Assembly: GCF_014189505.1 (NCBI RefSeq)
Contig: NZ_CP050301.1
Coordinates: forward strand, 1,433,501-1,497,500
DNA length: 64,000 bases
DNA from: Phyllobacterium sp. 628
GTDB taxonomy: Bacteria > Pseudomonadota > Alphaproteobacteria > Rhizobiales > Rhizobiaceae
Direction: 5' to 3'
Shown here: positions 1 to 64,000 of the stretch, piece after piece
How the letters are laid out: each line of letters begins with the position of its first letter
Position numbering within the stretch: position 1 is the first letter of the stretch
Translations under genes and position numbers: made by a program
Notes under the pieces: generated by a model
What the model was told of the DNA's origin: nothing
Seen by the model: only the letters and a program-made list of their open reading frames with translations
Databases searched by the model: none

Positions 1-967
1 TTTCAAGGAAGCGCTTCAACCGGACTTCCGGGAAAAGCGTCGAAAGGTGGTTGGTCCAGTCGCCCATATTGGGCGTGCCTTCTGGAATGGAATCTTTCAG
101 CGCGCCGTTCATGAACTGGCGGAAGGTCACATGAGTGCAGTCATGGTAGCGGCCATGGCGCAGCACGAAATACATTGGGACATCGAGTGCCCATTCGACA
201 TAGTCGGCAAAACCGAAATTTTCATTGAAAATGAAGGGCAGAACGCCGGAGCGATTATTGTCCGTATCGCGCCAGATTTCTGAGCGCCAGGAGAGCAGAC
301 CATTGGGCTTGCCCTCGGTAAATGGCGACATGGCAAACAGGGCGGTGGCGATGGACTGCAGTTTCACGGAGACCTGCATCTTGCGGCGCATGTCGGTTTC
401 CGAAGCAAAGTCGAGATTCACCTGAATGGTACAGGTGCGATACATCATGTTCAGACCATCCTTGCCAACTTTCGGCATGTAGTTAGACATGATGTTATAG
501 CGCGATTTCGGCATACGTGGCGTTTCGGCCAGCGTCCATTTCGGACTGCCACCGAGGCCGAGAAAGCGGATGCCAAGCGGCTCGGCTATTTCGCGCACCT
601 GCGCCAGATGCGCGTTGGTTTCTCGGCAGGTCTGGTGGATGGTGGAGAGCGGCGCGCCTGATAGTTCGAACTGTCCGCCCGGCTCAAGCGAGATCGCGCC
701 CTGACCGGTTGGCTCAACCAGACCAATAATATTGCCTTCATCGATGATTGGCTCCCAGCCCAGCTTGGACTGCATGCCTTCAAGAATGGCCCGGATGCCA
801 CGGGGACCATCATAGGGTACCGGGCTGTGGTCTTCGGTATAGAACGGGAATTTTTCGTGCTCTGTGCCGATGCGCCATGCGGATTGCGGCTTTGAGCCCT
901 GGTCAAGATAGGTTGCCAGTTCTTCGGTGCCGGAAAGGGGCGTCTCGTCTGTTGTATCGCGCGCCAT
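1..967 (-). CDS. gshA: glutamate-cysteine ligase, plant/alphaproteobacterial type (3' end cut by window edge)
   Basis: Joins L-glutamate and L-cysteine to gamma-glutamylcysteine using ATP, the first cytosolic step of glutathione synthesis. The 322 visible residues run from the ATG at 967 off the left edge. Family members have about 455 residues, so the C-terminal third is missing. [11 protein letters not shown] (residues 32-42) and a later [10 protein letters not shown] are typical of the GCS2 type shared by plants and alphaproteobacteria, not of E. coli GshA. The ATG follows a GGGGAAG ribosome-binding site by 8 bases. It lies about 107 bases downstream of rsmE on the same strand, so the two may be co-transcribed. 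Its product also serves the glutathione-S-transferase-like proteins near 23 and 32 kb. Family assignment is firm. Confidence 0.93.
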
Positions 968-1074
968 GGATGGTGCTTCCCCACTAGAATTATCGTGCTT
1001 GTGGCGTGATTGGCTGTTTTCGGAAACGAGCGCAAGCAAATTTCGCTGATGCACTCATCAAGAGAATTTGTATC

Positions 1075-1809
1075 TCACCAATCGCCGATCGTCGCCTGAA
1101 CAAGAGCGAGTGCGGCAACGGCGGCGGTATCGGCGCGCAGGATGCGTTGGCCGAGTGGAATAGCAGTCACAAATGGCAGTTTGCGCAAGGTTTCGCGCTC
1201 AGCGTCCGAGAAGCCGCCTTCTGGTCCAATGAGCACGCCGAGCGGCCCGCGCGGCAGGCTTTGTAACAGCGGCAGGGGATTATGGGTATCATGACCTTCG
1301 TCGCAGAAAATCAGGCGGCGGTTTGAGTCCCAGCCTTCCAGTAACTTTTCCAGTTTGACCGGCTCCCGCGTCGTGGGAATGGCCAGAACCCCGCATTGTT
1401 CCGCCGCTTCAATGGCATTGGCTTCGATTCGATCGATCCCGATGCGTGACACCTGCGTGTGCTGGGTGATGACCGGCTGCAAGACGCCTGCACCCATTTC
1501 GACAGCTTTCTGTACGAGATAATCGAGCCGTCCCTGCTTCAGCGGAGCAAAGCAATAAAGCAGATCAGGCGACATGGGCTGTTCGCGTGTCTGTTCCAGC
1601 GGTTCAAGTGCCAGCTTCTTCTTGCTTTCAAAGCGCAGCGCAGCCCGCCATTCGCCGTCACGACCGTTGAAGGCGAGAATTTCATCCCCTTCCTTCATCC
1701 GCAGGACATTGGCGAGATAATTGACCGCTTCAGCAGGCGCTTCAGCCCGCTTTCCCGCTGACAGATCCGCCGTAATATAAAGCCGTTGCATCTTGTAATT
1801 TGCGCGCAT
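1075..1809 (-). CDS. rsmE: 16S rRNA (uracil(1498)-N3)-methyltransferase
   Basis: SAM-dependent SPOUT-class enzyme that methylates N3 of U1498 in 16S rRNA of the 30S subunit. The product is about 244 residues, the usual family size. An N-terminal PUA-like region ([10 protein letters not shown] to about residue 75) precedes the trefoil-knot methyltransferase domain, with the SAM-binding signatures [10 protein letters not shown] (about residue 190) and [11 protein letters not shown] (about 220). The start is uncertain. The ATG at 1809 is used here; an ATG at 1791 (MQRLYIT) is equally plausible and neither has a strong ribosome-binding site. The frame stays open further upstream but is not family-like there. 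gshA follows downstream on the same strand. Confidence 0.93.
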
Positions 1810-1857
1810 GGAAAACCGATGCCAGAGACCGGGTGGAAAGGTCAAGTACAGGATGTT

Positions 1858-2295
1858 TCATCCCAGCGGCGGCAAACGCCTTTTGATCGTTGATGCCTTG
1901 ACAATGGACGTGTTGGTTTCTGCCTTTTCCGCCAGCCGGTCCAGCAACTTGTCGAGCTGTTCCATGGTGCGGAAATGGATCTTGCCGATAAAGCAGTCGT
2001 CGCCCGTCACCTTGTCGCATTCGGTAATCTCAGGCGTGTCCTGAATGAGCTTTTCAACGATGTGCAGCATTCCGGGCAAGGGTCTTACCCGCACAATGGC
2101 TGTCAGATGGTAACCGAGAGCTACCGGATCGATGTCGACGGTGAAGGAGCGAATGACTTTCTTCTCTTCCAGCCGCCGCAATCGCTCCGATACGCTTGGG
2201 GAAGACAGCCCGACTTTCTGGCTGAGTTCTTTCAGGGATATCCGCGCATCCTCAATGAGAATCCCGAGAATCGTCTTGTCCATTTCGTCGAGCAT
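1858..2295 (-). CDS. Lrp/AsnC family transcriptional regulator
   Basis: DNA-binding regulator of the leucine-responsive family, 145 residues. An N-terminal helix-turn-helix (about residues 5-60, including ISLKELSQKVGLSSPSVSER) is followed by a RAM effector-binding domain (about 68-140) with the GDDCFIGKIHF segment expected at the ligand/oligomer interface. It is transcribed divergently from the EamA-type exporter at 2428. In this arrangement Lrp-type proteins commonly control the neighbouring amino-acid exporter in response to its substrate; that link is inference. The 130-base spacer contains nested inverted repeats (2319-2380) that could be its operator. The effector cannot be read from the sequence. 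Confidence 0.9.
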   Translation of the reverse strand: MLDEMDKTILGILIEDARISLKELSQKVGLSSPSVSERLRRLEEKKVIRSFTVDIDPVALGYHLTAIVRVRPLPGMLHIVEKLIQDTPEITECDKVTGDDCFIGKIHFRTMEQLDKLLDRLAEKAETNTSIVKASTIKRRLPPLG

Positions 2296-2318
2296 TTTAT
2301 CCTCGTAAGGTGTTTTAT

Positions 2319-2380
2319 GATTTGAGCCTGCATTATACAGGAAATATACATGTTTTGCCTTCTCCTGAATATATCAAATC
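2319..2380. promoter_or_regulatory. nested inverted repeats between the Lrp gene and the EamA exporter gene
   Basis: Outer arms GATTTGA (2319-2325) and TCAAATC (2374-2380) match perfectly. Inside them lie TATACAGGA (2334-2342) and TCCTGAATA (2363-2371), a near match with one or two differences. The region is AT-rich, symmetric about position 2350 and midway between the two divergent starts. That fits a multimeric Lrp-type operator, but no consensus for this regulator is known to me. Confidence 0.35.
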
Positions 2381-2427
2381 GTGTTTGCAACGAATAGTCT
2401 TGCATCAACAGACAACGGGGTAATGGC

Positions 2428-3327
2428 ATGGAACGGGATATTGTAAGGGGCAGCGTCGAGATGACCGCTGCAATGATGATTTCAGGCACCATCGGCTGGT
2501 TTGTGCTGATGTCGGGCCAGCCCGTCCTGTCAGTGGTCTTTTGGCGTTGCCTGATTGGGGCGCTGACATTGCTTGGTATCTGTGCCGCGCTCGGGCTGTT
2601 GCGGCCCAATGTCATTTCACTGAAATTGTTTGGTCTTGCCGTGCTTGGCGGTGTGGCCATCGTCTTCAACTGGGTTTTGCTCTTTGCCGCTTATCCCCGC
2701 GCATCCATCGCCATTGCCACGACCGTTTATAACGTCCAGCCCTTCATGCTTGTTGGGCTCGGTGCTCTGATCTTCAAGGAAAAGCTGACATTTACCAAAC
2801 TGTTCTGGTTGGCTCTGGCCTTTGCCGGCATGCTCTTGATCGTGCAGGCCAAACCGGGCGGTGGCTATACGGGCACCGATTATATTGCAGGCATTGGCCT
2901 GTCACTGGGCGCGGCTTTTCTCTATGCGATTGCCGCCATCGTAGCCAAGCGCCTCAAGGGGACGCCGCCACATCTGATCGCGCTCATTCAAGTCTGTGTC
3001 GGGATTGTGCTGATGATCCCGCTTGCGGATTTCAGTGTGTTGCCAAATGGCGTGGGTCAATGGAGCAGCATCGTTACCATCGGTGTCATCCATACCGGGC
3101 TGATGTACATTCTGCTTTACAGCGCCATCCAGAAACTGCCGACACATCTGACCGGATCTCTTTCCTTTATCTATCCGATTGCTGCCATTCTGGTTGATTA
3201 CTTTGCCTTCGGTCATCAATTGCAGCCCAGCCAGTTTATCGGGTCGGCGGCGATTCTGATCGCTGCGGCAGGTACAAGCCTTGGTTGGAAGATCGGGAGG
3301 GCTGCACCGGCAAGTGTCAAAGTTTGA
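2428..3327 (+). CDS. EamA (DMT superfamily) exporter
   Basis: Inner-membrane drug/metabolite transporter family protein of 299 residues with about ten hydrophobic segments in two tandem EamA repeats (about residues 5-140 and 150-290). Members typically export amino acids or other small metabolites; the substrate is not determined by sequence. Hydrophobic stretches such as LFGLAVLGGVAIVFNWVL and the second-repeat segment around AGIGLSLGAAFLYAIAAIVA support the assignment. It diverges from the Lrp/AsnC gene at 2295, so amino-acid export under Lrp control is a reasonable hypothesis. The ATG at 2428 is preceded by GGGG 8 bases upstream. Confidence 0.88.
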   Translation: MERDIVRGSVEMTAAMMISGTIGWFVLMSGQPVLSVVFWRCLIGALTLLGICAALGLLRPNVISLKLFGLAVLGGVAIVFNWVLLFAAYPRASIAIATTVYNVQPFMLVGLGALIFKEKLTFTKLFWLALAFAGMLLIVQAKPGGGYTGTDYIAGIGLSLGAAFLYAIAAIVAKRLKGTPPHLIALIQVCVGIVLMIPLADFSVLPNGVGQWSSIVTIGVIHTGLMYILLYSAIQKLPTHLTGSLSFIYPIAAILVDYFAFGHQLQPSQFIGSAAILIAAAGTSLGWKIGRAAPASVKV

Positions 3328-3409
3328 TCTGGATATCGCTTGATTGCGAGATGAGTTTTGTTCTATATTTCACTAAAGAGCATATCAATCTGACATATAG
3401 AGCAAGCAC

Positions 3410-3937
3410 ATGGAACTCCGGGCACTAAAACGCAGCGAGATCGAACAGGTCTGGACCATCGATCGCAGCGAGATCATTGAAAACATTTATGTCTTGCTGG
3501 ATGGCAAACTGGTCCTGCAACCACACTATTTTGATGTTCCCGGCTGGGAAGATGGCGAGGCGGAAAAATACACGCCCCTGCTGCAGGCAAGTTTTGACCG
3601 TGGCGGACAGTTCTTCGGCTTCTTCGATGGCGATAAAGTGGCTGGTGTTGGTGCGGTTGATACAATCTGGCGCGGTCCAAAGCAGGAGCTTTTGCAATTG
3701 ACCTTCCTGCATGTCAGCAATGCTTATCGCGGTCAGCGCCTGGGCGTCCGCCTCTTCGAACATTGCAAGGATGTTGCCAGAGACATGGGTGCCAAGGGGC
3801 TTTATGTCTCGGCAATACCGTCAGAAAATACAGTGGATTTCTACCGCCGTCTGCGTTGTGTCGTCACAGAGACACCCGATGCAGAATTGTCTGCACTCGA
3901 ACCGGAGGACATCCCCCTGGAATGTCTTTTCAAATAG
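3410..3937 (+). CDS. GNAT family N-acetyltransferase
   Basis: Predicted cytosolic acetyl-CoA-dependent N-acetyltransferase of 175 residues. The acetyl-CoA pyrophosphate-binding loop is visible as YRGQRLGVRLFEHCKD (about residues 105-120), followed by the C-terminal SENTVDFYRRL segment typical of the GNAT fold. The substrate is unknown; such small stand-alone GNATs acetylate anything from antibiotics to protein N-termini. It begins 82 bases after the EamA gene on the same strand and converges on the unknown gene at 3950. There is no obvious terminator between the convergent pair. Confidence 0.85.
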   Translation: MELRALKRSEIEQVWTIDRSEIIENIYVLLDGKLVLQPHYFDVPGWEDGEAEKYTPLLQASFDRGGQFFGFFDGDKVAGVGAVDTIWRGPKQELLQLTFLHVSNAYRGQRLGVRLFEHCKDVARDMGAKGLYVSAIPSENTVDFYRRLRCVVTETPDAELSALEPEDIPLECLFK

Positions 3938-3949
3938 AATAACGCATAT

Positions 3950-4564
3950 TCAGTATATCCCTGAAATGACCGGGATATATCCAGCGCCCAATGCCCGCAC
4001 CGTTGATGGCGGCGTGAGCAGGCTGACACCCTGCGTTGGTGCTGGGCAAAGCGTATAGCCGTCCCAAGACCATCGATAGGTCTGCCCATCGCGGATCAGA
4101 TAAGCATTGTCGCCTGATGTGACTATGCTGCCATCGGGCAGGCTGGTCACCGGCATTGGCAACGGATGGCGTTTCTTGCCGCCGCTCGCATCCAGACGCT
4201 CGCCATGAAGCACTGCATCCATCTGTGGTGCCGAAGGTTTCTCCACTTCATTTCCTTCGGCCCACGCAGCCTTGAAGGCATTGGCTCGTTGCCGCTGGCA
4301 ATAGAAGCAGGGGCGGTGACCGGCACTGAGTGCGGTGGCTTCATCTGTAAAGAACAGTTCGGTCCAGCTTTGCCGGGCCATCACCGCACGGCGGACGTTC
4401 TTGTATTCGCAGACACAGATGATCCAGGCCTTGAGTGTCCAGCACCGTTTGAACAGCGTTCGGGTTGCCGGGTCGTGAATAATGCCGCGATTTCCCATGA
4501 ATGTGCCGCGTTGTGGCACGGACACGATCTCGCCAAAGGGTGTGACACGGTTTTGCAGGGGCAT
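3950..4564 (-). CDS. conserved protein of unknown function with a CxxC motif
   Basis: A 204-residue protein that I recall as a conserved uncharacterised family in rhizobia and relatives, with no named function. It contains RGTFMGNRGIIHD (about residues 19-31), a Cys- and Trp-rich stretch (WTLKAWIICVCEYK) and GHRPCFYCQRQRANAF (about 82-97), a CxxC that could bind metal or be redox-active. The C-terminal half carries short beta-strand-like segments ending in ...ALGAGYIPVIS. The ATG at 4564 has a GGAAG ribosome-binding site 8 bases upstream. It diverges from the glutamine amidotransferase gene at 4637, with only 72 bases between them. A nuclease-like or metal-binding role is possible but unsupported. 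Confidence 0.75.
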   Translation of the reverse strand: MPLQNRVTPFGEIVSVPQRGTFMGNRGIIHDPATRTLFKRCWTLKAWIICVCEYKNVRRAVMARQSWTELFFTDEATALSAGHRPCFYCQRQRANAFKAAWAEGNEVEKPSAPQMDAVLHGERLDASGGKKRHPLPMPVTSLPDGSIVTSGDNAYLIRDGQTYRWSWDGYTLCPAPTQGVSLLTPPSTVRALGAGYIPVISGIY

Positions 4565-4636
4565 TTGATGGCTTCCGGCTGTGAGGGGACCATGCTATCG
4601 CAAGAATATCTTCAACGCGATCATCAGGCAGGTATA

Positions 4637-5335
4637 ATGCGGGTTCTTGTCGTTCAGAATTATCAGAATACCGGGTTGGGTCTGGTCGGGCGCGCTTTGA
4701 ACGAGGTGAATGCAGAGGTTGAAATCGTACAAGCGCATCTTGGTGAAGCATTGCCGCAAGATGACTCCAACTATGACGCGCTCATCGTGCTAGGTGGCGA
4801 TCAGAATGCGCTCGCCGATGATGAATTTCCTTATCTCCCTGACCTTGCTCGTCTGACCAAACGGTTTGGCGATGCCGATAAAGCCGTGCTTGGCATTTGC
4901 CTTGGCAGTCAGCTTGTTGCGCGTGGTTATGGTGCCGAAAATCTGCTTAACCGGCCACCCGAATTCGGCTGGCATGACATTACGTCAACCGCCGAAGGCA
5001 CTTCAGACCCGGTTCTCGGCGCCACGCCGCAGCAGTTTCCGATTTTTCATTGGCACCGCGATACATTTTCATTGCCGGAGGGAGCGGTGCATCTCGCGTC
5101 GAGCACGATCACGAAGAATCAGGCTTTCCGGATTGGCCGTGCCGTCTATGCCATCCAGTTCCACTTTGAAGCCGACACCGCGTTGGTCGAAGAGTGGAAG
5201 CACGTCTTCGAACCTGAGATCAAAGCGAACAATCCCGATTGGCTGGAGAATTATTCCGCTCTTGTCGCCAAAAACGGGGCAGCAGCGGACGCGGCTGGGT
5301 TGGCATTGGCCCGCGCCTGGGTCGCGCTCATTTAA
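4637..5335 (+). CDS. class I glutamine amidotransferase (GMP synthase-like)
   Basis: Stand-alone class I glutamine amidotransferase domain of 232 residues, expected to hydrolyse glutamine or a gamma-glutamyl compound in the cytosol. The catalytic triad is recognisable: nucleophile Cys in GICLGSQLVA (about residue 81) and the His/Glu pair in AIQFHFEAD (about 173-181). This resembles the GuaA N-terminal domain and the YfeJ/Mj-type stand-alone group, which lacks a synthetase partner. The frame is open from 4166, but homology starts at MRVLVVQN, so the ATG at 4637 with CAGGCAGG just upstream is chosen. The acceptor substrate is unknown. Confidence 0.87.
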   Translation: MRVLVVQNYQNTGLGLVGRALNEVNAEVEIVQAHLGEALPQDDSNYDALIVLGGDQNALADDEFPYLPDLARLTKRFGDADKAVLGICLGSQLVARGYGAENLLNRPPEFGWHDITSTAEGTSDPVLGATPQQFPIFHWHRDTFSLPEGAVHLASSTITKNQAFRIGRAVYAIQFHFEADTALVEEWKHVFEPEIKANNPDWLENYSALVAKNGAAADAAGLALARAWVALI

Positions 5336-5512
5336 GCCTCACCGCAGATTCAGTTGCAACTCTGCAACAGCCAGCATTTGAATCAAATTGCATCGCCGGT
5401 ATTCATGTGGAGCGTGTCTTTGATTCACTTGCTGGAAAGAATTGTGCGCTGTAGTTGCCGGGCCGGTTAGCTGGCATCAAGCCAGACCGAAGACAATGAT
5501 GGAAACGCCCAA

Positions 5513-5653
5513 ATGACTACCAAGAGTGCTGCCCTTTTGACTGCCGTGATGCTTGCATCCATCCTTTTCATGGGCGCTGGACTGGTATCCGTTGATGCCG
5601 GTGGCCACACAGTTTCCACAGACGGCTACGGCATCAGCTCCTCAGCGCGTTAA
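5513..5653 (+). CDS. small hydrophobic peptide, 46 residues
   Basis: A short open frame in an otherwise empty stretch between the amidotransferase and the metallophosphatase. It begins MTTKSAALLTAVMLASILFM, a basic N-terminus and a hydrophobic core resembling a signal peptide or single membrane anchor, and ends with a small polar tail (residues 30-46). GGAAA lies 7 bases before the ATG. A six-codon frame (5496-5516) overlaps the start through ATGA and could couple translation. No homologue is recognised; it may be a small membrane protein or chance coding. Confidence 0.45.
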   Translation: MTTKSAALLTAVMLASILFMGAGLVSVDAGGHTVSTDGYGISSSAR

Positions 5654-5656
5654 CAT

Positions 5657-6394
5657 TTAAGCGGTTGCTTCGAGAAAAGACTTGGCTTCGGCGTCAATCC
5701 TGATGGCGCTGAGGCGACCACTGGCATAAGCGCCGGTATCAAGATTAACCCGGTTCTGCCGCACTTCAACATCGCTGGCCGGTGTATGGCCATGGATGAT
5801 CACCTTGGAATGCAGGTGCGGATCGTCAAGAAAATCCCAGCGTATCCAGATCAAATCCTCGGGATTTTGCCGCTCCAGATCGACACCGGGCCGGATGCCA
5901 GCATGGCAAAAGAAAAAATCACCCATAATGGTTGAGCGCCTTAGTCCTTGCAGAAACTCCACATGTGCGGCGGGTATAGCGCGCAGAAGCGCACTGCGCC
6001 CGGCAGCAACGGATGCCGGATCATAGAAATCAATGGTAACGCCATAGGATTTTGCAGTCTGCTTGCCGCCATGACGGGCGAAAACACCGTTTACATCGCT
6101 GCCGTTGAGAAAATCCAGAAATCCGACATCGTGATTGCCGGCAAGCGTTAGCATGCGATGTGTCTTCTTCTGTGCATTGACAAAATACTCCAGCACACCG
6201 CGCGAATCCGGGCCGCGATCGACATAATCACCCAGATGGACGACAACCCAGTCAAAGGGTGGAGTTTTTTCATTCTCGGCGAGAATACGCCGGTGCATCT
6301 CCTGCAACAGGTCGAGCCGGCCGTGCACATCACCGATGGCATAGACGCGCATTCGCTCGGGACCTCGGGCATGTTTGAAGTCGACAGTTTTCAT
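5657..6394 (-). CDS. metallophosphoesterase, PPP-type serine/threonine phosphatase family
   Basis: Calcineurin-like phosphoesterase of 245 residues. The metal-binding motifs are all present in order: IGDVHGRLD (about residue 19), GDYVDRGPDS (about 54), GNHD (about 84), a conserved FCHAGIRPG (about 160) and HGHTPA near residue 200. This matches PrpA/ApaH-like bacterial PPP phosphatases, which dephosphorylate phosphoproteins or dinucleoside polyphosphates in the cytosol. The ATG at 6394 (MKTVDFKHARG) is preceded by AGAGAG, and its codon overlaps the stop of the FadR-type gene by 4 bases, suggesting co-translation. The frame is open to 6445, but the extra residues are not family-like. Confidence 0.88.
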   Translation of the reverse strand: MKTVDFKHARGPERMRVYAIGDVHGRLDLLQEMHRRILAENEKTPPFDWVVVHLGDYVDRGPDSRGVLEYFVNAQKKTHRMLTLAGNHDVGFLDFLNGSDVNGVFARHGGKQTAKSYGVTIDFYDPASVAAGRSALLRAIPAAHVEFLQGLRRSTIMGDFFFCHAGIRPGVDLERQNPEDLIWIRWDFLDDPHLHSKVIIHGHTPASDVEVRQNRVNLDTGAYASGRLSAIRIDAEAKSFLEATA

Positions 6395-7173
6395 GTCCGG
6401 TCCGACTCTCTTTGACTGCGGCGCAGACGCGACGTGTTTTCCCACGCGCTGTTGCGGGCTGCTTCCTGTTGTGCCTGTTCAATGAAATCGATGTGCTGCC
6501 GCACCGCCGCCCGCGCCTTGACCGGGTCTGACGCCATGATCGCATCGAAAATAGCCTTGTGCTGGTGCAGCAATTGTTCCCGTGCACCTGGAAAGCCGTA
6601 GATGAGCGTGCGGTTGTAAAACACGTCATCAGCCAGAAGCCGGTAACATGAGCGTAGCGTGTGCAGAAGAATGATGTTGTGCGCACATTCGCCGATGGTG
6701 CTGTGGAGCTCGACATCAAGCTCCGCTTCTTTCTTGAAATCGTCGGTGTCGTAGGCGTGCTGCATCGCGTCCATGATATGCTGCAACAGTAAGCGGTCGT
6801 CTTCGGTTGCCCGCCGTGCGGCATATTCCGCCGCTATGCTTTCGATTTCCCGCCGGTATTCAAGATAGTCGGCCGCCGCCTTCCGGTGACTGGAAATCAG
6901 ATCCATCACCGGTTTGGAAAAGACTTCGCCGATGACGTCGGCAACAAAAGTACCCCCGCCATGCCGGGCGACAAGCAGGCCCTTGGCTTCCAATGTCTTC
7001 AGAGCACTGCGCAGTATTGGCCGCGACACGTCGAACTGAACAGCCAGGTCCCGTTCGCCCGGCAATTGATCCCCGACCCGCAACACGCCTTCAAGGATCA
7101 GCATCTCGATTTGGCTGACAATGTCATCGGCCGTGCGCGAAGATTGGATGCGGGCAAAGACGAGGCGGCTCAT
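6391..7173 (-). CDS. FadR/GntR family transcriptional regulator
   Basis: Ligand-responsive repressor or activator of about 260 residues. An N-terminal winged helix (about residues 5-75, with LRVGDQLPGERDLAVQFDVS and GGGTFVADV) is followed by an all-helical FCD effector domain (about 90-235) with metal-binding-type histidines. This is the PdhR/LldR/GlcC group, which senses carboxylates such as pyruvate, lactate or glycolate. The start at MSRLVFARI (7173) fits the family; the frame is open upstream to 7323. It sits 1.7 kb from the glycolate oxidase operon, with only the divergent DUF3422 gene between, so control of glcDEF by glycolate is a reasonable inference. A TGGT...ACCA palindrome before glcD (8796-8818) is a candidate site. 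Confidence 0.9.
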   Translation of the reverse strand: MSRLVFARIQSSRTADDIVSQIEMLILEGVLRVGDQLPGERDLAVQFDVSRPILRSALKTLEAKGLLVARHGGGTFVADVIGEVFSKPVMDLISSHRKAAADYLEYRREIESIAAEYAARRATEDDRLLLQHIMDAMQHAYDTDDFKKEAELDVELHSTIGECAHNIILLHTLRSCYRLLADDVFYNRTLIYGFPGAREQLLHQHKAIFDAIMASDPVKARAAVRQHIDFIEQAQQEAARNSAWENTSRLRRSQRESDRT

Positions 7174-7387
7174 AGTCAAACTGGTCCGTGCGAATGATTT
7201 TCTGCCGCAGCGTATCGGTAAATCGGCGAACTGGTCAATTCTTTGATCCACTTTGCCTGGCGCCTTGGCATCGTCGCTCGCATAAGCGTCGCATAGCCGC
7301 AGTCTCGTGGCGCAAAGGCGCATTGAAACACCATGGTATTGCGTTCACCATCCTGTGAATGCCGATCAAGGGGAAAGACCGGTTGAT

Positions 7388-8692
7388 ATGAAGGGGAAAA
7401 GACTAAGAACTGCAGCGGCAAGCGCTGCCTCAAGTTCGGGTGGCGTCATGGGCTTTCCGGCCCACGCGGAGCGTTCCGTGGCGTTGGGCGAAGTCCACGC
7501 CAGACCCTATCCTCTCGTGGATACACCGCGCCTGCTGATTCAGTTGGCTTTCATGACCGAAGGCGGATCGACAGTTGATCATGCGGTTCTGGCGGAACTT
7601 TCCCGCAGTATCGGCATAGCTTCTCCCGCCCGCGATGCAAGACATCACATTATGCCATGGGGCAATGGTACCTTGCGCTGGGAGCGTCATACGGAGTTCT
7701 CGACTTATTTGTGGGAAGGACCGATGCCGCGCGCTGGCCAGACGGCGCAACATCCATTCGGGCACGGTTTCAATCCGCCCGGCACGGTCATTGATGGCGT
7801 ACGGCTGGAGATCATCCGCAAGGACAGCAATGCTGCGGCGTTGATCGAGGAATTTGATCCGACAAGCCTCTGTTACAGCGATGTTGAGAATGGCCTTGCC
7901 TCGATCATTACGGATTTCCGCCAGGATGGCGACGGTATGACCCGCATTCTCATTCTCGATAACGGCTTGTCGCCGGCGCGCGCCGGGGCACTCTCTCAGC
8001 GTGTGATCGAAATCGAGACCTACCGCACGCTGGCAATGCTGGGGCTGCCGCTGGCGCATTCCCTGTCACCGCGCATCCGCCGTATTGAGGATCGTCTGGC
8101 GGGCCTGACCACGGAAATGCGCGCGCCGGATGCTGACAATCACAAATTGCTTGATGAGCTCACATCGCTGGCGGCGGAACTTGAAGCGGACGCAGCTTCG
8201 AGCCTTTACCGGTTTGGTGCCAGCCGCGCCTATAACGGTATTGTACTGGAGCGCTTGGCGGCATTGCAGGAAGAACCGGTAACAGGCTACGAAACCTGGG
8301 CGGCATTCATCCAGCGCCGTATGGCACCTGCCATGCGCACCTGCCGTTCTGTCAGTGGCAGACAAGAAAACCTTTCCGAGAAACTGTCACGCGCCGCAAC
8401 CTTGCTGCGCACGTCGGTGGATGTCGAGTTGGAGCGGCAGAACCGTGATCTCTTAAGCTCCATGAACCGGCGTGCACAGCTGCAATTGCGTCTGCAGCAT
8501 ACGGTGGAAGGCCTGTCGGTCGCAGCAATTTCATACTATGTTGTTGGTCTGTTTTTCTACCTTGCCAAAGGGGCGGAAAGCTACAATCCGGATTTGCATT
8601 CTTCGGTGCTGACTGCCGCCTTTGTGCCCGTTGCGATCATCGCCATGTGGTTCGTGGTGAAGTCGATCCGCAAATCCCACAATGATGATTGA
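7388..8692 (+). CDS. DUF3422 family membrane-anchored protein
   Basis: A 434-residue member of the DUF3422 family, widespread in proteobacteria and without known activity. The N-terminal part contains the family-typical ALGEVHARPYPLVDTPR, the middle is mostly helical, and the C-terminus has two predicted membrane segments (AISYYVVGLFFYLAKG and LTAAFVPVAIIAMWFVVK) followed by a short basic tail. The N-terminal bulk is therefore probably cytosolic. The ATG at 7388 has AAGGGGAAAG about 10 bases upstream; an internal ATG at 7448 (MGFPAHAERS) is an alternative. It lies between the FadR-type regulator (divergent) and glcD (same strand), which suggests but does not prove a link to carboxylate metabolism. 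Confidence 0.85.
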   Translation: MKGKRLRTAAASAASSSGGVMGFPAHAERSVALGEVHARPYPLVDTPRLLIQLAFMTEGGSTVDHAVLAELSRSIGIASPARDARHHIMPWGNGTLRWERHTEFSTYLWEGPMPRAGQTAQHPFGHGFNPPGTVIDGVRLEIIRKDSNAAALIEEFDPTSLCYSDVENGLASIITDFRQDGDGMTRILILDNGLSPARAGALSQRVIEIETYRTLAMLGLPLAHSLSPRIRRIEDRLAGLTTEMRAPDADNHKLLDELTSLAAELEADAASSLYRFGASRAYNGIVLERLAALQEEPVTGYETWAAFIQRRMAPAMRTCRSVSGRQENLSEKLSRAATLLRTSVDVELERQNRDLLSSMNRRAQLQLRLQHTVEGLSVAAISYYVVGLFFYLAKGAESYNPDLHSSVLTAAFVPVAIIAMWFVVKSIRKSHNDD

Positions 8693-8795
8693 TTGAATGC
8701 GCTGCTCTTCTCATAACTGCGCGTCACTTTGGCTGTGAGCAAATGCATGACGGCGGCGTGGCAAAAGTTTAGACTGTTTACAAATTGGAGAGGTG

Positions 8796-8818
8796 ACTGG
8801 TAAACATATTTTACCAGT
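8796..8818 (+). promoter_or_regulatory. perfect palindrome upstream of glcD, candidate GntR/FadR-type operator
   Basis: ACTGGTAAA (8796-8804) and TTTACCAGT (8810-8818) form perfect 9-base arms around CATAT, ending 29 bases before the glcD start. The outer TGGT/ACCA halves resemble FadR-family half-sites, but the usual spacing is TGGT-N3-ACCA whereas here 11 bases separate them. The FadR-type regulator at 6391-7173 is the obvious candidate ligand. Confidence 0.55.
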
Positions 8819-8847
8819 GGCCGCTATCTACTGGAGAGGGAGGGTGC

Positions 8848-10344
8848 ATGTCCGGGTTGGTGATGCCGAAAGCCGATGCGGCGACCATGTCGCACCGCAG
8901 CGAAATCGTCGCCGCCCTGCGTGCTATTGTTCCCGGCGAAGGCGTCGTTGATGTGACCAACGAAATGCGGGCTTTTGAATCCGATGCCCTGACGGCCTAT
9001 CACCAGCTGCCGCTGGTTGTCGTTCTGCCCCAGACAGTCGCTCAGGTGTCTAAAATCCTCAAATATTGCCATGAGAACAACGTGAAAGTCGTGCCGCGCG
9101 GCTCCGGCACTTCGCTCTCCGGCGGTGCGCTGCCGCTGGAAGATGCGGTGCTGCTGGTCATGTCGCGGTTCAATCGTATTCTCGAAATCGATTATCCCAA
9201 CCGTGTTGCCGTTGTGCAGCCGGGTGTGACCAATCTTGGCATCACGAAAGCCGTGGAGCACGAAGGCTTTTACTACGCTCCAGATCCTTCTTCGCAAATC
9301 GCCTGCTCCATCGGCGGCAATGTTGCTGAAAATTCCGGCGGCGTGCATTGCCTGAAATATGGACTTACCGCCAACAATGTCCTCGGCCTCGAAATTGTGC
9401 TCATTTCAGGCGAGGTCATCCGGCTTGGCGGCAAGCATCTGGATTCCGAGGGCTATGACCTTCTCGGGTTGATGACCGGCTCGGAAGGCCTGCTCGGCGT
9501 GGTCACTGAAGTGACGGTCCGCATCCTGCAAAAGCCCGCCACGGCGCGCGCCTTGATGGTGGGCTTTCCCACCAGCGAAGCAGCGGGGCAATGCGTTGCC
9601 GATATCATCGCTGCCGGTATCATCCCGGGCGGCATGGAGATGATGGACCGCCCGGCAATCCATGCGGCTGAGGATTTCGTTCATGCGGGTTATCCGCTTG
9701 ATGTGGAAGCGCTGCTGATCATCGAACTTGATGGACCGGCAATCGAGGTCGATCATCTGATTGATATGGTCGAGACCATTGCCAACAGAAACGATGCTTC
9801 GTCCTGCGTGATTTCGCAGAGCGAAGAAGAGCGCATGTCATTCTGGGCGGGCCGCAAGGCGGCCTTTCCGGCTGTCGGGCGTATCTCTCCAGATTATCTC
9901 TGCATGGATGGCACGATCCCCCGCAAGGAATTGCCGAAGGTGCTGGCGGGAATGCGCGAGCTTTCGGAAAAATACGGTTTGCGCGTTGCCAACGTGTTTC
10001 ATGCGGGCGATGGCAATCTGCATCCGCTTATCCTTTATGATGCGAATATCCCGGATGAATTGCGCAAGGCGGAAGACTTTGGCGCAGACATTCTGCGGCT
10101 GTGCGTCAAGGTGGGCGGCGTTCTCACCGGAGAACATGGCGTGGGTGTGGAAAAGCGCGACCTCATGCCGGAAATGTTCAACGAGATTGACCTGAACCAG
10201 CAAATCCGGGTGAAATGCGCCTTTGACGACAAGCACCTGCTCAATCCGGGCAAGGTGTTTCCGCAATTGCACCGCTGCGCCGAACTTGGCCGTATGCATG
10301 TGCATCGCGGTCAGGTGCCGTTTCCAGATATTCCGAGATTTTAG
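8848..10344 (+). CDS. glcD: glycolate oxidase subunit GlcD (FAD-linked oxidase)
   Basis: FAD-carrying catalytic subunit of the glycolate (D-2-hydroxyacid) oxidase complex, which oxidises glycolate to glyoxylate and passes electrons through GlcF to the respiratory chain. The 498 residues match the family length. An FAD_binding_4 domain includes VPRGSGTSLSGGALPLEDAV (about residues 88-107) and IGGNVAENSGGVHCLKYGLT (about 155-174). The C-terminal FAD-oxidase domain includes VFHAGDGNLHPLI and GGVLTGEHGVGVEKR. Its ATG follows a strong GGAGAGGGAGGG site. It heads a compact operon: an ASCH-domain gene begins 3 bases after its stop, then glcE and glcF. Confidence 0.95.
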   Translation: MSGLVMPKADAATMSHRSEIVAALRAIVPGEGVVDVTNEMRAFESDALTAYHQLPLVVVLPQTVAQVSKILKYCHENNVKVVPRGSGTSLSGGALPLEDAVLLVMSRFNRILEIDYPNRVAVVQPGVTNLGITKAVEHEGFYYAPDPSSQIACSIGGNVAENSGGVHCLKYGLTANNVLGLEIVLISGEVIRLGGKHLDSEGYDLLGLMTGSEGLLGVVTEVTVRILQKPATARALMVGFPTSEAAGQCVADIIAAGIIPGGMEMMDRPAIHAAEDFVHAGYPLDVEALLIIELDGPAIEVDHLIDMVETIANRNDASSCVISQSEEERMSFWAGRKAAFPAVGRISPDYLCMDGTIPRKELPKVLAGMRELSEKYGLRVANVFHAGDGNLHPLILYDANIPDELRKAEDFGADILRLCVKVGGVLTGEHGVGVEKRDLMPEMFNEIDLNQQIRVKCAFDDKHLLNPGKVFPQLHRCAELGRMHVHRGQVPFPDIPRF

Positions 10345-10347
10345 GCG

Positions 10348-10917
10348 ATGCTCTTCAAGGCGCAAACACTCGAGGCCATTGCACGCGGCGACGTTGATCT
10401 GGCGTTCCGGCGCTGGACCCGTCCGACCGTCAAGGCGGGCACCCGCCTTCGCACACTCATCGGTGTTGTTGTCATCGGCGACGTCATAGCCATTGATTCA
10501 GACAAACTCACAGCGGAAGACGCCAGACGTGCCGGTTTTGCCACTGTCGATGCACTCACCCGAGAACTGCGCGCCATCGACGGAACACTCTACCGCATAT
10601 CAATCACCGGCGTTGAGCCCGACGAACGAACCACTTTACGCGAAGAAGCTCTCTTGGAACCGGACATCGCCGAACTGGCGATGCGTCTTGCACGCTGGGA
10701 CAGCGCGGCATCATCAGCCGGATATCACCGCCAGATATTGCAGCTGATTGCCGATCATCCCGGAACAGTGGCTGCTGATCTGGCCAGGCAGTTCAATGTG
10801 GAAACAGCAAAATTCAAGCGCGATGTCCGCAAGCTCAAGGAAGTCGGTTTGACCATCAGTCTCGGCACTGGCTACCGGCTGTCGCCACGCGGCAAAAGCT
10901 TTCTGGATGCGCAATGA
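10348..10917 (+). CDS. ASCH (PUA-like) domain protein with C-terminal winged helix, inside the glc operon
   Basis: A 189-residue protein between glcD and glcE. Residues about 1-85 look like an ASCH domain (MLFKAQTLEAIARGDVDLAF..RRWTRP..LRTLIGVVVIGDV), a PUA-related fold thought to bind RNA or modified nucleic acid. Residues about 125-189 look like a winged helix (HPGTVAADLARQFNVETAKF then the wing-like ISLGTGYRLSPRGKSFL). It starts 3 bases after the glcD stop and ends 1 base before the glcE ATG, so it is tightly co-translated. GlcDEF biochemistry does not require such a protein. It may regulate the operon or RNA metabolism, or be an unrelated passenger. The domain call is by pattern only. Confidence 0.75.
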   Translation: MLFKAQTLEAIARGDVDLAFRRWTRPTVKAGTRLRTLIGVVVIGDVIAIDSDKLTAEDARRAGFATVDALTRELRAIDGTLYRISITGVEPDERTTLREEALLEPDIAELAMRLARWDSAASSAGYHRQILQLIADHPGTVAADLARQFNVETAKFKRDVRKLKEVGLTISLGTGYRLSPRGKSFLDAQ

Positions 10918-10918
10918 A

Positions 10919-12130
10919 ATGACAACATTTACCCCCGCAACCGAGGCCGAAATTGTTGATGCGGTGCAATGGGCACTGGCTGAGGGTGCGCCTGTCGAGG
11001 TTTGCGGCCATGGTTCCAAGCGCAAGCTCGGCCGTCCCTTGCAGACAGAACATACGATTGCGCTGACAGATTATTCCGGCGTGACACTTTACGAACCGGA
11101 TGAACTCGTTCTGAGCGCCAAGGCGGGAACGCCGATAGCTGAACTTGAAGCCCTGCTCGCCTCCAAGGGGCAAGCATTCCAGTTCGAACCCATGGATTAT
11201 GGTCCGCTGCTGGGCGAAGCTGCCGGGCAGGGCAGTCTTGGCGGTGTGCTTGCCACCAATCTCTGCGGTCCGCGCCGGTTGAAGGCTGGGTCCGCACGCG
11301 ATCATGTGCTGGGTGTGCGGGTTGTTTCGGGCCGGGGTGAACTGTTTAAATCCGGTGGCCGTGTCGTCAAGAATGTCACCGGTTACGATCTGTCCAAGGG
11401 CATGGCCAATTCCTGGGGTACGCTCGGGATTGCCACGGAAATCACCTTCAAGGTTTTGCCGGCACCGGAAACGGAAACAACGCTCATCGTTCGTGGTCTT
11501 ACCGATGACGAGGCGACACGCGCCATGGCAATCGCCATGGGTTCAAGCGGTGAAGTCGCGTCCGCCGCGCACCTGCCGCTCAATATCTGTTCCCGTGTCA
11601 TCGATGGTCTGTTGAAGGGTGATGCTTCTACGCTGCTGCGGCTCGAAGGCTTTGCGCCTTCCGTTGCCGACCGGGTAACCATGTTGAAAGGCCTGCTCGG
11701 CTCTGCCGGCTCCATTCAGGAAATATCCGGCGATGTCTCGCGCAAGCTCTGGCAGGAAGTGCGCGACGTTATTCCTTTTGCCGATGGTACGGAACGTCCG
11801 GTCTGGCGTGTCTCCATGGCACCGATGGAAGCTTATAAACTCGTGGCCTCCATGCGCATGGGGGCGGCGGTCGATGCCTACTATGACTGGCAGGGCGGAT
11901 TGGTATGGTTGCGGCTCGACGGTGATCCGGAAGCCGAGGCTGTGCGCGTTCTCGTCAAGAAGTTCGGCGGCGGCCACGCAACGCTTGTGCGTGCGCCGGT
12001 GGCGATACGTGCCGCCATTCCGGTGTTCGAACCGCAGGCCGCAGCGCTGGCTGCCCTGTCAACGCGGCTGAAACAGCAATTTGATCCGGAGGCTATCCTC
12101 AATCCGGGCCGTATGGTTGCAGGAGTGTAG
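10919..12130 (+). CDS. glcE: glycolate oxidase subunit GlcE (FAD-binding)
   Basis: Second FAD-binding subunit of glycolate oxidase, about 403 residues. The FAD_binding_4 region is seen as APVEVCGHGSKRKLGRPLQ (about residues 24-42), AGTPIAELEALL, and GSLGGVLATNLCGPRR with RDHVLGVRVVSGRGE (about 100-140). A shorter C-terminal half ends ILNPGRMVAGV. The ATG at 10919 (MTTFTPATEAE) is chosen because the preceding ASCH gene stops at 10917; an in-frame ATG at 10907 would overlap it. It is followed 1 base later by glcF. Confidence 0.92.
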   Translation: MTTFTPATEAEIVDAVQWALAEGAPVEVCGHGSKRKLGRPLQTEHTIALTDYSGVTLYEPDELVLSAKAGTPIAELEALLASKGQAFQFEPMDYGPLLGEAAGQGSLGGVLATNLCGPRRLKAGSARDHVLGVRVVSGRGELFKSGGRVVKNVTGYDLSKGMANSWGTLGIATEITFKVLPAPETETTLIVRGLTDDEATRAMAIAMGSSGEVASAAHLPLNICSRVIDGLLKGDASTLLRLEGFAPSVADRVTMLKGLLGSAGSIQEISGDVSRKLWQEVRDVIPFADGTERPVWRVSMAPMEAYKLVASMRMGAAVDAYYDWQGGLVWLRLDGDPEAEAVRVLVKKFGGGHATLVRAPVAIRAAIPVFEPQAAALAALSTRLKQQFDPEAILNPGRMVAGV

Positions 12131-12131
12131 G

Positions 12132-13457
12132 ATGCAAACCAATTTCACGCCGCAACAATTGCTCGACCCTGATGTTGCCGAGTCGGAAAAAATCCTGCGC
12201 AAATGTGTGCATTGCGGATTTTGTACCGCAACATGCCCGACCTACGTGACGCTTGGCAATGAGCTCGACAGTCCGCGCGGCCGCATTTACCTGATCAAGG
12301 ACATGTTGGAAAATGGCCGTCCGGCTGATGAGCAGATCGTCAAACATGTGGATCGCTGTCTGTCCTGCCTTGCCTGCATGACCACGTGTCCGTCCGGCGT
12401 GAATTATATGCATCTGGTCGACCATGCCCGCGCCCACATTGAAAAGACCTATAAACGTCCACTCATGAACCGTCTGTCCCGTGCGCTGCTGGCTTTCGTG
12501 TTGCCGCATCCCTCGCGCCTGCGTCTGTCACTGAATGCTGCAAAACTGGGTCGGCCTTTCCTGCCGTTGTTCAATTCTGTTTCGGCGCTGAAACCCATCG
12601 CCGCCATGCTCGCCTTGGCGCCCAAATCTGTTCCGGCGAAGTCGCATTTTGCTGAACCCGGGCTGCACCCGGCAACGAAAACCAGGCGCGGCAGGGTGGC
12701 TATTCTGACCGGTTGTGCCCAGCCGGTGCTGAAGCCCGGTATCAATGAAGCCACAATCCGGCTCTTGACCCGTCTCGGTATTGAAGTGGTGGTGCCGAAA
12801 GGCGAGGGCTGCTGCGGCTCTCTTGTCCATCATATGGGCCGGGAAGACGCGGCGCTGGACGACGCGCGCCGCAATGTCGACGTCTGGACACGCGAGCTGC
12901 AAAATGGCGGTCTCGATGCGATTGTGATCACTGCTTCCGGCTGCGGAACCACAATCAAGGATTACGGGTACATGCTGCGGCTTGATCCGGCTTACAGTGA
13001 AAAAGCTTCAGTCGTTTCCGGTCTTGCCAAGGATATTACCGAGTATCTGACGACACTTGATCTGCCTGCACCGCAGCAGCCTTCAGGACTTGTCGTCGCG
13101 TATCATTCCGCCTGTTCCATGCAGCATGGCCAGAAACTGACGCATCAGCCGAAAGACCTGCTGAAAGCGGCTGGCTTCACGGTGAAGGACCCGGCGGAGG
13201 GCCATCTTTGCTGCGGCTCAGCCGGAACCTACAACATCATGCAGCCGGAGATCGCCAAGACGTTGCGCGACCGCAAGGTGAAGAACATCGAGGCGACAGG
13301 AGCCAGCATCATTGCTACGGGCAATATCGGCTGCATCACGCAGATTGCCAGCGCTGCGAAAATGCCGATTGTTCACACGGTGGAATTGCTGGATTGGGTC
13401 TATGGCGGACCACGACCGGAAGGTGTGGCCGCACTCACCCTGCAGGCCGCGGAATAG
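12132..13457 (+). CDS. glcF: glycolate oxidase iron-sulfur subunit GlcF
   Basis: Electron-transfer subunit of glycolate oxidase, 441 residues. Two [4Fe-4S] ferredoxin motifs are clear: CVHCGFCTATCPTYV (about residues 22-36) and CLSCLACMTTCPSGV (about 76-90). Two cysteine-rich CCG domains follow (GEGCCGSLVHHMG about 230 and GHLCCGSAGTYNI about 355), as in heterodisulfide-reductase-like subunits. The start at 12132 follows AGGAGTGTAGG; the frame is open upstream but that part lies in glcE. It is the last gene of the operon, with a double hairpin terminator just beyond (13467-13519). Confidence 0.95.
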   Translation: MQTNFTPQQLLDPDVAESEKILRKCVHCGFCTATCPTYVTLGNELDSPRGRIYLIKDMLENGRPADEQIVKHVDRCLSCLACMTTCPSGVNYMHLVDHARAHIEKTYKRPLMNRLSRALLAFVLPHPSRLRLSLNAAKLGRPFLPLFNSVSALKPIAAMLALAPKSVPAKSHFAEPGLHPATKTRRGRVAILTGCAQPVLKPGINEATIRLLTRLGIEVVVPKGEGCCGSLVHHMGREDAALDDARRNVDVWTRELQNGGLDAIVITASGCGTTIKDYGYMLRLDPAYSEKASVVSGLAKDITEYLTTLDLPAPQQPSGLVVAYHSACSMQHGQKLTHQPKDLLKAAGFTVKDPAEGHLCCGSAGTYNIMQPEIAKTLRDRKVKNIEATGASIIATGNIGCITQIASAAKMPIVHTVELLDWVYGGPRPEGVAALTLQAAE

Positions 13458-13466
13458 GCAAAAGAA

Positions 13467-13519
13467 GGGCAGCGGCCCATCAGGAACCGCTGCCCAGTTT
13501 CGGCACCGCCCCGGTGCCG
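13467..13519 (+). terminator. double hairpin terminator after glcF
   Basis: GGGCAGCGG (13467-13475) pairs perfectly with CCGCTGCCC (13487-13495). A second stem CGGCACC/GGTGCCG (13501-13507 and 13513-13519) follows, then a weakly T-rich stretch. It sits between the convergent glcF and L,D-transpeptidase genes and may serve both. Confidence 0.7.
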
Positions 13520-13540
13520 TCCCCACTAACTTTTAAACTC

Positions 13541-14329
13541 TTACATCACCACAACTTTGGTGCCGACATTGACCCGCTCATAGAGATCGGTGACATCTTC
13601 ATTGCGCATGCGGATGCATCCGCTGGAAACCGACTGGCCGATGGTCCAGGGCGCGTTTGTGCCATGAATGCGGTACAGCGTATCGCCGAGATAGAGCGCA
13701 CGCGCGCCAAGCGGATTGGCTGGTCCGCCTTCCATATGCACGGGAAGAATGCGGCCCTTCTCTTTTTCACGTTTGATCATCTCGGTGGGTGGACGCCAGT
13801 CCGGCCATTCCGCCTTGCGCGAAATATTGTTGGTTCCGCTCCAGCCAAAGCCTTCCTTGCCGACGCCGACGCCATAACGGCGGGCATTGCCATCGGCTTC
13901 AACGAGAAACAGGAAATGCTGGGATGTATCGATAACAATCGTGCCGGGCGCTTCCGAGCCGCTATAGGCGATGGTCTGTGGCAGGAATTTGGGGTCCATC
14001 GTGCGTTGTTTGCGCGGCGTTTCTGCTGCTGGTTCTGCCGGGCGCCGGAACGAAACTTCACGTTTTGCTGGATTTGCTTCATCGGCAAATGGGTCGCGTG
14101 CCCGCCGATTGACAATGGCGCGGCGCGCTGGCGGCGCGGTGAACACCACATAGCCACGCGGATTGACCGCCGTGCCAACCGGGCGCTGCCGCAATTGTGT
14201 GACCCACGGCGCGGAAAGGTCCGGGCTCATGACCACGGGTGGCCGCGTCGCATAACGGTCACTGGCCCCCGCATGGGATGAAAACACGGTCAGGCAGGAG
14301 GTGGTCAGAAGCAGCAATGCAGTCTTCAT
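13541..14329 (-). CDS. L,D-transpeptidase (YkuD domain), exported
   Basis: Periplasmic peptidoglycan cross-linking or lipoprotein-anchoring enzyme of about 262 residues. A signal peptide (MKTALLLLTTSCLTVFSSHAGA) precedes a Pro/Arg-rich linker (about residues 30-110) and the YkuD catalytic domain. The active-site signature HGTNAPWTIGQSVSSGCIRM carries the conserved His and the nucleophilic Cys near residue 237. The ATG at 14329 gives a canonical signal peptide; the open frame reaches 14365 without homology. Rhizobiales rely heavily on L,D-transpeptidases for polar growth and often have many paralogues, so the specific role cannot be assigned. Confidence 0.9.
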   Translation of the reverse strand: MKTALLLLTTSCLTVFSSHAGASDRYATRPPVVMSPDLSAPWVTQLRQRPVGTAVNPRGYVVFTAPPARRAIVNRRARDPFADEANPAKREVSFRRPAEPAAETPRKQRTMDPKFLPQTIAYSGSEAPGTIVIDTSQHFLFLVEADGNARRYGVGVGKEGFGWSGTNNISRKAEWPDWRPPTEMIKREKEKGRILPVHMEGGPANPLGARALYLGDTLYRIHGTNAPWTIGQSVSSGCIRMRNEDVTDLYERVNVGTKVVVM

Positions 14330-14526
14330 CGGGATAATTCTCTTGGCAATCGACACTCCTGACATGATTTGTCAGGTTTCGGATTGAGTTTGCCCGTAGC
14401 TGGGTAGAAAAAAGTGAATCAGGATCAATAAAAAACGATTCTTTTCGGAAACTATTTGTTGTGGTTACCGGATGGTTTCAATGACTGGTTAATCCAGAGT
14501 GAAAATGTACCGAAGGGACAGACGCC

Positions 14527-15174
14527 ATGCAAGAGCCAGCTCCTGTAAAGACCGGATTGATCACCGGCGAGGACGGTCACACACGCTGCTCGTGGCCGGG
14601 TGCGCTGCCCGAATACATCCACTATCATGATCATGAATGGGGACGCCCGGTTACGGACAACTACCGCCTGTTCGAAAAAATCTGCCTTGAAGGCTTTCAG
14701 TCGGGCCTGTCCTGGCTAACCATCCTGCGCAAGCGCGAAAATTTCCGTGAGGCCTTTGAGGGCTTTGATTTCGAGCGCATAGCCCGCTATGGCGACAAGG
14801 ATATCGAACGGCTGCTTGGCAATGCGGGGATCATTCGCCATCGCGGCAAGATCACCTCGACGATCAACAACGCCAAACGCGCCATCGAACTAATCGAGGA
14901 AAAAGGCTCTCTGGCAGCATATTTCTGGAGCTTTGAACCACCTGTCGAAGAGCGGCCCAAGCGCGTGGATTATGCTACCGTGATTGCCAATCCTTCGACA
15001 GCCGCATCGGTGCGCCTCTCCAAGGATTTGAAAAAGCGCGGCTTCAGCTTTGTCGGCCCAACCACCATGTATGCGCATATGCAGGCGATGGGACTGGTGA
15101 ACGATCACTTCGAAGGCTGTAAATGCCGGGAGGAGATCGAAAAGATTCGCGCGAACTTCAAGCGGCCTGTCTGA
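14527..15174 (+). CDS. tag: DNA-3-methyladenine glycosylase I
   Basis: Base-excision repair enzyme that removes 3-methyladenine from alkylated DNA; 215 residues. Zinc-binding and family signatures are visible: RCSWPGALPEYIHYHDHEWG (about residues 19-38), SGLSWLTILRKRENFREAF (about 60-78), and the late VGPTTMYAHMQAMGLVNDH with the C-terminal GCKCREEI supplying the second zinc half-site. The length is slightly above E. coli Tag (187) because of N- and C-terminal extensions. It is a single gene with no obvious operon partner; the 150-base gap before hisS shows no clear terminator. Confidence 0.94.
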   Translation: MQEPAPVKTGLITGEDGHTRCSWPGALPEYIHYHDHEWGRPVTDNYRLFEKICLEGFQSGLSWLTILRKRENFREAFEGFDFERIARYGDKDIERLLGNAGIIRHRGKITSTINNAKRAIELIEEKGSLAAYFWSFEPPVEERPKRVDYATVIANPSTAASVRLSKDLKKRGFSFVGPTTMYAHMQAMGLVNDHFEGCKCREEIEKIRANFKRPV

Positions 15175-15326
15175 TCTTTCGACTCCAAGTTGAAAACCGC
15201 CTGTGGACTTGCTTTGCTGCGGCAATTGCGAGCCGTTAGCGCTTCCTTCCTTGCCCTCGATGGCCTGATAAGCTAAGGCAAACGCGCTTCGGCAATCAAT
15301 AAATCTCAGGGTATCGGATCAGAATC

Positions 15327-16838
15327 ATGACAACGAAGGCAGACAGATTGAAAGCGCGGCTGCCGCGCGGTTTTGTAGACCGTGTGCCGGACGATTTGCG
15401 CGCTGCCGAAAAGATGATGACGGAGATCCGCAAGGTCTACGAACTCTATGGGTTCGAACCTGTGGAGACCCCCCTGATTGAGTACACCGATGCGCTCGGC
15501 AAGTTTCTGCCGGATCAGGACCGCCCGAATGAGGGCGTGTTTTCCTTTCAGGACGATGACGAGCAGTGGTTGTCGCTGCGCTACGACCTGACAGCGCCGC
15601 TGGCGCGTTTCGTTGCGGAAAATTTCGAGAGCCTTGCCAAGCCCTATCGCAGCTATCGCGCCGGTTGGGTGTTCCGCAATGAAAAGCCTGGCCCCGGCCG
15701 CTACCGTCAGTTTATGCAGTTCGACGCCGACACCGTTGGCGCGCCCTCCGTCGCGGCGGATGCGGAAATGTGTATGATGATGGCGGACGTCATGGAAGCC
15801 GTCGGTATCAAGCGCGGCGATTACGTGATCCGCGTCAACAACCGCAAGGTTCTCGACGGTGTTCTGGAATCCATTGGTCTTGGCGGTGATGACAAAATGG
15901 GCCAGCGTCTGGTTGTTCTGCGGGCCATCGACAAGCTCGACAAGTTCGGTCCTGAAGGTGTACGCCAGCTGCTCGGCAAAGGCCGTCTGGACGAAAGCGG
16001 CGACTATACCAAGGGTGCCGGTCTCGATGAGGAGGCCATTTCCAAGGTGCTTGATTTCACCTCGGCTGGCGGTGCCAATGGCAGCCAGACCATCACCAAT
16101 CTGGAACAAGTCGTTGCTGGTAATGACAAGGGTGTGGAAGGTGTTGCGGAACTCGCAACAATCGAAGCACTGTCCGCTGCCGCCGGCTACGGCGAGCGCA
16201 TCCGCGTTGATCCTTCGGTTGTACGCGGTCTTGAATATTACACCGGCCCGGTTTTCGAGGCTGAACTGACCTTCGACGTTACCAACGAAAAGGGCGAAAA
16301 GGTTGTGTTCGGATCTGTCGGCGGTGGTGGCCGTTATGACGGCCTCGTGTCGCGTTTCCGCGGCGAGCCAACCCCGGCAACCGGGTTTTCGATCGGCGTC
16401 TCGCGTCTGATGACGGCGCTGACCAATCTCGGCAAGCTCGACACGTCAGACAATGTTGGACCCGTGGTTGTTCTGGTCATGGACCGCGACACGGAAAGCC
16501 TTGGCCGCTACCAGAAGATGGTCTCCGACCTGCGTCAGGCAGGCATCCGTGCCGAAATGTATCTCGGCGGTTCCGGCATGAAGCCGCAGATGAAATATGC
16601 GGATCGCCGTGGAGCGCCCTGCGTGATCATTCAGGGCTCGCAGGAGCGCGACAATGGCGAAGTGCAGATCAAGGATTTGATCGAAGGCGCGCGCCTATCC
16701 GCTGAAATCGAGGACAATGTGACCTGGCGTGAAGGCCGTCAGGCTCAGATCACTGCCAAGGAAACCGATCTTGTAACGGAAGTGCGCAAGATTCTCGATG
16801 CTCAGGCCGAGGATCGTGCCGTGCTCAAGGCGCGCTAA
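15327..16838 (+). CDS. hisS: histidine-tRNA ligase
   Basis: Class II aminoacyl-tRNA synthetase that charges tRNA-His, 503 residues (the longer alphaproteobacterial form). Motif 2 ([24 protein letters not shown] is split across residues 110-133), the histidine-specific [14 protein letters not shown] (about 296) and motif 3 ([11 protein letters not shown], about 351) are present, followed by an anticodon-binding domain. It heads the operon hisS-hisZ-hisG: hisZ starts 6 bases after its stop. HisZ is a paralogue of HisS lacking aminoacylation activity. No T-box or attenuator is apparent in the 150-base upstream gap. Confidence 0.96.
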
Positions 16839-16844
16839 TCCAAT

Positions 16845-17975
16845 ATGACAGGTTCCCGCGCTCCCGTCTTTGCCAGTGATCTTGCCGCGCTGATTTCAGC
16901 GCGGGATGCGGAGCTTGTCGATATCCCGGTGATCCAGCCTGCGGACCAGTTTCTTGATATGGCAGGCGAGGACTTGCGGCGCCGCATTTTTCTGACCGAA
17001 AACGAAAACGGCCAAAGCCTGTGCCTGCGTCCGGAATTCACCATTCCAGTCTGCCGCAACCACATTGAGCTGAATGCAGCGACCCCCAAGCGCTATGCCT
17101 ATCTCGGCGAAGTGTTCCGGCAGCGGCGCGAGGGTGGCAATGAGTTCTTTCAGGCCGGGATCGAAGATCTGGGCGATGCCAACCGCGCCCGTGCCGATGC
17201 CCGTTCTGTGGCCGATGCAATTGCGTCCATCCGTCTTGTCGCACCGAATGCCGAGCTGGAAACGCTGCTTGGCGATCAGGCCATCTTCGAGGCCGTGCTT
17301 GCCGCACTTGGACTACCGCGCGGCTGGCAGAAGAAGCTGGCGCGTGCTTTCGGCAATCCGGGTCAGTTGAAAAGCCTGCTCGCTGATCTCTCATCGAACC
17401 AGAACAATGGCTCGTTGCCCGAACGACTAGCTGTTTTGGTTGCAAAAGGCGATGAGGCCGGACTTGCTGCGGAACTTGAACAGGACATGCAGGCTGCCGG
17501 TATTTCGCCGGGCGCTGGCCGCAGTCCCCATGAGATCGCGCGCCGCCTGATCGAGAAGGCCAATCTTGCTTCGGTCAAACTGCCGGCGCAGGCCTTTGCT
17601 GCGCTAGAAACATTTCTGGCCATTCGCGTGCCGGTTCAGACAGCTGCCACGCATCTGCGTACCTTCGCGCGCGCCAACGAATTTGATCTCGGCCCGGCGC
17701 TCGATCAGTTTGAAGCGCGTGTTGTCGCCATCAGGGAAGCAGGCATCGGGCAGGAAAACATCGTTTATGACGCTGCGTTTGGCCGTCCGCTCGATTATTA
17801 CACGGGCCTTGTTTACGAAACGCGCGCTCTGAACAACCTTGATCTTGGCGCTATCGTCGGTGGCGGGCGTTATGACCGTCTGCTGACGATGCTCGGTGCA
17901 GTCGATTCCATTCCCGGTGTCGGATTTTCCATCTGGCTCGACCGGCTGGAGAAAATTGCCGGAGGCGCGCAATGA
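16845..17975 (+). CDS. hisZ: ATP phosphoribosyltransferase regulatory subunit
   Basis: HisRS-like regulatory subunit that assembles with short HisG to form the active, histidine-inhibited first enzyme of histidine biosynthesis. The 376 residues show a class II synthetase-like core with degenerate motifs: [20 protein letters not shown], a TIPVCRNHI segment, [19 protein letters not shown] and a late [12 protein letters not shown] with GGGRYDRLL and GFSIWLDRL. It overlaps hisG by ATGA, indicating translational coupling. It lacks an anticodon-binding domain, which distinguishes it from hisS next door. Confidence 0.94.
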
Positions 17976-18670
17976 CCATTACGCTTGCGCTTCCCTCCAA
18001 AGGCCGCCTGAAAGAACAGGCACTCGAGGTTCTGCAAAAGGCCGGGCTGACCGTCATCCTGCCAAAAGACCAGCGCAATTACCGTGCGCAGGTCGACGGC
18101 GATAGCAAGATCGATATCCTGTTTCTGTCGGCCTCCGAGATTGCCCGTGAGCTTGGCTATGGCAGCGTTGATCTCGGCGTCACCGGCGAGGACCTGATCC
18201 GTGAAACATTGTCCGCCGCCGATGAGCGCGTGCAGATCGAAGCGCGCCTTGGCTTTGGCCACGCGGATGTTGTCGTTGCCGTACCTGAAGTCTGGCATGA
18301 CGTTTCGACAATGGCTGATCTCGATGACGTGGCTGCGGAATTCCGCCAGCGTCACGGCAGACGCCTGCGCATTGCCACCAAATACTGGCGTTTGACCCAG
18401 CAGTTTTTCTCGACGATGCACGGAATTCAGGTTTACCGCATCGTGGAAAGCCTCGGTGCCACCGAAGGAGCGCCTGCTTCGGGTTCTGCCGATATCATCG
18501 TAGATATCACCTCAACCGGCTCCACACTGCAGGCCAACCATCTGAAAGTGCTGGAAGACGGCGTGATCCTCAAATCCGAGGCGTGCCTGATTTCCTCACG
18601 CAAAAATGCCGATCCGGCTGCCGTTGCTGCTCTGGCGCAGCGTATCAAGGATGCTCTCGGCTCACGTTGA
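17972..18670 (+). CDS. hisG: ATP phosphoribosyltransferase catalytic subunit, short form
   Basis: Condenses ATP and PRPP in the first step of histidine biosynthesis. At 232 residues it is the short form that needs HisZ, encoded immediately upstream. Visible motifs include [17 protein letters not shown] (residues 4-20), [12 protein letters not shown] (about 69), and the PRPP-binding [20 protein letters not shown] (about 171-190). The C-terminal ACT-like regulatory domain of long HisG is absent, as expected. It overlaps hisZ by 4 bases. Confidence 0.95.
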
Positions 18671-18783
18671 TCTATCAACTATCCGTGATTCTGCCCCCGT
18701 TCTGTAACTTTTATGGCTTGCCATACGTATTCCCTGTCAGATGACTGATATGCTTCGGTCATCCTGTTCAGGGAGACATTGTC

Positions 18784-19278
18784 ATGATGACACGCCGATC
18801 ACTTTTTGGCGGAGCTGTTCTGGGACTTGGAGCGCTGATCGCATCGCGCTTTTCCAACACGCCCAAGGCCTATGCAGCAGGCACGTTTGAAGTTGAGCAT
18901 ACGGATGCTGAGTGGAAAAAGCTGCTGACCGCCGACCAGTATGATGTGCTGCGGCAGGAAGGTACCGAGCGCCCGTTCACCAGCCCGCTCAACCACGAAA
19001 AGCGCAAAGGCACATTTGCCTGCGCCGGGTGCGATCTGCCGCTCTTCGAATCCGATACGAAATTTGACAGTGGCACCGGCTGGCCGAGCTTCTGGTCGCC
19101 GATCAAAGGCGCTGTTACCGAGGTAACAGACAGGTCCTTTGGCATGTCACGCACTGCGGTCAATTGCCATCGTTGCGGCGGCCATCTCGGTCATGTGTTC
19201 GATGACGGACCCAAGCCGACGGGCCTTCGCTATTGCATGAACGGTGTCGCAATGAAGTTCACCCCGGCTGCCGCCTGA
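18784..19278 (+). CDS. msrB: exported peptide-methionine (R)-S-oxide reductase
   Basis: Reduces methionine-R-sulfoxide in damaged proteins. The 164 residues begin with a twin-arginine-type signal (MTRRSLFGGAVLGLGALIAS, cleavage probably near AYA at residue 31), so the enzyme should fold in the cytosol and act in the periplasm. Zinc ligands CAGC (about 79) and CHRC (about 125), GTGWPSF, and the catalytic Cys in RYCMNGVAM (about 150) are all present. Most homologues read RYCIN at that site. msrA follows 20 bases downstream, making a periplasmic Msr pair. The start may be either of two adjacent ATG codons. Confidence 0.93.
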   Translation: MMTRRSLFGGAVLGLGALIASRFSNTPKAYAAGTFEVEHTDAEWKKLLTADQYDVLRQEGTERPFTSPLNHEKRKGTFACAGCDLPLFESDTKFDSGTGWPSFWSPIKGAVTEVTDRSFGMSRTAVNCHRCGGHLGHVFDDGPKPTGLRYCMNGVAMKFTPAAA

Positions 19279-19298
19279 TTTTACGATAGGAAACCAAC

Positions 19299-19985
19299 AT
19301 GAAACTGCGTCATTTACTGCTTGCCTCTTGTCTGGCCTTCGCCCCGGCGACGGCATCCGCCGAAAAGATAACCATGGTGCCGCCGCCCGCGATGGACCAG
19401 ACCGCTGCAGCCAAAACCGAAACCATTGTTCTGGCAGGTGGCTGTTTCTGGGGCGTACAAGGTGTCTACCAGCATCTGAAGGGTGTCACCAATGCAGTCT
19501 CCGGGTATTCCGGCGGCAAGAAAGAAACTGCCAGTTACGAGACCGTCAGCTCTGGAACCACCGGCCATGCGGAATCCGTTGAAGTGACATTCGATCCCAA
19601 AACGGTGAGCCTCGGCAAGATCCTGCAGGTCTATTTCTCCGTGGTTCATAACCCTACGGAACTCAACCGGCAGGGCCCTGATTCAGGCACACAATATCGC
19701 TCGGCTATTTTTACCACAACGGATGATCAGGCGAAGATTGCCAAGGCCTATGTGGACCAGCTCGACAAGGCCAAGGTTTATTCGGACCCGATCGTTACCA
19801 AGATTTCAACGCTGGATAAATTCTACCCTGCGGAAGGCTACCATCAGGACTACGCAACTCTGAATCCAACCCAGCCCTATATCGCCTATAATGATCTGCC
19901 GAAGATCGAGGGCCTCAGCAAATACTTTCCGCAGGATTACCGCGCCAAACCGGTGCTGGTGAGTGAAGTCAAGGCTTCCAACTAA
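19299..19985 (+). CDS. msrA: exported peptide-methionine (S)-S-oxide reductase
   Basis: Reduces methionine-S-sulfoxide, complementing MsrB. The 228 residues begin with a Sec signal peptide (MKLRHLLLASCLAFAPATAS). The catalytic GGCFWGVQGVY is near residue 48, and GYSGG, SGTTGHAE, the RQGPDSGTQYRS block and YHQDY complete the family signature. Co-transcribed with msrB, it appears to form a periplasmic methionine repair unit that does not need fusion as in some pathogens. A strong bidirectional terminator follows at 20005. Confidence 0.94.
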   Translation: MKLRHLLLASCLAFAPATASAEKITMVPPPAMDQTAAAKTETIVLAGGCFWGVQGVYQHLKGVTNAVSGYSGGKKETASYETVSSGTTGHAESVEVTFDPKTVSLGKILQVYFSVVHNPTELNRQGPDSGTQYRSAIFTTTDDQAKIAKAYVDQLDKAKVYSDPIVTKISTLDKFYPAEGYHQDYATLNPTQPYIAYNDLPKIEGLSKYFPQDYRAKPVLVSEVKASN

Positions 19986-20004
19986 ACGGTAGCCGTGGAC
20001 AACT

Positions 20005-20030
20005 AAAAGGCCGCTGAGAAGCGGCCTTTT
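20005..20030. terminator. bidirectional Rho-independent terminator between msrA and the DoxX gene
   Basis: AAAAGGCCGC (20005-20014) and GCGGCCTTTT (20021-20030) form a perfect 10-bp stem with a TGAGAA loop. A and T runs at the outer edges allow function on both strands of this convergent gene pair. Confidence 0.92.
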
Positions 20031-20053
20031 CATTTTGGACATGCAATCAGTAA

Positions 20054-20470
20054 TTAACCGCGCTTGCCGTCAATCGAGTATGCACCGGCGCCGTGCAGAG
20101 CCAGCACAAAGAAACCGCCAGCAATAGCAAGGTTCTTGAAGAACTGGGTCTGGTTTGCCTGATCCCATGGAGCAATGTGGGCAACGAGTGCCGCACCGAT
20201 GGTGAAGACACCCAGAAGAACTGCGGCATAGCGGGTCTTGAAGCCGAATAGAACAGCAAGGCCGCCAACAAGTTCAACCAATCCAACGATGACCGCAGTC
20301 ACTGTCGGCAAAGGCAGGCTCTTGGCAGCAAAATACTCTGCCGTACCGGCAAGGTTCGTCAGCTTGCCATATCCCGCAGGAATAAACAGAAGCGTCAGCA
20401 GAATGCGACTGACCAAAGTTACAATGGCATTGCTGGATGTTGTCGAGTTGGCAAGTGCGTTGTCTGACAT
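20054..20470 (-). CDS. DoxX family membrane protein
   Basis: Small inner-membrane protein of 138 residues with four hydrophobic segments: about 17-35 (VSRILLTLLFIPAGYGKL), 55-75 (VTAVIVGLVELVGGLAVLFG), 80-98 and 110-128. The GYGKLTNLAGTAEYFAAK loop is typical of DoxX/YphA proteins, some of which act with sulfide or thiosulfate oxidation and thiol-stress membrane complexes. The function is not settled for this subgroup. A perfect 27-base palindrome (20494-20520) overlaps its likely promoter, so expression is probably controlled by a dimeric regulator not encoded adjacent. Confidence 0.88.
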   Translation of the reverse strand: MSDNALANSTTSSNAIVTLVSRILLTLLFIPAGYGKLTNLAGTAEYFAAKSLPLPTVTAVIVGLVELVGGLAVLFGFKTRYAAVLLGVFTIGAALVAHIAPWDQANQTQFFKNLAIAGGFFVLALHGAGAYSIDGKRG

Positions 20471-20493
20471 GGGTGGTTCTCCGAGTTTGTCGT

Positions 20494-20520
20494 GACAATC
20501 GATAACTAAAATCGATTGTC
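20494..20520 (-). promoter_or_regulatory. perfect palindromic operator overlapping the doxX promoter
   Basis: GACAATCGAT (20494-20503) and ATCGATTGTC (20511-20520) are perfect 10-base arms around AACTAAA, starting 24 bases upstream of the DoxX start. On the minus strand TTTGACA reads as a -35 box inside the distal arm, so a bound dimer would occlude RNA polymerase. The regulator is unknown. Confidence 0.65.
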
Positions 20521-20574
20521 AAACAAAGTCACTATTTTCTCGACACATTGTTCACAATGAAATGATTTTCTCTT

Positions 20575-21966
20575 TTACTCCGGTGCAATCATGCGTTCCG
20601 GGCGCACAAGGCGGTCATAATCCTCGGCCGAAACATGGCCGCTGGCCAATGCTTCTTCGCGCAAGGTGGTGCCGTTCTTGTGTGCAGTCTTGGCAATTTT
20701 GGCTGCATTGTCATAGCCAATAGCAGGTGCCAAGGCGGTAACCAGCATCAGCGAGCGCTCCAGCAGGTCCTTGATGCGCACCTCGTCCGCTTCAATGCCT
20801 TCAACGCAATTGTCGGCGAAAGATACCATCGAATCCGCAAGCAGGCGGATCGATTGCAGAACGTTAAGGGCAATCACCGGCTTGAACACATTGAGTTCGA
20901 AATGGCCTTGGCTCGCAGCAACGGTGACTGTCGTCTGGTTACCGAAAACCTGCGCGGCAACCATGGTCAGTGCCTCCGCCTGGGTTGGGTTGACTTTGCC
21001 AGGCATGATTGATGAGCCCGGCTCGTTTTCCGGCAGCTTCAGTTCACCAAGACCTGAACGCGGACCGGAACCCAGGAAGCGGATGTCATTGGCGATCTTG
21101 AAAAGATCTGTGGCGAGTGAATTCAGGCTGCCGTGGAAATTGGCAAGTGCGCCGTGGCTGGCGAGTGCTTCGAACTTGTTCGGAGCGGTCTTGAAGCTAA
21201 GGCCTGTAATATCGGATACCGCCTCGGCAAAGCCCGTTTCGAAACCGATTGGTGCATTGAGCCCGGTACCGACGGCGGTACCGCCCTGTGCAAGCAGAAA
21301 CACATCGGCAAGGCTTTGTTCGATCCGCTTGCGCGCGTATTCAAGAGCGGCGCGATAACCGGAGAATTCCTGACCGAGCGTGACCGGCGTTGCATCCTGT
21401 GTGTGGGTGCGGCCGATCTTGATAATGTCAGCGAATGCCTTTTCCTTCTTCGCCAGTGCGGCGGTCAGATGATCAAGGGCAGGGTAGAGCCGCTTGGTGG
21501 CCTCAACGGCTGTTGCGATATGGATCGCTGTCGGGAACGTATCGTTCGACGACTGGCTCATATTGACGTGGTCGTTCGGATGAACCGGCTTTTTCGATCC
21601 CTTGACGCCGCCGAGCATTTCGATGGCCCGGTTGGAGATGACTTCATTCGCATTCATGTTGGACTGTGTGCCCGAGCCCGTCTGCCAGACAACCAGCGGA
21701 AAGTGCTCGTCGAGCTTGCCTTCGATGACTTCCTCGGCAGCAACTGTGATTGCACGGCCTGTTACTTCGTCGAGCTTGCCCAATGCCATATTGGTTTCGG
21801 CCGCAGCACGCTTGACGATACCAAGTGCCCGAACGAGCGGGATTGGCATTCTTTCGTTACCGATCTTGAAATTGTGCAGTGAGCGTTCGGTTTGTGCGCC
21901 CCAATATTTGTCCGCGGCGACTTCGATTGGCCCAAAAGTATCTGTTTCGGTGCGGGTATTGCTCAT
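20575..21966 (-). CDS. fumC: fumarate hydratase class II
   Basis: Iron-independent TCA-cycle enzyme that hydrates fumarate to L-malate; 463 residues, the family's size. Clear motifs are the substrate-binding [12 protein letters not shown] (about 100), [12 protein letters not shown] (about 138), [12 protein letters not shown] (about 185) and the signature [20 protein letters not shown] (about 317-336), which carries the mobile loop and catalytic Ser. The start at [13 protein letters not shown] (21966) is chosen; the frame is open to 22059 but the extension is not conserved. It stands alone, with its 3' end 104 bases from the DoxX gene. Confidence 0.96.
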
Positions 21967-22197
21967 TGTGTTCTCTTCCTGTTGGGAGTTGCCGGAAGCA
22001 CTACTGCTAACCTTGATGGGAGGCAAGGTTAGCGAGGGAAATGTTGTTCTGGAAATCACCCGGCAATACGATAAAATCGATTATAGAGTATTTCATCCAA
22101 ACGAAAATTTGGACACCATCATTGATCAATGCGCTCGAAACGGCGCGGAATGCTGGTAAATGACAGATGCTGCATGATTCACTCGGGAGGACAGGCC

Positions 22198-22605
22198 GTG
22201 ACGATCCGGGAATCACGAACACTTCAAATCTCCGTCAACCGCGAATGGCGGTCAGCCTATGATTATGCGTCAAATCCGGAGAATGTGCCGAAATGGGCAT
22301 CGGGACTGGCCTCGGGTCTGCAAAAGTCCGGCAATGAATGGCTTGCCGATGGCCCGGCTGGAAAGCTGCGTATCCGGTTCGCACCCCGCAATGATTACGG
22401 CGTTCTTGATCATTGGGTAATCACCGAAACCGGGGAAGAAGTCTATGTTCCGTTGCGGGTGGTTGCCAACGATGCGGGGTGTGAAATCAGTTTCACCCTG
22501 TTCCGCATGCCGGATATGAACGAAGCAAAGTTTGCAGAAGATGCGGCATGGGTTATGCGGGATCTCAATGCATTACGCGCTGTTTTAGAATCAGAAAAGT
22601 TGTGA
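22198..22605 (+). CDS. SRPBCC (START-like) family protein
   Basis: Predicted small ligand-binding or polyketide-cyclase-like protein of 135 residues. The START-like pattern begins VTIRESRTLQISVNREWRSA and includes a conserved aromatic NVPKWASGLASGLQ stretch and YVPLRVVAND before the C-terminal helix. The GTG at 22198 is chosen because GGGAGG lies 8 bases upstream; the frame is open to 22129 but lacks a site there. It is followed 9 bases later by a VOC-fold gene, so both probably form a small stress or catabolic operon. The ligand is unknown. Confidence 0.8.
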   Translation: MTIRESRTLQISVNREWRSAYDYASNPENVPKWASGLASGLQKSGNEWLADGPAGKLRIRFAPRNDYGVLDHWVITETGEEVYVPLRVVANDAGCEISFTLFRMPDMNEAKFAEDAAWVMRDLNALRAVLESEKL

Positions 22606-22614
22606 GGAAAAGAC

Positions 22615-22968
22615 ATGGCCGGTTCAGGCAGGGATAAACGCATCAACTATATCGAATTGAATGTGAGCGATATCGGCCGCATGCGTGCGTTCTATGGCGA
22701 TGCTTTCGGCTGGTCCTTCACTGATTATGGTCCTGATTATTGCGAATTCTCCGATGGCAATATGAATGGCGGATTCGCCAAGGGCGGCGAGATCAAGCCG
22801 GGTGGGCCGCTGGTTATCCTGTTTGCCGATGATCTTGCCGACACGCAAAGCCGGGTCGAAACTGCGGGCGGGACAATCGTCAACCCCATTTTCGATTTTC
22901 CGGGAGGGCGTCGTTTTCATTTCACCGACCCGGAAGGTTATGAACTGGCGGTCTGGTCAGACAAATAA
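22615..22968 (+). CDS. VOC (glyoxalase/bleomycin-resistance fold) protein
   Basis: A 117-residue single vicinal-oxygen-chelate protein. The paired beta-alpha-beta-beta-beta units are visible, with INYIELNVSDIGRMRAFYGD (about 10-29), FGWSFTDYGPDYCEF, and the closing FHFTDPEGYELAVWSDK. His/Glu metal ligands are incomplete, so it may bind a ligand rather than catalyse. It is coupled to the SRPBCC gene upstream. Its stop codon lies inside a short palindrome shared with the convergent GST gene. Confidence 0.88.
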   Translation: MAGSGRDKRINYIELNVSDIGRMRAFYGDAFGWSFTDYGPDYCEFSDGNMNGGFAKGGEIKPGGPLVILFADDLADTQSRVETAGGTIVNPIFDFPGGRRFHFTDPEGYELAVWSDK

Positions 22969-22981
22969 GCGCTGACGCTTA
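22966..22981. terminator. short palindrome holding both stop codons of the convergent VOC and GST genes
   Basis: TAAGCG-CTGA-CGCTTA folds into a 6-bp hairpin. The TAA stop of the VOC gene (22966-22968) and the TAA stop of the GST gene (22979-22981, minus strand) are its outer edges. There is no T-run, so terminator function is uncertain. Confidence 0.35.
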
Positions 22982-23659
22982 CGCCGCCTGTTTCAGCATA
23001 TGCGCGTCATAACGTTCCATGAACTGGCGCAGAAGCTGTGGATATTCGGGTGTCACTGCCGCCTTGACGCTCGGGCGCTCAGCCAGTGCCTGACGCCAGG
23101 CCCGCACTTTCGGATAGCTGGTGAATACGCCCTGATCCGCGATTTCATCAAAAGTGTCGAAGTAGCGGAAGACCGGTGCAAACACTGCGTCAACAAGGCT
23201 GAATTTTGCTCCGGCAAAGAATGGTCCTTCGCCAAGAACATCTTCTATGCGGCCAAATTTCTGTGTCAGCACTTTGAGCTTTTCATCGAAGACGGCAGCG
23301 TCTTTGGTGGTCTCAAGGCCCCAGATATCAGCAAGGATGGTTGATCCATACTCCATCCAGCCGCGATGACGGGCACGATCGAGCGCATTGTCCGGGTGCA
23401 GGCGTGGTTCGCCTTGGGTCTCTTCGATATATTTGGCGATGACGGAGCTTTCGAACAGAACAGCTTCGCTGCCATCATCTTGCGGCACCTTCAACAAGGG
23501 CACTTTGCCAAGCGGCGAAATCTTTAGAAACCACTCTGGCTTGGCATTAAGATCGATATAGATTTTCTCGAACGGGATACCCTTTTCAGCAAGGGCGATG
23601 GCAGCCCGCTGCACATAGGGGCAGAGAAGGTGACTGATCAACGTAAGCTTCTTGGACAT
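22979..23659 (-). CDS. glutathione S-transferase family protein
   Basis: Cytosolic GST-fold protein of 226 residues. The thioredoxin-like N-domain starts MSKKLTLISHLLCPYVQRAA (residues 1-20) with a CPYV near the active site, contains SPLGKVPLLKV (about 53) and the SSVIAKYIEE gamma-glutamate-binding element (about 73), then an all-helical C-domain (about 90-220). The CPYVQR motif is typical of omega-like GSTs with thiol-transferase or dehydroascorbate-reductase activity. The ATG at 23659 gives a clean domain start; the frame is open to 23764 across a terminator, which argues against a longer form. It lies downstream of the FMN reductase. Confidence 0.9.
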   Translation of the reverse strand: MSKKLTLISHLLCPYVQRAAIALAEKGIPFEKIYIDLNAKPEWFLKISPLGKVPLLKVPQDDGSEAVLFESSVIAKYIEETQGEPRLHPDNALDRARHRGWMEYGSTILADIWGLETTKDAAVFDEKLKVLTQKFGRIEDVLGEGPFFAGAKFSLVDAVFAPVFRYFDTFDEIADQGVFTSYPKVRAWRQALAERPSVKAAVTPEYPQLLRQFMERYDAHMLKQAA

Positions 23660-23689
23660 GGACGGGTTCTCCAGAATTCGTGTTGAACG

Positions 23690-23718
23690 AAAAAGGGTGG
23701 TTGCCGAAGCGACCACCC
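23690..23718 (-). terminator. Rho-independent terminator after the FMN reductase gene
   Basis: On the minus strand GGGTGGT pairs with ACCACCC (23712-23718 and 23695-23701) around a 10-base loop and is followed by TTTTT (23690-23694). It separates the FMN reductase from the GST gene downstream. Confidence 0.8.
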
Positions 23719-23727
23719 TCCTTTGCA

Positions 23728-24288
23728 TCAGGCTGTGCGCGCTGCTTTCAGCGCATTGCCCCACCAGACCAACTGGTCCAGCTGTGCATTTGCTGCTTCA
23801 TTCAGATGGGTATAGTCGCTGAGTGACTTTTCGCCTTTGACGACGGTCAGATATTCCGGGAAGGAAATATGCACGCCGGTCTTGACGGAAGCTGCGCTCA
23901 TTTCGACGAAAATCACGCGGAGATGCTCAATGGCGCGGGCACCGCCGACGCCGCCGTAACCAACAAAACCAACTGGCTTGTGGATGAATTCACCCAGATC
24001 GATGGCATTCTTCAGAACAGCTGTTGGGCCATGGTTGTATTCGGCCACAGTGAAGACATAGGCGTCGAGTTCACGCAGCTTCTTCTTCCAGCGTTCTGCC
24101 GTTTCGGTTTGAGCCGTTGTAGCCCGCTCTTCGCCAAAAAACGCCATGGGATAATCCGCAAGATCAAGGATCTCAACTTCCACATCGTCGCGTTTGCCAG
24201 CGACTTCGGCGACCCATTTGGCCGGAAATTCGGCAAAGCGGCCAATCCGCGTGCTGCCAACAATGATGCCGACTTTCAGTTTCGTCAT
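23728..24288 (-). CDS. NADPH-dependent FMN reductase family protein
   Basis: Flavodoxin-like quinone or azo reductase of 186 residues. The FMN phosphate-binding loop is GIIVGSTRIGRFAEF (about residues 7-21) and the flavin-contact segment is EYNHGPTAVLKNAID (about 82-96), both typical of the YieF/ChrR/ArsH group. The ATG at 24288 (MTKLKVGII) has GAGGAAT about 8 bases upstream. It is divergent from an HxlR-type regulator at 24381, with a GTAAC...GTTAC inverted repeat between them, matching the YodB/HypR pattern in which quinones or disulfide stress relieve repression of a reductase. That control is inferred. Confidence 0.9.
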   Translation of the reverse strand: MTKLKVGIIVGSTRIGRFAEFPAKWVAEVAGKRDDVEVEILDLADYPMAFFGEERATTAQTETAERWKKKLRELDAYVFTVAEYNHGPTAVLKNAIDLGEFIHKPVGFVGYGGVGGARAIEHLRVIFVEMSAASVKTGVHISFPEYLTVVKGEKSLSDYTHLNEAANAQLDQLVWWGNALKAARTA

Positions 24289-24317
24289 GTTCAATATTCC
24301 TCAGGGTTTTTGCTATG

Positions 24318-24332
24318 GTAACTATTGGTTAC
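24318..24332. promoter_or_regulatory. inverted repeat between the FMN reductase and HxlR genes
   Basis: GTAAC (24318-24322) and GTTAC (24328-24332) flank TATTG midway between the divergent starts. Position and size fit an HxlR-type dimer site controlling both genes; the arms are short. Confidence 0.45.
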
Positions 24333-24380
24333 TGGCGCTATATAAGTGACTGTATAAAATACCCGCAAGGAGGCACTTTT

Positions 24381-24788
24381 TTGAAACCGAAGCACTTTGA
24401 AGTAACCTCCGCCTGCACGGCAGTGAACCACATTCTGGCTCGCGTTGGTGACAAGTGGACGGTGCTGGTTATCAACTATCTCGGCAATGGTTCAATGCGT
24501 TTCAATGAACTCAGGCGCACCATCAACGGTATTTCACAAAAGATGCTGACCAGTACCTTGCGCGGGCTTGAGCGTGACGGATTCGTGACCCGGACGGTCT
24601 ATCCGACGATACCGCCGCGGGTGGATTATGAATTGACTGATCTGGGACGCGAACTGCTCGTTCCGGTCCGCGGTCTGGCTGATTGGGCGATTGCAAACGA
24701 GCAGCGCGTTGGCAATGCCCGTGCCAAATTCGACGCAGCCCACGGCATTGCACAGATTGCTGAAACGTTCGCCGAGGCGGCTGAGTAA
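24381..24788 (+). CDS. HxlR family transcriptional regulator (first of three)
   Basis: Winged-helix regulator of about 135 residues. The HxlR core is clear: TAVNHILARVGDKWTVLVIN (about 14-33), LGNGSMRFNELRRTINGISQ and KMLTSTLRGLERDGFVTRTV. A single Cys (SACTAV, about residue 13) precedes the helix-turn-helix, where redox-sensing relatives such as YodB carry their reactive thiol. The TTG at 24381 is chosen as start because AAGGAGG lies about 7 bases upstream; the frame is open to 24315 without a site. It probably represses the divergent FMN reductase. Confidence 0.88.
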   Translation: MKPKHFEVTSACTAVNHILARVGDKWTVLVINYLGNGSMRFNELRRTINGISQKMLTSTLRGLERDGFVTRTVYPTIPPRVDYELTDLGRELLVPVRGLADWAIANEQRVGNARAKFDAAHGIAQIAETFAEAAE

Positions 24789-24916
24789 ATGCTGTCACCG
24801 TCGTTATTTGAAACAGGTGGTGTGGCTGTTGAGCTGTTGTCAGGTTGATAAAATCGTATGAGCGATAATTTCATCGACATGCGCACTGAGATAGAGCGCT
24901 GCAAAGTCCAGACAAC

Positions 24917-24940
24917 AAAAAAGGCGGGTCGAAACCCGCC
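24917..24940 (-). terminator. Rho-independent terminator after groEL
   Basis: GGCGGGT/ACCCGCC (24923-24929 and 24934-24940) is a perfect 7-bp stem with a 4-base loop. The A6 run at 24917-24922 becomes the U-run when read from the minus strand. Confidence 0.88.
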
Positions 24941-24968
24941 TTTCCCGTATGTGCTTGGATAAGACTTC

Positions 24969-26648
<1,680 letters not shown>

Positions 26649-26681
26649 TTAAATTCGTTGATGAACGGGAAACCGGCTGGA

Positions 26682-26978
26682 TTAGCCGAGGATGCCCAGA
26701 ATGTCGGATTCCTTCATGATCAGCAGATCTTCGCCGCCGATCTTGACTTCCGTGCCGGACCACTTGCCGAACAGGATATGATCGCCTGCCTTGACATCGA
26801 GTGGAATGAGCTTGCCGGCTTCGTCACGAGCGCCAGTGCCTACGGAGACGATTTCGCCTTCCTGTGGCTTTTCCTTGGCAGTATCCGGAATGATGATGCC
26901 GCCTGCAGTCTTTGCTTCAGATTCGACGCGGCGTACTACGACGCGGTCGTGAAGCGGGCGGAACTTGGTCTTGGCCAT
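26682..26978 (-). CDS. groES: co-chaperonin GroES
   Basis: 10-kDa lid of the GroEL chamber, 98 residues. The family signature [20 protein letters not shown] (residues 6-25) and the mobile-loop region [13 protein letters not shown] (about 26-38) are present, ending [14 protein letters not shown]. The start at MAKTKF (26978) is 62 bases inside the CIRCE element. groEL begins 66 bases downstream. Confidence 0.97.
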
Positions 26979-27039
26979 GGTTAGAACCCTTGAAGTTGGT
27001 GTCAAAACGTTGTCGCGAACGGCTGTGCCATCCGCGTTA

Positions 27040-27066
27040 TTAGCACTCCTCATAGGTGAGTGCTAA
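27040..27066 (-). promoter_or_regulatory. CIRCE element (HrcA operator) of groES-groEL
   Basis: TTAGCACTC (27040-27048), nine bases, GAGTGCTAA (27058-27066) matches the CIRCE consensus exactly. The repressor HrcA binds this element and is released at high temperature or on chaperonin titration. Confidence 0.96.
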
Positions 27067-27230
27067 CTGGGCTCGGAGATAGTGGGAGGAGGTTGAAGAG
27101 TCAAGGGAGACGTTGGTCGAATATTTGCGGGCACGGATAAAAATAGAGCCGCCAGATGATCAAATAGACGCGGAATTCATCTCATGAAATTGTGAACCAA
27201 AAATGACGCACATCCAGGATGCGCGGGCAC

Positions 27231-27605
27231 TTAAGCTGCTTTTTGATCCGCAGTATCAGGCTTTGCCGATTGGGATATCAGGTTCGTGTCGCCCCATGCT
27301 TTCAGCGCGGAAATGATTGGCTCAAGGCTGCGACCGTGCTCGGTCAGGGAATATTCCACCTTGGGCGGCACCTCCGCATAGACCTTGCGATTGATAAAGC
27401 CATCGGCCTCCAGTTCGCGCAACTGGTTGGTCAGCATGCGCTGAGTCACAGTGTTCAGGTGGCGGCGGATTTCGTTGAAACGCAGCGTGCCGGACATGAG
27501 ATGATAAAGGATCATGCCTTTCCATTTGCCGCCGATCAGATTAAGCGTTCCTTCAACAGGGCAACTCGGAGCGCAATCAAAACTTGTATGGCGTACGCGC
27601 GGCAT
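27231..27605 (-). CDS. HxlR family transcriptional regulator (second of three)
   Basis: Winged-helix regulator of 124 residues. The core reads [20 protein letters not shown] (about 18-37), [20 protein letters not shown] and [20 protein letters not shown]. Two cysteines ([10 protein letters not shown], about residues 10-17) precede the DNA-binding helices, a CxxxC that could form a redox switch. The ATG at 27605 is used; a GTG at 27608 is adjacent. It is divergent from the zinc-less quinone-oxidoreductase-type gene at 27706, with palindromic TGCA-containing repeats between. Autoregulation and control of that gene are inferred. Confidence 0.9.
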
Positions 27606-27628
27606 CACGGTATCCTTTATGACACTAT

Positions 27629-27653
27629 ATGCAATTTATGTGCATTCTTGCAC
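27629..27653. promoter_or_regulatory. overlapping palindromes between the HxlR and oxidoreductase genes
   Basis: GTGCA-TTCT-TGCAC (27640-27653) is a perfect 5-base inverted repeat. It overlaps ATGCA...TGCAT (27629-27633 and 27641-27645). The location between divergent starts suggests the HxlR operator. Confidence 0.45.
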
Positions 27654-27705
27654 TCTTTGAATATAGGCCGCATTTAAACAGCGTCAATTCAATTGGAGAA
27701 CGCCT

Positions 27706-28722
27706 ATGCGTGCCGTTGCCTATTACGAATCACAGCCAATCACTGCGGAAACATCACTTGTCGACATCGATCTGCCCAAGCCAGACGGGGTGAAGGGGCG
27801 CGATCTTCTGGTCGAGGTAAAAGCCATTTCCGTCAATCCGGTCGATACGAAAGTGCGCGCGGGTATGAAGCCGGAAGCAGGGCAGCCCAGAATTCTCGGA
27901 TGGGATGCCGCAGGGATCGTTGTCGCCGCAGGGCCGGATGCCAGACATTTCAAAGTGGGTGATGAAGTCTTCTATGCGGGTAGTATTGATCGCCCCGGAA
28001 CGAATTCGGAGTTTCACGTTGTTGATGAGCGCATTGTCGGAAAGAAGCCAAAGTCTCTCGATTTCAGCGCTGCCGCCGCCTTACCGCTGACGTCAGTGAC
28101 CGCATGGGAAATGCTGTTTGACAGGCTTCAGATTAAAACGCCGGTAGCCGGTGCTGCCAATGCTATCCTCATCATCGGCGGCGCTGGCGGTGTCGGATCC
28201 ATTGCTGTTCAGCTCGCGCGGCAATTGACCAATCTCACTGTCATCGCCACGGCCTCACGCCCTGAAACGCAAAATTGGGTAAAAGAACTGGGTGCCCATT
28301 ATGTCATCGACCACTCCAAGCCGCTTGCTGCACAGGTCGAAGCCCTTGGGATCGGTGCCCCGGCCTTTGTCTTTGCGACGACAAACTCCGATGATCATCG
28401 CACGGAAATCGCTGCGCTGATCGCCCCGCAGGGCAGGTTCGGCCTGATCGACGATCCTAAGACTTATGATGTCCTGCCCTTCAAATGGAAAAGCGTCTCC
28501 ATCCACTGGGAAATGATGTTCACCCGTTCGCACTATCATACGGTTGATGTCGAAGAGCAGCACAACCTGCTTAACAGGGTGTCGGAACTTGTCGATGCCG
28601 GGACGATCCGCACCACTCTTGCTGAAGACCTCGGCACAATCTCCGCAGCCAATCTGAAGAAAGCGCATGCGCTGATCGAAAGCGGTCGTGCTCGTGGAAA
28701 GATCGTTCTATCCGGCTTCTGA
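27706..28722 (+). CDS. zinc-type alcohol dehydrogenase-like / NADPH:quinone reductase (MDR family)
   Basis: Medium-chain dehydrogenase/reductase of 338 residues. The N-terminal GroES-like domain contains VKAISVNPVDTKVRAGMKP (about 41-59), and the Rossmann domain contains ILIIGGAGGVGSIAVQLARQ (about 151-170). The catalytic zinc Cys/His pattern is absent, as in the QOR and ZADH-like group. It probably reduces quinones or alpha,beta-unsaturated carbonyls with NADPH. The gene is divergent from an HxlR regulator, a common arrangement for electrophile-inducible reductases. It converges on the MFS gene. Confidence 0.9.
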   Translation: MRAVAYYESQPITAETSLVDIDLPKPDGVKGRDLLVEVKAISVNPVDTKVRAGMKPEAGQPRILGWDAAGIVVAAGPDARHFKVGDEVFYAGSIDRPGTNSEFHVVDERIVGKKPKSLDFSAAAALPLTSVTAWEMLFDRLQIKTPVAGAANAILIIGGAGGVGSIAVQLARQLTNLTVIATASRPETQNWVKELGAHYVIDHSKPLAAQVEALGIGAPAFVFATTNSDDHRTEIAALIAPQGRFGLIDDPKTYDVLPFKWKSVSIHWEMMFTRSHYHTVDVEEQHNLLNRVSELVDAGTIRTTLAEDLGTISAANLKKAHALIESGRARGKIVLSGF

Positions 28723-28729
28723 TGGCTAA

Positions 28730-28755
28730 GCGGGCGGGGCGTATGCTCTGCCCGC
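28730..28755. terminator. hairpin between the convergent oxidoreductase and MFS genes
   Basis: GCGGGC (28730-28735) pairs with GCCCGC (28750-28755) around a 14-base loop. No clear U-run follows on either strand, so this is a modest candidate. Confidence 0.45.
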
Positions 28756-28771
28756 AAGTTCTTCGCATGAC

Positions 28772-30016
28772 TTATTTCGCAAAACGCAAGCCGCCGGTAA
28801 TAGCCACCACAAAGTAGACACCGCCGCAGATCAGCAAAAGATTCGTCGGGCTGCCGCCGTGGCTGGCTAGTGGAGCGGCCAGCATGCCGAACAACATACC
28901 GATATGGGTGGTGACGATATAGGCTCGCGTTGCCGGTGCAATATCAGCAGAAGGCAGCAAGGTCTGGCGCAATGTGGCAAAGGCAATGTCTTTGAACGGA
29001 CCGCCAAACCCCGACAATCCGGATGCCAGGATAAAGGCGGAAAGCCGCCAATGGTCAGATATAGGGGCAATGCAGGCCAGCGCCATGAGAAGAATGCCTG
29101 TCCCGGTCGCGCACACACCGAGGAAAATCATTCGCGCCGGTTGTTCAGGCATCGGGCGGTTGCCGACGATGAGGTTGGCGATCAGATTGCTCACACCGAA
29201 TGCCGCGATCACCAGCCCATAAAGCCCGAAGCCTGTTGTCAGCGATGCATCGAACTGGCTGGATATGATCAGGGGAACGGCAAGGAAGAATGCCACGTAC
29301 CACGCGCCGCTGATGAAGGCGTTGCTGTCGAGCAGAAAGCCGAGCATCGGCTGTCTGTGCATGGCACGATAACCATACAACAGACTGAAGAACGGGTGTT
29401 TTCGTTCACTGCTGGCGGGCTGGGCAGGTAGTCTGCTCTGCAGCGGCAAAGCTGCTATGGCTGCTGCCGAGAGCAGAAAGCTCAAAGCATTGGCTGTGAA
29501 GAAATGAATAGGTGCGATAATCGCCCCTGCAAGAGCGATCAGACCGGGTCCAAGTAATCGTGCCAGCCGGTTCGTTGCGTCGAGCAGGGCATTGGTACCC
29601 GGAAGAAGTTCAGGCTCCTTAGCGACAAGCTGGGGCAGGATAGTTTGCAGTGCGGGCAGAAACAGCGCTTCGCCAGCAGCAAGGACCGCCACGGCAAGGG
29701 CCAATACCCACGGGTCCGGTTGCCCTTCAACCATCCAGACCGCCACCACGAGCACGAGAACAGCGCAGCGGCAAAGATCCGCGCCGATCATGGTGCGGCG
29801 GCGGTCCCACTGGTCGGACATTGTGCCGCCAAAAAACAGCACAGCAAGGATAATGGCCGACTTGACCGCCGTTATATAACCGGCCGAGGGGCCAAAAATA
29901 TCCACGGCAATCCAGCTAAGCGCAACTGTGTAAAGCTGGTCGCCTATAGCCGAGAGGGCAAGGCCGGACCAGAGCAGACCGATGGAGCGGCGGGAAAGCA
30001 GTTTGATGAATTGCAT
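28772..30016 (-). CDS. MFS efflux transporter (MFS_3 / macrolide-exporter-like)
   Basis: Inner-membrane 12-helix transporter of 414 residues. The N-terminus MQFIKLLSRRSIGLLWSGLA, the loop-2 motif GGTMSDQWDRRRTMIGADL (about 60-78), and the mid-protein ALPLQSRLPAQPASSERKHP linker between six-helix halves fit the MFS_3 group (EntS, MefA-like). Substrate candidates are macrolides, siderophores or other amphiphiles. It lies 85 bases downstream of the ArsR-type gene on the same strand with no terminator visible, so it may be part of the same metal-responsive operon. Confidence 0.86.
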   Translation of the reverse strand: MQFIKLLSRRSIGLLWSGLALSAIGDQLYTVALSWIAVDIFGPSAGYITAVKSAIILAVLFFGGTMSDQWDRRRTMIGADLCRCAVLVLVVAVWMVEGQPDPWVLALAVAVLAAGEALFLPALQTILPQLVAKEPELLPGTNALLDATNRLARLLGPGLIALAGAIIAPIHFFTANALSFLLSAAAIAALPLQSRLPAQPASSERKHPFFSLLYGYRAMHRQPMLGFLLDSNAFISGAWYVAFFLAVPLIISSQFDASLTTGFGLYGLVIAAFGVSNLIANLIVGNRPMPEQPARMIFLGVCATGTGILLMALACIAPISDHWRLSAFILASGLSGFGGPFKDIAFATLRQTLLPSADIAPATRAYIVTTHIGMLFGMLAAPLASHGGSPTNLLLICGGVYFVVAITGGLRFAK

Positions 30017-30101
30017 GAGATGAAAACGCGCTGGTGGAGTGGCAACCGCCGCAGGTTAGCGCATAATATTTCCATCGAATATGACGTTCTTACCTATTTT
30101 G

Positions 30102-30404
30102 TCAGTAGTCTTCACCGACGTGATGCGCCATGTCTGCAAGCATATCGCTCACATGCTTGTCGGCCAGTTCATAGAATATTTGCTTGGATACCCGGTTTCC
30201 GCGTACGAGCCGCGCCCCGCGTAGCAACCGCAAATGGTGACTGACCAGTGATTGCGAAAGCTGCAGACTTTCCGCGATATCGCCGACGGATCGCGGTGCT
30301 TCCAGACAATAAAACAGGATGCGCAGCCGCGTAGGATCGCCAAGCAGTCTGAATGTCTCTGCGAGCACAGTTGTATCGGCTTCGGGTGGCATATGCGGGA
30401 TCAT
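30102..30404 (-). CDS. ArsR/SmtB family metal sensor, zinc-type alpha5 site
   Basis: Metal-responsive repressor of 100 residues. The winged helix (about 15-75, with FRLLGDPTRLRILFYCLEAP and SQSLVSHHLRLLRGARLVRG) is followed by a C-terminal helix with Asp82-x-His84-x10-His95-x2-Glu98. That is the exact D-x-H-x10-H-x2-E/H alpha5 metal site of SmtB and CzrA, which senses zinc and sometimes cobalt. The N-terminal alpha3 cysteines of arsenic or cadmium sensors are lacking. Its ATG overlaps the CDF stop codon (ATGA), so the two are translationally coupled. It should bind the palindrome at 31462 and release DNA on zinc excess. Confidence 0.92.
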   Translation of the reverse strand: MIPHMPPEADTTVLAETFRLLGDPTRLRILFYCLEAPRSVGDIAESLQLSQSLVSHHLRLLRGARLVRGNRVSKQIFYELADKHVSDMLADMAHHVGEDY

Positions 30405-31432
30405 CAGTGCTTGTGTCCCGCATGGCTATGATCATGAGTGGCATGATCCCCGCCGCTTTCATCATGATCTCCATGGCCATGATCTGCGTGGTCATGATTG
30501 GGCGCCTTGGAGCCCGTGGGTTCAGCGATGACACATTCTTCATCCGGGGCATCTGGCCAGTCGATGGCAATGGTGGAGTGCCGGATGTCAAAGCGCTTCA
30601 CCAGCTCTACTTCGACGTTCCGGACAAGCGTGCGCGGATCGACGTCGGCCTTTGGTTCCACATGCAGGGTCGCCAGCGCCTTGCCTGATGTAATGAGCCA
30701 GACGTGGACATGGCGCACGGCAGCCAATCCGGTAATCGTTGTCATGAGATGGCGTGTGATTTCTTCGGGCTTGGCGTCTTCCGGCGCGCCTTCCAGCAAT
30801 ATGTGCAGCGAGTTGCGCAAGAGCGCCCAGGCACTGCGCAGGATCAGTATGGATACGACAATGGACAGGATCGGATCGATCGGTGTCCAGCCGGTAAAAT
30901 AGATCACGATAGCGGCCGTAATCGCGCCGACCGACCCCAGAAGATCACCCATCACATGCAGTACCGCACCCTTGATGTTGACGTGCTCCTTGTCGCCGCG
31001 CGTCAGGATCCAGAAAACCAGCATGTTGATGAGAAGCCCAACGACAGCAACGAGGAACATTGGTCCGGCCAGAACTTCGCCTGGCGCCCGAAAACGGTTG
31101 AAGGCCTCCATGGCAATCCAGACGACAATGGCAAAGAGCGCCACTGCGTTGATCAGGCCGGCGATTACCTCAAAGCGCAGATAGCCATAGGTACGGCTTT
31201 CGTCGGCGGTTCGTTGGCCAAACCGAAAAGCGGCATAAGACAATGCGAGCGCGCCTGCATCAGTCAACATGTGTCCGGCATCAGCAATCAGCGCCAATGA
31301 GCCAGACATGAGGCCGCCAATAACTTCGATAATCATGTAGCTGAACGTGATGACGAAGGCGATCAGCACCTTGCGCTGATTATCACTGGTGATCCTGGGG
31401 GCGTGGTCGTGACCCTCGTGCGATTGGGACAT
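30404..31432 (-). CDS. cation diffusion facilitator (zinc/cobalt/cadmium exporter)
   Basis: Proton-coupled divalent-metal antiporter of about 342 residues in the inner membrane. Six hydrophobic segments precede a cytosolic ferredoxin-like C-domain. Transport-site motifs are LIADAGHMLTDAGALALSYA (about 48-67, HxxxD) and LHVMGDLLGSVGAITAA (second HxxxD). The last 35 residues are an unusually His/Asp-rich tail (HDHADHGHGDHDE..., then HDHSHAGHKH) that can bind metal. The ATG at 31432 (MSQSHEGHDH) is preferred over a TTG at 31462 that lies inside the operator. It is the first gene of the operon with the zinc-type ArsR, indicating zinc efflux. Confidence 0.93.
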   Translation of the reverse strand: MSQSHEGHDHAPRITSDNQRKVLIAFVITFSYMIIEVIGGLMSGSLALIADAGHMLTDAGALALSYAAFRFGQRTADESRTYGYLRFEVIAGLINAVALFAIVVWIAMEAFNRFRAPGEVLAGPMFLVAVVGLLINMLVFWILTRGDKEHVNIKGAVLHVMGDLLGSVGAITAAIVIYFTGWTPIDPILSIVVSILILRSAWALLRNSLHILLEGAPEDAKPEEITRHLMTTITGLAAVRHVHVWLITSGKALATLHVEPKADVDPRTLVRNVEVELVKRFDIRHSTIAIDWPDAPDEECVIAEPTGSKAPNHDHADHGHGDHDESGGDHATHDHSHAGHKH

Positions 31433-31461
31433 GGTGCGGGCTCGATCTGTTGATAATGTCA

Positions 31462-31487
31462 AACATATAAATACATATTCATATGTT
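31462..31487 (-). promoter_or_regulatory. ArsR/SmtB-type operator before the CDF gene
   Basis: On the minus strand AACATATGAAT-ATGT-ATTTATATGTT forms 11-base arms with a single mismatch around 4 bases, 30 bases upstream of the CDF start. Size and AT-rich ATATG...CATAT character match SmtB/CzrA-family operators. The ArsR gene in this operon encodes the likely ligand. Confidence 0.75.
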
Positions 31488-31563
31488 GCATGTCAACTGA
31501 ATGGCTGCGTGCGATTGTGTCAATCCACCGGGCGTTTGCCCGATGGATTATTGTCAATGGATG

Positions 31564-32268
31564 TCAGGCGGCGAGGTGTGTTCCAACATCGTCCAGCGTC
31601 ACGTGGCCGAGAAATTTGCCGGCCGTGATTGCCGGAGTTGCGTCTTCGATGGCATGGGCAAAAATGACGGCTTTATCTGCTTCAAGTTTCTGCAGATAGC
31701 GGTGGAGGCCCGGATAGTCCGTCTTCAGGTCAAACAAGCCAAGATCTTCGCCCCACCGGGCAATTCCGATGAGGTAAGCATCGGCGATTGTCTTGGTCTC
31801 GCCGACAAGCCAGTCTCGGCCTTGCAGGTGCAATTGCAGGGTGGCATAGCCCGCTGCGGCTTTTTCCTTGGCCAGATCGCGCAGTATTGCGATTGCAGGA
31901 TCGCCTTCTCCAAGTTTGTAGGCAGCCCATGCCGGTGCGAAGGCTGAGTGGAAACTGGTGTGCAGATAAGCCAGCATCTGGTTGAGACTGTCATAGGCTT
32001 TGGTGCCCTGCGCAAATCCAAGTTTCCGGTCCAGATCACGGGCAGCTATGTTCTGCAGAATGGCAAAACTTTCGCGAAGGCTTGTGCTGTCTTCGAGAAG
32101 CAATGTCGGTGTCTGATGCATGGAGTTGACGCGGCGGTAGATATCGCTTTTCGATTTCGCCAGCATGTCGATGCGGCTCAGCCGATAGGGCTGGCCGAGC
32201 CATTCCAGCGCGACGATCGAGCCGAATGAACAGCCATGCGGCACGCCATAAAACAATACAGGTTCCAT
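31564..32268 (-). CDS. glutathione S-transferase-like protein
   Basis: Thioredoxin-fold GST-like protein of 234 residues. The N-domain begins MEPVLFYGVPHGCSFGSIVA with Ser/Cys near the active site, followed by MHQTPTLLLEDSTSLRESFA (about 50-69), and an all-helical C-domain with the GRDWLVGETKTIADAYLIGI hydrophobic staple (about 150-170). The start at 32268 has AAGGAA 6 bases upstream; an ATG at 32274 is too close to that site. It is divergent from the third HxlR regulator across the 27-base palindrome at 32358. Electrophile detoxification is likely; the substrate is unknown. Confidence 0.87.
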   Translation of the reverse strand: MEPVLFYGVPHGCSFGSIVALEWLGQPYRLSRIDMLAKSKSDIYRRVNSMHQTPTLLLEDSTSLRESFAILQNIAARDLDRKLGFAQGTKAYDSLNQMLAYLHTSFHSAFAPAWAAYKLGEGDPAIAILRDLAKEKAAAGYATLQLHLQGRDWLVGETKTIADAYLIGIARWGEDLGLFDLKTDYPGLHRYLQKLEADKAVIFAHAIEDATPAITAGKFLGHVTLDDVGTHLAA

Positions 32269-32357
32269 TTTCATTTCCTTGTTTTTTGAATGTCAAACCG
32301 CGGTGAAATGGAACATGGCTATGTCGGTTACTATTGTAAAGAAGGCACAAAAATGTC

Positions 32358-32384
32358 ATGTTGGTACAAATTTTATACCAACAT
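32358..32384. promoter_or_regulatory. perfect palindrome upstream of the third HxlR gene
   Basis: ATGTTGGTA (32358-32366) and TACCAACAT (32376-32384) are perfect 9-base arms around nine AT-rich bases. It ends 18 bases before the HxlR ATG and about 90 bases from the divergent GST start. This is the best candidate HxlR operator in the window. Confidence 0.7.
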
Positions 32385-32402
32385 TTGATGGGAATACCGG
32401 CC

Positions 32403-32735
32403 ATGAAAGATCGGGTTTCAAAGTGCCCTCTGGAAAATACCATGCTGGTTCTGGGCGGCCGCTGGCGCATGCTGCTGATCTACTATCTGTTGGAAGGAAC
32501 GAAGCGCTTCAGCGACCTTCGGCGCGACATGCCGAAAATCTCCCAGCGTATGCTCACGCTTGATCTGCGCGCGCTGGAAGAAGCCGGTTATGTCACGCGC
32601 ACTGTTTTCCCTGAAGTTCCGGTCCGGGTTGAATACAGCCTGACGGAAGAGGGGTGGCGGCTTAAAGCACTGGTTGATGTGCTCGGCGAATGCGGTGACC
32701 GGCTTGCAGCGCGTGGCTATATGGTCGCCGCTTGA
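32403..32735 (+). CDS. HxlR family transcriptional regulator (third of three)
   Basis: Winged-helix regulator of 110 residues. The core is LENTMLVLGGRWRMLLIYYL (about 10-29), LEGTKRFSDLRRDMPKISQR and MLTLDLRALEEAGYVTRTVF. A single Cys (SKCPLENT, about residue 8) sits where redox-sensing HxlR proteins have their reactive thiol. The ATG at 32403 is chosen because the open frame upstream (from 32358) coincides with a perfect palindrome, which is more likely promoter than coding. It probably represses itself and the divergent GST-like gene. Confidence 0.88.
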   Translation: MKDRVSKCPLENTMLVLGGRWRMLLIYYLLEGTKRFSDLRRDMPKISQRMLTLDLRALEEAGYVTRTVFPEVPVRVEYSLTEEGWRLKALVDVLGECGDRLAARGYMVAA

Positions 32736-32855
32736 TCCTCACAACGTTGGCACAATCACAGGTGACACGATTGCCGTGATCGGTTAAGCGATGCCATCGG
32801 AACTTTGGTTCAAATCGCCAACACAATCTGCCTTTGGCAATCTGAAAGGATCGGC

Positions 32856-33713
32856 ATGACCGACATGCTACATTTGCAGCGTCTCGATGCACTCAAAGAT
32901 CACTATGATGTGCTCCTGTGCGATGTCTGGGGTGTTTTGCACAATGGCGTTGATTCCTTTGCCTCTGCTTCGAAGGCGTTGCAGCGGGCGCGTGAATCCG
33001 GCCAGACGGTTGTTTTGATCACCAATGCGCCACGTCCCTTCGCGGGTGTTGCCCAGCAGATTGAGATGCTGGGCGTGCCGAATTCAGCTTACGACCGTAT
33101 CGTCACCTCGGGCGATGTCACCCGTGAGTTGATCCGCAACGCGCCGCGCCGTCTATTTCATCTGGGCCCGGAGCGGGACGAAACGCTTTATGAAGGTCTT
33201 GATGTCGAACTCGTGGAGGAGCGTGAGGCGGATGTTGTTGTCTGCACCGGTTTCTTTGATGATGATTCCGAAGGTCCGGAAGACTACGCCGACATGCTGA
33301 CGCGCTTTCGCTCGCGTGATCTGCCCTTCATCTGCGCCAATCCCGATATTGTGGTGGAACGTGGTGACCGGCTGGTCTGGTGTGCGGGTGCACTCGCACG
33401 CGATTACGGCCAGCTTGGCGGGCGCACTCTGATTGCCGGAAAGCCGCATCGTCCCATTTACGAGGCGGCTATCGCTGCTGCCGAGGCCGTGCGCGGTAAG
33501 CCTGTCGATCTGACGCGCGTGCTTGCTATTGGAGACGGCATGTTGACGGACGTCAAGGGCGCCGATCTTTTCGGGATCGATGTTCTCTATATTTCCGGCG
33601 GCATTCATGCTGGTGATTATGCAATGGACGGTGGTGTTGATCTTGAAAAACTGCTGGCCTTTCTCAAAAAGCATGGCAGCAATCCTGTCGCGACCATGCC
33701 GGCTCTTGCCTGA
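32856..33713 (+). CDS. HAD-superfamily class IIA hydrolase (TIGR01459 type)
   Basis: Predicted phosphatase of about 285 residues, related to NagD and phosphoglycolate-type HAD-IIA enzymes. Motif I is VLLCDVWGVLHNGVDSF (about 18-34, with the nucleophile Asp), motif II VVLITNAPRP, and motif III/IV LAIGDGMLTDVKGADLFGID (about 226-245). The capped IIA insert includes CTGFFDDDSEGPEDYADML. The ATG at 32856 has AAAGGA about 6 bases upstream; the open frame starts at 32805. ribF follows 12 bases later, so it may dephosphorylate flavin or nucleotide compounds, but this is speculative. Confidence 0.9.
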   Translation: MTDMLHLQRLDALKDHYDVLLCDVWGVLHNGVDSFASASKALQRARESGQTVVLITNAPRPFAGVAQQIEMLGVPNSAYDRIVTSGDVTRELIRNAPRRLFHLGPERDETLYEGLDVELVEEREADVVVCTGFFDDDSEGPEDYADMLTRFRSRDLPFICANPDIVVERGDRLVWCAGALARDYGQLGGRTLIAGKPHRPIYEAAIAAAEAVRGKPVDLTRVLAIGDGMLTDVKGADLFGIDVLYISGGIHAGDYAMDGGVDLEKLLAFLKKHGSNPVATMPALA

Positions 33714-33725
33714 GGTAATAGTATC

Positions 33726-34706
33726 ATGCCGATTTTACGCCTGACGGACCCTTCTCACCTGCCGCAGCATCTGAAGGGTGCGGTAGTGGCGATCGGCAAT
33801 TTTGACGGCGTGCATCGGGGTCATCAGGCAGTTTTGGAACGGGCGCTTGATGCAGCCCATGCAGCAGGCAAACCATCGCTTGTCCTGACGTTCGAGCCGC
33901 ATCCGCGCAGTGTTTTTGTCCCGGATCAGCCGGTTGACCGGCTGACGCCTGCTGCCGAAAAGGCATCCATCCTGGAAGCGCTCGGTTTCGACGCTGTGGT
34001 CGAATGCCATTTCACCAGGGATTTTTCTCAACTGACCGCCGACGTTTTTGTCGACCAGATTCTCGTTGAAGGTCTGGGTGCCAGCCGCATTGTGGCGGGG
34101 TTTGATTTTCATTTCGGCAAGGGACGCCAGGGTGGTCCGGCTTTTCTGATGGATGCCGGCGAAAAGCGCGGCTTTCAGGTAACGCTCGTCGATGCATTCC
34201 GTGACGAAGGCGGTCAGGCAATCTCGTCCAGCCGCATCCGTGCGCTCATGGGTGAGGGCGACGTGGCAGAGGCGGCGGGTTTGCTGGGATATCGTCACCG
34301 GGTGCGTGCAGAAGTCATCCATGGCAAGCAGCTCGGCCGGACAATCGGATTTCCCACGGCCAATATGGTGCTGCCGCCCGAAACCCATCTGAAGGAAGGC
34401 ATTTACGCGGTTCGGTTCCGCCGTGCCGACGGTACATTGTATGATGCAGTGGCCAGTTTTGGCCGCAGGCCGACCGTTGATACGAATGGCGAACCGCTTC
34501 TGGAAACCTACGTGTTTGATTTTACCGGTGAGCTCTACGGCGAAATCTGCTCAGTCTCGTTTTTTGCCTATCTGCGCGGCGAAGAAAAGTTCGATGGACT
34601 TGAGCCAATGATGCAACAGATCAAACGCGACGAAGAGGAGGCAAGGGCGCTTCTTCAGGGCGTAAAGCCACTTTCCGCTCTTGACGGCACGATTAATTTT
34701 CCATGA
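33726..34706 (+). CDS. ribF: bifunctional riboflavin kinase / FAD synthetase
   Basis: Phosphorylates riboflavin to FMN and adenylylates FMN to FAD; 326 residues, the typical bifunctional size. The nucleotidyltransferase domain shows IGNFDGVHRGHQAVL (about 21-35, the HxGH element), and the kinase domain shows GRTIGFPTANMVLPPE (about 205-220) with VASFGRRPTV. It supplies FAD to the GlcD/GlcE and acyl-CoA dehydrogenase proteins in this window. It is coupled to the HAD gene upstream. Confidence 0.94.
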   Translation: MPILRLTDPSHLPQHLKGAVVAIGNFDGVHRGHQAVLERALDAAHAAGKPSLVLTFEPHPRSVFVPDQPVDRLTPAAEKASILEALGFDAVVECHFTRDFSQLTADVFVDQILVEGLGASRIVAGFDFHFGKGRQGGPAFLMDAGEKRGFQVTLVDAFRDEGGQAISSSRIRALMGEGDVAEAAGLLGYRHRVRAEVIHGKQLGRTIGFPTANMVLPPETHLKEGIYAVRFRRADGTLYDAVASFGRRPTVDTNGEPLLETYVFDFTGELYGEICSVSFFAYLRGEEKFDGLEPMMQQIKRDEEEARALLQGVKPLSALDGTINFP

Positions 34707-34709
34707 AAC

Positions 34710-34724
34710 GGTAAATCGTTTACC
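34710..34724. promoter_or_regulatory. short palindrome between ribF and mipA
   Basis: GGTAAA (34710-34715) and TTTACC (34719-34724) flank TCG just after the ribF stop in an AT-rich 100-base gap. It could be an operator or weak hairpin for mipA. It resembles the GGTAAA...TTTACC palindrome before glcD, but the spacer length differs. Confidence 0.3.
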
Positions 34725-34810
34725 ATAAGAATAAATCCAATTTTATCTATCCTTCGGTAGCGTCATCCTCAAATCTGCCGCCCTCCCAGGCAAAAATTTG
34801 GAGTGATTTA

Positions 34811-35656
34811 ATGCATATTCGTTTTGTCGCCGCTCTTTCGGGCGCACTTGTTATTGCCGCAGCTACGCCTGGTCTTGCCGATGAATATTATCAGGGTGAG
34901 ACACAGAATCAGACCACCACTGCCCCGCGCGAACATTGGTGGTCCGGCGACTGGTATTTGACGCTGGGCGCCAAGGGCTTTGTCGCGCCGCGCTATGAAG
35001 GTGCCAAGGATTACCTGCTGCGGGCAGCGCCGGTGATTTCCATTGGACGGGCTGGATCGACGACACGTTTTAGTTCGCTCAACGACAATGCGTCCATCGG
35101 CTTTGTCGATACCGGCGTTTTCCGCGCGGGTATGACCGGCAAGTTGATCCCTGGCCGTGACAGCGGCGATACCCACATCAAGGGACTTCGCAAAGCGGAT
35201 TGGGGTGTTGAACTGGGTGGTTTTGCCGAATTCTACCCGACCGATAATATTCGCGGCCGCGTTGAAGTGCGCCGGGGCATCAGCGCGCACGAAGGCGTGG
35301 TTGCCGACTTTGCCATTGATGCATTCAAGGATCTGACGCCGACTGTTCGTGTTTCCGCTGGTCCCCGCGCGACCGTCGCCACCAAGGAATATTTCCGCCA
35401 GTACTACGGCGTGAACGCAACGGAATCGGCTGCAACGGGGCTGGCCCAATATAAACCGGGTGGTGGTCTCAAATCACTTGGCATCGGCGGCCAGATTACC
35501 TGGAAAGCCACAGACAAGATCGAAACCAGCGCTTATGCCGAATATAGCCGCCTAATGGGACCTGCGTCCGATTCCAGTCTCGTCAAGGATAAGGGTTCAG
35601 CCAATCAGGCAACCTTTGGCCTGCAGGCAACCTATCGTTTCGACTTCGCCCTTTAG
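34811..35656 (+). CDS. MipA/OmpV family outer-membrane protein
   Basis: Predicted outer-membrane beta-barrel of 281 residues with a Sec signal peptide (MHIRFVAALSGALVIAAATP, then GLA). The body consists of alternating amphipathic strands such as DWYLTLGAKGFVAPRYEGAK (about 45-64) and ends with a C-terminal aromatic-poor LQATYRFDFAL strand, the family's usual barrel closure. MipA in E. coli scaffolds murein-synthesis enzymes, whereas OmpV-like proteins are porin-like; which role applies here is unclear. A terminator follows at 35667. Confidence 0.9.
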   Translation: MHIRFVAALSGALVIAAATPGLADEYYQGETQNQTTTAPREHWWSGDWYLTLGAKGFVAPRYEGAKDYLLRAAPVISIGRAGSTTRFSSLNDNASIGFVDTGVFRAGMTGKLIPGRDSGDTHIKGLRKADWGVELGGFAEFYPTDNIRGRVEVRRGISAHEGVVADFAIDAFKDLTPTVRVSAGPRATVATKEYFRQYYGVNATESAATGLAQYKPGGGLKSLGIGGQITWKATDKIETSAYAEYSRLMGPASDSSLVKDKGSANQATFGLQATYRFDFAL

Positions 35657-35666
35657 GCAAGTTCGA

Positions 35667-35700
35667 GGGTTGACGCGAAGTTTATTGCGTCAGCCCCTTT
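35667..35700 (+). terminator. hairpin terminator after mipA
   Basis: GGGTTGACGC (35667-35676) pairs with GCGTCAGCCC (35687-35696) with one G-T pair around a 10-base loop, followed by CTTT. Confidence 0.72.
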
Positions 35701-35795
35701 ATTCTGGAAGCAGTGATTGCTAAAAGCGCGCTCATGAAAACTATTTCCTGGGCGCTCACGCTGTCCATACCACGTCAGACACCGCGAATTACTGG

Positions 35796-35879
35796 CCCGG
35801 CCTTCCGGTTTGCCTGAAGCTTAAGGCTTGCGGGTGCGGAAGGTCCGGGGTTTCCGGATGCGCCATCGCGCTCTTTTTT
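35796..35879 (+). ncRNA. structured leader before ileS, possible attenuator
   Basis: In the 283-base gap before ileS, CCCGGCCTTCCG (35796-35807) can pair with CGGAAGGTCCGGG (35837-35849) with one bulged T. Alternatively the 3' part of that stem can form a TCCGG/CCGGA hairpin (35844-35848 and 35854-35858). A weak GCGC stem (35860-35871) and a T6 run (35874-35879) follow. This resembles a terminator/antiterminator arrangement, but it has no T-box features and no leader peptide I recognise. Function is unproven. Confidence 0.35.
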
Positions 35880-35939
35880 GATTTTCCTACCATCATCGCC
35901 TGCAGCGATCACGCGCGGGCCCGTTCATAAGCTGGAAAA

Positions 35940-38858
35940 ATGACCGACACGCCCAAGCCACTCGACTATTCAAAAACCCTGTATTTGCCGCAGACTGACT
36001 TTCCGATGCGCGCAGGCTTGCCTGCCAAGGAACCGGAATTCGTCAAGCGCTGGCAGGAGATGGACCTCTACAAGAAATTGCGGGAGGACGGCAAAGATCG
36101 TCCGCTTTATGTCCTGCATGACGGTCCTCCCTATGCCAACGGCAATATCCATATCGGCCATGCGCTGAACAAGATCCTCAAGGACGTCATCACCCGCTCA
36201 TTCCAGATGCGCGGCTTCAACTCGAACTATGTGCCGGGCTGGGATTGCCATGGTCTGCCGATCGAATGGAAGATCGAGGAGCAGTACCGCGCCAAGGGCA
36301 AGGACAAGGACGAAGTGCCGATCAACGAATTCCGCAAGGAATGCCGCGAGTTCGCCGCGAACTGGATCAAGATCCAGTCCGCCGAGTTCAAGCGTCTCGG
36401 CATCGAGGGCGATTTCGAAAATCCCTACACGACGATGGCCTTCCATGCGGAAAGCCGCATCGCTGGCGAATTGCTGAAATTCGCCATGTCCGGGCAGCTT
36501 TATCGCGGCTCGAAGCCGGTCATGTGGTCCGTCGTCGAGCGTACGGCGCTGGCGGAAGCCGAGGTCGAGTACGCGGATGTCGAGAGCGACACGATCTGGA
36601 TGAAATTCCCTGTCGTTACCGGCCCGGCTGATCTGCATTCCGCGCATGTCGTGATCTGGACGACGACGCCTTGGACGATCCCGGGCAACCGCGCGGTTAA
36701 TTATTCGCCGCGCGTTGCCTATGGTCTTTATGAGGTCACTGCCGCCGAGAATGATTTTGGACCACGCTCTGGCGAAAAGCTTATCTTTGCCGATGCGCTT
36801 GCCGAGGAATCGGCAACAAAAGCCAAATTAACATTCAAGCGGATCAGAACCGTTACGGGTGATGAGTTTGCCGAAATAGCATTGGCACATCCCTTCAAAG
36901 GATTTGCAGGCGGCTACGACTTCGTCGTCCCCATGCTTGCCGGTGATCACGTCACCGATGATGCTGGTACAGGTTTTGTCCACACATCACCAAGCCATGG
37001 CCGCGAGGATTTTGATGCATGGACCAATGCCACGCGCGAACTTGAAGCAAAAGGTATCTCCACAGCGATCCCGTTTACGGTTGATGATGCGGGCTTCTAC
37101 ACCAAGGATGCGCCGGGCTTTGGTCCGGATCGCGATGGCGGCCCCGCACGCGTTATCGACGACAATGGCAAAAAGGGTGATGCCAACAAGGCCGTGATTG
37201 ATGAGCTGATCGCCCGCAACATGCTGTTCGCGCGCGGGCGTATCAAGCACTCATATCCGCATTCGTGGCGCTCCAAAAAGCCTGTAATCTTCCGCAACAC
37301 ACCGCAATGGTTCGTCTATATGGACAAGGACCTTGGCGATCAGACCACCTTGCGTTCGCGTGCATTGGCTGCAATCGACGAGACACGTTTCGTGCCGGCC
37401 GGCGGCCAGAACCGCCTGCGCGCCATGATCGAAGACCGCCCGGATTGGGTCCTGTCGCGTCAGCGCGCCTGGGGCGTGCCGATCTGCGTCTTTGCCGATG
37501 AGAATGGCAATGTTCTCAAGGACGACGCGGTCAATGCCCGTATCCTTGAAGCCTTTGAACTTGAAGGCGCCGATGCATGGTTTGCCGAAGGTGCGCGTGA
37601 GCGGTTCCTTGGCGAAAAGGCCAATGAACCGTGGACGCAGGTCCGCGATATCCTCGATGTCTGGTTCGACTCCGGTTCCACCCACGTTTTCACGCTGGAA
37701 GATCGTCCTGATCTGAAATGGCCTGCCGACGTCTATCTCGAAGGCTCGGACCAGCATCGCGGCTGGTTCCATTCGTCGCTCTTGGAAAGCTGCGGCACGC
37801 GTGGCCGTGCGCCTTACAACACGCTCGTGACCCATGGTTTCACCATGGACGAGGAAGGCCGCAAGATGTCGAAGTCCCTCGGCAACACAGTGACGCCGCA
37901 GGATGTGATCAAGGATTCCGGCGCTGATATCCTGCGTCTGTGGGTCATGACCACGGATTATTGGGAAGATCAGCGTCTGGGCAAGAACATCATCCAGACG
38001 AATATCGACTCTTACCGCAAGCTGCGCAACACGATCCGCTGGATGCTGGGCACACTCGCCCATGATGCCGGCGAAGAGATCGCCTATGCGGATATGCCGG
38101 AACTCGAAAAGCTGATGCTGCATCGCCTTGCGGAGCTCGATGATCTCGTGCGCTCCAGCTATGATGCGTTCGAATTCAAGCGCATCACCCGCGCCTTGAT
38201 CGATTTTATGAATGTCGAACTATCGGCATTCTACTTCGATATCCGCAAGGATGCGCTTTATTGCGATGCGCCATCGAGCGTAAAACGCCGCGCCTCCCTG
38301 CAGGTCGTGCGTCACCTCTTCGATCGTCTGGTGACATGGCTTGCGCCGATGTTGCCATTCACGACGGAAGAAGCATGGCTCGATCAGTATCCGGATGCGG
38401 TGTCGGTGCATCTTGAGCAGTTCCGCCCTGTGCCTGCCGAATGGAAGAACGAGGCCTTGGCAGAAAAGTGGCGTAAGATCCGTGATGTCCGCCGTGTCGT
38501 TACAGGTGCGCTCGAACTCGAACGCGCAGACAAGCGTATCGGCTCGTCGCTGGAAGCTGCTCCGCTGGTTTTCATCAGCGATGCCGATCTGCTTGCTGCT
38601 GTTGCCGGTCTGGATATGGCTGAAATCTGCATCACCAGTGCTATCACCATCAAGGAAGGCACTGCTCCATCAGGTGCGTTCGTAACGGACGATGTCAAAG
38701 GTGTGGCTGTTGTCCCGCAACGTGCTTCCGGAGTAAAATGTGCCCGTTCATGGCGTTATACCGATGATGTTGGTTCCGATCCGGCATATCCAGATGTTTC
38801 TGCACGCGATGCGGCAGCGCTGCATGAATTGGCAAAGCTCGGCAAACTCGCCATTTAA
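35940..38858 (+). CDS. ileS: isoleucine-tRNA ligase
   Basis: Class I synthetase that charges tRNA-Ile and edits misactivated valine; 972 residues. The HIGH motif is in [20 protein letters not shown] (about 63-82), the CP1 editing domain runs from about 200 to 420 ([29 protein letters not shown]), KMSKS is in [18 protein letters not shown] (about 638-655), and the C-terminal region ends [19 protein letters not shown]. The usual C-terminal zinc cysteines are only partly retained, as in many alphaproteobacteria. It is isolated from flanking genes by a terminator on each side and preceded by the structured leader at 35796. Confidence 0.97.
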
Positions 38859-38865
38859 GTGTATA

Positions 38866-38899
38866 AAAATGCGGATCATCCCCAGGTGATCCGCATTTT
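38866..38899 (+). terminator. Rho-independent terminator after ileS
   Basis: AAAATGCGGATCA (38866-38878) and TGATCCGCATTTT (38887-38899) form a perfect 13-bp stem with an 8-base loop, flanked by A and T runs. Confidence 0.93.
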
Positions 38900-39050
38900 G
38901 CTTAACAAAGGCTTGCGTCGGCTTGCTTATTGGGACCCGCCTCATGTAAAAGGCTTGCCATTGAGTTGCCTGATTTAACAGGCAGGGCATTGATCAAGCA
39001 TATTGAATCGGCAGAGTCGGCAATAGAAGCTTGAGGTGAAAGTGGCGAGT

Positions 39051-39709
39051 ATGAATTTGAACGGACGTATTACGGTTATCGGTGCAATGCTGGCATCCCT
39101 GACGCTTGCCGGCTGCACGTCACCAACCTATGGCACCGACAAGACGTCCGGCAGCCAATTGCTGGATGACGTCTCGAATATCGCTTCGTTCGGGCCCAAG
39201 AAAAAGACAAGATCAGTTACAACCCACGGCCTGAACTTGTTCGTCCGGTTGTTGGTACGCCGGGTCAATTGCCTGCACCGCAAGAAAATGCCGTAGCCAG
39301 CAATTCAAACTGGCCGGAATCACCTGAGGCGCGCCGCAAACGGCTGCGTGATGAGGCCACTGCCAACCAGAACAATCCGAACTACGTGCCGCAGATCGAA
39401 AACGATATGCCCGCTGCCAAAACGGCGGACACTGGTGAGCATGGTTTCTTCAACGACAGAAATCCGCCCCCCAACGGCAAACGAATCGACCAGTCGGCTG
39501 AATATCGCGCCCGCAAGCTTGCTTCGACAGCAGGCTCCCCGACGACGCGCCGTTATCTGAGCGAGCCGCCGCTGGCCTATCGTGCTCCAGCCGCCACAGC
39601 TGCTACCGATGAGTTGGGTGAAGACGAGGCGAAAAAAGAACGTGAACGCAAGGCCGCTGCCCGTAAGGACAAGGGTTTCAGCTTCAAGAATCTTATTCCC
39701 TGGAACTGA
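39051..39709 (+). pseudogene. outer-membrane/periplasmic lipoprotein gene split by a frameshift at an A5 run
   Basis: The first part encodes a lipoprotein signal (MNLNGRITVIGAMLASLTLA then GCTSP, lipobox LTLAGC) and continues to GPKKK. After the AAAAA run at 39201-39205 the frame goes wrong (TRSVTTHGL... to a stop at 39296). Reading one base back at 39206 gives DKISYNPRPELVRPVVGTPG and flows straight into the downstream frame, which ends in LIPWN at 39709. The joined product is about 219 residues: lipid anchor, then a polar Pro/Arg-rich stretch and an Ala/Lys/Glu-rich C-terminus. Either a base is missing in the sequence or assembly, the gene is decayed, or the AAAAAG context supports -1 ribosomal frameshifting. 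The start may also be GTG at 39036. Confidence 0.8.
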
Positions 39710-39743
39710 TCTCAAAGCTTTAGAACGCATTTTGTAAAAGAAT

Positions 39744-39770
39744 GGCTCCTCAAGGGAGCCTTTCTTTTTG
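39744..39770 (+). terminator. Rho-independent terminator after the lipoprotein gene
   Basis: GGCTCC (39744-39749) and GGAGCC (39755-39760) form a short stem with a 5-base loop, followed by TTTCTTTTT. Confidence 0.75.
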
Positions 39771-39852
39771 GAATCGCATGTTCCGCCTTGCTATTGCCTT
39801 GGCTTGCAAGAAAACTGCTCTCCATCGTTCCGTCAGTTGAGGGTTGGCCATC

Positions 39853-40839
39853 TTGCGTCTCTTTCGTATTCCCGCATTGATCATCCTCTTCCTGCTGACT
39901 GCTTTTGCCTTTATCTGGGGTGGTTTCGCGTTCTGGTATCAGTTGCCTTTTGGCACTGCAGGTGTCATTGGCGCGCTCATTGTCTGGATTGTCATTGCTC
40001 TCGTTGTTCTGTGGCTCGAATTAAAGGGGCGCGTGCGCCGGGCACTGCTCGTATTGATCCCTGTCATGCTTGCCCTGCTGTTCTGGTGGGGCACGATCAC
40101 GCCGTCGCTGAACCGGATTTGGGCTGACGACGTGGCGCAGACGGTGACGGGTACGCTCGCCGGCAATCATGTGACGCTGGCCAATGTCCGCAATTTCGAA
40201 TGGCGAACCGACACTGATTATACGCCGCGCTGGGAAGTCAGATCCTATGATCTGGAAAAACTGGACTCGGTGGACGTGTTTTTGTCCTATTGGTCCAGCC
40301 CGGCGATTGCCCACACGCTGGTAAGTTTCGGCTTCAGCGATGGCGATCACGTTGTATTCTCGGCCGAAATCCGCAAAAAGCGCCACGAGCAATTTTCCGA
40401 GATTGGCGGATTTTTCAAAGAATTCGAACTTGCGATGATTGCCGCGGACGAGCGCGACATCATCAGACTGCGGACCAATATCCGCAAGGAGGACGTTTAC
40501 CGGTATCGCGTCAATCTTTCACCGGAAATGCGCCAGGCACTCTTCCTGTCCTATCTGGATAATGGCAACCGGCTGTCCAAGGCTGCGCAGTTTTACAATA
40601 CGATTACCGCCAACTGCACAACAGTAATCTTCGATATGATCCGTGCAATCACTCCAGGCCTTCCAGTTGATTACCGTATTATTCTCTCCGGTTACCTGCC
40701 GGGATACCTCTACGATCTCGGGGCAATCGACCGCAAGAATTCGCTCGACGAGACCATTCAGGCCGCCTCAATCAACCAGCGCGCACTGGATGCGGACAAG
40801 GCGGACGATTTCTCCGAGAAAATCAGAGCGGATAACTAG
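39853..40839 (+). CDS. DUF4105 domain membrane protein
   Basis: A 328-residue protein with three N-terminal hydrophobic segments (about 4-26, 32-55 and 62-83) followed by a long soluble domain of the DUF4105 type, related to the N-terminal region of Lnb-type periplasmic proteins. Conserved-looking stretches are ARVRNFEWRTDTDYTPRWEV-like (around residue 115), WSSPAIAHTLVSFGF and NTITANCTTVIFDMIR. The bulk is probably periplasmic. The TTG at 39853 is chosen because GAGGG lies 9 bases upstream; a TTG at 39844 is also in frame. Its TAG stop is part of the inverted repeat at 40836. Function is not established. Confidence 0.8.
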   Translation: MRLFRIPALIILFLLTAFAFIWGGFAFWYQLPFGTAGVIGALIVWIVIALVVLWLELKGRVRRALLVLIPVMLALLFWWGTITPSLNRIWADDVAQTVTGTLAGNHVTLANVRNFEWRTDTDYTPRWEVRSYDLEKLDSVDVFLSYWSSPAIAHTLVSFGFSDGDHVVFSAEIRKKRHEQFSEIGGFFKEFELAMIAADERDIIRLRTNIRKEDVYRYRVNLSPEMRQALFLSYLDNGNRLSKAAQFYNTITANCTTVIFDMIRAITPGLPVDYRIILSGYLPGYLYDLGAIDRKNSLDETIQAASINQRALDADKADDFSEKIRADN

Positions 40840-40901
40840 CACGTAAACTCATAAACCTGGCCGCAAGTCATTTCAGCCAGATTTATGAGTTTACGTGCTA
40901 G
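40836..40901. repeat. near-perfect 26-bp inverted repeat spanning two convergent stop codons
   Basis: Left arm 40836-40861 (begins CTAGCACGTAAACTCATAAA) and right arm 40876-40901 are reverse complements except for one position (40856 against 40881), around a 14-base loop. The TAG stop of the DUF4105 gene (40837-40839) and the TAG stop of tadA (40898-40900, minus strand) are mirror images at the outer ends. No T-run is present. It could be a bidirectional terminator or a small mobile palindromic element inserted between the genes. Confidence 0.8.
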
Positions 40902-41359
40902 AGCCGCCGCTCGCGGAAAAACTCTTTAAGAATGATCTCCGCTTCCTGTTCGCGAAAGCCCGAATAAACTTCGGGCGCATGGTGACAGGTGGGCTGCGCG
41001 AAAAATCGCGCCCCGTTTTCCACCCCGCCGCCCTTCATATCCTGCGCGCCATAATAGAGTCGCCGGATACGTGCGAAGGAAATCGCCGCTGCGCACATGG
41101 TGCAAGGCTCGAGCGTCACATAGAGATCGCAGCCTGTCAGTCTTTCATCGCTAAGTACTGTACAGCCTTCGCGGATCACTAAAATCTCGGCGTGAGCGGT
41201 CGGATCGTTGAGTTCACGCGTGCGGTTTCCAGCCTGCGCCAGCACCCTGCCATCCTTGACCAATACGGCGCCAACCGGCACTTCACCGCGCGCTGCCGCC
41301 GCTTTCGCTTCGCTCAATGCAAGGTCCATCGGGCCTACAGGATCAGTTTTTTGGTTCAC
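40898..41359 (-). CDS. tadA: tRNA adenosine(34) deaminase
   Basis: Converts A34 to inosine in tRNA-Arg(ACG), an essential wobble modification; 153 residues. The zinc/catalytic motifs are TAHAEILVIREG (about 54-65, HAE) and LEPCTMCAAAISFARI (about 82-97, PCxxC). Family N-terminus DLALSEAKAAAARGEVPVGA is present. Its stop codon lies in the 26-bp inverted repeat, so the last residues (ERRL) may be set by that element. It is divergent from the RluB-type gene. Confidence 0.95.
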   Translation of the reverse strand: MNQKTDPVGPMDLALSEAKAAAARGEVPVGAVLVKDGRVLAQAGNRTRELNDPTAHAEILVIREGCTVLSDERLTGCDLYVTLEPCTMCAAAISFARIRRLYYGAQDMKGGGVENGARFFAQPTCHHAPEVYSGFREQEAEIILKEFFRERRL

Positions 41360-41437
41360 GCTGCACTCATTGTCCAGAATTTACTCGCAAGCAGCCGTCA
41401 TAGCTGGTAGTTAGCCCCGCTGAAAGGCAAACATTCC

Positions 41438-43339
41438 ATGACCAGTTCTAATGATGACGGAAAGGGCGGTAAACGTCCCTTTGAAAAGCGCAGCTTCGAC
41501 AAGAAGGGCGCCGATGGCGGTCGCGGTGGCCGTCCGGCTCCGCGCAAATTCGATGGCGGCACGCGGGATCCCGCGACGCGCAGTTCAGACTCGCGCAGAC
41601 CATCGCATGACGCAGAGCCCGTCGATGACAGCGAACGTATTGCCAAACGACTGGCCCGCGCAGGCATAGCCTCACGCCGCGAAGCCGAAACGATGATTGC
41701 TGCAGGCCGTATCTCGGTCAATGGCAAGGTGCTTGCCAGCCCGGCGATCAACGTCAAGCGCGATGATCGTATTGAGGTTGATGGCAAGCCTTTGCCGCAG
41801 AAGGAGCGCACACGGCTTTGGCTCTACAACAAGCCTGCTGGCTTGGTGACCACCAACCGTGATCCCGAAGGGCGCCAGACGGTTTTCGAATCCCTGCCAA
41901 AGGATATGCCGCGCGTTCTTTCGGTTGGACGGCTTGATATCAACACTGAAGGCCTGTTGCTATTGACCAATGATGGCGGCCTGTCGCGTGCACTGGAACT
42001 GCCATCCACCGGCTGGCTGCGCCGCTACCGCGTTCGCGCCCATGGCAGTATCACGCAGGAAAAGCTCGATACACTCAAGGATGGCATTGCTGTTGATGGC
42101 GTGTTCTACGGCGCAATTGAAGCCACGCTTGAACGCGAGCAGGGCTCCAACGTCTGGATCATGGTTGGGCTGCGCGAAGGCAAGAACCGCGAAGTCAAGA
42201 ATGTGCTTGGCGCACTCGGACTTTCGGTCAACCGCCTGATCCGCATTTCCTATGGTCCATTCCAGCTGAGCGATTTGCCCGAGGGTTCCGTCCGTGAAAT
42301 GAACGGCCGTACTTTGCGGGATCAGCTCGGTGAACGCCTAATCGAGGAATCAGGTGCAGATTTCGATGCGCCGATCATCAATGTGTTCTCCAATGATGCC
42401 GTAAAAGGCGAAGCCGTTCAGCAGCCGGAAGCGCGTGAGCGTCCGGTTCGTGGTGGATCTGAATGGATATCCAGCGCGCCCGTCGCCAAAAGCCGTGGCC
42501 CGCGCAAATCCAAGGACGAAAAGCGTGAAGATTCACTGTCGCGCCTGACGACGGATCGCAATGAACGGCCATCCGCGCCACGCGGTGGCCGCGATGAGCG
42601 CCCCGCCCGTCCGCCACGCGATGATGACCGCAAGCCCCGTGCGCCGCGTGACGCTGCACCCTCCAAGGGTGCCCGTGGCGCCAAAGCCGAAGAAGCAGCG
42701 CCGCCGCGCCCGCGTTCAGCTAATGTTTGGATGGCGCCCGGTGCCCGTCCGATGGGCAAGCCCAAAGCAAGAGCTGGCGGCGAAGCACGCGGTGAGCGCA
42801 AGCATTCCGACGCACCTCGGACAGACCGTCCAAGGCGTTTCGAAGAGGGTTCTGCCCGTCCATCCAATGATCGTCCATCCGGCGATCGTCCTTCAGGGGA
42901 TCGCCCGACTGGTGGCCGGTCTTCTGGCGGATATGCCGGTGGTGACAAACCGCGCGGCAATTATTCCCCGCGTCCGCCACGCAGTGATGCGGATGGTGCT
43001 GATCGTCCAAAGCGTGCATTTGGAGCCGAGCGGTCCGAAGGATCACGCGATGGCCCGCGTCCGCCTCGTCCTCCACGGGTTGGCAAGCGTGAGCGTGCCG
43101 AGTTGAAGGAGCGTGAAGCCAGCGGCGGCAGCGCTTCAGAACGTCCAAATCGCTCCGAGCGCCCGTATGGAACCAGTGGCCGGCCAACCCGCCAGGATGG
43201 GCGCTCCGGCGATCGTCCCTATGGTGGACCCCAAGGCGCGGCGCCACGTGGTGCACCGTCAGGCGCTCCGAAAGGTCCGCGTGGTGGTGGTTCTGGCGGT
43301 GTCGGTGCAGGCCGTCCGCCGCGCAAGCCTAAACCATAG
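41438..43339 (+). CDS. RluB/RsuA family pseudouridine synthase with a long disordered tail
   Basis: 23S rRNA pseudouridine synthase (RluB-like) of 633 residues, over twice the usual 250-300. After a basic, low-complexity N-terminus (about 1-60), an S4 RNA-binding domain (about 62-110, [20 protein letters not shown]) and the catalytic domain (about 125-290) with [17 protein letters not shown], whose Asp is the nucleophile, are clear. Residues about 325-633 are an Arg/Pro/Gly/Asp/Ser-rich tail with repeated [13 protein letters not shown] and RPPRD segments that should be disordered and RNA-binding. Such tails are known in alphaproteobacterial RluB, but this one is long. rsmD follows 11 bases later, making an rRNA-modification pair. 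Confidence 0.9.
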
Positions 43340-43350
43340 GCGTGGACTTG

Positions 43351-43908
43351 ATGCGGATTGTCGGCGGCAAATTTCGCGGAAGGGCGCTTGCCACGCCCAA
43401 CTCCAATGCTATCCGGCCGACAACCGACCGGACGCGGGAAAGCCTGTTCAACATTCTGGCGCATAGCTATCCGGAAAAGTTTGAATCGACCCGCGTCCTT
43501 GATCTTTTTGCCGGGACGGGCGCCCTGGGACTGGAAGCCATGTCCCGCGGCTGCCGCTACGGTGTGTTTATCGAGGAATCGACGGAAGGGCGCGGATTGA
43601 TCCGCACCAACGTTGAAAGCTTCGGTCTGCTTGGCAACACCAAGATTTTCCGCCGTGATGCCGCAAAGCTCGGCGAGGCCGGCACAATCGAGCCTTTTGA
43701 TCTGGTCTTTGCCGACCCGCCCTATGGCAAGGGGCTCGGCGAGCAGGCATTCAAATCCGCTCTCGAAGGCGGTTGGCTCAATCCCGACACACTTCTCGTG
43801 CTTGAAGAGGAGGCCGAAGCCGTGATCGCCCTTGATCCGCGATTCTCGGTTGTGGAAGAACGCCACTATGGCGGAACAATCATAAGACTTGTCACGTTGA
43901 GCGGCTAG
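43351..43908 (+). CDS. rsmD: 16S rRNA (guanine(966)-N2)-methyltransferase
   Basis: SAM-dependent methyltransferase for G966 in 16S rRNA, 185 residues. The start region MRIVGGKFRGRALATP is family-typical, the SAM motif is VLDLFAGTGALGLEAMSRG (about 49-67), and the catalytic motif is VFADPPYGKGL (about 121-131, DPPY). The ATG at 43351 is used; a GTG at 43342 is in frame. It closely follows the RluB-type gene. Confidence 0.93.
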   Translation: MRIVGGKFRGRALATPNSNAIRPTTDRTRESLFNILAHSYPEKFESTRVLDLFAGTGALGLEAMSRGCRYGVFIEESTEGRGLIRTNVESFGLLGNTKIFRRDAAKLGEAGTIEPFDLVFADPPYGKGLGEQAFKSALEGGWLNPDTLLVLEEEAEAVIALDPRFSVVEERHYGGTIIRLVTLSG

Positions 43909-43947
43909 AATCACTCGGCTACAGGGCAAGATTGCGAAGGAAGCTTG

Positions 43948-45414
43948 ATGTCGCAAATATTAGGCCGCACCGTTGCGGCGTTCGTTTTGGCCGGAACCCT
44001 GTCAGCCTCGGGTTTTATCCTCCCTGCAAATGCCCAGACCGCGACCCAGCTTTCCGCTGAAGTCAAAACCGCCGACAGTTCAGGCGTTTCGTCCTTTCAT
44101 CTGGAAAATGGTCTGGAAGTGGTGATTATTCCCGATCATCGCGCGCCCGTCGTCACGCATATGCTGTGGTACCACGTTGGCTCGGCCGATGAAGAACCCG
44201 GTAAATCCGGCATTGCCCATTTCTTCGAACATCTGATGTTCAAGGCGACCAAGACCTATCCGGCTGGCGAGTTTTCTCGGAAAGTTGCCGAGATTGGCGG
44301 TCAAGAAAACGCCTTTACCTCCTACGATTATACCGCCTTCTTTCAGCAGGTTTCGCCGCAGGCGCTCGAAATGGTCATGACCTACGAGGCGGACCGCATG
44401 GAAAACCTGATCCTCAACGAGGATGTGGTGAAGACAGAGCGCGATGTTGTTCTGGAAGAGCGCCGTTCCCGCACAGACACCAATCCCGCCGCGCTGCTCT
44501 CCGAAGAAGTCAATGCGACGCTCTATCAGAATCACCCTTACCGCTTCCCGGTGATCGGCTGGCTGCACGAAATGCAGCAGCTGAATCTTAAGGATGCCTT
44601 GGCCTTTTACGAGAAGTTCTACACACCGAACAATGCGACACTCGTTGTCTCAGGCGATGTCGATGCGGATACCGTCAAAGCTTTGGCTGAAAAGACCTAT
44701 GGCAAGGTGCCACGCCGCTCCGAACCGGGTAAACGGCAACGGCCGCAGGAGCCTGAACAGAACACCAAGCGCACGGTGTCGCTGGCGGACCCGCGTGTTT
44801 CGCAGCCGAGTTTCCAGAAAATGTGGCTGGTGCCGTCTTATAACAGCGCCAAGCCGGGTGAGGCGGAAGCGCTTGATCTCTTGAGCGAAATTCTTGGAGG
44901 CTCCTCCCGCAGCCGTATCTATCAGGCTCTGGTTGTGAAGGACGGTCTGGCTGCCAGCGCCGGTGTTTATTACAGCGGCGGATCGCTCGATGATGGCAGT
45001 TTCGGCGTTTACGGCTCTCCACGCGGTTCCGCTTCGCTGCAGCAGGTTGAGGCTGGTGTGGATGCGCAAATTGCCCGGATCATCAAAGACGGTGTGACTG
45101 AAGACGAACTGGAGAAGGCCCGCAACCGCTTCCTGAAGAGTGTTATCTTCGCCCGTGATAGTCAGGCGGGTATGGCCCGAATCTATGGTTCGACCCTTTC
45201 GACCGGACAGAAGATCAAGGATATTCAGGAATGGCCGGACCGTATTCAGGCGGTCAAGGTGCAGGATATTCAGGATGTGGCCAAGCGCTACCTCGTCGAT
45301 GCCCGTTCCGTCACCAGCTATCTGATGCCGGAAGACGGCAAGCCCGATGAAAAGACGCCAAATAATGGGCCAGCAGAACCGATTGAACCGCAGACACAGG
45401 GAGTCGTGCAATGA
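43948..45414 (+). CDS. M16 zinc metallopeptidase, active subunit, exported
   Basis: Pitrilysin/insulinase-family peptidase of 488 residues with an N-terminal signal peptide ([20 protein letters not shown]; cleavage near ANA). The inverted zinc motif HFFEH (about residue 91) and the distal Glu in the [20 protein letters not shown] region are intact, so it should be catalytic. The C-terminal half is the non-catalytic M16_C repeat. It overlaps the next M16 gene by ATGA, and the pair forms the usual active/inactive heterodimer in the periplasm. The ATG at 43948 has AAGGAAGC upstream. Confidence 0.93.
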
Positions 45415-46730
45415 CCAGATTGTTGACACCCGTTTTCGCTCGGATCGCTGCCGCGTTCCTGTTGCTTATCGTTGCTGCGGCACCTGGCTACGCGGTCGAG
45501 ATCAAGGAAGTTGTTTCGCCCAAAGGCATTCGTGCCTGGCTGGTGCAGGATGATTTTGTACCGTTGATTGCCCTGCGCTTTTCGTTTGAGGGTGGTTCGG
45601 CACAGGATCCGAAAGGCAAGGAAGGTCTTGCCAATTTGATGACTGGTCTCTTCGACGAAGGTGCCGGTGATATGGATTCGGATACATTTCAGGAAAAGCT
45701 CGACAATGTCGGCGCTGAAATGGGGTTCAGCGCTGACGACGACCGTATTGCCGGTGCCATGCGCATGCTCTCCGACAAGCGGGATGAGGCGGTTGATTTG
45801 CTTGCGCTGGCGATCAACAAGCCGCGTTTCGATCAGGCGCCCATTGACCGTATCCGTCAGCAGATTGTTGCCGGTATCAAATCGTCCGAGCGCGATCCCA
45901 ACACCATCGCCGGCCGCAAATTTGCGGAAACTCTCTACGGTGATCATCCCTATGGCCGCCAGTCGCAGGGTACGGAAGCAAGCCTTGCCGCGATCACCCA
46001 TGATGATCTTGCCGCCTATCACAAACGTGTTTTTGCCCGCGACAAGCTGATTGTCGGTGTTGTCGGTTCGATAAGCCCCGAACAGTTGGCACCATTGCTG
46101 GACAAGGTGTTTGGCGATCTGCCTGACAAGGCCACTCTTGATCCGATCCAGGATGCCAAACTTGCCCTGGGCAAGACGACCCGCGTCGATTATCCGTTGC
46201 CGCAGACCTCCATTTCCATGGTTTATCCCGGCGTGCGCCGTCAGGATCCCGATTTCTTCCCGGCTTTCATCATGAACCATATTCTGGGTGGCGGCAGTTT
46301 CTCATCGCGTATCTACAATGAAGTGCGCGAGAAGCGCGGTCTGGCTTATTCCGCAGGCTCGGCACTGGTCAGCCGCGATCACATGGCGGCCCTGACCATA
46401 TCCACAGCGACCCGTTCGGATCGTGCCGGGGAAACCTTGCAAATCCTCAAGGATGAAGTGGCGCGCATGGCCAAGGACGGACCGACCGAAGACGAATTGG
46501 TTGAAGCCAAGAAATATCTGGTCGGCTCCTACGCCATCAACAATCTCGATTCATCGTCGGCCGTTGCCAGTACGTTGATAGGCTTGCAGGATGAACACCT
46601 CGGCAGAGATTACATCGACAAGCGCGCCGATTTTATCAATGCGGTGACGCTGGAACAGGTGAAGGCAGCGGCCAAAAAGCTGCTGGAGACTGAACCGGCC
46701 ATTTTGATCGTTGGTCCGCCCCAATCCTGA
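45411..46730 (+). CDS. M16 metallopeptidase-like partner lacking the zinc motif, exported
   Basis: Partner subunit of 439 residues with a signal peptide ([20 protein letters not shown]..., cleavage near GYA). In place of HxxEH it reads [20 protein letters not shown], so no zinc is bound. The substrate-gripping [18 protein letters not shown] element (about residue 303) that completes the partner's active site is present. This is the beta-like subunit of bacterial heterodimeric M16 proteases. Its start overlaps the previous stop by 4 bases. Confidence 0.92.
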
Positions 46731-46764
46731 CCGGTAAAGGGGTCTGATCGGCAAAGGATACGCC

Positions 46765-47658
46765 ATGAGCGCACGGGATCTTGAAGGTGCATACGGGACT
46801 GCAGGCACAAGCCTCGCCAGCAGCACGCCGAGCTTTGCCATAGCCTTTGGCGGCGGCGGGGCGAGGGGGCTTGCCCATATCAATGTGATCGAAGCATTGG
46901 ATGAACTCGGCATCAAACCCGTGGCGATTTCCGGCTCGTCCATTGGCGCGATCATGGGTGCAGGTATGGCGGCGGGCATGTCCGGCCGTGATATCCGCGA
47001 ATATTCCATTGCAACCCTGTCCCGGCGTGCCGAAATAGCTGCCCGCCTGTGGCGTCTGCGCCCGGCAACATTCGGCGAAATGTTTGGCGGCGGCATTCGT
47101 CTGAGCCAGTTCAACATCGAAAAAATCCTCAAGACATTTTTGCCCGAGCAGATACCCGAAACGTTTGAAGAACTGGCGATTCCGTTGAGCGTGACGGCAA
47201 CCGACTTTTACGGACAGCGGGAAATCCCGATCGATGAAGGCGACTTGTTCAACGCGATCGCGGCATCGGCGGCCATACCTGCGCTTTTCCGCCCGGTGCG
47301 CCGCGACGACCGTGTGCTGATCGATGGCGGAATTTACAATCCGGTGCCGTTTGACCATCTGAAGGGCAAGGCGACATTCGTCATCGGCATTGACGTGGTT
47401 GGGGGACCGGAAGGCGACGGGCGCAAATTCCCGTCATCGATTGATGCAATGTTCGGCGCAAGCCAGCTCATGATGCAATCGATCATTGCGACGCGCTTGC
47501 GGACGGACCCGCCGGCTATCTTTCTGCGGCCAGCAGTGGCGCGTTTCGGCGTGCTGGATTTCTTGCGCGTCGAGCAGGTGCTGAACGAATCGATTGGTAT
47601 CAAGGACGAGTTGAAGCGTGCCGTGGATGCCGCCATCACTTACGTCGAACAGGAATAG
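46765..47658 (+). CDS. patatin-like phospholipase (RssA type)
   Basis: Predicted lipid acyl hydrolase of 297 residues. The oxyanion-hole AFGGGGARGLAHINVI (about 28-43), the nucleophile elbow GSSIGAIMGAG (about 57-67, GxSxG) and the catalytic Asp in IDGGIYNPVPFDHL (about 190-203) are all intact. It lacks a signal peptide, so it acts in the cytosol or is secreted by another route. It lies 34 bases after the M16 pair and converges on the Kef-type gene with only 2 bases between stops. Confidence 0.92.
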   Translation: MSARDLEGAYGTAGTSLASSTPSFAIAFGGGGARGLAHINVIEALDELGIKPVAISGSSIGAIMGAGMAAGMSGRDIREYSIATLSRRAEIAARLWRLRPATFGEMFGGGIRLSQFNIEKILKTFLPEQIPETFEELAIPLSVTATDFYGQREIPIDEGDLFNAIAASAAIPALFRPVRRDDRVLIDGGIYNPVPFDHLKGKATFVIGIDVVGGPEGDGRKFPSSIDAMFGASQLMMQSIIATRLRTDPPAIFLRPAVARFGVLDFLRVEQVLNESIGIKDELKRAVDAAITYVEQE

Positions 47659-47660
47659 GC

Positions 47661-49490
47661 CTACTCGGCAGGCTCCGGATCCGGGATCATTGCTTCGTCT
47701 TCGACCGTATCGATACGCTTGGATTCGCGTGTCGGTTTGATCAGTGGCTCTGGCGTAACCGGACGGGTCAGCAACAAGTCGTTTCCAGCCATCAGACCTT
47801 CCGAGGCCTGAATATGCAGCCGGTCCTCATCGCGGTTGCGAATGTCTTCCATGATCTCATAGGCGACATCTTCGCTGGTGCCGAGTTCCTCGAGCGTCCG
47901 GCGGCCAAAAAGCAACCCGGATTCAAAGGTCTCCCGCAGTTCATACTGGACACCGCGTGCCCGCAATTTCAACGTATGACCGCGATCATAGGACCGCACG
48001 AAAAGCTTGATATCTGGATATTCCGACTGCACCAGGTCAACGATCTTGTCGGTTGTTTCACGCGCATGGGTGCAAACCGCGACAATCTTGGCCTGCCGGA
48101 TACCGGCCGCTTCCAGCACTTCCTTGCGTGTGCCATCGCCAAAATAGATGCGGAAGCCAAATTTCGAGGCAGCGCGGATACGGTCGGCCGAAGCGTCGAT
48201 CAGGGTAACACTGGTGCCACCCGCCAGCAGAATTTGCGCGGCAATCTGGCCATAGCGCGAAAACCCGATCATCAGAACATCGGCACCCGCCGCCCCGTCA
48301 AAATCTTCGTCGATCTCTTCCTTGGCATTGGGATCAACCAGAAAGCGGTTGCCAAGGGCAACCGACAGCGGCATGACCGCCATGGAAAGCGTGACAACGG
48401 CGATCATTTCCGAGGCTGTGGAACTGCTTAGTAATCCTGCTGCAGCTGCCGTCGTGAACAGCACAAACCCGAACTCACCACCCTGCGGGAGGAAGAAGGC
48501 GATGCGGATCGCATCATTGTGATTGCAGCGGAACAGCCGCGCCAGCACGTAGACCACCAGCGCCTTGATTGCCATGAATACCGGCACGGCCAGAAGGATC
48601 ATCGGCCAGTCGGCAAGGATGACTTTCAGATCAATCGACAATCCGACGGCCATGAAAAACAGGCCGAGGAATATGCCCCGAAACGGTTCGATGTCGGCTT
48701 CAAGTTCATGCCGGTAAGATGATTCTGCCAAGAGCACACCGGCGATGAAAGCACCCATAGCCATGGAAAGCCCGGCAAACTGCATCAGCAATGCCGCACC
48801 GAGCACCACGAACAATGCCGCCGCGATCATCACCTCTCGAGCGCCCGTATTGGCGATAAACCGGAACAGCGGATTGAGCAGATAACGCCCCACCGCGATA
48901 ATCGCGCCGATGCAGATAATGGCGATGAGAAACTTGCCGAGCGGATCGGCCTCGTGCTGCGCGGAACCGGGAGCAAGCACGGGAATCATCGCCAGCAAGG
49001 GAACGATAGCCAGATCCTGAAACAGCAGTATGGCGAAAGACGTCTGGCCATGCGGCATATTGGTCTCGCCGCGCTCCTCCAGAATCTGCATGGCAAAAGC
49101 GGTCGATGACAGTGCAAGCCCGAAACCGATCACCACGGCCGCCTGCCAGCTCATCAGCTGAAATGCGAGGATCAAACCGGTCAGTGCCGCTCCCGAGACG
49201 ATGACCTGCGCCGCGCCCAGACCGAAAATCGCGTGGCGCATGTTCCACAGGCGCGTGGGCTTCAATTCAAGACCTATCACAAACAGCAGAAAAACCACGC
49301 CCAATTCGGAAAAATGCAGGACTTGTTCGCCATCGGTAATCAGGTTGGCCAGCGGCCCGATCAAAAGACCCGCCGCGAGATAGCCAAGTACGGTCCCAAG
49401 CCCGAGCCGTTTGAATAACGGCGCGGCAATAATCGCCCCAGCCAGCAGTGCAAGAGCCTGAAAATAGAGATTGCCGCTTTGTGAAAGCAT
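47661..49490 (-). CDS. monovalent cation:proton antiporter, KefB/KefC type
   Basis: CPA2-family inner-membrane antiporter of 609 residues. About twelve hydrophobic segments (1-385) are followed by a Rossmann TrkA-N domain (about 410-530, with ADVLMIGFSRYGQIAAQILL and the NAD-binding loop) and a charged tail. Kef proteins export potassium in exchange for protons in response to electrophile-glutathione adducts, which fits the many glutathione-linked genes here. The start at MLSQSGNLYFQAL (49490) is preferred; the frame is open to 49574. It is divergent from pmbA. Confidence 0.9.
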   Translation of the reverse strand: MLSQSGNLYFQALALLAGAIIAAPLFKRLGLGTVLGYLAAGLLIGPLANLITDGEQVLHFSELGVVFLLFVIGLELKPTRLWNMRHAIFGLGAAQVIVSGAALTGLILAFQLMSWQAAVVIGFGLALSSTAFAMQILEERGETNMPHGQTSFAILLFQDLAIVPLLAMIPVLAPGSAQHEADPLGKFLIAIICIGAIIAVGRYLLNPLFRFIANTGAREVMIAAALFVVLGAALLMQFAGLSMAMGAFIAGVLLAESSYRHELEADIEPFRGIFLGLFFMAVGLSIDLKVILADWPMILLAVPVFMAIKALVVYVLARLFRCNHNDAIRIAFFLPQGGEFGFVLFTTAAAAGLLSSSTASEMIAVVTLSMAVMPLSVALGNRFLVDPNAKEEIDEDFDGAAGADVLMIGFSRYGQIAAQILLAGGTSVTLIDASADRIRAASKFGFRIYFGDGTRKEVLEAAGIRQAKIVAVCTHARETTDKIVDLVQSEYPDIKLFVRSYDRGHTLKLRARGVQYELRETFESGLLFGRRTLEELGTSEDVAYEIMEDIRNRDEDRLHIQASEGLMAGNDLLLTRPVTPEPLIKPTRESKRIDTVEDEAMIPDPEPAE

Positions 49491-49633
49491 GTGCCTGACC
49501 CAGTCTGTTGCGAATGTTGCCGGTGTTTGCCTTGATAGACCCCAATTTGCACCATATAGGAGGCAGTGCGTCATCTGGTCATTGGTCAGATATGTCCTTG
49601 CATCCTATCATGCAATCAACTCTAGGGATGAAT

Positions 49634-50977
49634 ATGATCGAGCCCGCCAATTCCCGCGAATTCGTTGACAATGCTGCTGCGCTGGTAGAGGCCGCTCGCC
49701 GTGCCGGAGCAGACGCCGCCGATGCTGTTGTCGTGCGTTCGCGTTCAACAGGTGTCAGCGTCAGGCTTGGCAAAGTCGAGTCGACCGAATCTTCGGAAAG
49801 TGACGATTTCTCCCTGCGCGTTTTTGTTGGCAGGAAAGTGGCAAGCATATCGGCAACTGCCGGTTCCGACCCGAAAATTCTTGCCGAGCGCGCCGTCGCC
49901 ATGGCCAAGGTCTCGCCCGATGACATGTTCGAAGGCTTGGCCGATTCTGCAAGGCTTGTGCGTACGATCCGCGACCTTGATCTTTTCGATTCGACAATTG
50001 TTGAAGCTGCACGTTTGACACAGGATGCTTTGGCCGCCGAGGAAGCTGCGCTTGCGGTTGAAGGGATCACCAATTCGGGCGGTGCGTCAGCATCTGCTGG
50101 TCTTGGCGGCATGGTTCTGGTCACGTCAGGCGGTTTTGTCGGCCACTATATGGGCTCGCGGTTTTCGCGTTCAGTCAGCGCCATTGCCGGTACCGGCACA
50201 GGCATGGAACGTGATTATGATTTCTCGTCGCGGCAGCATTTCGATGCGCTGCAGGACCCGGCAGCCATTGGCCGTTCCGCCGGGGCACGCGCAGTCAAGC
50301 GCATCGGCGCGCGGCAGGCCAAGACTGGCCTCGTGAATGTTGTGTATGATCCACGCGTCGCGCGCGGCATTGCCGGTCATCTCTCTGGCGCCATCAACGG
50401 TTCGTCTGTTGCCCGCAAGACCAGTTTTCTCAAAGACCGCATGGGCGAAAAGATTCTCGCTGATGCCATCAGCGTGACGGATGACCCTTTGCGCGTTCGT
50501 GGTTCTTCCTCACGTCCATTCGACGGCGAGGGTATCGAAGGTGAAGCGCTGACCATGATCGAGAACGGTGTTTTGAAGCACTGGTTCTTGTCCACGTCGA
50601 CCGCCAAGGAACTCGGCCTCACCACCAATGGTCGTGGTGTCCGCTCCGGTTCGGGCGTTGTGCCGTCATCCACCAACTTTGCCATTGAGCCAGGCGAACA
50701 GACACCGGAAGATTTGATCCGTGCGCTTGGGACCGGCTTCTATGTCACCGAGCTTTTCGGACAGGGTGTTGATATGATCACCGGCCAGTACAGCCGGGGC
50801 GCTTCCGGTTATTGGATCGAAAATGGCGAGCTTGCCTATCCAGTGAGTGAAGTTACGCTTGCCTCCAACCTCAAGGACATGTTCCTGAACATGGTGGCAG
50901 CGAATGATATCGACCGCAATTTTGGTGTCGCCAGTCCGACACTCGTAATCGAAGGCATGACTCTTGCCGGCAAGTGA
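49634..50977 (+). CDS. pmbA: TldD/PmbA family metalloprotease subunit
   Basis: PmbA-type (TldE) subunit of the TldD/E protease that processes small peptides such as microcin and antitoxins; about 447 residues. Characteristic stretches are RRAGADAADAVVVRSRSTGV (about 18-37), VESTESSESDDFSLRVFVGR, and the late FNVLIENG-like segment seen as MIENGVLKHWFLSTSTAKEL and GASGYWIENGELAYPVSEVT. The PmbA group lacks the metal ligands of TldD, whose gene is not in this window. The start is uncertain: 49634 has AGGG six bases upstream, and ATG codons at 49628 and 49592 are in frame. It overlaps the following gene by 14 bases. Confidence 0.9.
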   Translation: MIEPANSREFVDNAAALVEAARRAGADAADAVVVRSRSTGVSVRLGKVESTESSESDDFSLRVFVGRKVASISATAGSDPKILAERAVAMAKVSPDDMFEGLADSARLVRTIRDLDLFDSTIVEAARLTQDALAAEEAALAVEGITNSGGASASAGLGGMVLVTSGGFVGHYMGSRFSRSVSAIAGTGTGMERDYDFSSRQHFDALQDPAAIGRSAGARAVKRIGARQAKTGLVNVVYDPRVARGIAGHLSGAINGSSVARKTSFLKDRMGEKILADAISVTDDPLRVRGSSSRPFDGEGIEGEALTMIENGVLKHWFLSTSTAKELGLTTNGRGVRSGSGVVPSSTNFAIEPGEQTPEDLIRALGTGFYVTELFGQGVDMITGQYSRGASGYWIENGELAYPVSEVTLASNLKDMFLNMVAANDIDRNFGVASPTLVIEGMTLAGK

Positions 50978-51773
50978 AAAAAACCGCGCTGATCTTGCTT
51001 TGATCCGGGAAGCCGCCGAAGGCGCCGGACGGATTGCCTTGTCCTACTTCCGGCAAGACCCGCAGGTCTGGATGAAAACAGGCAATTCGCCGGTATCGGA
51101 AGCTGATCTGGCAGCGGACAAATATCTGAAGGACATGCTGCTGACAGCCCGGCCTGATTATGGCTGGATATCGGAGGAAACACTGGATGATCGGGCGGCA
51201 ACGCCGCGCCAGCGGTTTTTTGTGGTTGACCCGATCGACGGCACGCGGGCCTTTATTGAGGGGTCGGATGTCTGGTGCGTCAGCGTTGCGGTGATTGAAG
51301 ATGGCAGGCCGGTTGCAGGCGTGCTCGAATGCCCGGCACGAGGGCAGACCATATCAGCGCTTCCGGGGCAGGGCGCGGAACAGAATGGCAGTGCCATCCA
51401 TGTCAGCGCCAATGATGCACCGTTCAAGGTTGCCGGACCCGGACCATTCCTGAAAAGACTGCCGGAACGTTTCCAGCAATCCATGATTGCGGCGCCCTAT
51501 ATTGCGTCATTGGCCTATCGGATAGCCATGGTGGCGCGCGGCGACATTGCGGGCACCTTTGTGCGCCCCAGCTCGCATGACTGGGATCTGGCGGCGGCGG
51601 ATCTGATTCTGGCGGAAGCAGGCGGGCATGTGCTGACGGCGGATGGCAAGCCGCTGACCTATGGTTTGCGCAACAATGAAACAGGCGATTACCGTCATGG
51701 CGCACTTGTTGCTGCCAGCGGATTGCTGATGGACAACATGTTGGACGTTGTCGCTGAAACCGCCTTCGGTTAA
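50964..51773 (+). CDS. inositol monophosphatase family protein (CysQ/SuhB-like)
   Basis: Magnesium-dependent phosphatase of 269 residues. The metal-binding motifs are GNSPVSEADLAADK (about 37-50), VVDPIDGTRAFIEG (about 89-102, DPIDGT) and SSHDWDLAAADLILAEAGGH (about 196-215, WDxA). This family includes 3'(2'),5'-bisphosphate nucleotidases and inositol monophosphatases; which substrate is used is not decidable here. The TTG at 50964 is taken as start because GAAGG lies 8 bases upstream, within the pmbA coding end. It heads a run of genes leading into lipid A synthesis. Confidence 0.9.
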   Translation: MPASEKNRADLALIREAAEGAGRIALSYFRQDPQVWMKTGNSPVSEADLAADKYLKDMLLTARPDYGWISEETLDDRAATPRQRFFVVDPIDGTRAFIEGSDVWCVSVAVIEDGRPVAGVLECPARGQTISALPGQGAEQNGSAIHVSANDAPFKVAGPGPFLKRLPERFQQSMIAAPYIASLAYRIAMVARGDIAGTFVRPSSHDWDLAAADLILAEAGGHVLTADGKPLTYGLRNNETGDYRHGALVAASGLLMDNMLDVVAETAFG

Positions 51774-51821
51774 ACAGGCTAAAATTTTAACGACTGATAA
51801 CACTTGAACGGATGGGCAACC

Positions 51822-52070
51822 ATGAGCGAAAATACGGCAGAGCCGAAACAGCTGCTTCACCTGGTATTTGGCGGCGAACTGAAAAAGCTGGGCGGCGTTG
51901 AATTCCGCGATCTCGACAATCTGGACATTGTCGGTATTTACCCGAATTTCGAAACGGCACAGCGCGCCTGGAAGTCCAAAGCGCAGCAGACTGTCGATAA
52001 CGCCCATATGCGCTATTTTATTGTCCACATGCACAAGCTGCTTGATCCCACCACGGGCAAGGCAAGCTGA
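51822..52070 (+). CDS. DUF4170 domain protein
   Basis: A conserved 82-residue alphaproteobacterial protein. It reads LLHLVFGGELKKLGGVEFRD then VGIYPNFETAQRAWKSKAQQ and YFIVHMHKLLDP, the DUF4170 pattern, with no catalytic residues evident. It is consistently found beside DUF374 and waaA, so an accessory role in lipopolysaccharide synthesis is suspected. The ATG at 51822 has GGATGGG about 7 bases upstream. Confidence 0.9.
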   Translation: MSENTAEPKQLLHLVFGGELKKLGGVEFRDLDNLDIVGIYPNFETAQRAWKSKAQQTVDNAHMRYFIVHMHKLLDPTTGKAS

Positions 52071-52098
52071 TCCGTTTCCGGTCAGCATTGATAGCGGC

Positions 52099-52872
52099 AT
52101 GAGTGATAACAGCACAGCAACGGCGAAGGCCCCCCGCAAGAAGAGTGGGGTGCTGAAGCGATTTTGGCGGTCGGTCCGCGGACCCTTGGCGAAATCGCGC
52201 TTTGTCCGTGCGGCCGTGGTCTGGCTGATTACTCAGTTTTTCCGGCTGGTCAACGCCACCAATCCGCGCCTGCCCGGATCATCTGATCTCGACGACATGA
52301 AGCGCGGCGGCGAGCCGTTCATTGCGGTTGCCTGGCATGGCCAGCATCTGATGGCGCCGTTTCTGATGCCGCGCGGCGTGCGCTTTGTTGCCATGTTTTC
52401 CAAGAGCAAGGACGCTGAACTCAACGCCCGCGTAGCCGAGCGGTTCGGGGTTGAGATCATTCGCGGCTCCGGTGGCCGGGAGCCGACAAAAAGTATTGAA
52501 AAGGGCGGTGTGCGGGCATTGCTTGCCCTGAAAAAGGCCTTGAAGGACGGTAAGACTGCGGCGATGATTGCTGATATTCCCCACGGAACACCCCGCGACT
52601 CCGGTCTGGGCGTCATTCTTCTTGCCAAACTTTCCGGCCGCCCGATTATTCCTATTTGCTACACGACTTCGCGCAGAAAAATTCTGGAGAAGAGCTGGGA
52701 TAAGACAACCATTCCCTTGCCATTCGGCAGGTCAGGGTTGATTGTCGGCGACCCGATCTTTGTCCCCGAGGATGCTGATGATGCAATGCTTGAAACCAAG
52801 CGTGTCGAATTGACCGCCAGTCTGAACGCCAATACGGCACGGGTACATATGCTTGTGGATGGCAAGGCGTGA
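52099..52872 (+). CDS. DUF374 family lysophospholipid/lipid A acyltransferase-like protein
   Basis: Acyltransferase-like protein of 257 residues. The AWHGQHLMAPFLMPRGVRFV stretch (about 80-99) supplies the conserved His-x4-type region, followed by RGSGGREPTKSIEKGGVRAL and DIPHGTPRDSGLGVILLAKL, the DUF374 signature. Position between DUF4170 and waaA, overlapping waaA by 4 bases, points to a late acylation or transport step in lipid A synthesis. A membrane-associated N-terminal segment (about 30-55) is likely. The start at 52099 follows ATAGCGGC and is well placed relative to the family. Confidence 0.9.
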   Translation: MSDNSTATAKAPRKKSGVLKRFWRSVRGPLAKSRFVRAAVVWLITQFFRLVNATNPRLPGSSDLDDMKRGGEPFIAVAWHGQHLMAPFLMPRGVRFVAMFSKSKDAELNARVAERFGVEIIRGSGGREPTKSIEKGGVRALLALKKALKDGKTAAMIADIPHGTPRDSGLGVILLAKLSGRPIIPICYTTSRRKILEKSWDKTTIPLPFGRSGLIVGDPIFVPEDADDAMLETKRVELTASLNANTARVHMLVDGKA

Positions 52873-54191
52873 GCGAGCGCTGGGCCCGCATAGCATTGGG
52901 CACCTACCGTTGGGTGGGTGCCATGGTGTTTCCTGTTGTCGGTGCCTATGTCGCCTTCCGTTCAAGCAAGGGCAAGGAAGAGCGCGGCCGCCACGGCGAA
53001 CGTTATGGCGTTGCCAGTGTCGCCCGCCCGGCGGGACCGCTGGTCTGGGTGCATGCGGCAAGTGTGGGCGAAACCATGGCGGTCACGCCGCTGGTCGAAA
53101 CCATTGTCGATATGGGTATTAATGTCGTCCTGACCACCGGCACTGTGACGTCTGCCAAAATGGTGCAGGAACGCCTCGGCGACCGCGTTATCCATCAATA
53201 TGTACCGCTTGATCTCAAGCCCGCCGTTGACCGCTTTCTCAGCCATTGGCAGCCGGATCTCGCGGTGATCTGCGAATCCGAGATTTGGCCGATGACGATC
53301 CTCGAGCTTGGCTTGCGGCGGGTGCCACAGGTTCTTGTCAACGGGCGCATGTCTGACCGTTCGTTTGCTTCATGGCAGAAATGGCCATCCATTGCCGAGG
53401 CCTTGTTCGAAAACCTCGCTCATGTGGTGGCGCAGTCTGATGTGGATGGCGAACGCTTCCGGACGCTTGGTGCCCGACCCGTTACGGTGTCGGGTAATTT
53501 GAAAGTCGATACGGCAATACCGCCCGTTGTGCAGTCAGAGCTTCTTGCCGTGCAGCGGCAAATCGGCAAGCGCAAGACTTGGGCCGCGATCTCCACCCAT
53601 CAGGGTGAGGAAGATATCGTTGCGCAGGTGCATCACATGCTGAAGGTGCGGCATCGCGATCTCCTGACCATCATTGCGCCGCGCCACCCGGACCGTGCGC
53701 CTGCCATCGCCGCAGAAATCGAAAAACTGGGTTTGAAAGTGGCTTTGCGCAGTCGCGGGGATGCCATCACACCGGATACGGATATTTATCTCGGCGATAC
53801 GATTGGCGAGTATGGGCTTTATTTGCGACTGACAGAGATCGCTTTTGTCGGCCGCTCGCTCACCGCCCAGGGCGGGCAGAACCCGCTGGAACCGGCCATG
53901 CTGAAAACAGCCATTCTGTCCGGCCGTAACGTGCAGAATTTCCGCGATTCCTATCAGCGTCTGATCAAGAACGGCGCTGCTAAGCTTGTTCGTGACAAGG
54001 ATATGCTGGCCGGTGCTGTCAATTATCTCTTCAATAATCCGGCCGAGCGTCAGGTGATGATCGATGCGGGCACGAAGACAGTTGAAGATATGCGCGGTTC
54101 GCTGGACAGGACCATGACTGCGCTTGAGCCGTTCATCCAGCCGCTTGTGCTTCAGTCGCGGCTGAGTGCGCGTGAAGGTGGCTGGAAATGA
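52869..54191 (+). CDS. waaA: 3-deoxy-D-manno-octulosonic acid transferase
   Basis: Adds Kdo from CMP-Kdo to lipid IVA on the inner face of the inner membrane; 440 residues, GT-B fold family 30. An N-terminal membrane anchor (about 8-30) precedes VWVHAASVGETMAVTPLVET (about 59-78) and the donor-binding C-half with FVGRSLTAQGGQNPLEPAML (about 337-356). It overlaps the DUF374 gene by 4 bases (GTG start) and lpxK by 4 bases, so the trio is translationally coupled. Confidence 0.95.
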   Translation: MSERWARIALGTYRWVGAMVFPVVGAYVAFRSSKGKEERGRHGERYGVASVARPAGPLVWVHAASVGETMAVTPLVETIVDMGINVVLTTGTVTSAKMVQERLGDRVIHQYVPLDLKPAVDRFLSHWQPDLAVICESEIWPMTILELGLRRVPQVLVNGRMSDRSFASWQKWPSIAEALFENLAHVVAQSDVDGERFRTLGARPVTVSGNLKVDTAIPPVVQSELLAVQRQIGKRKTWAAISTHQGEEDIVAQVHHMLKVRHRDLLTIIAPRHPDRAPAIAAEIEKLGLKVALRSRGDAITPDTDIYLGDTIGEYGLYLRLTEIAFVGRSLTAQGGQNPLEPAMLKTAILSGRNVQNFRDSYQRLIKNGAAKLVRDKDMLAGAVNYLFNNPAERQVMIDAGTKTVEDMRGSLDRTMTALEPFIQPLVLQSRLSAREGGWK

Positions 54192-55219
54192 CCAGCGAAG
54201 CGCCTCCATTCTGGTGGGAAAAGCCGGATTGGCGCGCACGGGCACTTAGTCCCTTGTCTAAAATTTACGGCATGGTTGCGGGACGGCGCATACGCCGCGC
54301 CAAGCCGCCAACGATTTCCTTGCCTGTACTTTGCATCGGCAATTTCACTGTCGGCGGTGCGGGTAAGACACCCACATCCATTGCCTTCGCGCAGGCGGTT
54401 GCTGCTTTGGGCCTCAAGCCCGGCATTGTCTCGCGTGGCTATGGGGGAGCCTTTTCCGGCTTACACCGGGTAGACCCGGATCTTGACAGTGCCCGGCATG
54501 TGGGCGACGAGCCCATGCTGCTGGCCCGTCATGCGGTGGTCGTGGTCTCAGCTGACCGCTTTGCCGGTGCCAAGGCACTGCAGGCCGAAGGATGTGATTT
54601 CATCATCATGGATGATGGCTTTCAAAGCGCCCGTCTGTATTTTGATTACGCGTTGATGGTGGTCGATGCCGGCCGTGGTATTGGCAACGGTCATGTTATT
54701 CCGGGCGGGCCTTTGCGTGCACCATTGACCGATCAATTGGTGCGCACCGACGCTTTGCTCAAGATCGGCTCAGCCAGTGGCGCCGATCAGGTCGTGCGCA
54801 ATGCGGCGCGGGCAGCAAAGCCGGTCTATGAAGCCTTGCTGATACCAACAAGTGTCAAGGATATAGAGGGCAAATCGCTGCTGGCTTTTGCCGGGATCGG
54901 CGATCCCTCGAAATTCTTCAAAACGCTTCAAGAGTCTGGCGGCATCATCGGTCACACCAGATCGTTTCCCGATCACCATCCCTATACGGATGATGAAATT
55001 GCCGATCTCGTCAGAAGCGCTGATGCTGAAGGGCTCACACTGACCACAACGGCGAAGGATCACGTCCGTTTGCTGGATGGCAGCGAAGCCGCAAGGGCTT
55101 TGGCGGCGCGGACGCTGGTACTTGATGTTGAGCTGGTCTTTCCCCATCCGCAGACTGCAGCGCGTATCATCAGTGAAACCCGCGAGCGAGCCCGTTCAAG
55201 GCTTATTCGCCAGTCATAG
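54188..55219 (+). CDS. lpxK: tetraacyldisaccharide 4'-kinase
   Basis: Phosphorylates the lipid A disaccharide at 4'; 343 residues, membrane-associated via its N-terminal helix. The P-loop CIGNFTVGGAGKTPTSIAFA (about 51-70) and the downstream DGFQSARL (about 147) are characteristic. It is the last gene of the lipid A run. Its last 6 bases overlap the end of the convergent YbaY-type gene. Confidence 0.95.
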   Translation: MTSEAPPFWWEKPDWRARALSPLSKIYGMVAGRRIRRAKPPTISLPVLCIGNFTVGGAGKTPTSIAFAQAVAALGLKPGIVSRGYGGAFSGLHRVDPDLDSARHVGDEPMLLARHAVVVVSADRFAGAKALQAEGCDFIIMDDGFQSARLYFDYALMVVDAGRGIGNGHVIPGGPLRAPLTDQLVRTDALLKIGSASGADQVVRNAARAAKPVYEALLIPTSVKDIEGKSLLAFAGIGDPSKFFKTLQESGGIIGHTRSFPDHHPYTDDEIADLVRSADAEGLTLTTTAKDHVRLLDGSEAARALAARTLVLDVELVFPHPQTAARIISETRERARSRLIRQS

Positions 55220-55669
55220 TCCGTGACGGAAATTTCGCAGCCGTGGCGGTGCCTCGCGCATGGGAATATCCATCTTCCGCCCGGTTGTCTGGCTGTATAG
55301 GCGGTCGTTGGCAAAGAGTATTCGTCCGGGTTGGCCAAGTTGCACCGACAAGGCAACTTTGGGTGCGGATTTTGATGCCGGAATTTCGATTTCGTAGGCA
55401 ATGGGGAAATAGCCACTTTGACCCAGCGTGAAACTTGTCTCGCCAATGAAGGGCATGGGCTTGGAATTGCCATTGGTCGCATCATAGGCGGTGATGTAAA
55501 CAACGGAACTTGGCGACAGCCGGGCAAGCGGTGAACCGCGCAGATAACCTTTGATGGTCTTTGTCGGACCGCTATAGGCAGGCTCGTGTTTTGCGCCTGT
55601 CGTGGTGCAGCCGCTGGCCAGCAAAGCTGTCGCAACCAGCGCGAAAAAGGCAGCCCGGCGCTGGATCAT
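55214..55669 (-). CDS. YbaY/YscW-type lipoprotein
   Basis: Predicted outer-membrane lipoprotein of 151 residues. A lipobox signal peptide (MIQRRAAFFALVATALLASG, then CTTTG) precedes a single beta-rich domain with IKGYLRGSPLARLSPSSVVY, PMPFIGETSFTLGQSGYFPI and LSVQLGQPGRILFANDRLYS, resembling YbaY/YscW (COG3126). That fold is linked to pilotin-like or envelope functions. The ATG at 55669 is used; a TTG at 55672 is in frame. It is 3 bases downstream of DUF2093 on the same strand. Confidence 0.85.
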   Translation of the reverse strand: MIQRRAAFFALVATALLASGCTTTGAKHEPAYSGPTKTIKGYLRGSPLARLSPSSVVYITAYDATNGNSKPMPFIGETSFTLGQSGYFPIAYEIEIPASKSAPKVALSVQLGQPGRILFANDRLYSQTTGRKMDIPMREAPPRLRNFRHGL

Positions 55670-55672
55670 CAA

Positions 55673-55909
55673 TCAGGCTTTGTTGCGCTGGCGCAGGGAC
55701 GGGTTGATTTGAAGTTCGCGCTCCAGTGAAATTGTCGCGTCGGCATAGGCTTCCTGCCTGGCAACGCTCCAGTATTTCAGCTCGTCCAGCGGTATCTTTT
55801 CCGACGTCACGGCGCAAAGCACGTAAGACCCCGGCGAAAGCACCTGAAAGTCTCCATCGAGGTAACGCACTTTGGCTTCCCGGGAGCCGGGTCCTTCAAA
55901 CCTGTTCAT
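55673..55909 (-). CDS. DUF2093 domain protein
   Basis: A 78-residue conserved alphaproteobacterial protein. The family pattern VRYLDGDFQVLSPGSYVLCA followed by VTSEKIPLDELKYWSVARQE is clear, with one cysteine near residue 32. Its function is unknown. In this order it is usually found between lipid A genes and mutL. It reads into the YbaY-type lipoprotein gene with almost no gap. Confidence 0.88.
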   Translation of the reverse strand: MNRFEGPGSREAKVRYLDGDFQVLSPGSYVLCAVTSEKIPLDELKYWSVARQEAYADATISLERELQINPSLRQRNKA

Positions 55910-55974
55910 TCTGTCGCTTTCGCAATTGGCATATTCCGTTCATTTAGGCGGCTGACACCCTGCGGGTCAAGACT

Positions 55975-57840
55975 TCACCGTCTGCCAAACAACCGCTCAA
56001 TGTCAGAGAGTTTCAATTCTATGTAGGTCGGACGGCCATGATTGCATGTGCCGGAGCCTGGCGTGTCTTCCATCTGCCGGAGCAGCGCATTCATCTCATC
56101 CGGCTTCAATCGCCTTCCGGAACGCACCGATCCATGGCACGCCATGGTCGCGGCGACGTGGTCGAGAATGGCTTTCAGACCGTCAGATGTGTCATGTTCG
56201 GCAATCTCATCCGCCAGATCACGAATGAGTTGCTGCGTGTCGATCTCGCCGAGCATGGATGGGGTTTCGCGCACGGCGACAGCGCCGGGGCCGAAAGCCT
56301 CTACACCAAGGCCAAACCGCGACAGCGTCTCCGCATGAGCCACAAGCCGCTCCACGTCTTCTTCGGGCAGATCAACGATTTCAGGGATCAGCAGCATCTG
56401 CGCGGGAAGGGGTCTGGAATGCAAGGCGTTCTTGAGTGCCTCATAAACAAGCCGTTCATGCGCCGCATGCTGATCGACGATAATCAAACTGTCTTCCGTC
56501 TGTGAGACGATATAATTGGCGTGGATCTGTGCCCTTGCTGCGCCGAGCGGCGAAGCCAGTAAAGCTTGCGGTACTTCGGCTGTGCTGGCGCGTGTATCCG
56601 TTGCCAGAACTTCGGATTCGGAGAGGAAGCTGCGTGCTGCTTCTGCAAGGCCATTGCCGGCATAGGACGGTGCCTGTTCCTGCTCGAAGGGCCTGAATGC
56701 TGATTGTTGTACGTTGTAATTCTGGTTGACCGCTGCTGAATCCTGCCAGCGCGATGCTTGAGCTGCCGGCGCAGGGCGCAATGGTTGTGCACCGCCCAAT
56801 CTGAACGATTGCAGCATGGCCTCGGCGCCGCTGGTGGCTGCACGAATGCCGGATTGGCCCAACGCTTGCCGGATCGCGCCCACGATCAGACCGCGCACGA
56901 GCCCGGGATCGCGGAAACGCACATCGGCCTTGGCCGGGTGAACGTTCACGTCCACCAGAGCTGGATCCAGATTAAGAAACAGCACCACGACCGGGTGCCG
57001 GTCACGCGAGATCACATCCGCATAGGCACCGCGGATCGCTCCCCATATCTGCTTGTCGCGCACCGGGCGTCCGTTGACATAGGCGAACTGATGCAGGCTG
57101 TTGGCACGGTTGAATGCGGGGATACCGGCAAAACCGGTCAGCCGCACCCCGTCACGTTCCGCATCGATGGCAATGGCATTTTCCGGAAATTCCTTGCCGA
57201 GAACTTGTGAGATACGGTCGAGCATTCCGGCAGAACCAACCCCCGTTGCGGCCAGTTCAAGCGGCGTCCGGTCGCTGCCTGCCAGCGAAAAACGGATATG
57301 CGGAAAGGCAATCGCGACCCGTTTGACAATATCACTGATAGCCGAGGCTTCCGCCCGATCGGTTTTCATGAATTTCAGCCGCGCCGGTGTGGCAAAGAAC
57401 AGGTCGCGCACTTCGGCGATTGTCCCGGCATTCATGCCGGTCGGGCGCGGGCCTTCCATGCGGCCGCCATGAACGCTGATCTCAAAGCCGGAATCGGCTT
57501 GCGGTGTGCGGGATTTCACCGAAAGCCGCGAAACCGAGCCGATGGAGGGCAGGGCCTCACCGCGAAAACCCAGCGCGCGAATATCATGCACGTCGTCGGT
57601 CAATTTCGATGTGCAATGCCGCGATACGGCAAGCGTCAACTCGTCCGATGGAATGCCTGAACCATTATCGGTGATGCGGATCAGGTTCTTGCCGCCACCT
57701 GCCGTTACCACCTCGATGCGGGTTGCCCCGGCATCAATCGCATTTTCGACAAGCTCTTTCACCACGCTGGCCGGGCGTTCAATGACTTCGCCGGCTGCAA
57801 TCTGGTTGATGATGGTTTCGGTGAGCTGTTTGATGGCCAT
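55975..57840 (-). CDS. mutL: DNA mismatch repair protein MutL
   Basis: Coordinates mismatch repair downstream of MutS; 621 residues. The GHKL ATPase N-domain shows [20 protein letters not shown] (about 14-33), [14 protein letters not shown] and [18 protein letters not shown] (about 91-108), with [10 protein letters not shown] further on. The C-terminal dimerisation/endonuclease domain carries [14 protein letters not shown], matching the DQHA-x2-E-x4-E metal motif, so this MutL is predicted to nick DNA, unlike E. coli MutL. It is divergent from the glutaryl-CoA dehydrogenase gene. Confidence 0.96.
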
Positions 57841-57980
57841 GCGTTACATATAGTGGATTCGTCCGCCAACGGAAATTGTCAGCTTTCAAACCGCACCGGA
57901 ATATATTTTAAGCCGAAAGTATCTGGTCATCGACGCGATTTTGGTGCTAGGTCTGTTCGACGCATTATGGAGGAAATTAC

Positions 57981-59171
57981 ATGGCCAATTCCAAAGCTTC
58001 CTTTGTCTGGACGGATCCGTTTCTGCTGGAAGAGCAGCTGACCGAAGACGAACGGATGATCCGTGACAGCGCGCGGGCTTTCGCGCAGGCAGAGCTGGCA
58101 CCGCGTATCGAGGAAGCCTATCTGGAAGAAAAGACTGATCCGGGCCTGTTCGCCATGATGGGCGAGGCGGGTCTGCTCGGCGTGACGCTGCCGGAGGAAT
58201 ATGGCACTGCCGGTGCATCCTATGTTGCCTATGGTCTTGTGGCGCGCGAGGTCGAGCGTGTTGATAGTGGCTATCGCTCGATGATGAGCGTGCAATCCTC
58301 GCTGGTTATGTACCCGATCTATGCCTATGGCTCTGAAGATCAGCGTAAGAAGTATTTGCCGAAATTGGCTTCCGGCGCATGGATCGGCTGTTTTGGTCTG
58401 ACCGAGCCCGATGCTGGTTCCGATCCAGCGGGTATGAAGACACGCGCCGAGAAGGTGGCTGACGGCTACCGCATCACCGGTTCAAAAACATGGATTTCCA
58501 ACGCCCCCATTGCCGATGTGTTTGTTATCTGGGCCAAGTCCGATGCGCATGACGGTCAGATACGCGGCTTCGTTTTGGAAAAAGGCATGAAGGGCCTCTC
58601 GGCACCGAAGATCGGCGGCAAGCTGTCGCTGCGTGCGTCGATCACCGGCGAAGTGGTGATGGATGGCGTGGTGGTCGGCGAAGAACAGCTTCTGCCCAAT
58701 GTCTCCGGCCTCAAGGGGCCGTTTGGCTGTCTCAATCGTGCCCGTTATGGCATTTCCTGGGGCGTGCTTGGCGCAGCGGAAGATTGCTGGCAGCGCACGG
58801 TGCAATATGGGCTCGACCGCAAGCAGTTCGGCCGGCCATTGGCGGCGACGCAGCTGTTCCAGAAGAAGTTTGCCGACATGCAGACCGAAATCACGCTGGG
58901 CCTGCAGGCCAGTCTGCGCGTCGGCCGCCTGATGGATGAAGACAAGATGGCGCCGGAAATGATCAGTCTCGTCAAGCGCAACAATTGCGGCAAGGCACTG
59001 GATATTGCCCGCGTTGCCCGTGATATGCATGGCGGCAATGGTATCCAGATCGGCTATCACGTCATGCGCCACGCCCAGAACCTTGAAACGGTCAATACAT
59101 ATGAGGGCACGCATGATGTGCATGCGCTCATCCTTGGCCGCGCCCAGACCGGCATTCAGGCGTTCTTCTAG
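57981..59171 (+). CDS. gcdH: glutaryl-CoA dehydrogenase-type acyl-CoA dehydrogenase
   Basis: FAD-dependent acyl-CoA dehydrogenase of 396 residues, most like glutaryl-CoA dehydrogenase (glutaryl-CoA to crotonyl-CoA and CO2) of lysine and tryptophan breakdown. Motifs include [20 protein letters not shown] (about 95-114), [18 protein letters not shown] (about 137-154), [18 protein letters not shown] and the catalytic Glu in [18 protein letters not shown] near the C-terminus. The MBL-fold gene starts 2 bases after its stop, so both are co-transcribed. Confidence 0.9.
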
Positions 59172-59173
59172 AC

Positions 59174-60025
59174 ATGGCTGACAGGCTCGTCCTGCTTGGA
59201 ACAAAGGGTGGCCCGGCAATCCGTCCCGGCGGCCCATCGCCGACCTCGTCTTTGCTGGAAATAGCCGGACGGCGGATCGTCATTGATTGCGGCCTTGGTG
59301 TCACCCGTGGTCTGGTCAATGCGGATATGTCGTTGAAGGATCTCGATCTGATCCTCATTACCCATCTGCATTCCGATCACGGCCTGGAATTCGGCCCGCT
59401 GCTGCATACCGCATGGACATCGGGGCTATCCCGCAAGGTCACGGTCTATGGTCCTGCCGGGATCGAGGATTACTGGGGCGGTTTTCTGCAATCCATGCGC
59501 TACGATATTGATCTGCGCATTGATGATGAAGGTCGGCCGGATCTGCGCGATCTCGTTGATCTCAAAATCTATGCCGATGGCACCGTTCATCAGGATGCCG
59601 GTCTGACGGTTACCGCACTACGCGTTGATCATCCGCCGGTTATCGACTGTTTTGCCCTGAAAGTCGAAGCGGACGGCAGATCCATCGTGTTCTCAGCGGA
59701 TACGGCATACTTCCCGCCATTGGCCGAATTTGCCAGAGGTAGTGATATTCTCGTGCATGAAGCGATGCTGCCGGAGGGCGTTGACCGGCTGGTTGCCCGC
59801 ACAGGCAATGGCGCGCGTTTGAAAGAACACCTGCTTGCCAGTCACACGATGGTGGAAGATGCCGCGCGGATCGCCAGTGCAGCTGGTGTTCAACACCTTG
59901 TCCTGCACCACCTCATTCCAGCCGACGACCCCAATTTTGGCGAAGCCGACTGGATCAAAGCATTGAACGGCAAGTGGTATGGGCGATTGACTGTCAGCCG
60001 TGACGGTCTGGCCATCCCGCTTTAA
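59174..60025 (+). CDS. metallo-beta-lactamase fold hydrolase (RNase Z-like)
   Basis: MBL-fold hydrolase of 283 residues. The metal-binding ILITHLHSDHGLEFGPLLHT (about 55-74, HxHxDH), a second site at HPPVIDCFALK and SADTAYFPPL (about 175-184), and the distal ASHTMVEDAARIASAAGVQHL and LHHLIPAD elements are intact, resembling RNase Z/arylsulfatase-like members. It may hydrolyse a thioester, lactone or phosphodiester; co-transcription with gcdH hints at acyl-CoA metabolism. It converges on the aminotransferase gene. Confidence 0.87.
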   Translation: MADRLVLLGTKGGPAIRPGGPSPTSSLLEIAGRRIVIDCGLGVTRGLVNADMSLKDLDLILITHLHSDHGLEFGPLLHTAWTSGLSRKVTVYGPAGIEDYWGGFLQSMRYDIDLRIDDEGRPDLRDLVDLKIYADGTVHQDAGLTVTALRVDHPPVIDCFALKVEADGRSIVFSADTAYFPPLAEFARGSDILVHEAMLPEGVDRLVARTGNGARLKEHLLASHTMVEDAARIASAAGVQHLVLHHLIPADDPNFGEADWIKALNGKWYGRLTVSRDGLAIPL

Positions 60026-60032
60026 AAAGCAA

Positions 60033-61325
60033 TCAGACGTCCTGTTTGCTGTCGGCGTAGAGTTTCTCGACCGCAGCCAGAAAGATGCACAAAGCAATAC
60101 CTTCCGAAGCAAGCTCGACTTCCTTCAGTGACGGAAAGGTCGGCGCCAGCCGCAGCGTCCGGTCATGCGGGTCTTTGCCGTAAGGCGATGTCGCACCGGC
60201 TGGTGTCAGGACGACGCCCGCCTGCTTGGCAAGCTCGACAACCTGCCTGGCTGTGCCTTCCATCGCATCGACACAGATGAAATAGCCGCCCTGAGGACTT
60301 GTCCATTCGGCGACGCCAGTTCCCGTCAGACGCTTTTCGAGCGCCCGGATGACCGTGGCGAATTTCGGTGCAATCAGGTTGCGATGCGCCGCCATATGCT
60401 TGCGGATGCCATCATTGTTTTTCAGGAATCGCACATGCCGCAACTGGTTCAGCTTGTCAGGGCCGATGGTACGCTTGGTGGCACTAGCCATATACCAGCG
60501 CACATTGGCGGGTGAAGAGGCAAAGAATGCAAGACCGGCACCGGCCAGCGTCACCTTAGACGTCGAGGCGAAGACAAAGGCACGATCCGGATTTCCGGCC
60601 TTCTCGCAAAGATCGAGAATATCGGCGATCTCACGCTCTTCCTCGGTCAGATGATGCACGGTGTAAGCATTATCCCAGAACAGCCGGAAATCCGGTGCGC
60701 CGGTTTTCATGGCAGAAAGCCGCGCAATGGTCGCGTCGGAATAGGTCTCGCCCGACGGGTTGGAATATTTCGGAACGCACCACATGCCCTTCACGCTTGG
60801 ATCGGCGGCAAGCTCCTCGACCATATCCATATCCGGACCGTCGCCGACGAGTGGAACCGGTAGCATGCGGATGCCATATTCCTCCAGAATGGAGAAATGC
60901 CGGTCATAGCCGGGCACCGGACAGATAAAAGCTGGCGATTCTGTCTTCTGCCATGGCTCCGTGCCGCCGGGAACGCCCTTTACCCAAGCCCAGAGCAGGG
61001 TGTCATGCATCACTGCCAAGCTGGAATTGTCACCGACAACAATGCGGTCCGGCGATGCGCCGAGCATGGACGAGAACAGCGCGCGCACTTCCGCCAGACC
61101 CTGCAGGCCGCCATAATTGCGGGCATCTTCACCGGCTTCGCTGAAATGATCGCCATTGCCCGGCAAGGTCAGCATGCCATTGGCCAGCGCCAGTTGTTCG
61201 GGGCTGGGTTTGCCGCGGGTCATATCGATTTTCAGTCCGCGTGCACGGAAGGCCTCGTATTCGTTCAATGTCTGCTGGCGCAGGTCGGCAAGGTCTTCAC
61301 TGTTCAGGTCGGCAATTCGGCTCAT
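60033..61325 (-). CDS. aspartate aminotransferase, type Ic-like (PLP-dependent)
   Basis: PLP-dependent transaminase of 430 residues of the PF12897 aspartate-aminotransferase group, distinct from the common type Ia/Ib enzymes. The PLP Lys sits in FASTSKVTLAGAGLAFFASS (about 249-268). Substrate and cofactor contacts such as DMTRGKPSPEQLALANGML and the late TPAGATSPYGKDPHDRTLRL (arginine recognising the distal carboxylate) are present. The reaction is probably aspartate plus 2-oxoglutarate to oxaloacetate plus glutamate. It is single-gene, with its 3' end meeting the MBL gene. Confidence 0.88.
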   Translation of the reverse strand: MSRIADLNSEDLADLRQQTLNEYEAFRARGLKIDMTRGKPSPEQLALANGMLTLPGNGDHFSEAGEDARNYGGLQGLAEVRALFSSMLGASPDRIVVGDNSSLAVMHDTLLWAWVKGVPGGTEPWQKTESPAFICPVPGYDRHFSILEEYGIRMLPVPLVGDGPDMDMVEELAADPSVKGMWCVPKYSNPSGETYSDATIARLSAMKTGAPDFRLFWDNAYTVHHLTEEEREIADILDLCEKAGNPDRAFVFASTSKVTLAGAGLAFFASSPANVRWYMASATKRTIGPDKLNQLRHVRFLKNNDGIRKHMAAHRNLIAPKFATVIRALEKRLTGTGVAEWTSPQGGYFICVDAMEGTARQVVELAKQAGVVLTPAGATSPYGKDPHDRTLRLAPTFPSLKEVELASEGIALCIFLAAVEKLYADSKQDV

Positions 61326-61409
61326 GGGAAAGTCAGCTCTATCGTGTCAGGCTTGAGGGAAAGTCGGGGTAAAGCCGGGCCACTGTTCAGCAGCCCTTAT
61401 CTTTGATCG

Positions 61410-61748
61410 TCAGCCTTTTTGTTGCTGAACGATGCCATAAATATTGGTGGAACGGGCACCGGACCGGCAATAGGCCAGCACAGGGCCTTCCGATTTGTCG
61501 AGGGCGGCGGCCATCGCGTCCACATCGTCCTGCGTCAACTGGCCTGAGATAACCGGCACGTAATAGATGGGAATGCCCGCTTTTTCAGCAACCTTGGCGA
61601 TCTCGGCAAAGTCGGGCTGATCCGGACCTTCACCATCCGGGCGGTTACAGATCAGGGTCTGATAGCCCGCCGCAGCGATATCCCTGACATCATCGGGGGA
61701 AATCTGACCGGTCACGGCAAAGCCTTCGTCAATCTGACGGATATCCAT
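61410..61748 (-). CDS. TIGR01244/DUF442 family protein tyrosine phosphatase-like sulfur-transfer protein
   Basis: A 112-residue protein of the family found as the N-terminal domain of beta-lactamase-hydrolase-like (Blh) proteins. It contains EGFAVTGQISPDDVRDIAAA, ICNRPDGEGPDQPDFAEIAK and the active-site loop LAYCRSGARSTNIYGI, matching the CxxGxRS pattern with the nucleophile Cys near residue 95. Stand-alone members are proposed sulfide- or persulfide-handling phosphatases or sulfurtransferases; the exact role is unsettled. The ATG at 61748 (MDIRQIDEGF) is used; the frame is open to 61814. Confidence 0.85.
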   Translation of the reverse strand: MDIRQIDEGFAVTGQISPDDVRDIAAAGYQTLICNRPDGEGPDQPDFAEIAKVAEKAGIPIYYVPVISGQLTQDDVDAMAAALDKSEGPVLAYCRSGARSTNIYGIVQQQKG

Positions 61749-62062
61749 TTTATGTCCTTGAAAATGTGATTGGTGCCAGCACCATACATCAAACATCTGC
61801 CAATGCCATATCAAAGCATATTGATTTAGACCGACATTTGATCAAATTGCACTATTATTAGGCACAAAAGATATATTGATAAAATAATAATCAACCAGAA
61901 GTTTTGTTTGAGGCTGAGGATCGGCGCTGATCGTCCCGCAAAAGTTGTAATATACTGATAGATTAAAAGAATTCTCGATAGTGCAGCGTAACTCCCTGGG
62001 TTGGCACGGTCATTGCTTTGTATCACTTCGGTACAAACAACCATAAAAAGGGGTTTACCTGA
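61749..62062. other. AT-rich intergenic region between the TIGR01244 gene and urtA
   Basis: This 314-base stretch is clearly more AT-rich than its surroundings and holds the promoters of both divergent genes. Near 61874 an inverted repeat TTGAT...ATCAA spans about 19 bases. The sigma-54 promoter of urtA is at 62002. I see no convincing NtrC or IHF site by eye, and no supported open reading frame. Confidence 0.6.
62002..62017 (+). promoter_or_regulatory. sigma-54 promoter of urtA
   Basis: TGGCAC (62002-62007), five bases, TTGC and T (62013-62017) match the -24/-12 consensus TGGCAC-N5-TTGCW exactly, ending 45 bases before the urtA ATG. Sigma-54 promoters require an enhancer protein; NtrC under nitrogen limitation is the expected partner for a urea transporter. 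Confidence 0.88.
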
Positions 62063-63367
62063 ATGTTCAGTCTAACAGCCAGATTTATTGGGACATTGGC
62101 GGCTGCCGCAGTGGGTGCGACGCTGAGCCTTGCGCCGGCAAAAGCGGCAGAAGATACGATCAAGGTCGGTATTCTGCATTCGCTGTCCGGGACGATGGCG
62201 ATTTCCGAAACGACGCTTAAGGATACGATGCTCTTCCTCATTGATGAGCAGAACAAAAAGGGCGGCGTTCTCGGCAAGAAACTCGAAGCCGTTGTGGTTG
62301 ATCCCGCATCCGATTGGCCGCTCTTTGCCGAAAAGGCGCGTCAGTTGATCGAGCAGGACAAGGTGGCCGCAGTGTTTGGCTGCTGGACATCCTCATCGCG
62401 TAAATCCGTTCTGCCCGTCTTTGAAGAGTTGAACTCGCTGCTCTTCTATCCGGTGCAATACGAAGGCGAGGAAAGCTCGCGCAACGTCTTCTATACGGGT
62501 GCAGCGCCGAACCAGCAGGCAATCCCTGCTGTGGATTATCTTGCCAAAGAAGAAGGTGTGCAGCGCTGGGTTCTGGCCGGTACAGACTATGTCTATCCGC
62601 AGACCACCAACAAGATCCTGAAAGCTTATCTCAACGCCAAAGGCGTCAAGGATGAGGACATCATGATCAACTACACGCCGTTCGGTCATTCCGACTGGCA
62701 GACAATTGTCTCCGATATCAAGAAGTTCGGCTCGGCCGGCAAGAAGACAGCTGTTGTCTCCACCATCAATGGCGATGCCAATGTGCCGTTCTACAAGGAA
62801 CTGGCCAACCAGGGCATCAAGGCTGAAGACATCCCGGTCGTCGCTTTCTCCGTGGGCGAAGAAGAACTGGCCGGTCTCGATACCAAGCCGCTCGTCGGCC
62901 ATCTTGCCGCCTGGAACTACTTCGAATCGGTTGATTCCGACGCCAATGCCGAGTTCATCAAGAAATGGCATGCCTACACGAAGAACGATAAGCGCGTAAC
63001 CAACGACCCGATGGAAGCAACCTTTATTGGCTTCAATATGTGGGTGAAAGCGGTTGAGGCAGCAGGCACCACCAAATCTGATGCAGTGATCGACTCCATC
63101 GTTGGTGTTTCCGTTCCCAATCTTTCCGGTGACTCGGCAACCATGATGCCGAACCATCACATCACCAAGCCGGTGCTGATCGGTGAAGTGCAGGCGGATG
63201 GCCAGTTCGACATTGTTTACAAGACACCGGGCCTCGTGGTCGGTGATGAATGGTCTGACTATCTTCCGGGCTCCAAGGACCTCATCTCTGATTGGCGCAA
63301 GCCGATGTCATGCGGCAACTTCAACGTTGCCACTGGCAAGTGCGGCGGTGTGACCAAGACCAACTAA
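62063..63367 (+). CDS. urtA: urea ABC transporter substrate-binding protein
   Basis: Periplasmic urea-binding protein of 434 residues feeding a urea-specific ABC importer. A signal peptide (MFSLTARFIGTLAAAAVGAT..., cleavage near AKA at residue 29) is followed by two Peripla_BP-type lobes with IKVGILHSLSGTMAISETTL (about 34-53), CWTSSSRKSVLPVFEELN and FGHSDWQTIVSDIKKFGS (about 212-229). The C-terminus SCGNFNVATGKCGGVTKTN has the paired cysteines typical of UrtA. It is the first gene of the operon under the sigma-54 promoter at 62002, and urtB follows. Confidence 0.95.
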   Translation: MFSLTARFIGTLAAAAVGATLSLAPAKAAEDTIKVGILHSLSGTMAISETTLKDTMLFLIDEQNKKGGVLGKKLEAVVVDPASDWPLFAEKARQLIEQDKVAAVFGCWTSSSRKSVLPVFEELNSLLFYPVQYEGEESSRNVFYTGAAPNQQAIPAVDYLAKEEGVQRWVLAGTDYVYPQTTNKILKAYLNAKGVKDEDIMINYTPFGHSDWQTIVSDIKKFGSAGKKTAVVSTINGDANVPFYKELANQGIKAEDIPVVAFSVGEEELAGLDTKPLVGHLAAWNYFESVDSDANAEFIKKWHAYTKNDKRVTNDPMEATFIGFNMWVKAVEAAGTTKSDAVIDSIVGVSVPNLSGDSATMMPNHHITKPVLIGEVQADGQFDIVYKTPGLVVGDEWSDYLPGSKDLISDWRKPMSCGNFNVATGKCGGVTKTN

Positions 63368-63384
63368 GCGCTAAATCAAGCTTC

Positions 63385-63448
63385 GGCTTCGGGTCGGGGG
63401 CGACAACTCCGAAGCCATCTCCATCCCCGTCTTGTGGCGGGGATGGAG
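63385..63448 (+). other. two stem-loops between urtA and urtB
   Basis: GGCTTCGG/CCGAAGCC (63385-63392 and 63409-63416) and CTCCATCCCCG/CGGGGATGGAG (63419-63429 and 63438-63448) form 8- and 11-bp stems without a U-run. Such hairpins often stabilise the binding-protein part of an ABC operon transcript, giving more UrtA than permease. Confidence 0.55.
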
Positions 63449-63484
63449 CTCCCCCAAAAGAATTTCAAACGCAGGATTGTTGAA

Positions 63485-64000
63485 TGACATTGAGCCGCCT
63501 CCTGTCCGCCATTGCGATGTTGGGTCTCTGCCTGTTGGCAGTTCCTGCCGGTGCGCAATCCGTGGATGACGCCAAACTCAAACCGTTGGTGGAAGCACTG
63601 GCTGGCGACAATTTCGATGATACGAGCAAGGCGATTTCCGAACTTGCCAAGAGTGGCGCACCGCGTGCCTCGGTCATTCTCAATGCACTGAGTAGCGGTG
63701 ATCTTTATGTTTCCAAGGCCGACAAGTCTGTTTTCATTGGCGCCCGTGAAGGATCGGATTACGCTGCAACAGATCCGCTGACGGGTACAAAGCTGACGCC
63801 TGTTCCGCGCAGTGCTGCGGAGAAGATCAAGGTCAACAACAAGTTGCGCCGTGATATCGCGGCCGCTATCGGCGGGCTCACTTTGATGAGCACCGATGCG
63901 GCCGAGCGCCGTTCCGCGGCAGAAGCCATCCTCAAAACCCGCGACCCGGAATCGATCCCGCTGCTCGATCAGGCCATCACGGCCGAGAAAGATGCGGGTA
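63485..64000 (+). CDS. urtB: urea ABC transporter permease UrtB (3' end cut by window edge)
   Basis: The 172 visible residues are the N-terminal exported region of UrtB, an inner-membrane permease of the urea importer. A signal-anchor-like start (MTLSRLLSAIAMLGLCLLAV..., then AQSVDD) precedes a periplasmic HEAT-repeat-like part (about 25-172: SKAISELAKSGAPRASVILN, SVFIGAREGSDYA, AEAILKTRDPESIPLLDQAI). The membrane-spanning core lies beyond the window. The ATG at 63485 has AGGA about 9 bases upstream. Confidence 0.9.

Follow-up and report, generated by a model that had tools for sequence, protein, structure and literature searches.

For a protein predicted to join an ASCH domain to a winged helix, the closest points of comparison come from four directions. 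Escherichia coli YqfB (PDB 9kyf, 1te7) is an N4-acetylcytidine amidohydrolase with an ASCH fold, for which the available portion of PMC6972931 reports that the mutants K21A, T24A and R26A are inactive and that E74A is strongly impaired. Predicted toxin-antitoxin operons of the (PIN)-GNAT-EVE type contain HTH-ASCH fusions; in the accessible text of PMC7641849 these come mostly from alphaproteobacteria, their HTH belongs to the XRE family, and GNAT and EVE genes lie alongside. Winged-helix DNA-binding domains are found in CggR, together with a sugar-binding domain, and in MarR proteins. Finally, integration hotspots for toxin-antitoxin and defence genes are a known kind of locus, at which differing small genes turn over repeatedly at one chromosomal place.

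The glycolate oxidase operon in the window (the whole stretch of DNA that was analysed, 64,000 nucleotides of Phyllobacterium sp. 628, from a genus of plant-associated bacteria) contains between glcD and glcE a small gene, here called X, which can be set beside each of these systems. Residues 1-89 of its product share the ASCH fold with YqfB and keep the arginine proposed for the YqfB oxyanion hole (as given in the available portion of the source), but they lack the Thr-Lys-Glu triad and are followed by an extra C-terminal winged helix. As in the fusions described in the accessible text of PMC7641849, an ASCH domain is joined to a helix-turn-helix, although in X this is a C-terminal winged helix and the neighbours are glcD and glcE. 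The C-domain resembles the winged helices of CggR and MarR with Z scores of about 10-11, but its partner is an ASCH domain, and the 189 aa in total include no CggR sugar-binding domain. Like an integration hotspot, the glcD-glcE junction has seen repeated turnover of differing small genes, but this slot lies inside a three-gene enzyme operon, and its named tenants are co-directional and number one or two genes each time. The literature searched gave no account of the glcD-glcE slot and no pairing of an ASCH domain with glycolate oxidase. On balance, we think it somewhat probable that X is a mostly vertically inherited, long-resident tenant of an operon-internal exchange slot, and a regulator or sensor with targets beyond GlcDEF.

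Gene X and its operon

The original prediction had placed a 189-residue gene between glcD and glcE with spacings of 3 nt and 1 nt, and this is borne out by the open reading frame (Table 1): the TAG stop of glcD (10342-10344) is followed after 3 nt by the ATG start of X, and the TGA stop of X (10915-10917) leaves 1 nt before the ATG of glcE at 10919. Because its homologs align over their full length, with R21, W23, D92, R94, G175-Y176 and R181-G182 invariant in 54 sequences (M1-L2 nearly so), and because six pairs of X-bearing relatives give a dN/dS of 0.12-0.25, comparison of sequences indicates that X is a real gene under purifying selection. Across these pairs dS ranges over 0.58-2.9 for X and 0.39-1.9 for glcD, a ratio of 0.75-1.8, with saturation close once dS exceeds about 1.5. 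Since dS of X is similar to that of glcD and dN/dS is low, X has largely travelled with its flanking genes. It evolves faster than glcD (71% versus 96% identity between the window and the congener G149) and gives a single match per genome wherever it is found.

Among the flanking genes, glcF scores 463.5 bits against its NCBIfam model, above the cut-off of 333, glcE falls just short of its own (280.6 bits, cut-off 284), and glcD does not reach its cut-off of 897 with 701.5 bits (E 4.8e-211). A search for an X-specific operator upstream of glcD covered 21 genomes, including two of a different genus; read by eye, 4 of 5 genomes with X and 8 of 16 without it have the core of the operator-like palindrome, which therefore does not follow the presence of X. 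The divergent GntR-type gene and the 461-codon gene upstream of glcD, the latter of which we take to be DUF3422, are also found upstream in 16 of 27 glc-linked loci.

Table 1. Features of the glc locus, in positions of the window
Feature	Position	Strand	Basis or remark
Divergent GntR-type regulator gene	6391-7323	-	resembles PdhR, LldR, GlcC, under their cut-offs
461-codon gene, no NCBIfam match	7307-8692	+	upstream of glcD
Operator-like inverted repeat upstream of glcD	8789..8825	.	16-nt arms, 81% complementary
glcD, FAD-linked glycolate oxidase subunit	8848..10344	+	NCBIfam NF008408; Pfam FAD_binding_4, FAD-oxidase_C
X, predicted ASCH + winged-helix protein, glcD-glcE junction tenant	10348..10917	+	ORF; homologs; AlphaFold
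Predicted N-terminal ASCH domain of X, residues 1-89	10348..10614	+	VIA-align, Foldseek, global hhalign
Predicted C-terminal winged helix of X, about residues 116-189	10693..10914	+	VIA-align; sub-cut-off Pfam HTH
glcE, FAD-binding subunit	10919..12130	+	NCBIfam NF008439
glcF, iron-sulfur subunit	12132..13457	+	NCBIfam NF008434

Predicted fold and loss of the YqfB triad

The AlphaFold model of X, built with 19 homologs, has a mean pLDDT of 89.8 and a pTM of 0.56, so that the two domains appear well predicted and their mutual placement does not. The N-domain aligns with YqfB (9kyf) over 88 residues with a VIA-align Z of 11.9 and an rmsd of 2.1; the YqfB chains 9kyf and 9kyh are also the top Foldseek matches (E 2.2e-4, TM of the target 0.70), and a Zymomonas ASCH protein ranks next. 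Global hhalign pairs residues 1-89 of X with YqfB 6-103 at a probability of 46%, over the same range as the structural alignment, and the ASCH assignment is settled by the fold search together with this profile alignment. For the C-domain the best match is the DNA-binding domain of CggR (7oyk, Z 11.0), with MarR proteins reaching 10.8, and Pfam HTH models match under their cut-off (best E 0.002).

Searches with sequence gave weaker signals. Pfam ASCH (PF04266) has no match in X at E<=1 and its gathering score is not reached, and 9 of 54 relatives match it at E<=1, the best (0.0032) still under the cut-off. The ASCH domain was not detected in comparisons of the protein with Pfam, NCBIfam and PHROGs; phmmer and profile searches of the PDB returned HTH parts, a chance myoglobin and a few other weak matches; and a profile of X did not match three alphaproteobacterial ASCH proteins. 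None of the libraries searched names the family above its own cut-off. The two-domain architecture proposed from the sequence has nevertheless held up in the structure prediction and fold search, which support an ASCH N-domain and a winged-helix C-domain, with Pfam ASCH staying below its cut-off.

In the profile alignment (probability 46%) the YqfB triad is replaced throughout: K21 corresponds to V16, T24 to A19 and E74 to A62, and the 54 relatives have at these positions V in 38, I in 14 and A in 2; A in 50; and A in 50 and S in 4. YqfB R26, by contrast with the triad, is retained as R21 in all 54 sequences. Since X lacks the Thr-Lys-Glu triad, it is unlikely to carry out YqfB chemistry, and its ASCH domain may bind without hydrolysis.

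Turnover in the glcD-glcE junction

The occupancy of the junction was scored in the window and 120 other genomes with a glcD of at least 78% identity, among the matches listed. Of these 121, 119 were scorable, the regions of G086 and G211 having ended before glcE; the partial matches G066 and G158 and GlcD relatives at 55-59% lie outside the census. The slot is empty in 54 genomes; in 13 it contains X, in 47 it is taken by other named genes, and in 5 it consists of 207-752 nt of unclassified DNA. Gaps of up to 130 nt were counted as empty, an arbitrary limit; two of these, 121 and 106 nt long, contain short frames, one of which resembles repeats in other gaps. X stands alone in 7 of its 13 slots and is accompanied by DUF559 in 4 and by Uma2 in 2. 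The 47 other slots hold DUF559 (17), MazE plus PIN (14) or Uma2 (12), with one case each of SLATT, HNH plus MazE, HNH plus DUF559 and an unknown gene plus Uma2. Tenant representatives match Pfam with E values of 6.6e-33 (DUF559), 3.2e-17 (Uma2), 6.2e-10 (PIN), 2.3e-6 (MazE antitoxin) and 4.3e-12 (HNH); in PADLOC the SLATT tenant, whose Pfam SLATT matches are under the cut-off, matches a 2TM effector model (3.6e-25), and the HNH tenant a type IV restriction model (2.3e-21). DUF559 and Uma2 are distant kin of nucleases. In the 106 genomes without X in the junction, a search that scored at most 13 candidates per genome found no full-length X elsewhere, and fragments in G068 and G220. This search, of which the census is independent, covered 247 genomes of the window's family, the Rhizobiaceae, and found X in 21, two of them with fragments.

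When slot states (six classes, one mixed) are mapped on the glcD protein tree of the 119 rows, at least 44 changes are needed, compared with a mean of 60.1 for shuffled states and a least possible number of 5; the X label needs 9, and in all such counts gain and loss are indistinguishable. The states are thus clustered, and part of the pattern reflects inheritance and loss: by this comparison the slot appears partly inherited yet often turned over. As a control, the gcvT-gcvP span holding gcvH measures 424-501 nt in 55 of 55 scorable genomes, with no gene-sized insert in either junction, whereas 30 of these 55 have more than 500 nt between glcD and glcE; the control drew on 60 of the 121 genomes, those at the head of the glcD similarity list, and as a single operon it is thin evidence on how exceptional the slot may be.

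The boundaries of tenants are of several kinds. With ORF starts set mechanically, which makes the counts approximate, 42 of the 60 slots that contain named genes have a first tenant that begins no more than 15 nt after glcD. In 24 the last tenant ends no more than 15 nt before glcE, and in 14 both ends are tight. The MazE-PIN pair overlaps glcE by 4 nt in all 14 cases, a lone X ends at most 4 nt from glcE in 6 of 7 (37 nt in the seventh), and DUF559 tenants mostly leave at least 64 nt before glcE. Two-ended coupling therefore fits X but is not general for the slot.

Four DUF559 slots were inspected, and in each the gene is bounded by inverted repeats, 25-43 nt long and 84-100% complementary, like a small mobile cassette (L171:3012-3590, L126:3026-3581, L110:2426-2997, L117:2997-3584), and several other glcD-glcE gaps have, by eye, similar repeat-like sequence only. 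No repeats flanking X were found in the window. At L112 (genome G147; 1494-2588 of the re-oriented stretch) X and DUF559 share a single uninterrupted frame of roughly 360 codons and may be fused.

Spread of the family and loss of X

One scan of genome contigs confirmed at least 494 relatives of X, the best 80 of which belong to Pseudomonadota, Actinomycetota, Chloroflexota, Planctomycetota, Acidobacteriota, Myxococcota and Bacillota. Among these best 80, 27 loci are glc-linked: glcD and glcE are both present at 26 of them, and L025 has glcE and glcF only. At the thresholds applied, the remaining 53, a number of which lie on short contigs, show no glc gene in their vicinity. Since the best 80 are the closest relatives, the glc-linked share is probably lower across the whole family. 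In a tree of the best 80 loci, the window and 9 of 18 other full-length loci, all glc-linked X from the window's family, 29 rows, group together in a single clade with a support of 99, and 28 of these rows have both glcD and glcE. The X of Afipia, which also lies between glcD and glcE, falls outside this clade on the quick tree. The AU test does not reject a tree in which every glc-linked X belongs to a single clade (p 0.69), and a separate entry of X in Afipia, which the quick tree had suggested, was dropped on this account.

Outside glc operons, clustering of neighbour ORFs (with a crude gene caller) found no recurrent partner, and Pfam assignments for 67 of 73 codon-bias-filtered neighbour ORFs found no constant one, the commonest family accounting for 6 of 67 and GNAT for 2 of 67. 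In three annotated plasmid loci (L227, L229 and L230, from Devosia, Agrobacterium and Tsukamurella) a GNAT acetyltransferase gene adjoins the X relative in two and a Phd/VapC pair in one. No relative was confirmed in viral contigs and none was found in 50,697 phage records. PADLOC matches to X span residues 127-186 only, the HTH part, and no defence protein matched beyond it.

Conservation of glcD-X-glcE in many genera had been proposed as support for a functional link. The arrangement does recur in Phyllobacterium, Mesorhizobium, Aminobacter, Nitratireductor, Chelativorans, Aliihoeflea and Afipia, but among close relatives X accompanies glcDEF in no more than 13 of 119 genomes, and within the genus in 5 of 20 (the window's own included), always in the slot. 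Of the 15 members of the genus without X, 14 have an empty or nearly empty junction and one has 277 nt of other DNA. X has been lost in some relatives: G305, the sister of the X-bearing G311, retains a 14-codon stub whose start, MLLK, resembles that of X and whose end lies just before glcE. In G217 the beginning of X is retained behind a DUF559 gene, as are, by eye, its last residues.

Discussion

In many relatives nothing occupies the glcD-glcE slot, and in many others it carries different small genes, mostly toxin-antitoxin or endonuclease-like, which usually start close behind glcD. Arrangements that let translation run on into glcE would survive best, and a tenant would gain operon expression without halting glcE; such selection for coupling would fit X and the MazE-PIN pair, but not all tenants. 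The predicted folds suggest that X could act as a one-component regulator or sensor. Its ASCH domain would bind a nucleoside, a modified base or RNA, without the hydrolysis known from YqfB, and its winged helix would bind DNA, at targets that are probably not specific to GlcDEF and may lie outside the glc operon.

Tight coupling was originally taken to imply feedback on GlcDEF, and a dedicated regulator of glcDEF, acting at the promoter or the transcript, is the alternative that deserves most attention, although we regard it as unlikely. The coupled position between glcD and glcE, the single clade of 29 glc-linked X, purifying selection and the presence of the Afipia X in the same junction all speak for it, and the confinement of X to glc operons within its clade, with the Afipia junction, could reflect a real link with glycolate metabolism. 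A purpose directed at GlcDEF is, however, weakened by the absence of X from the junction in 106 of 119 relatives that have the operon and, within the genus, in 15 of 20, the scar of its loss in G305, the other named genes that occupy the same place in 47 of 119, the 53 of the best 80 family loci that have no glc gene nearby and a palindrome that is not tied to X; moreover, a divergent GntR-type regulator gene is already present upstream. More doubtful is a role of X as the part of a toxin-antitoxin or phage-defence system that recognises modified nucleic acid. Toxin-antitoxin and defence-like genes are among the slot's other tenants, HTH-ASCH fusions are placed in predicted (PIN)-GNAT-EVE operons in the accessible text of PMC7641849, and the plasmid loci have GNAT and Phd/VapC neighbours, but the direct flanks of X are glcD and glcE and not GNAT, PIN or EVE genes, GNAT is rare among the non-glc neighbours, which offer no recurrent partner, the PADLOC matches are restricted to the HTH part, and the viral contigs and phage records yielded no confirmed relative. 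That X clears acylated nucleosides as a YqfB-like amidohydrolase is very improbable, even with YqfB as its closest solved fold: Lys, Thr and Glu are all replaced by conserved residues incapable of the same role, and loss of the first two in K21A and T24A abolishes the activity of YqfB, according to the available portion of PMC6972931.

The long-resident tenant with targets beyond GlcDEF is thus the reading that we prefer, and it bears on a common practice. Coupling within an operon is often read as a functional link, and such guilt by operon association can mislead, since at least six gene types, as judged by Pfam family or similarity, occupy one junction within one family while the control operon is free of inserts in 55 genomes. 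With its empty, filled and scarred alleles, the junction lends itself to the study of why certain operon junctions take up inserts. The analysis also brings to light an ASCH-wHTH family that is widespread, with at least 494 relatives, and has lost the YqfB triad. A broader proposal, which we put forward tentatively and consider rather unlikely as a whole, is that the junction is a docking slot lending operon expression to rotating nucleic-acid modules of one or two genes, and that the ASCH-wHTH protein is a stand-alone sensor of modified nucleosides or bases, with a non-catalytic pocket and a DNA switch.

The glcE-glcF junction is variable too. It contains a DUF4870 gene in 55 of 119 genomes and DUF433, with or without a DUF5615-like neighbour, in 25, the two kinds occurring together in 6; it is empty in 40 and holds something else in 5.
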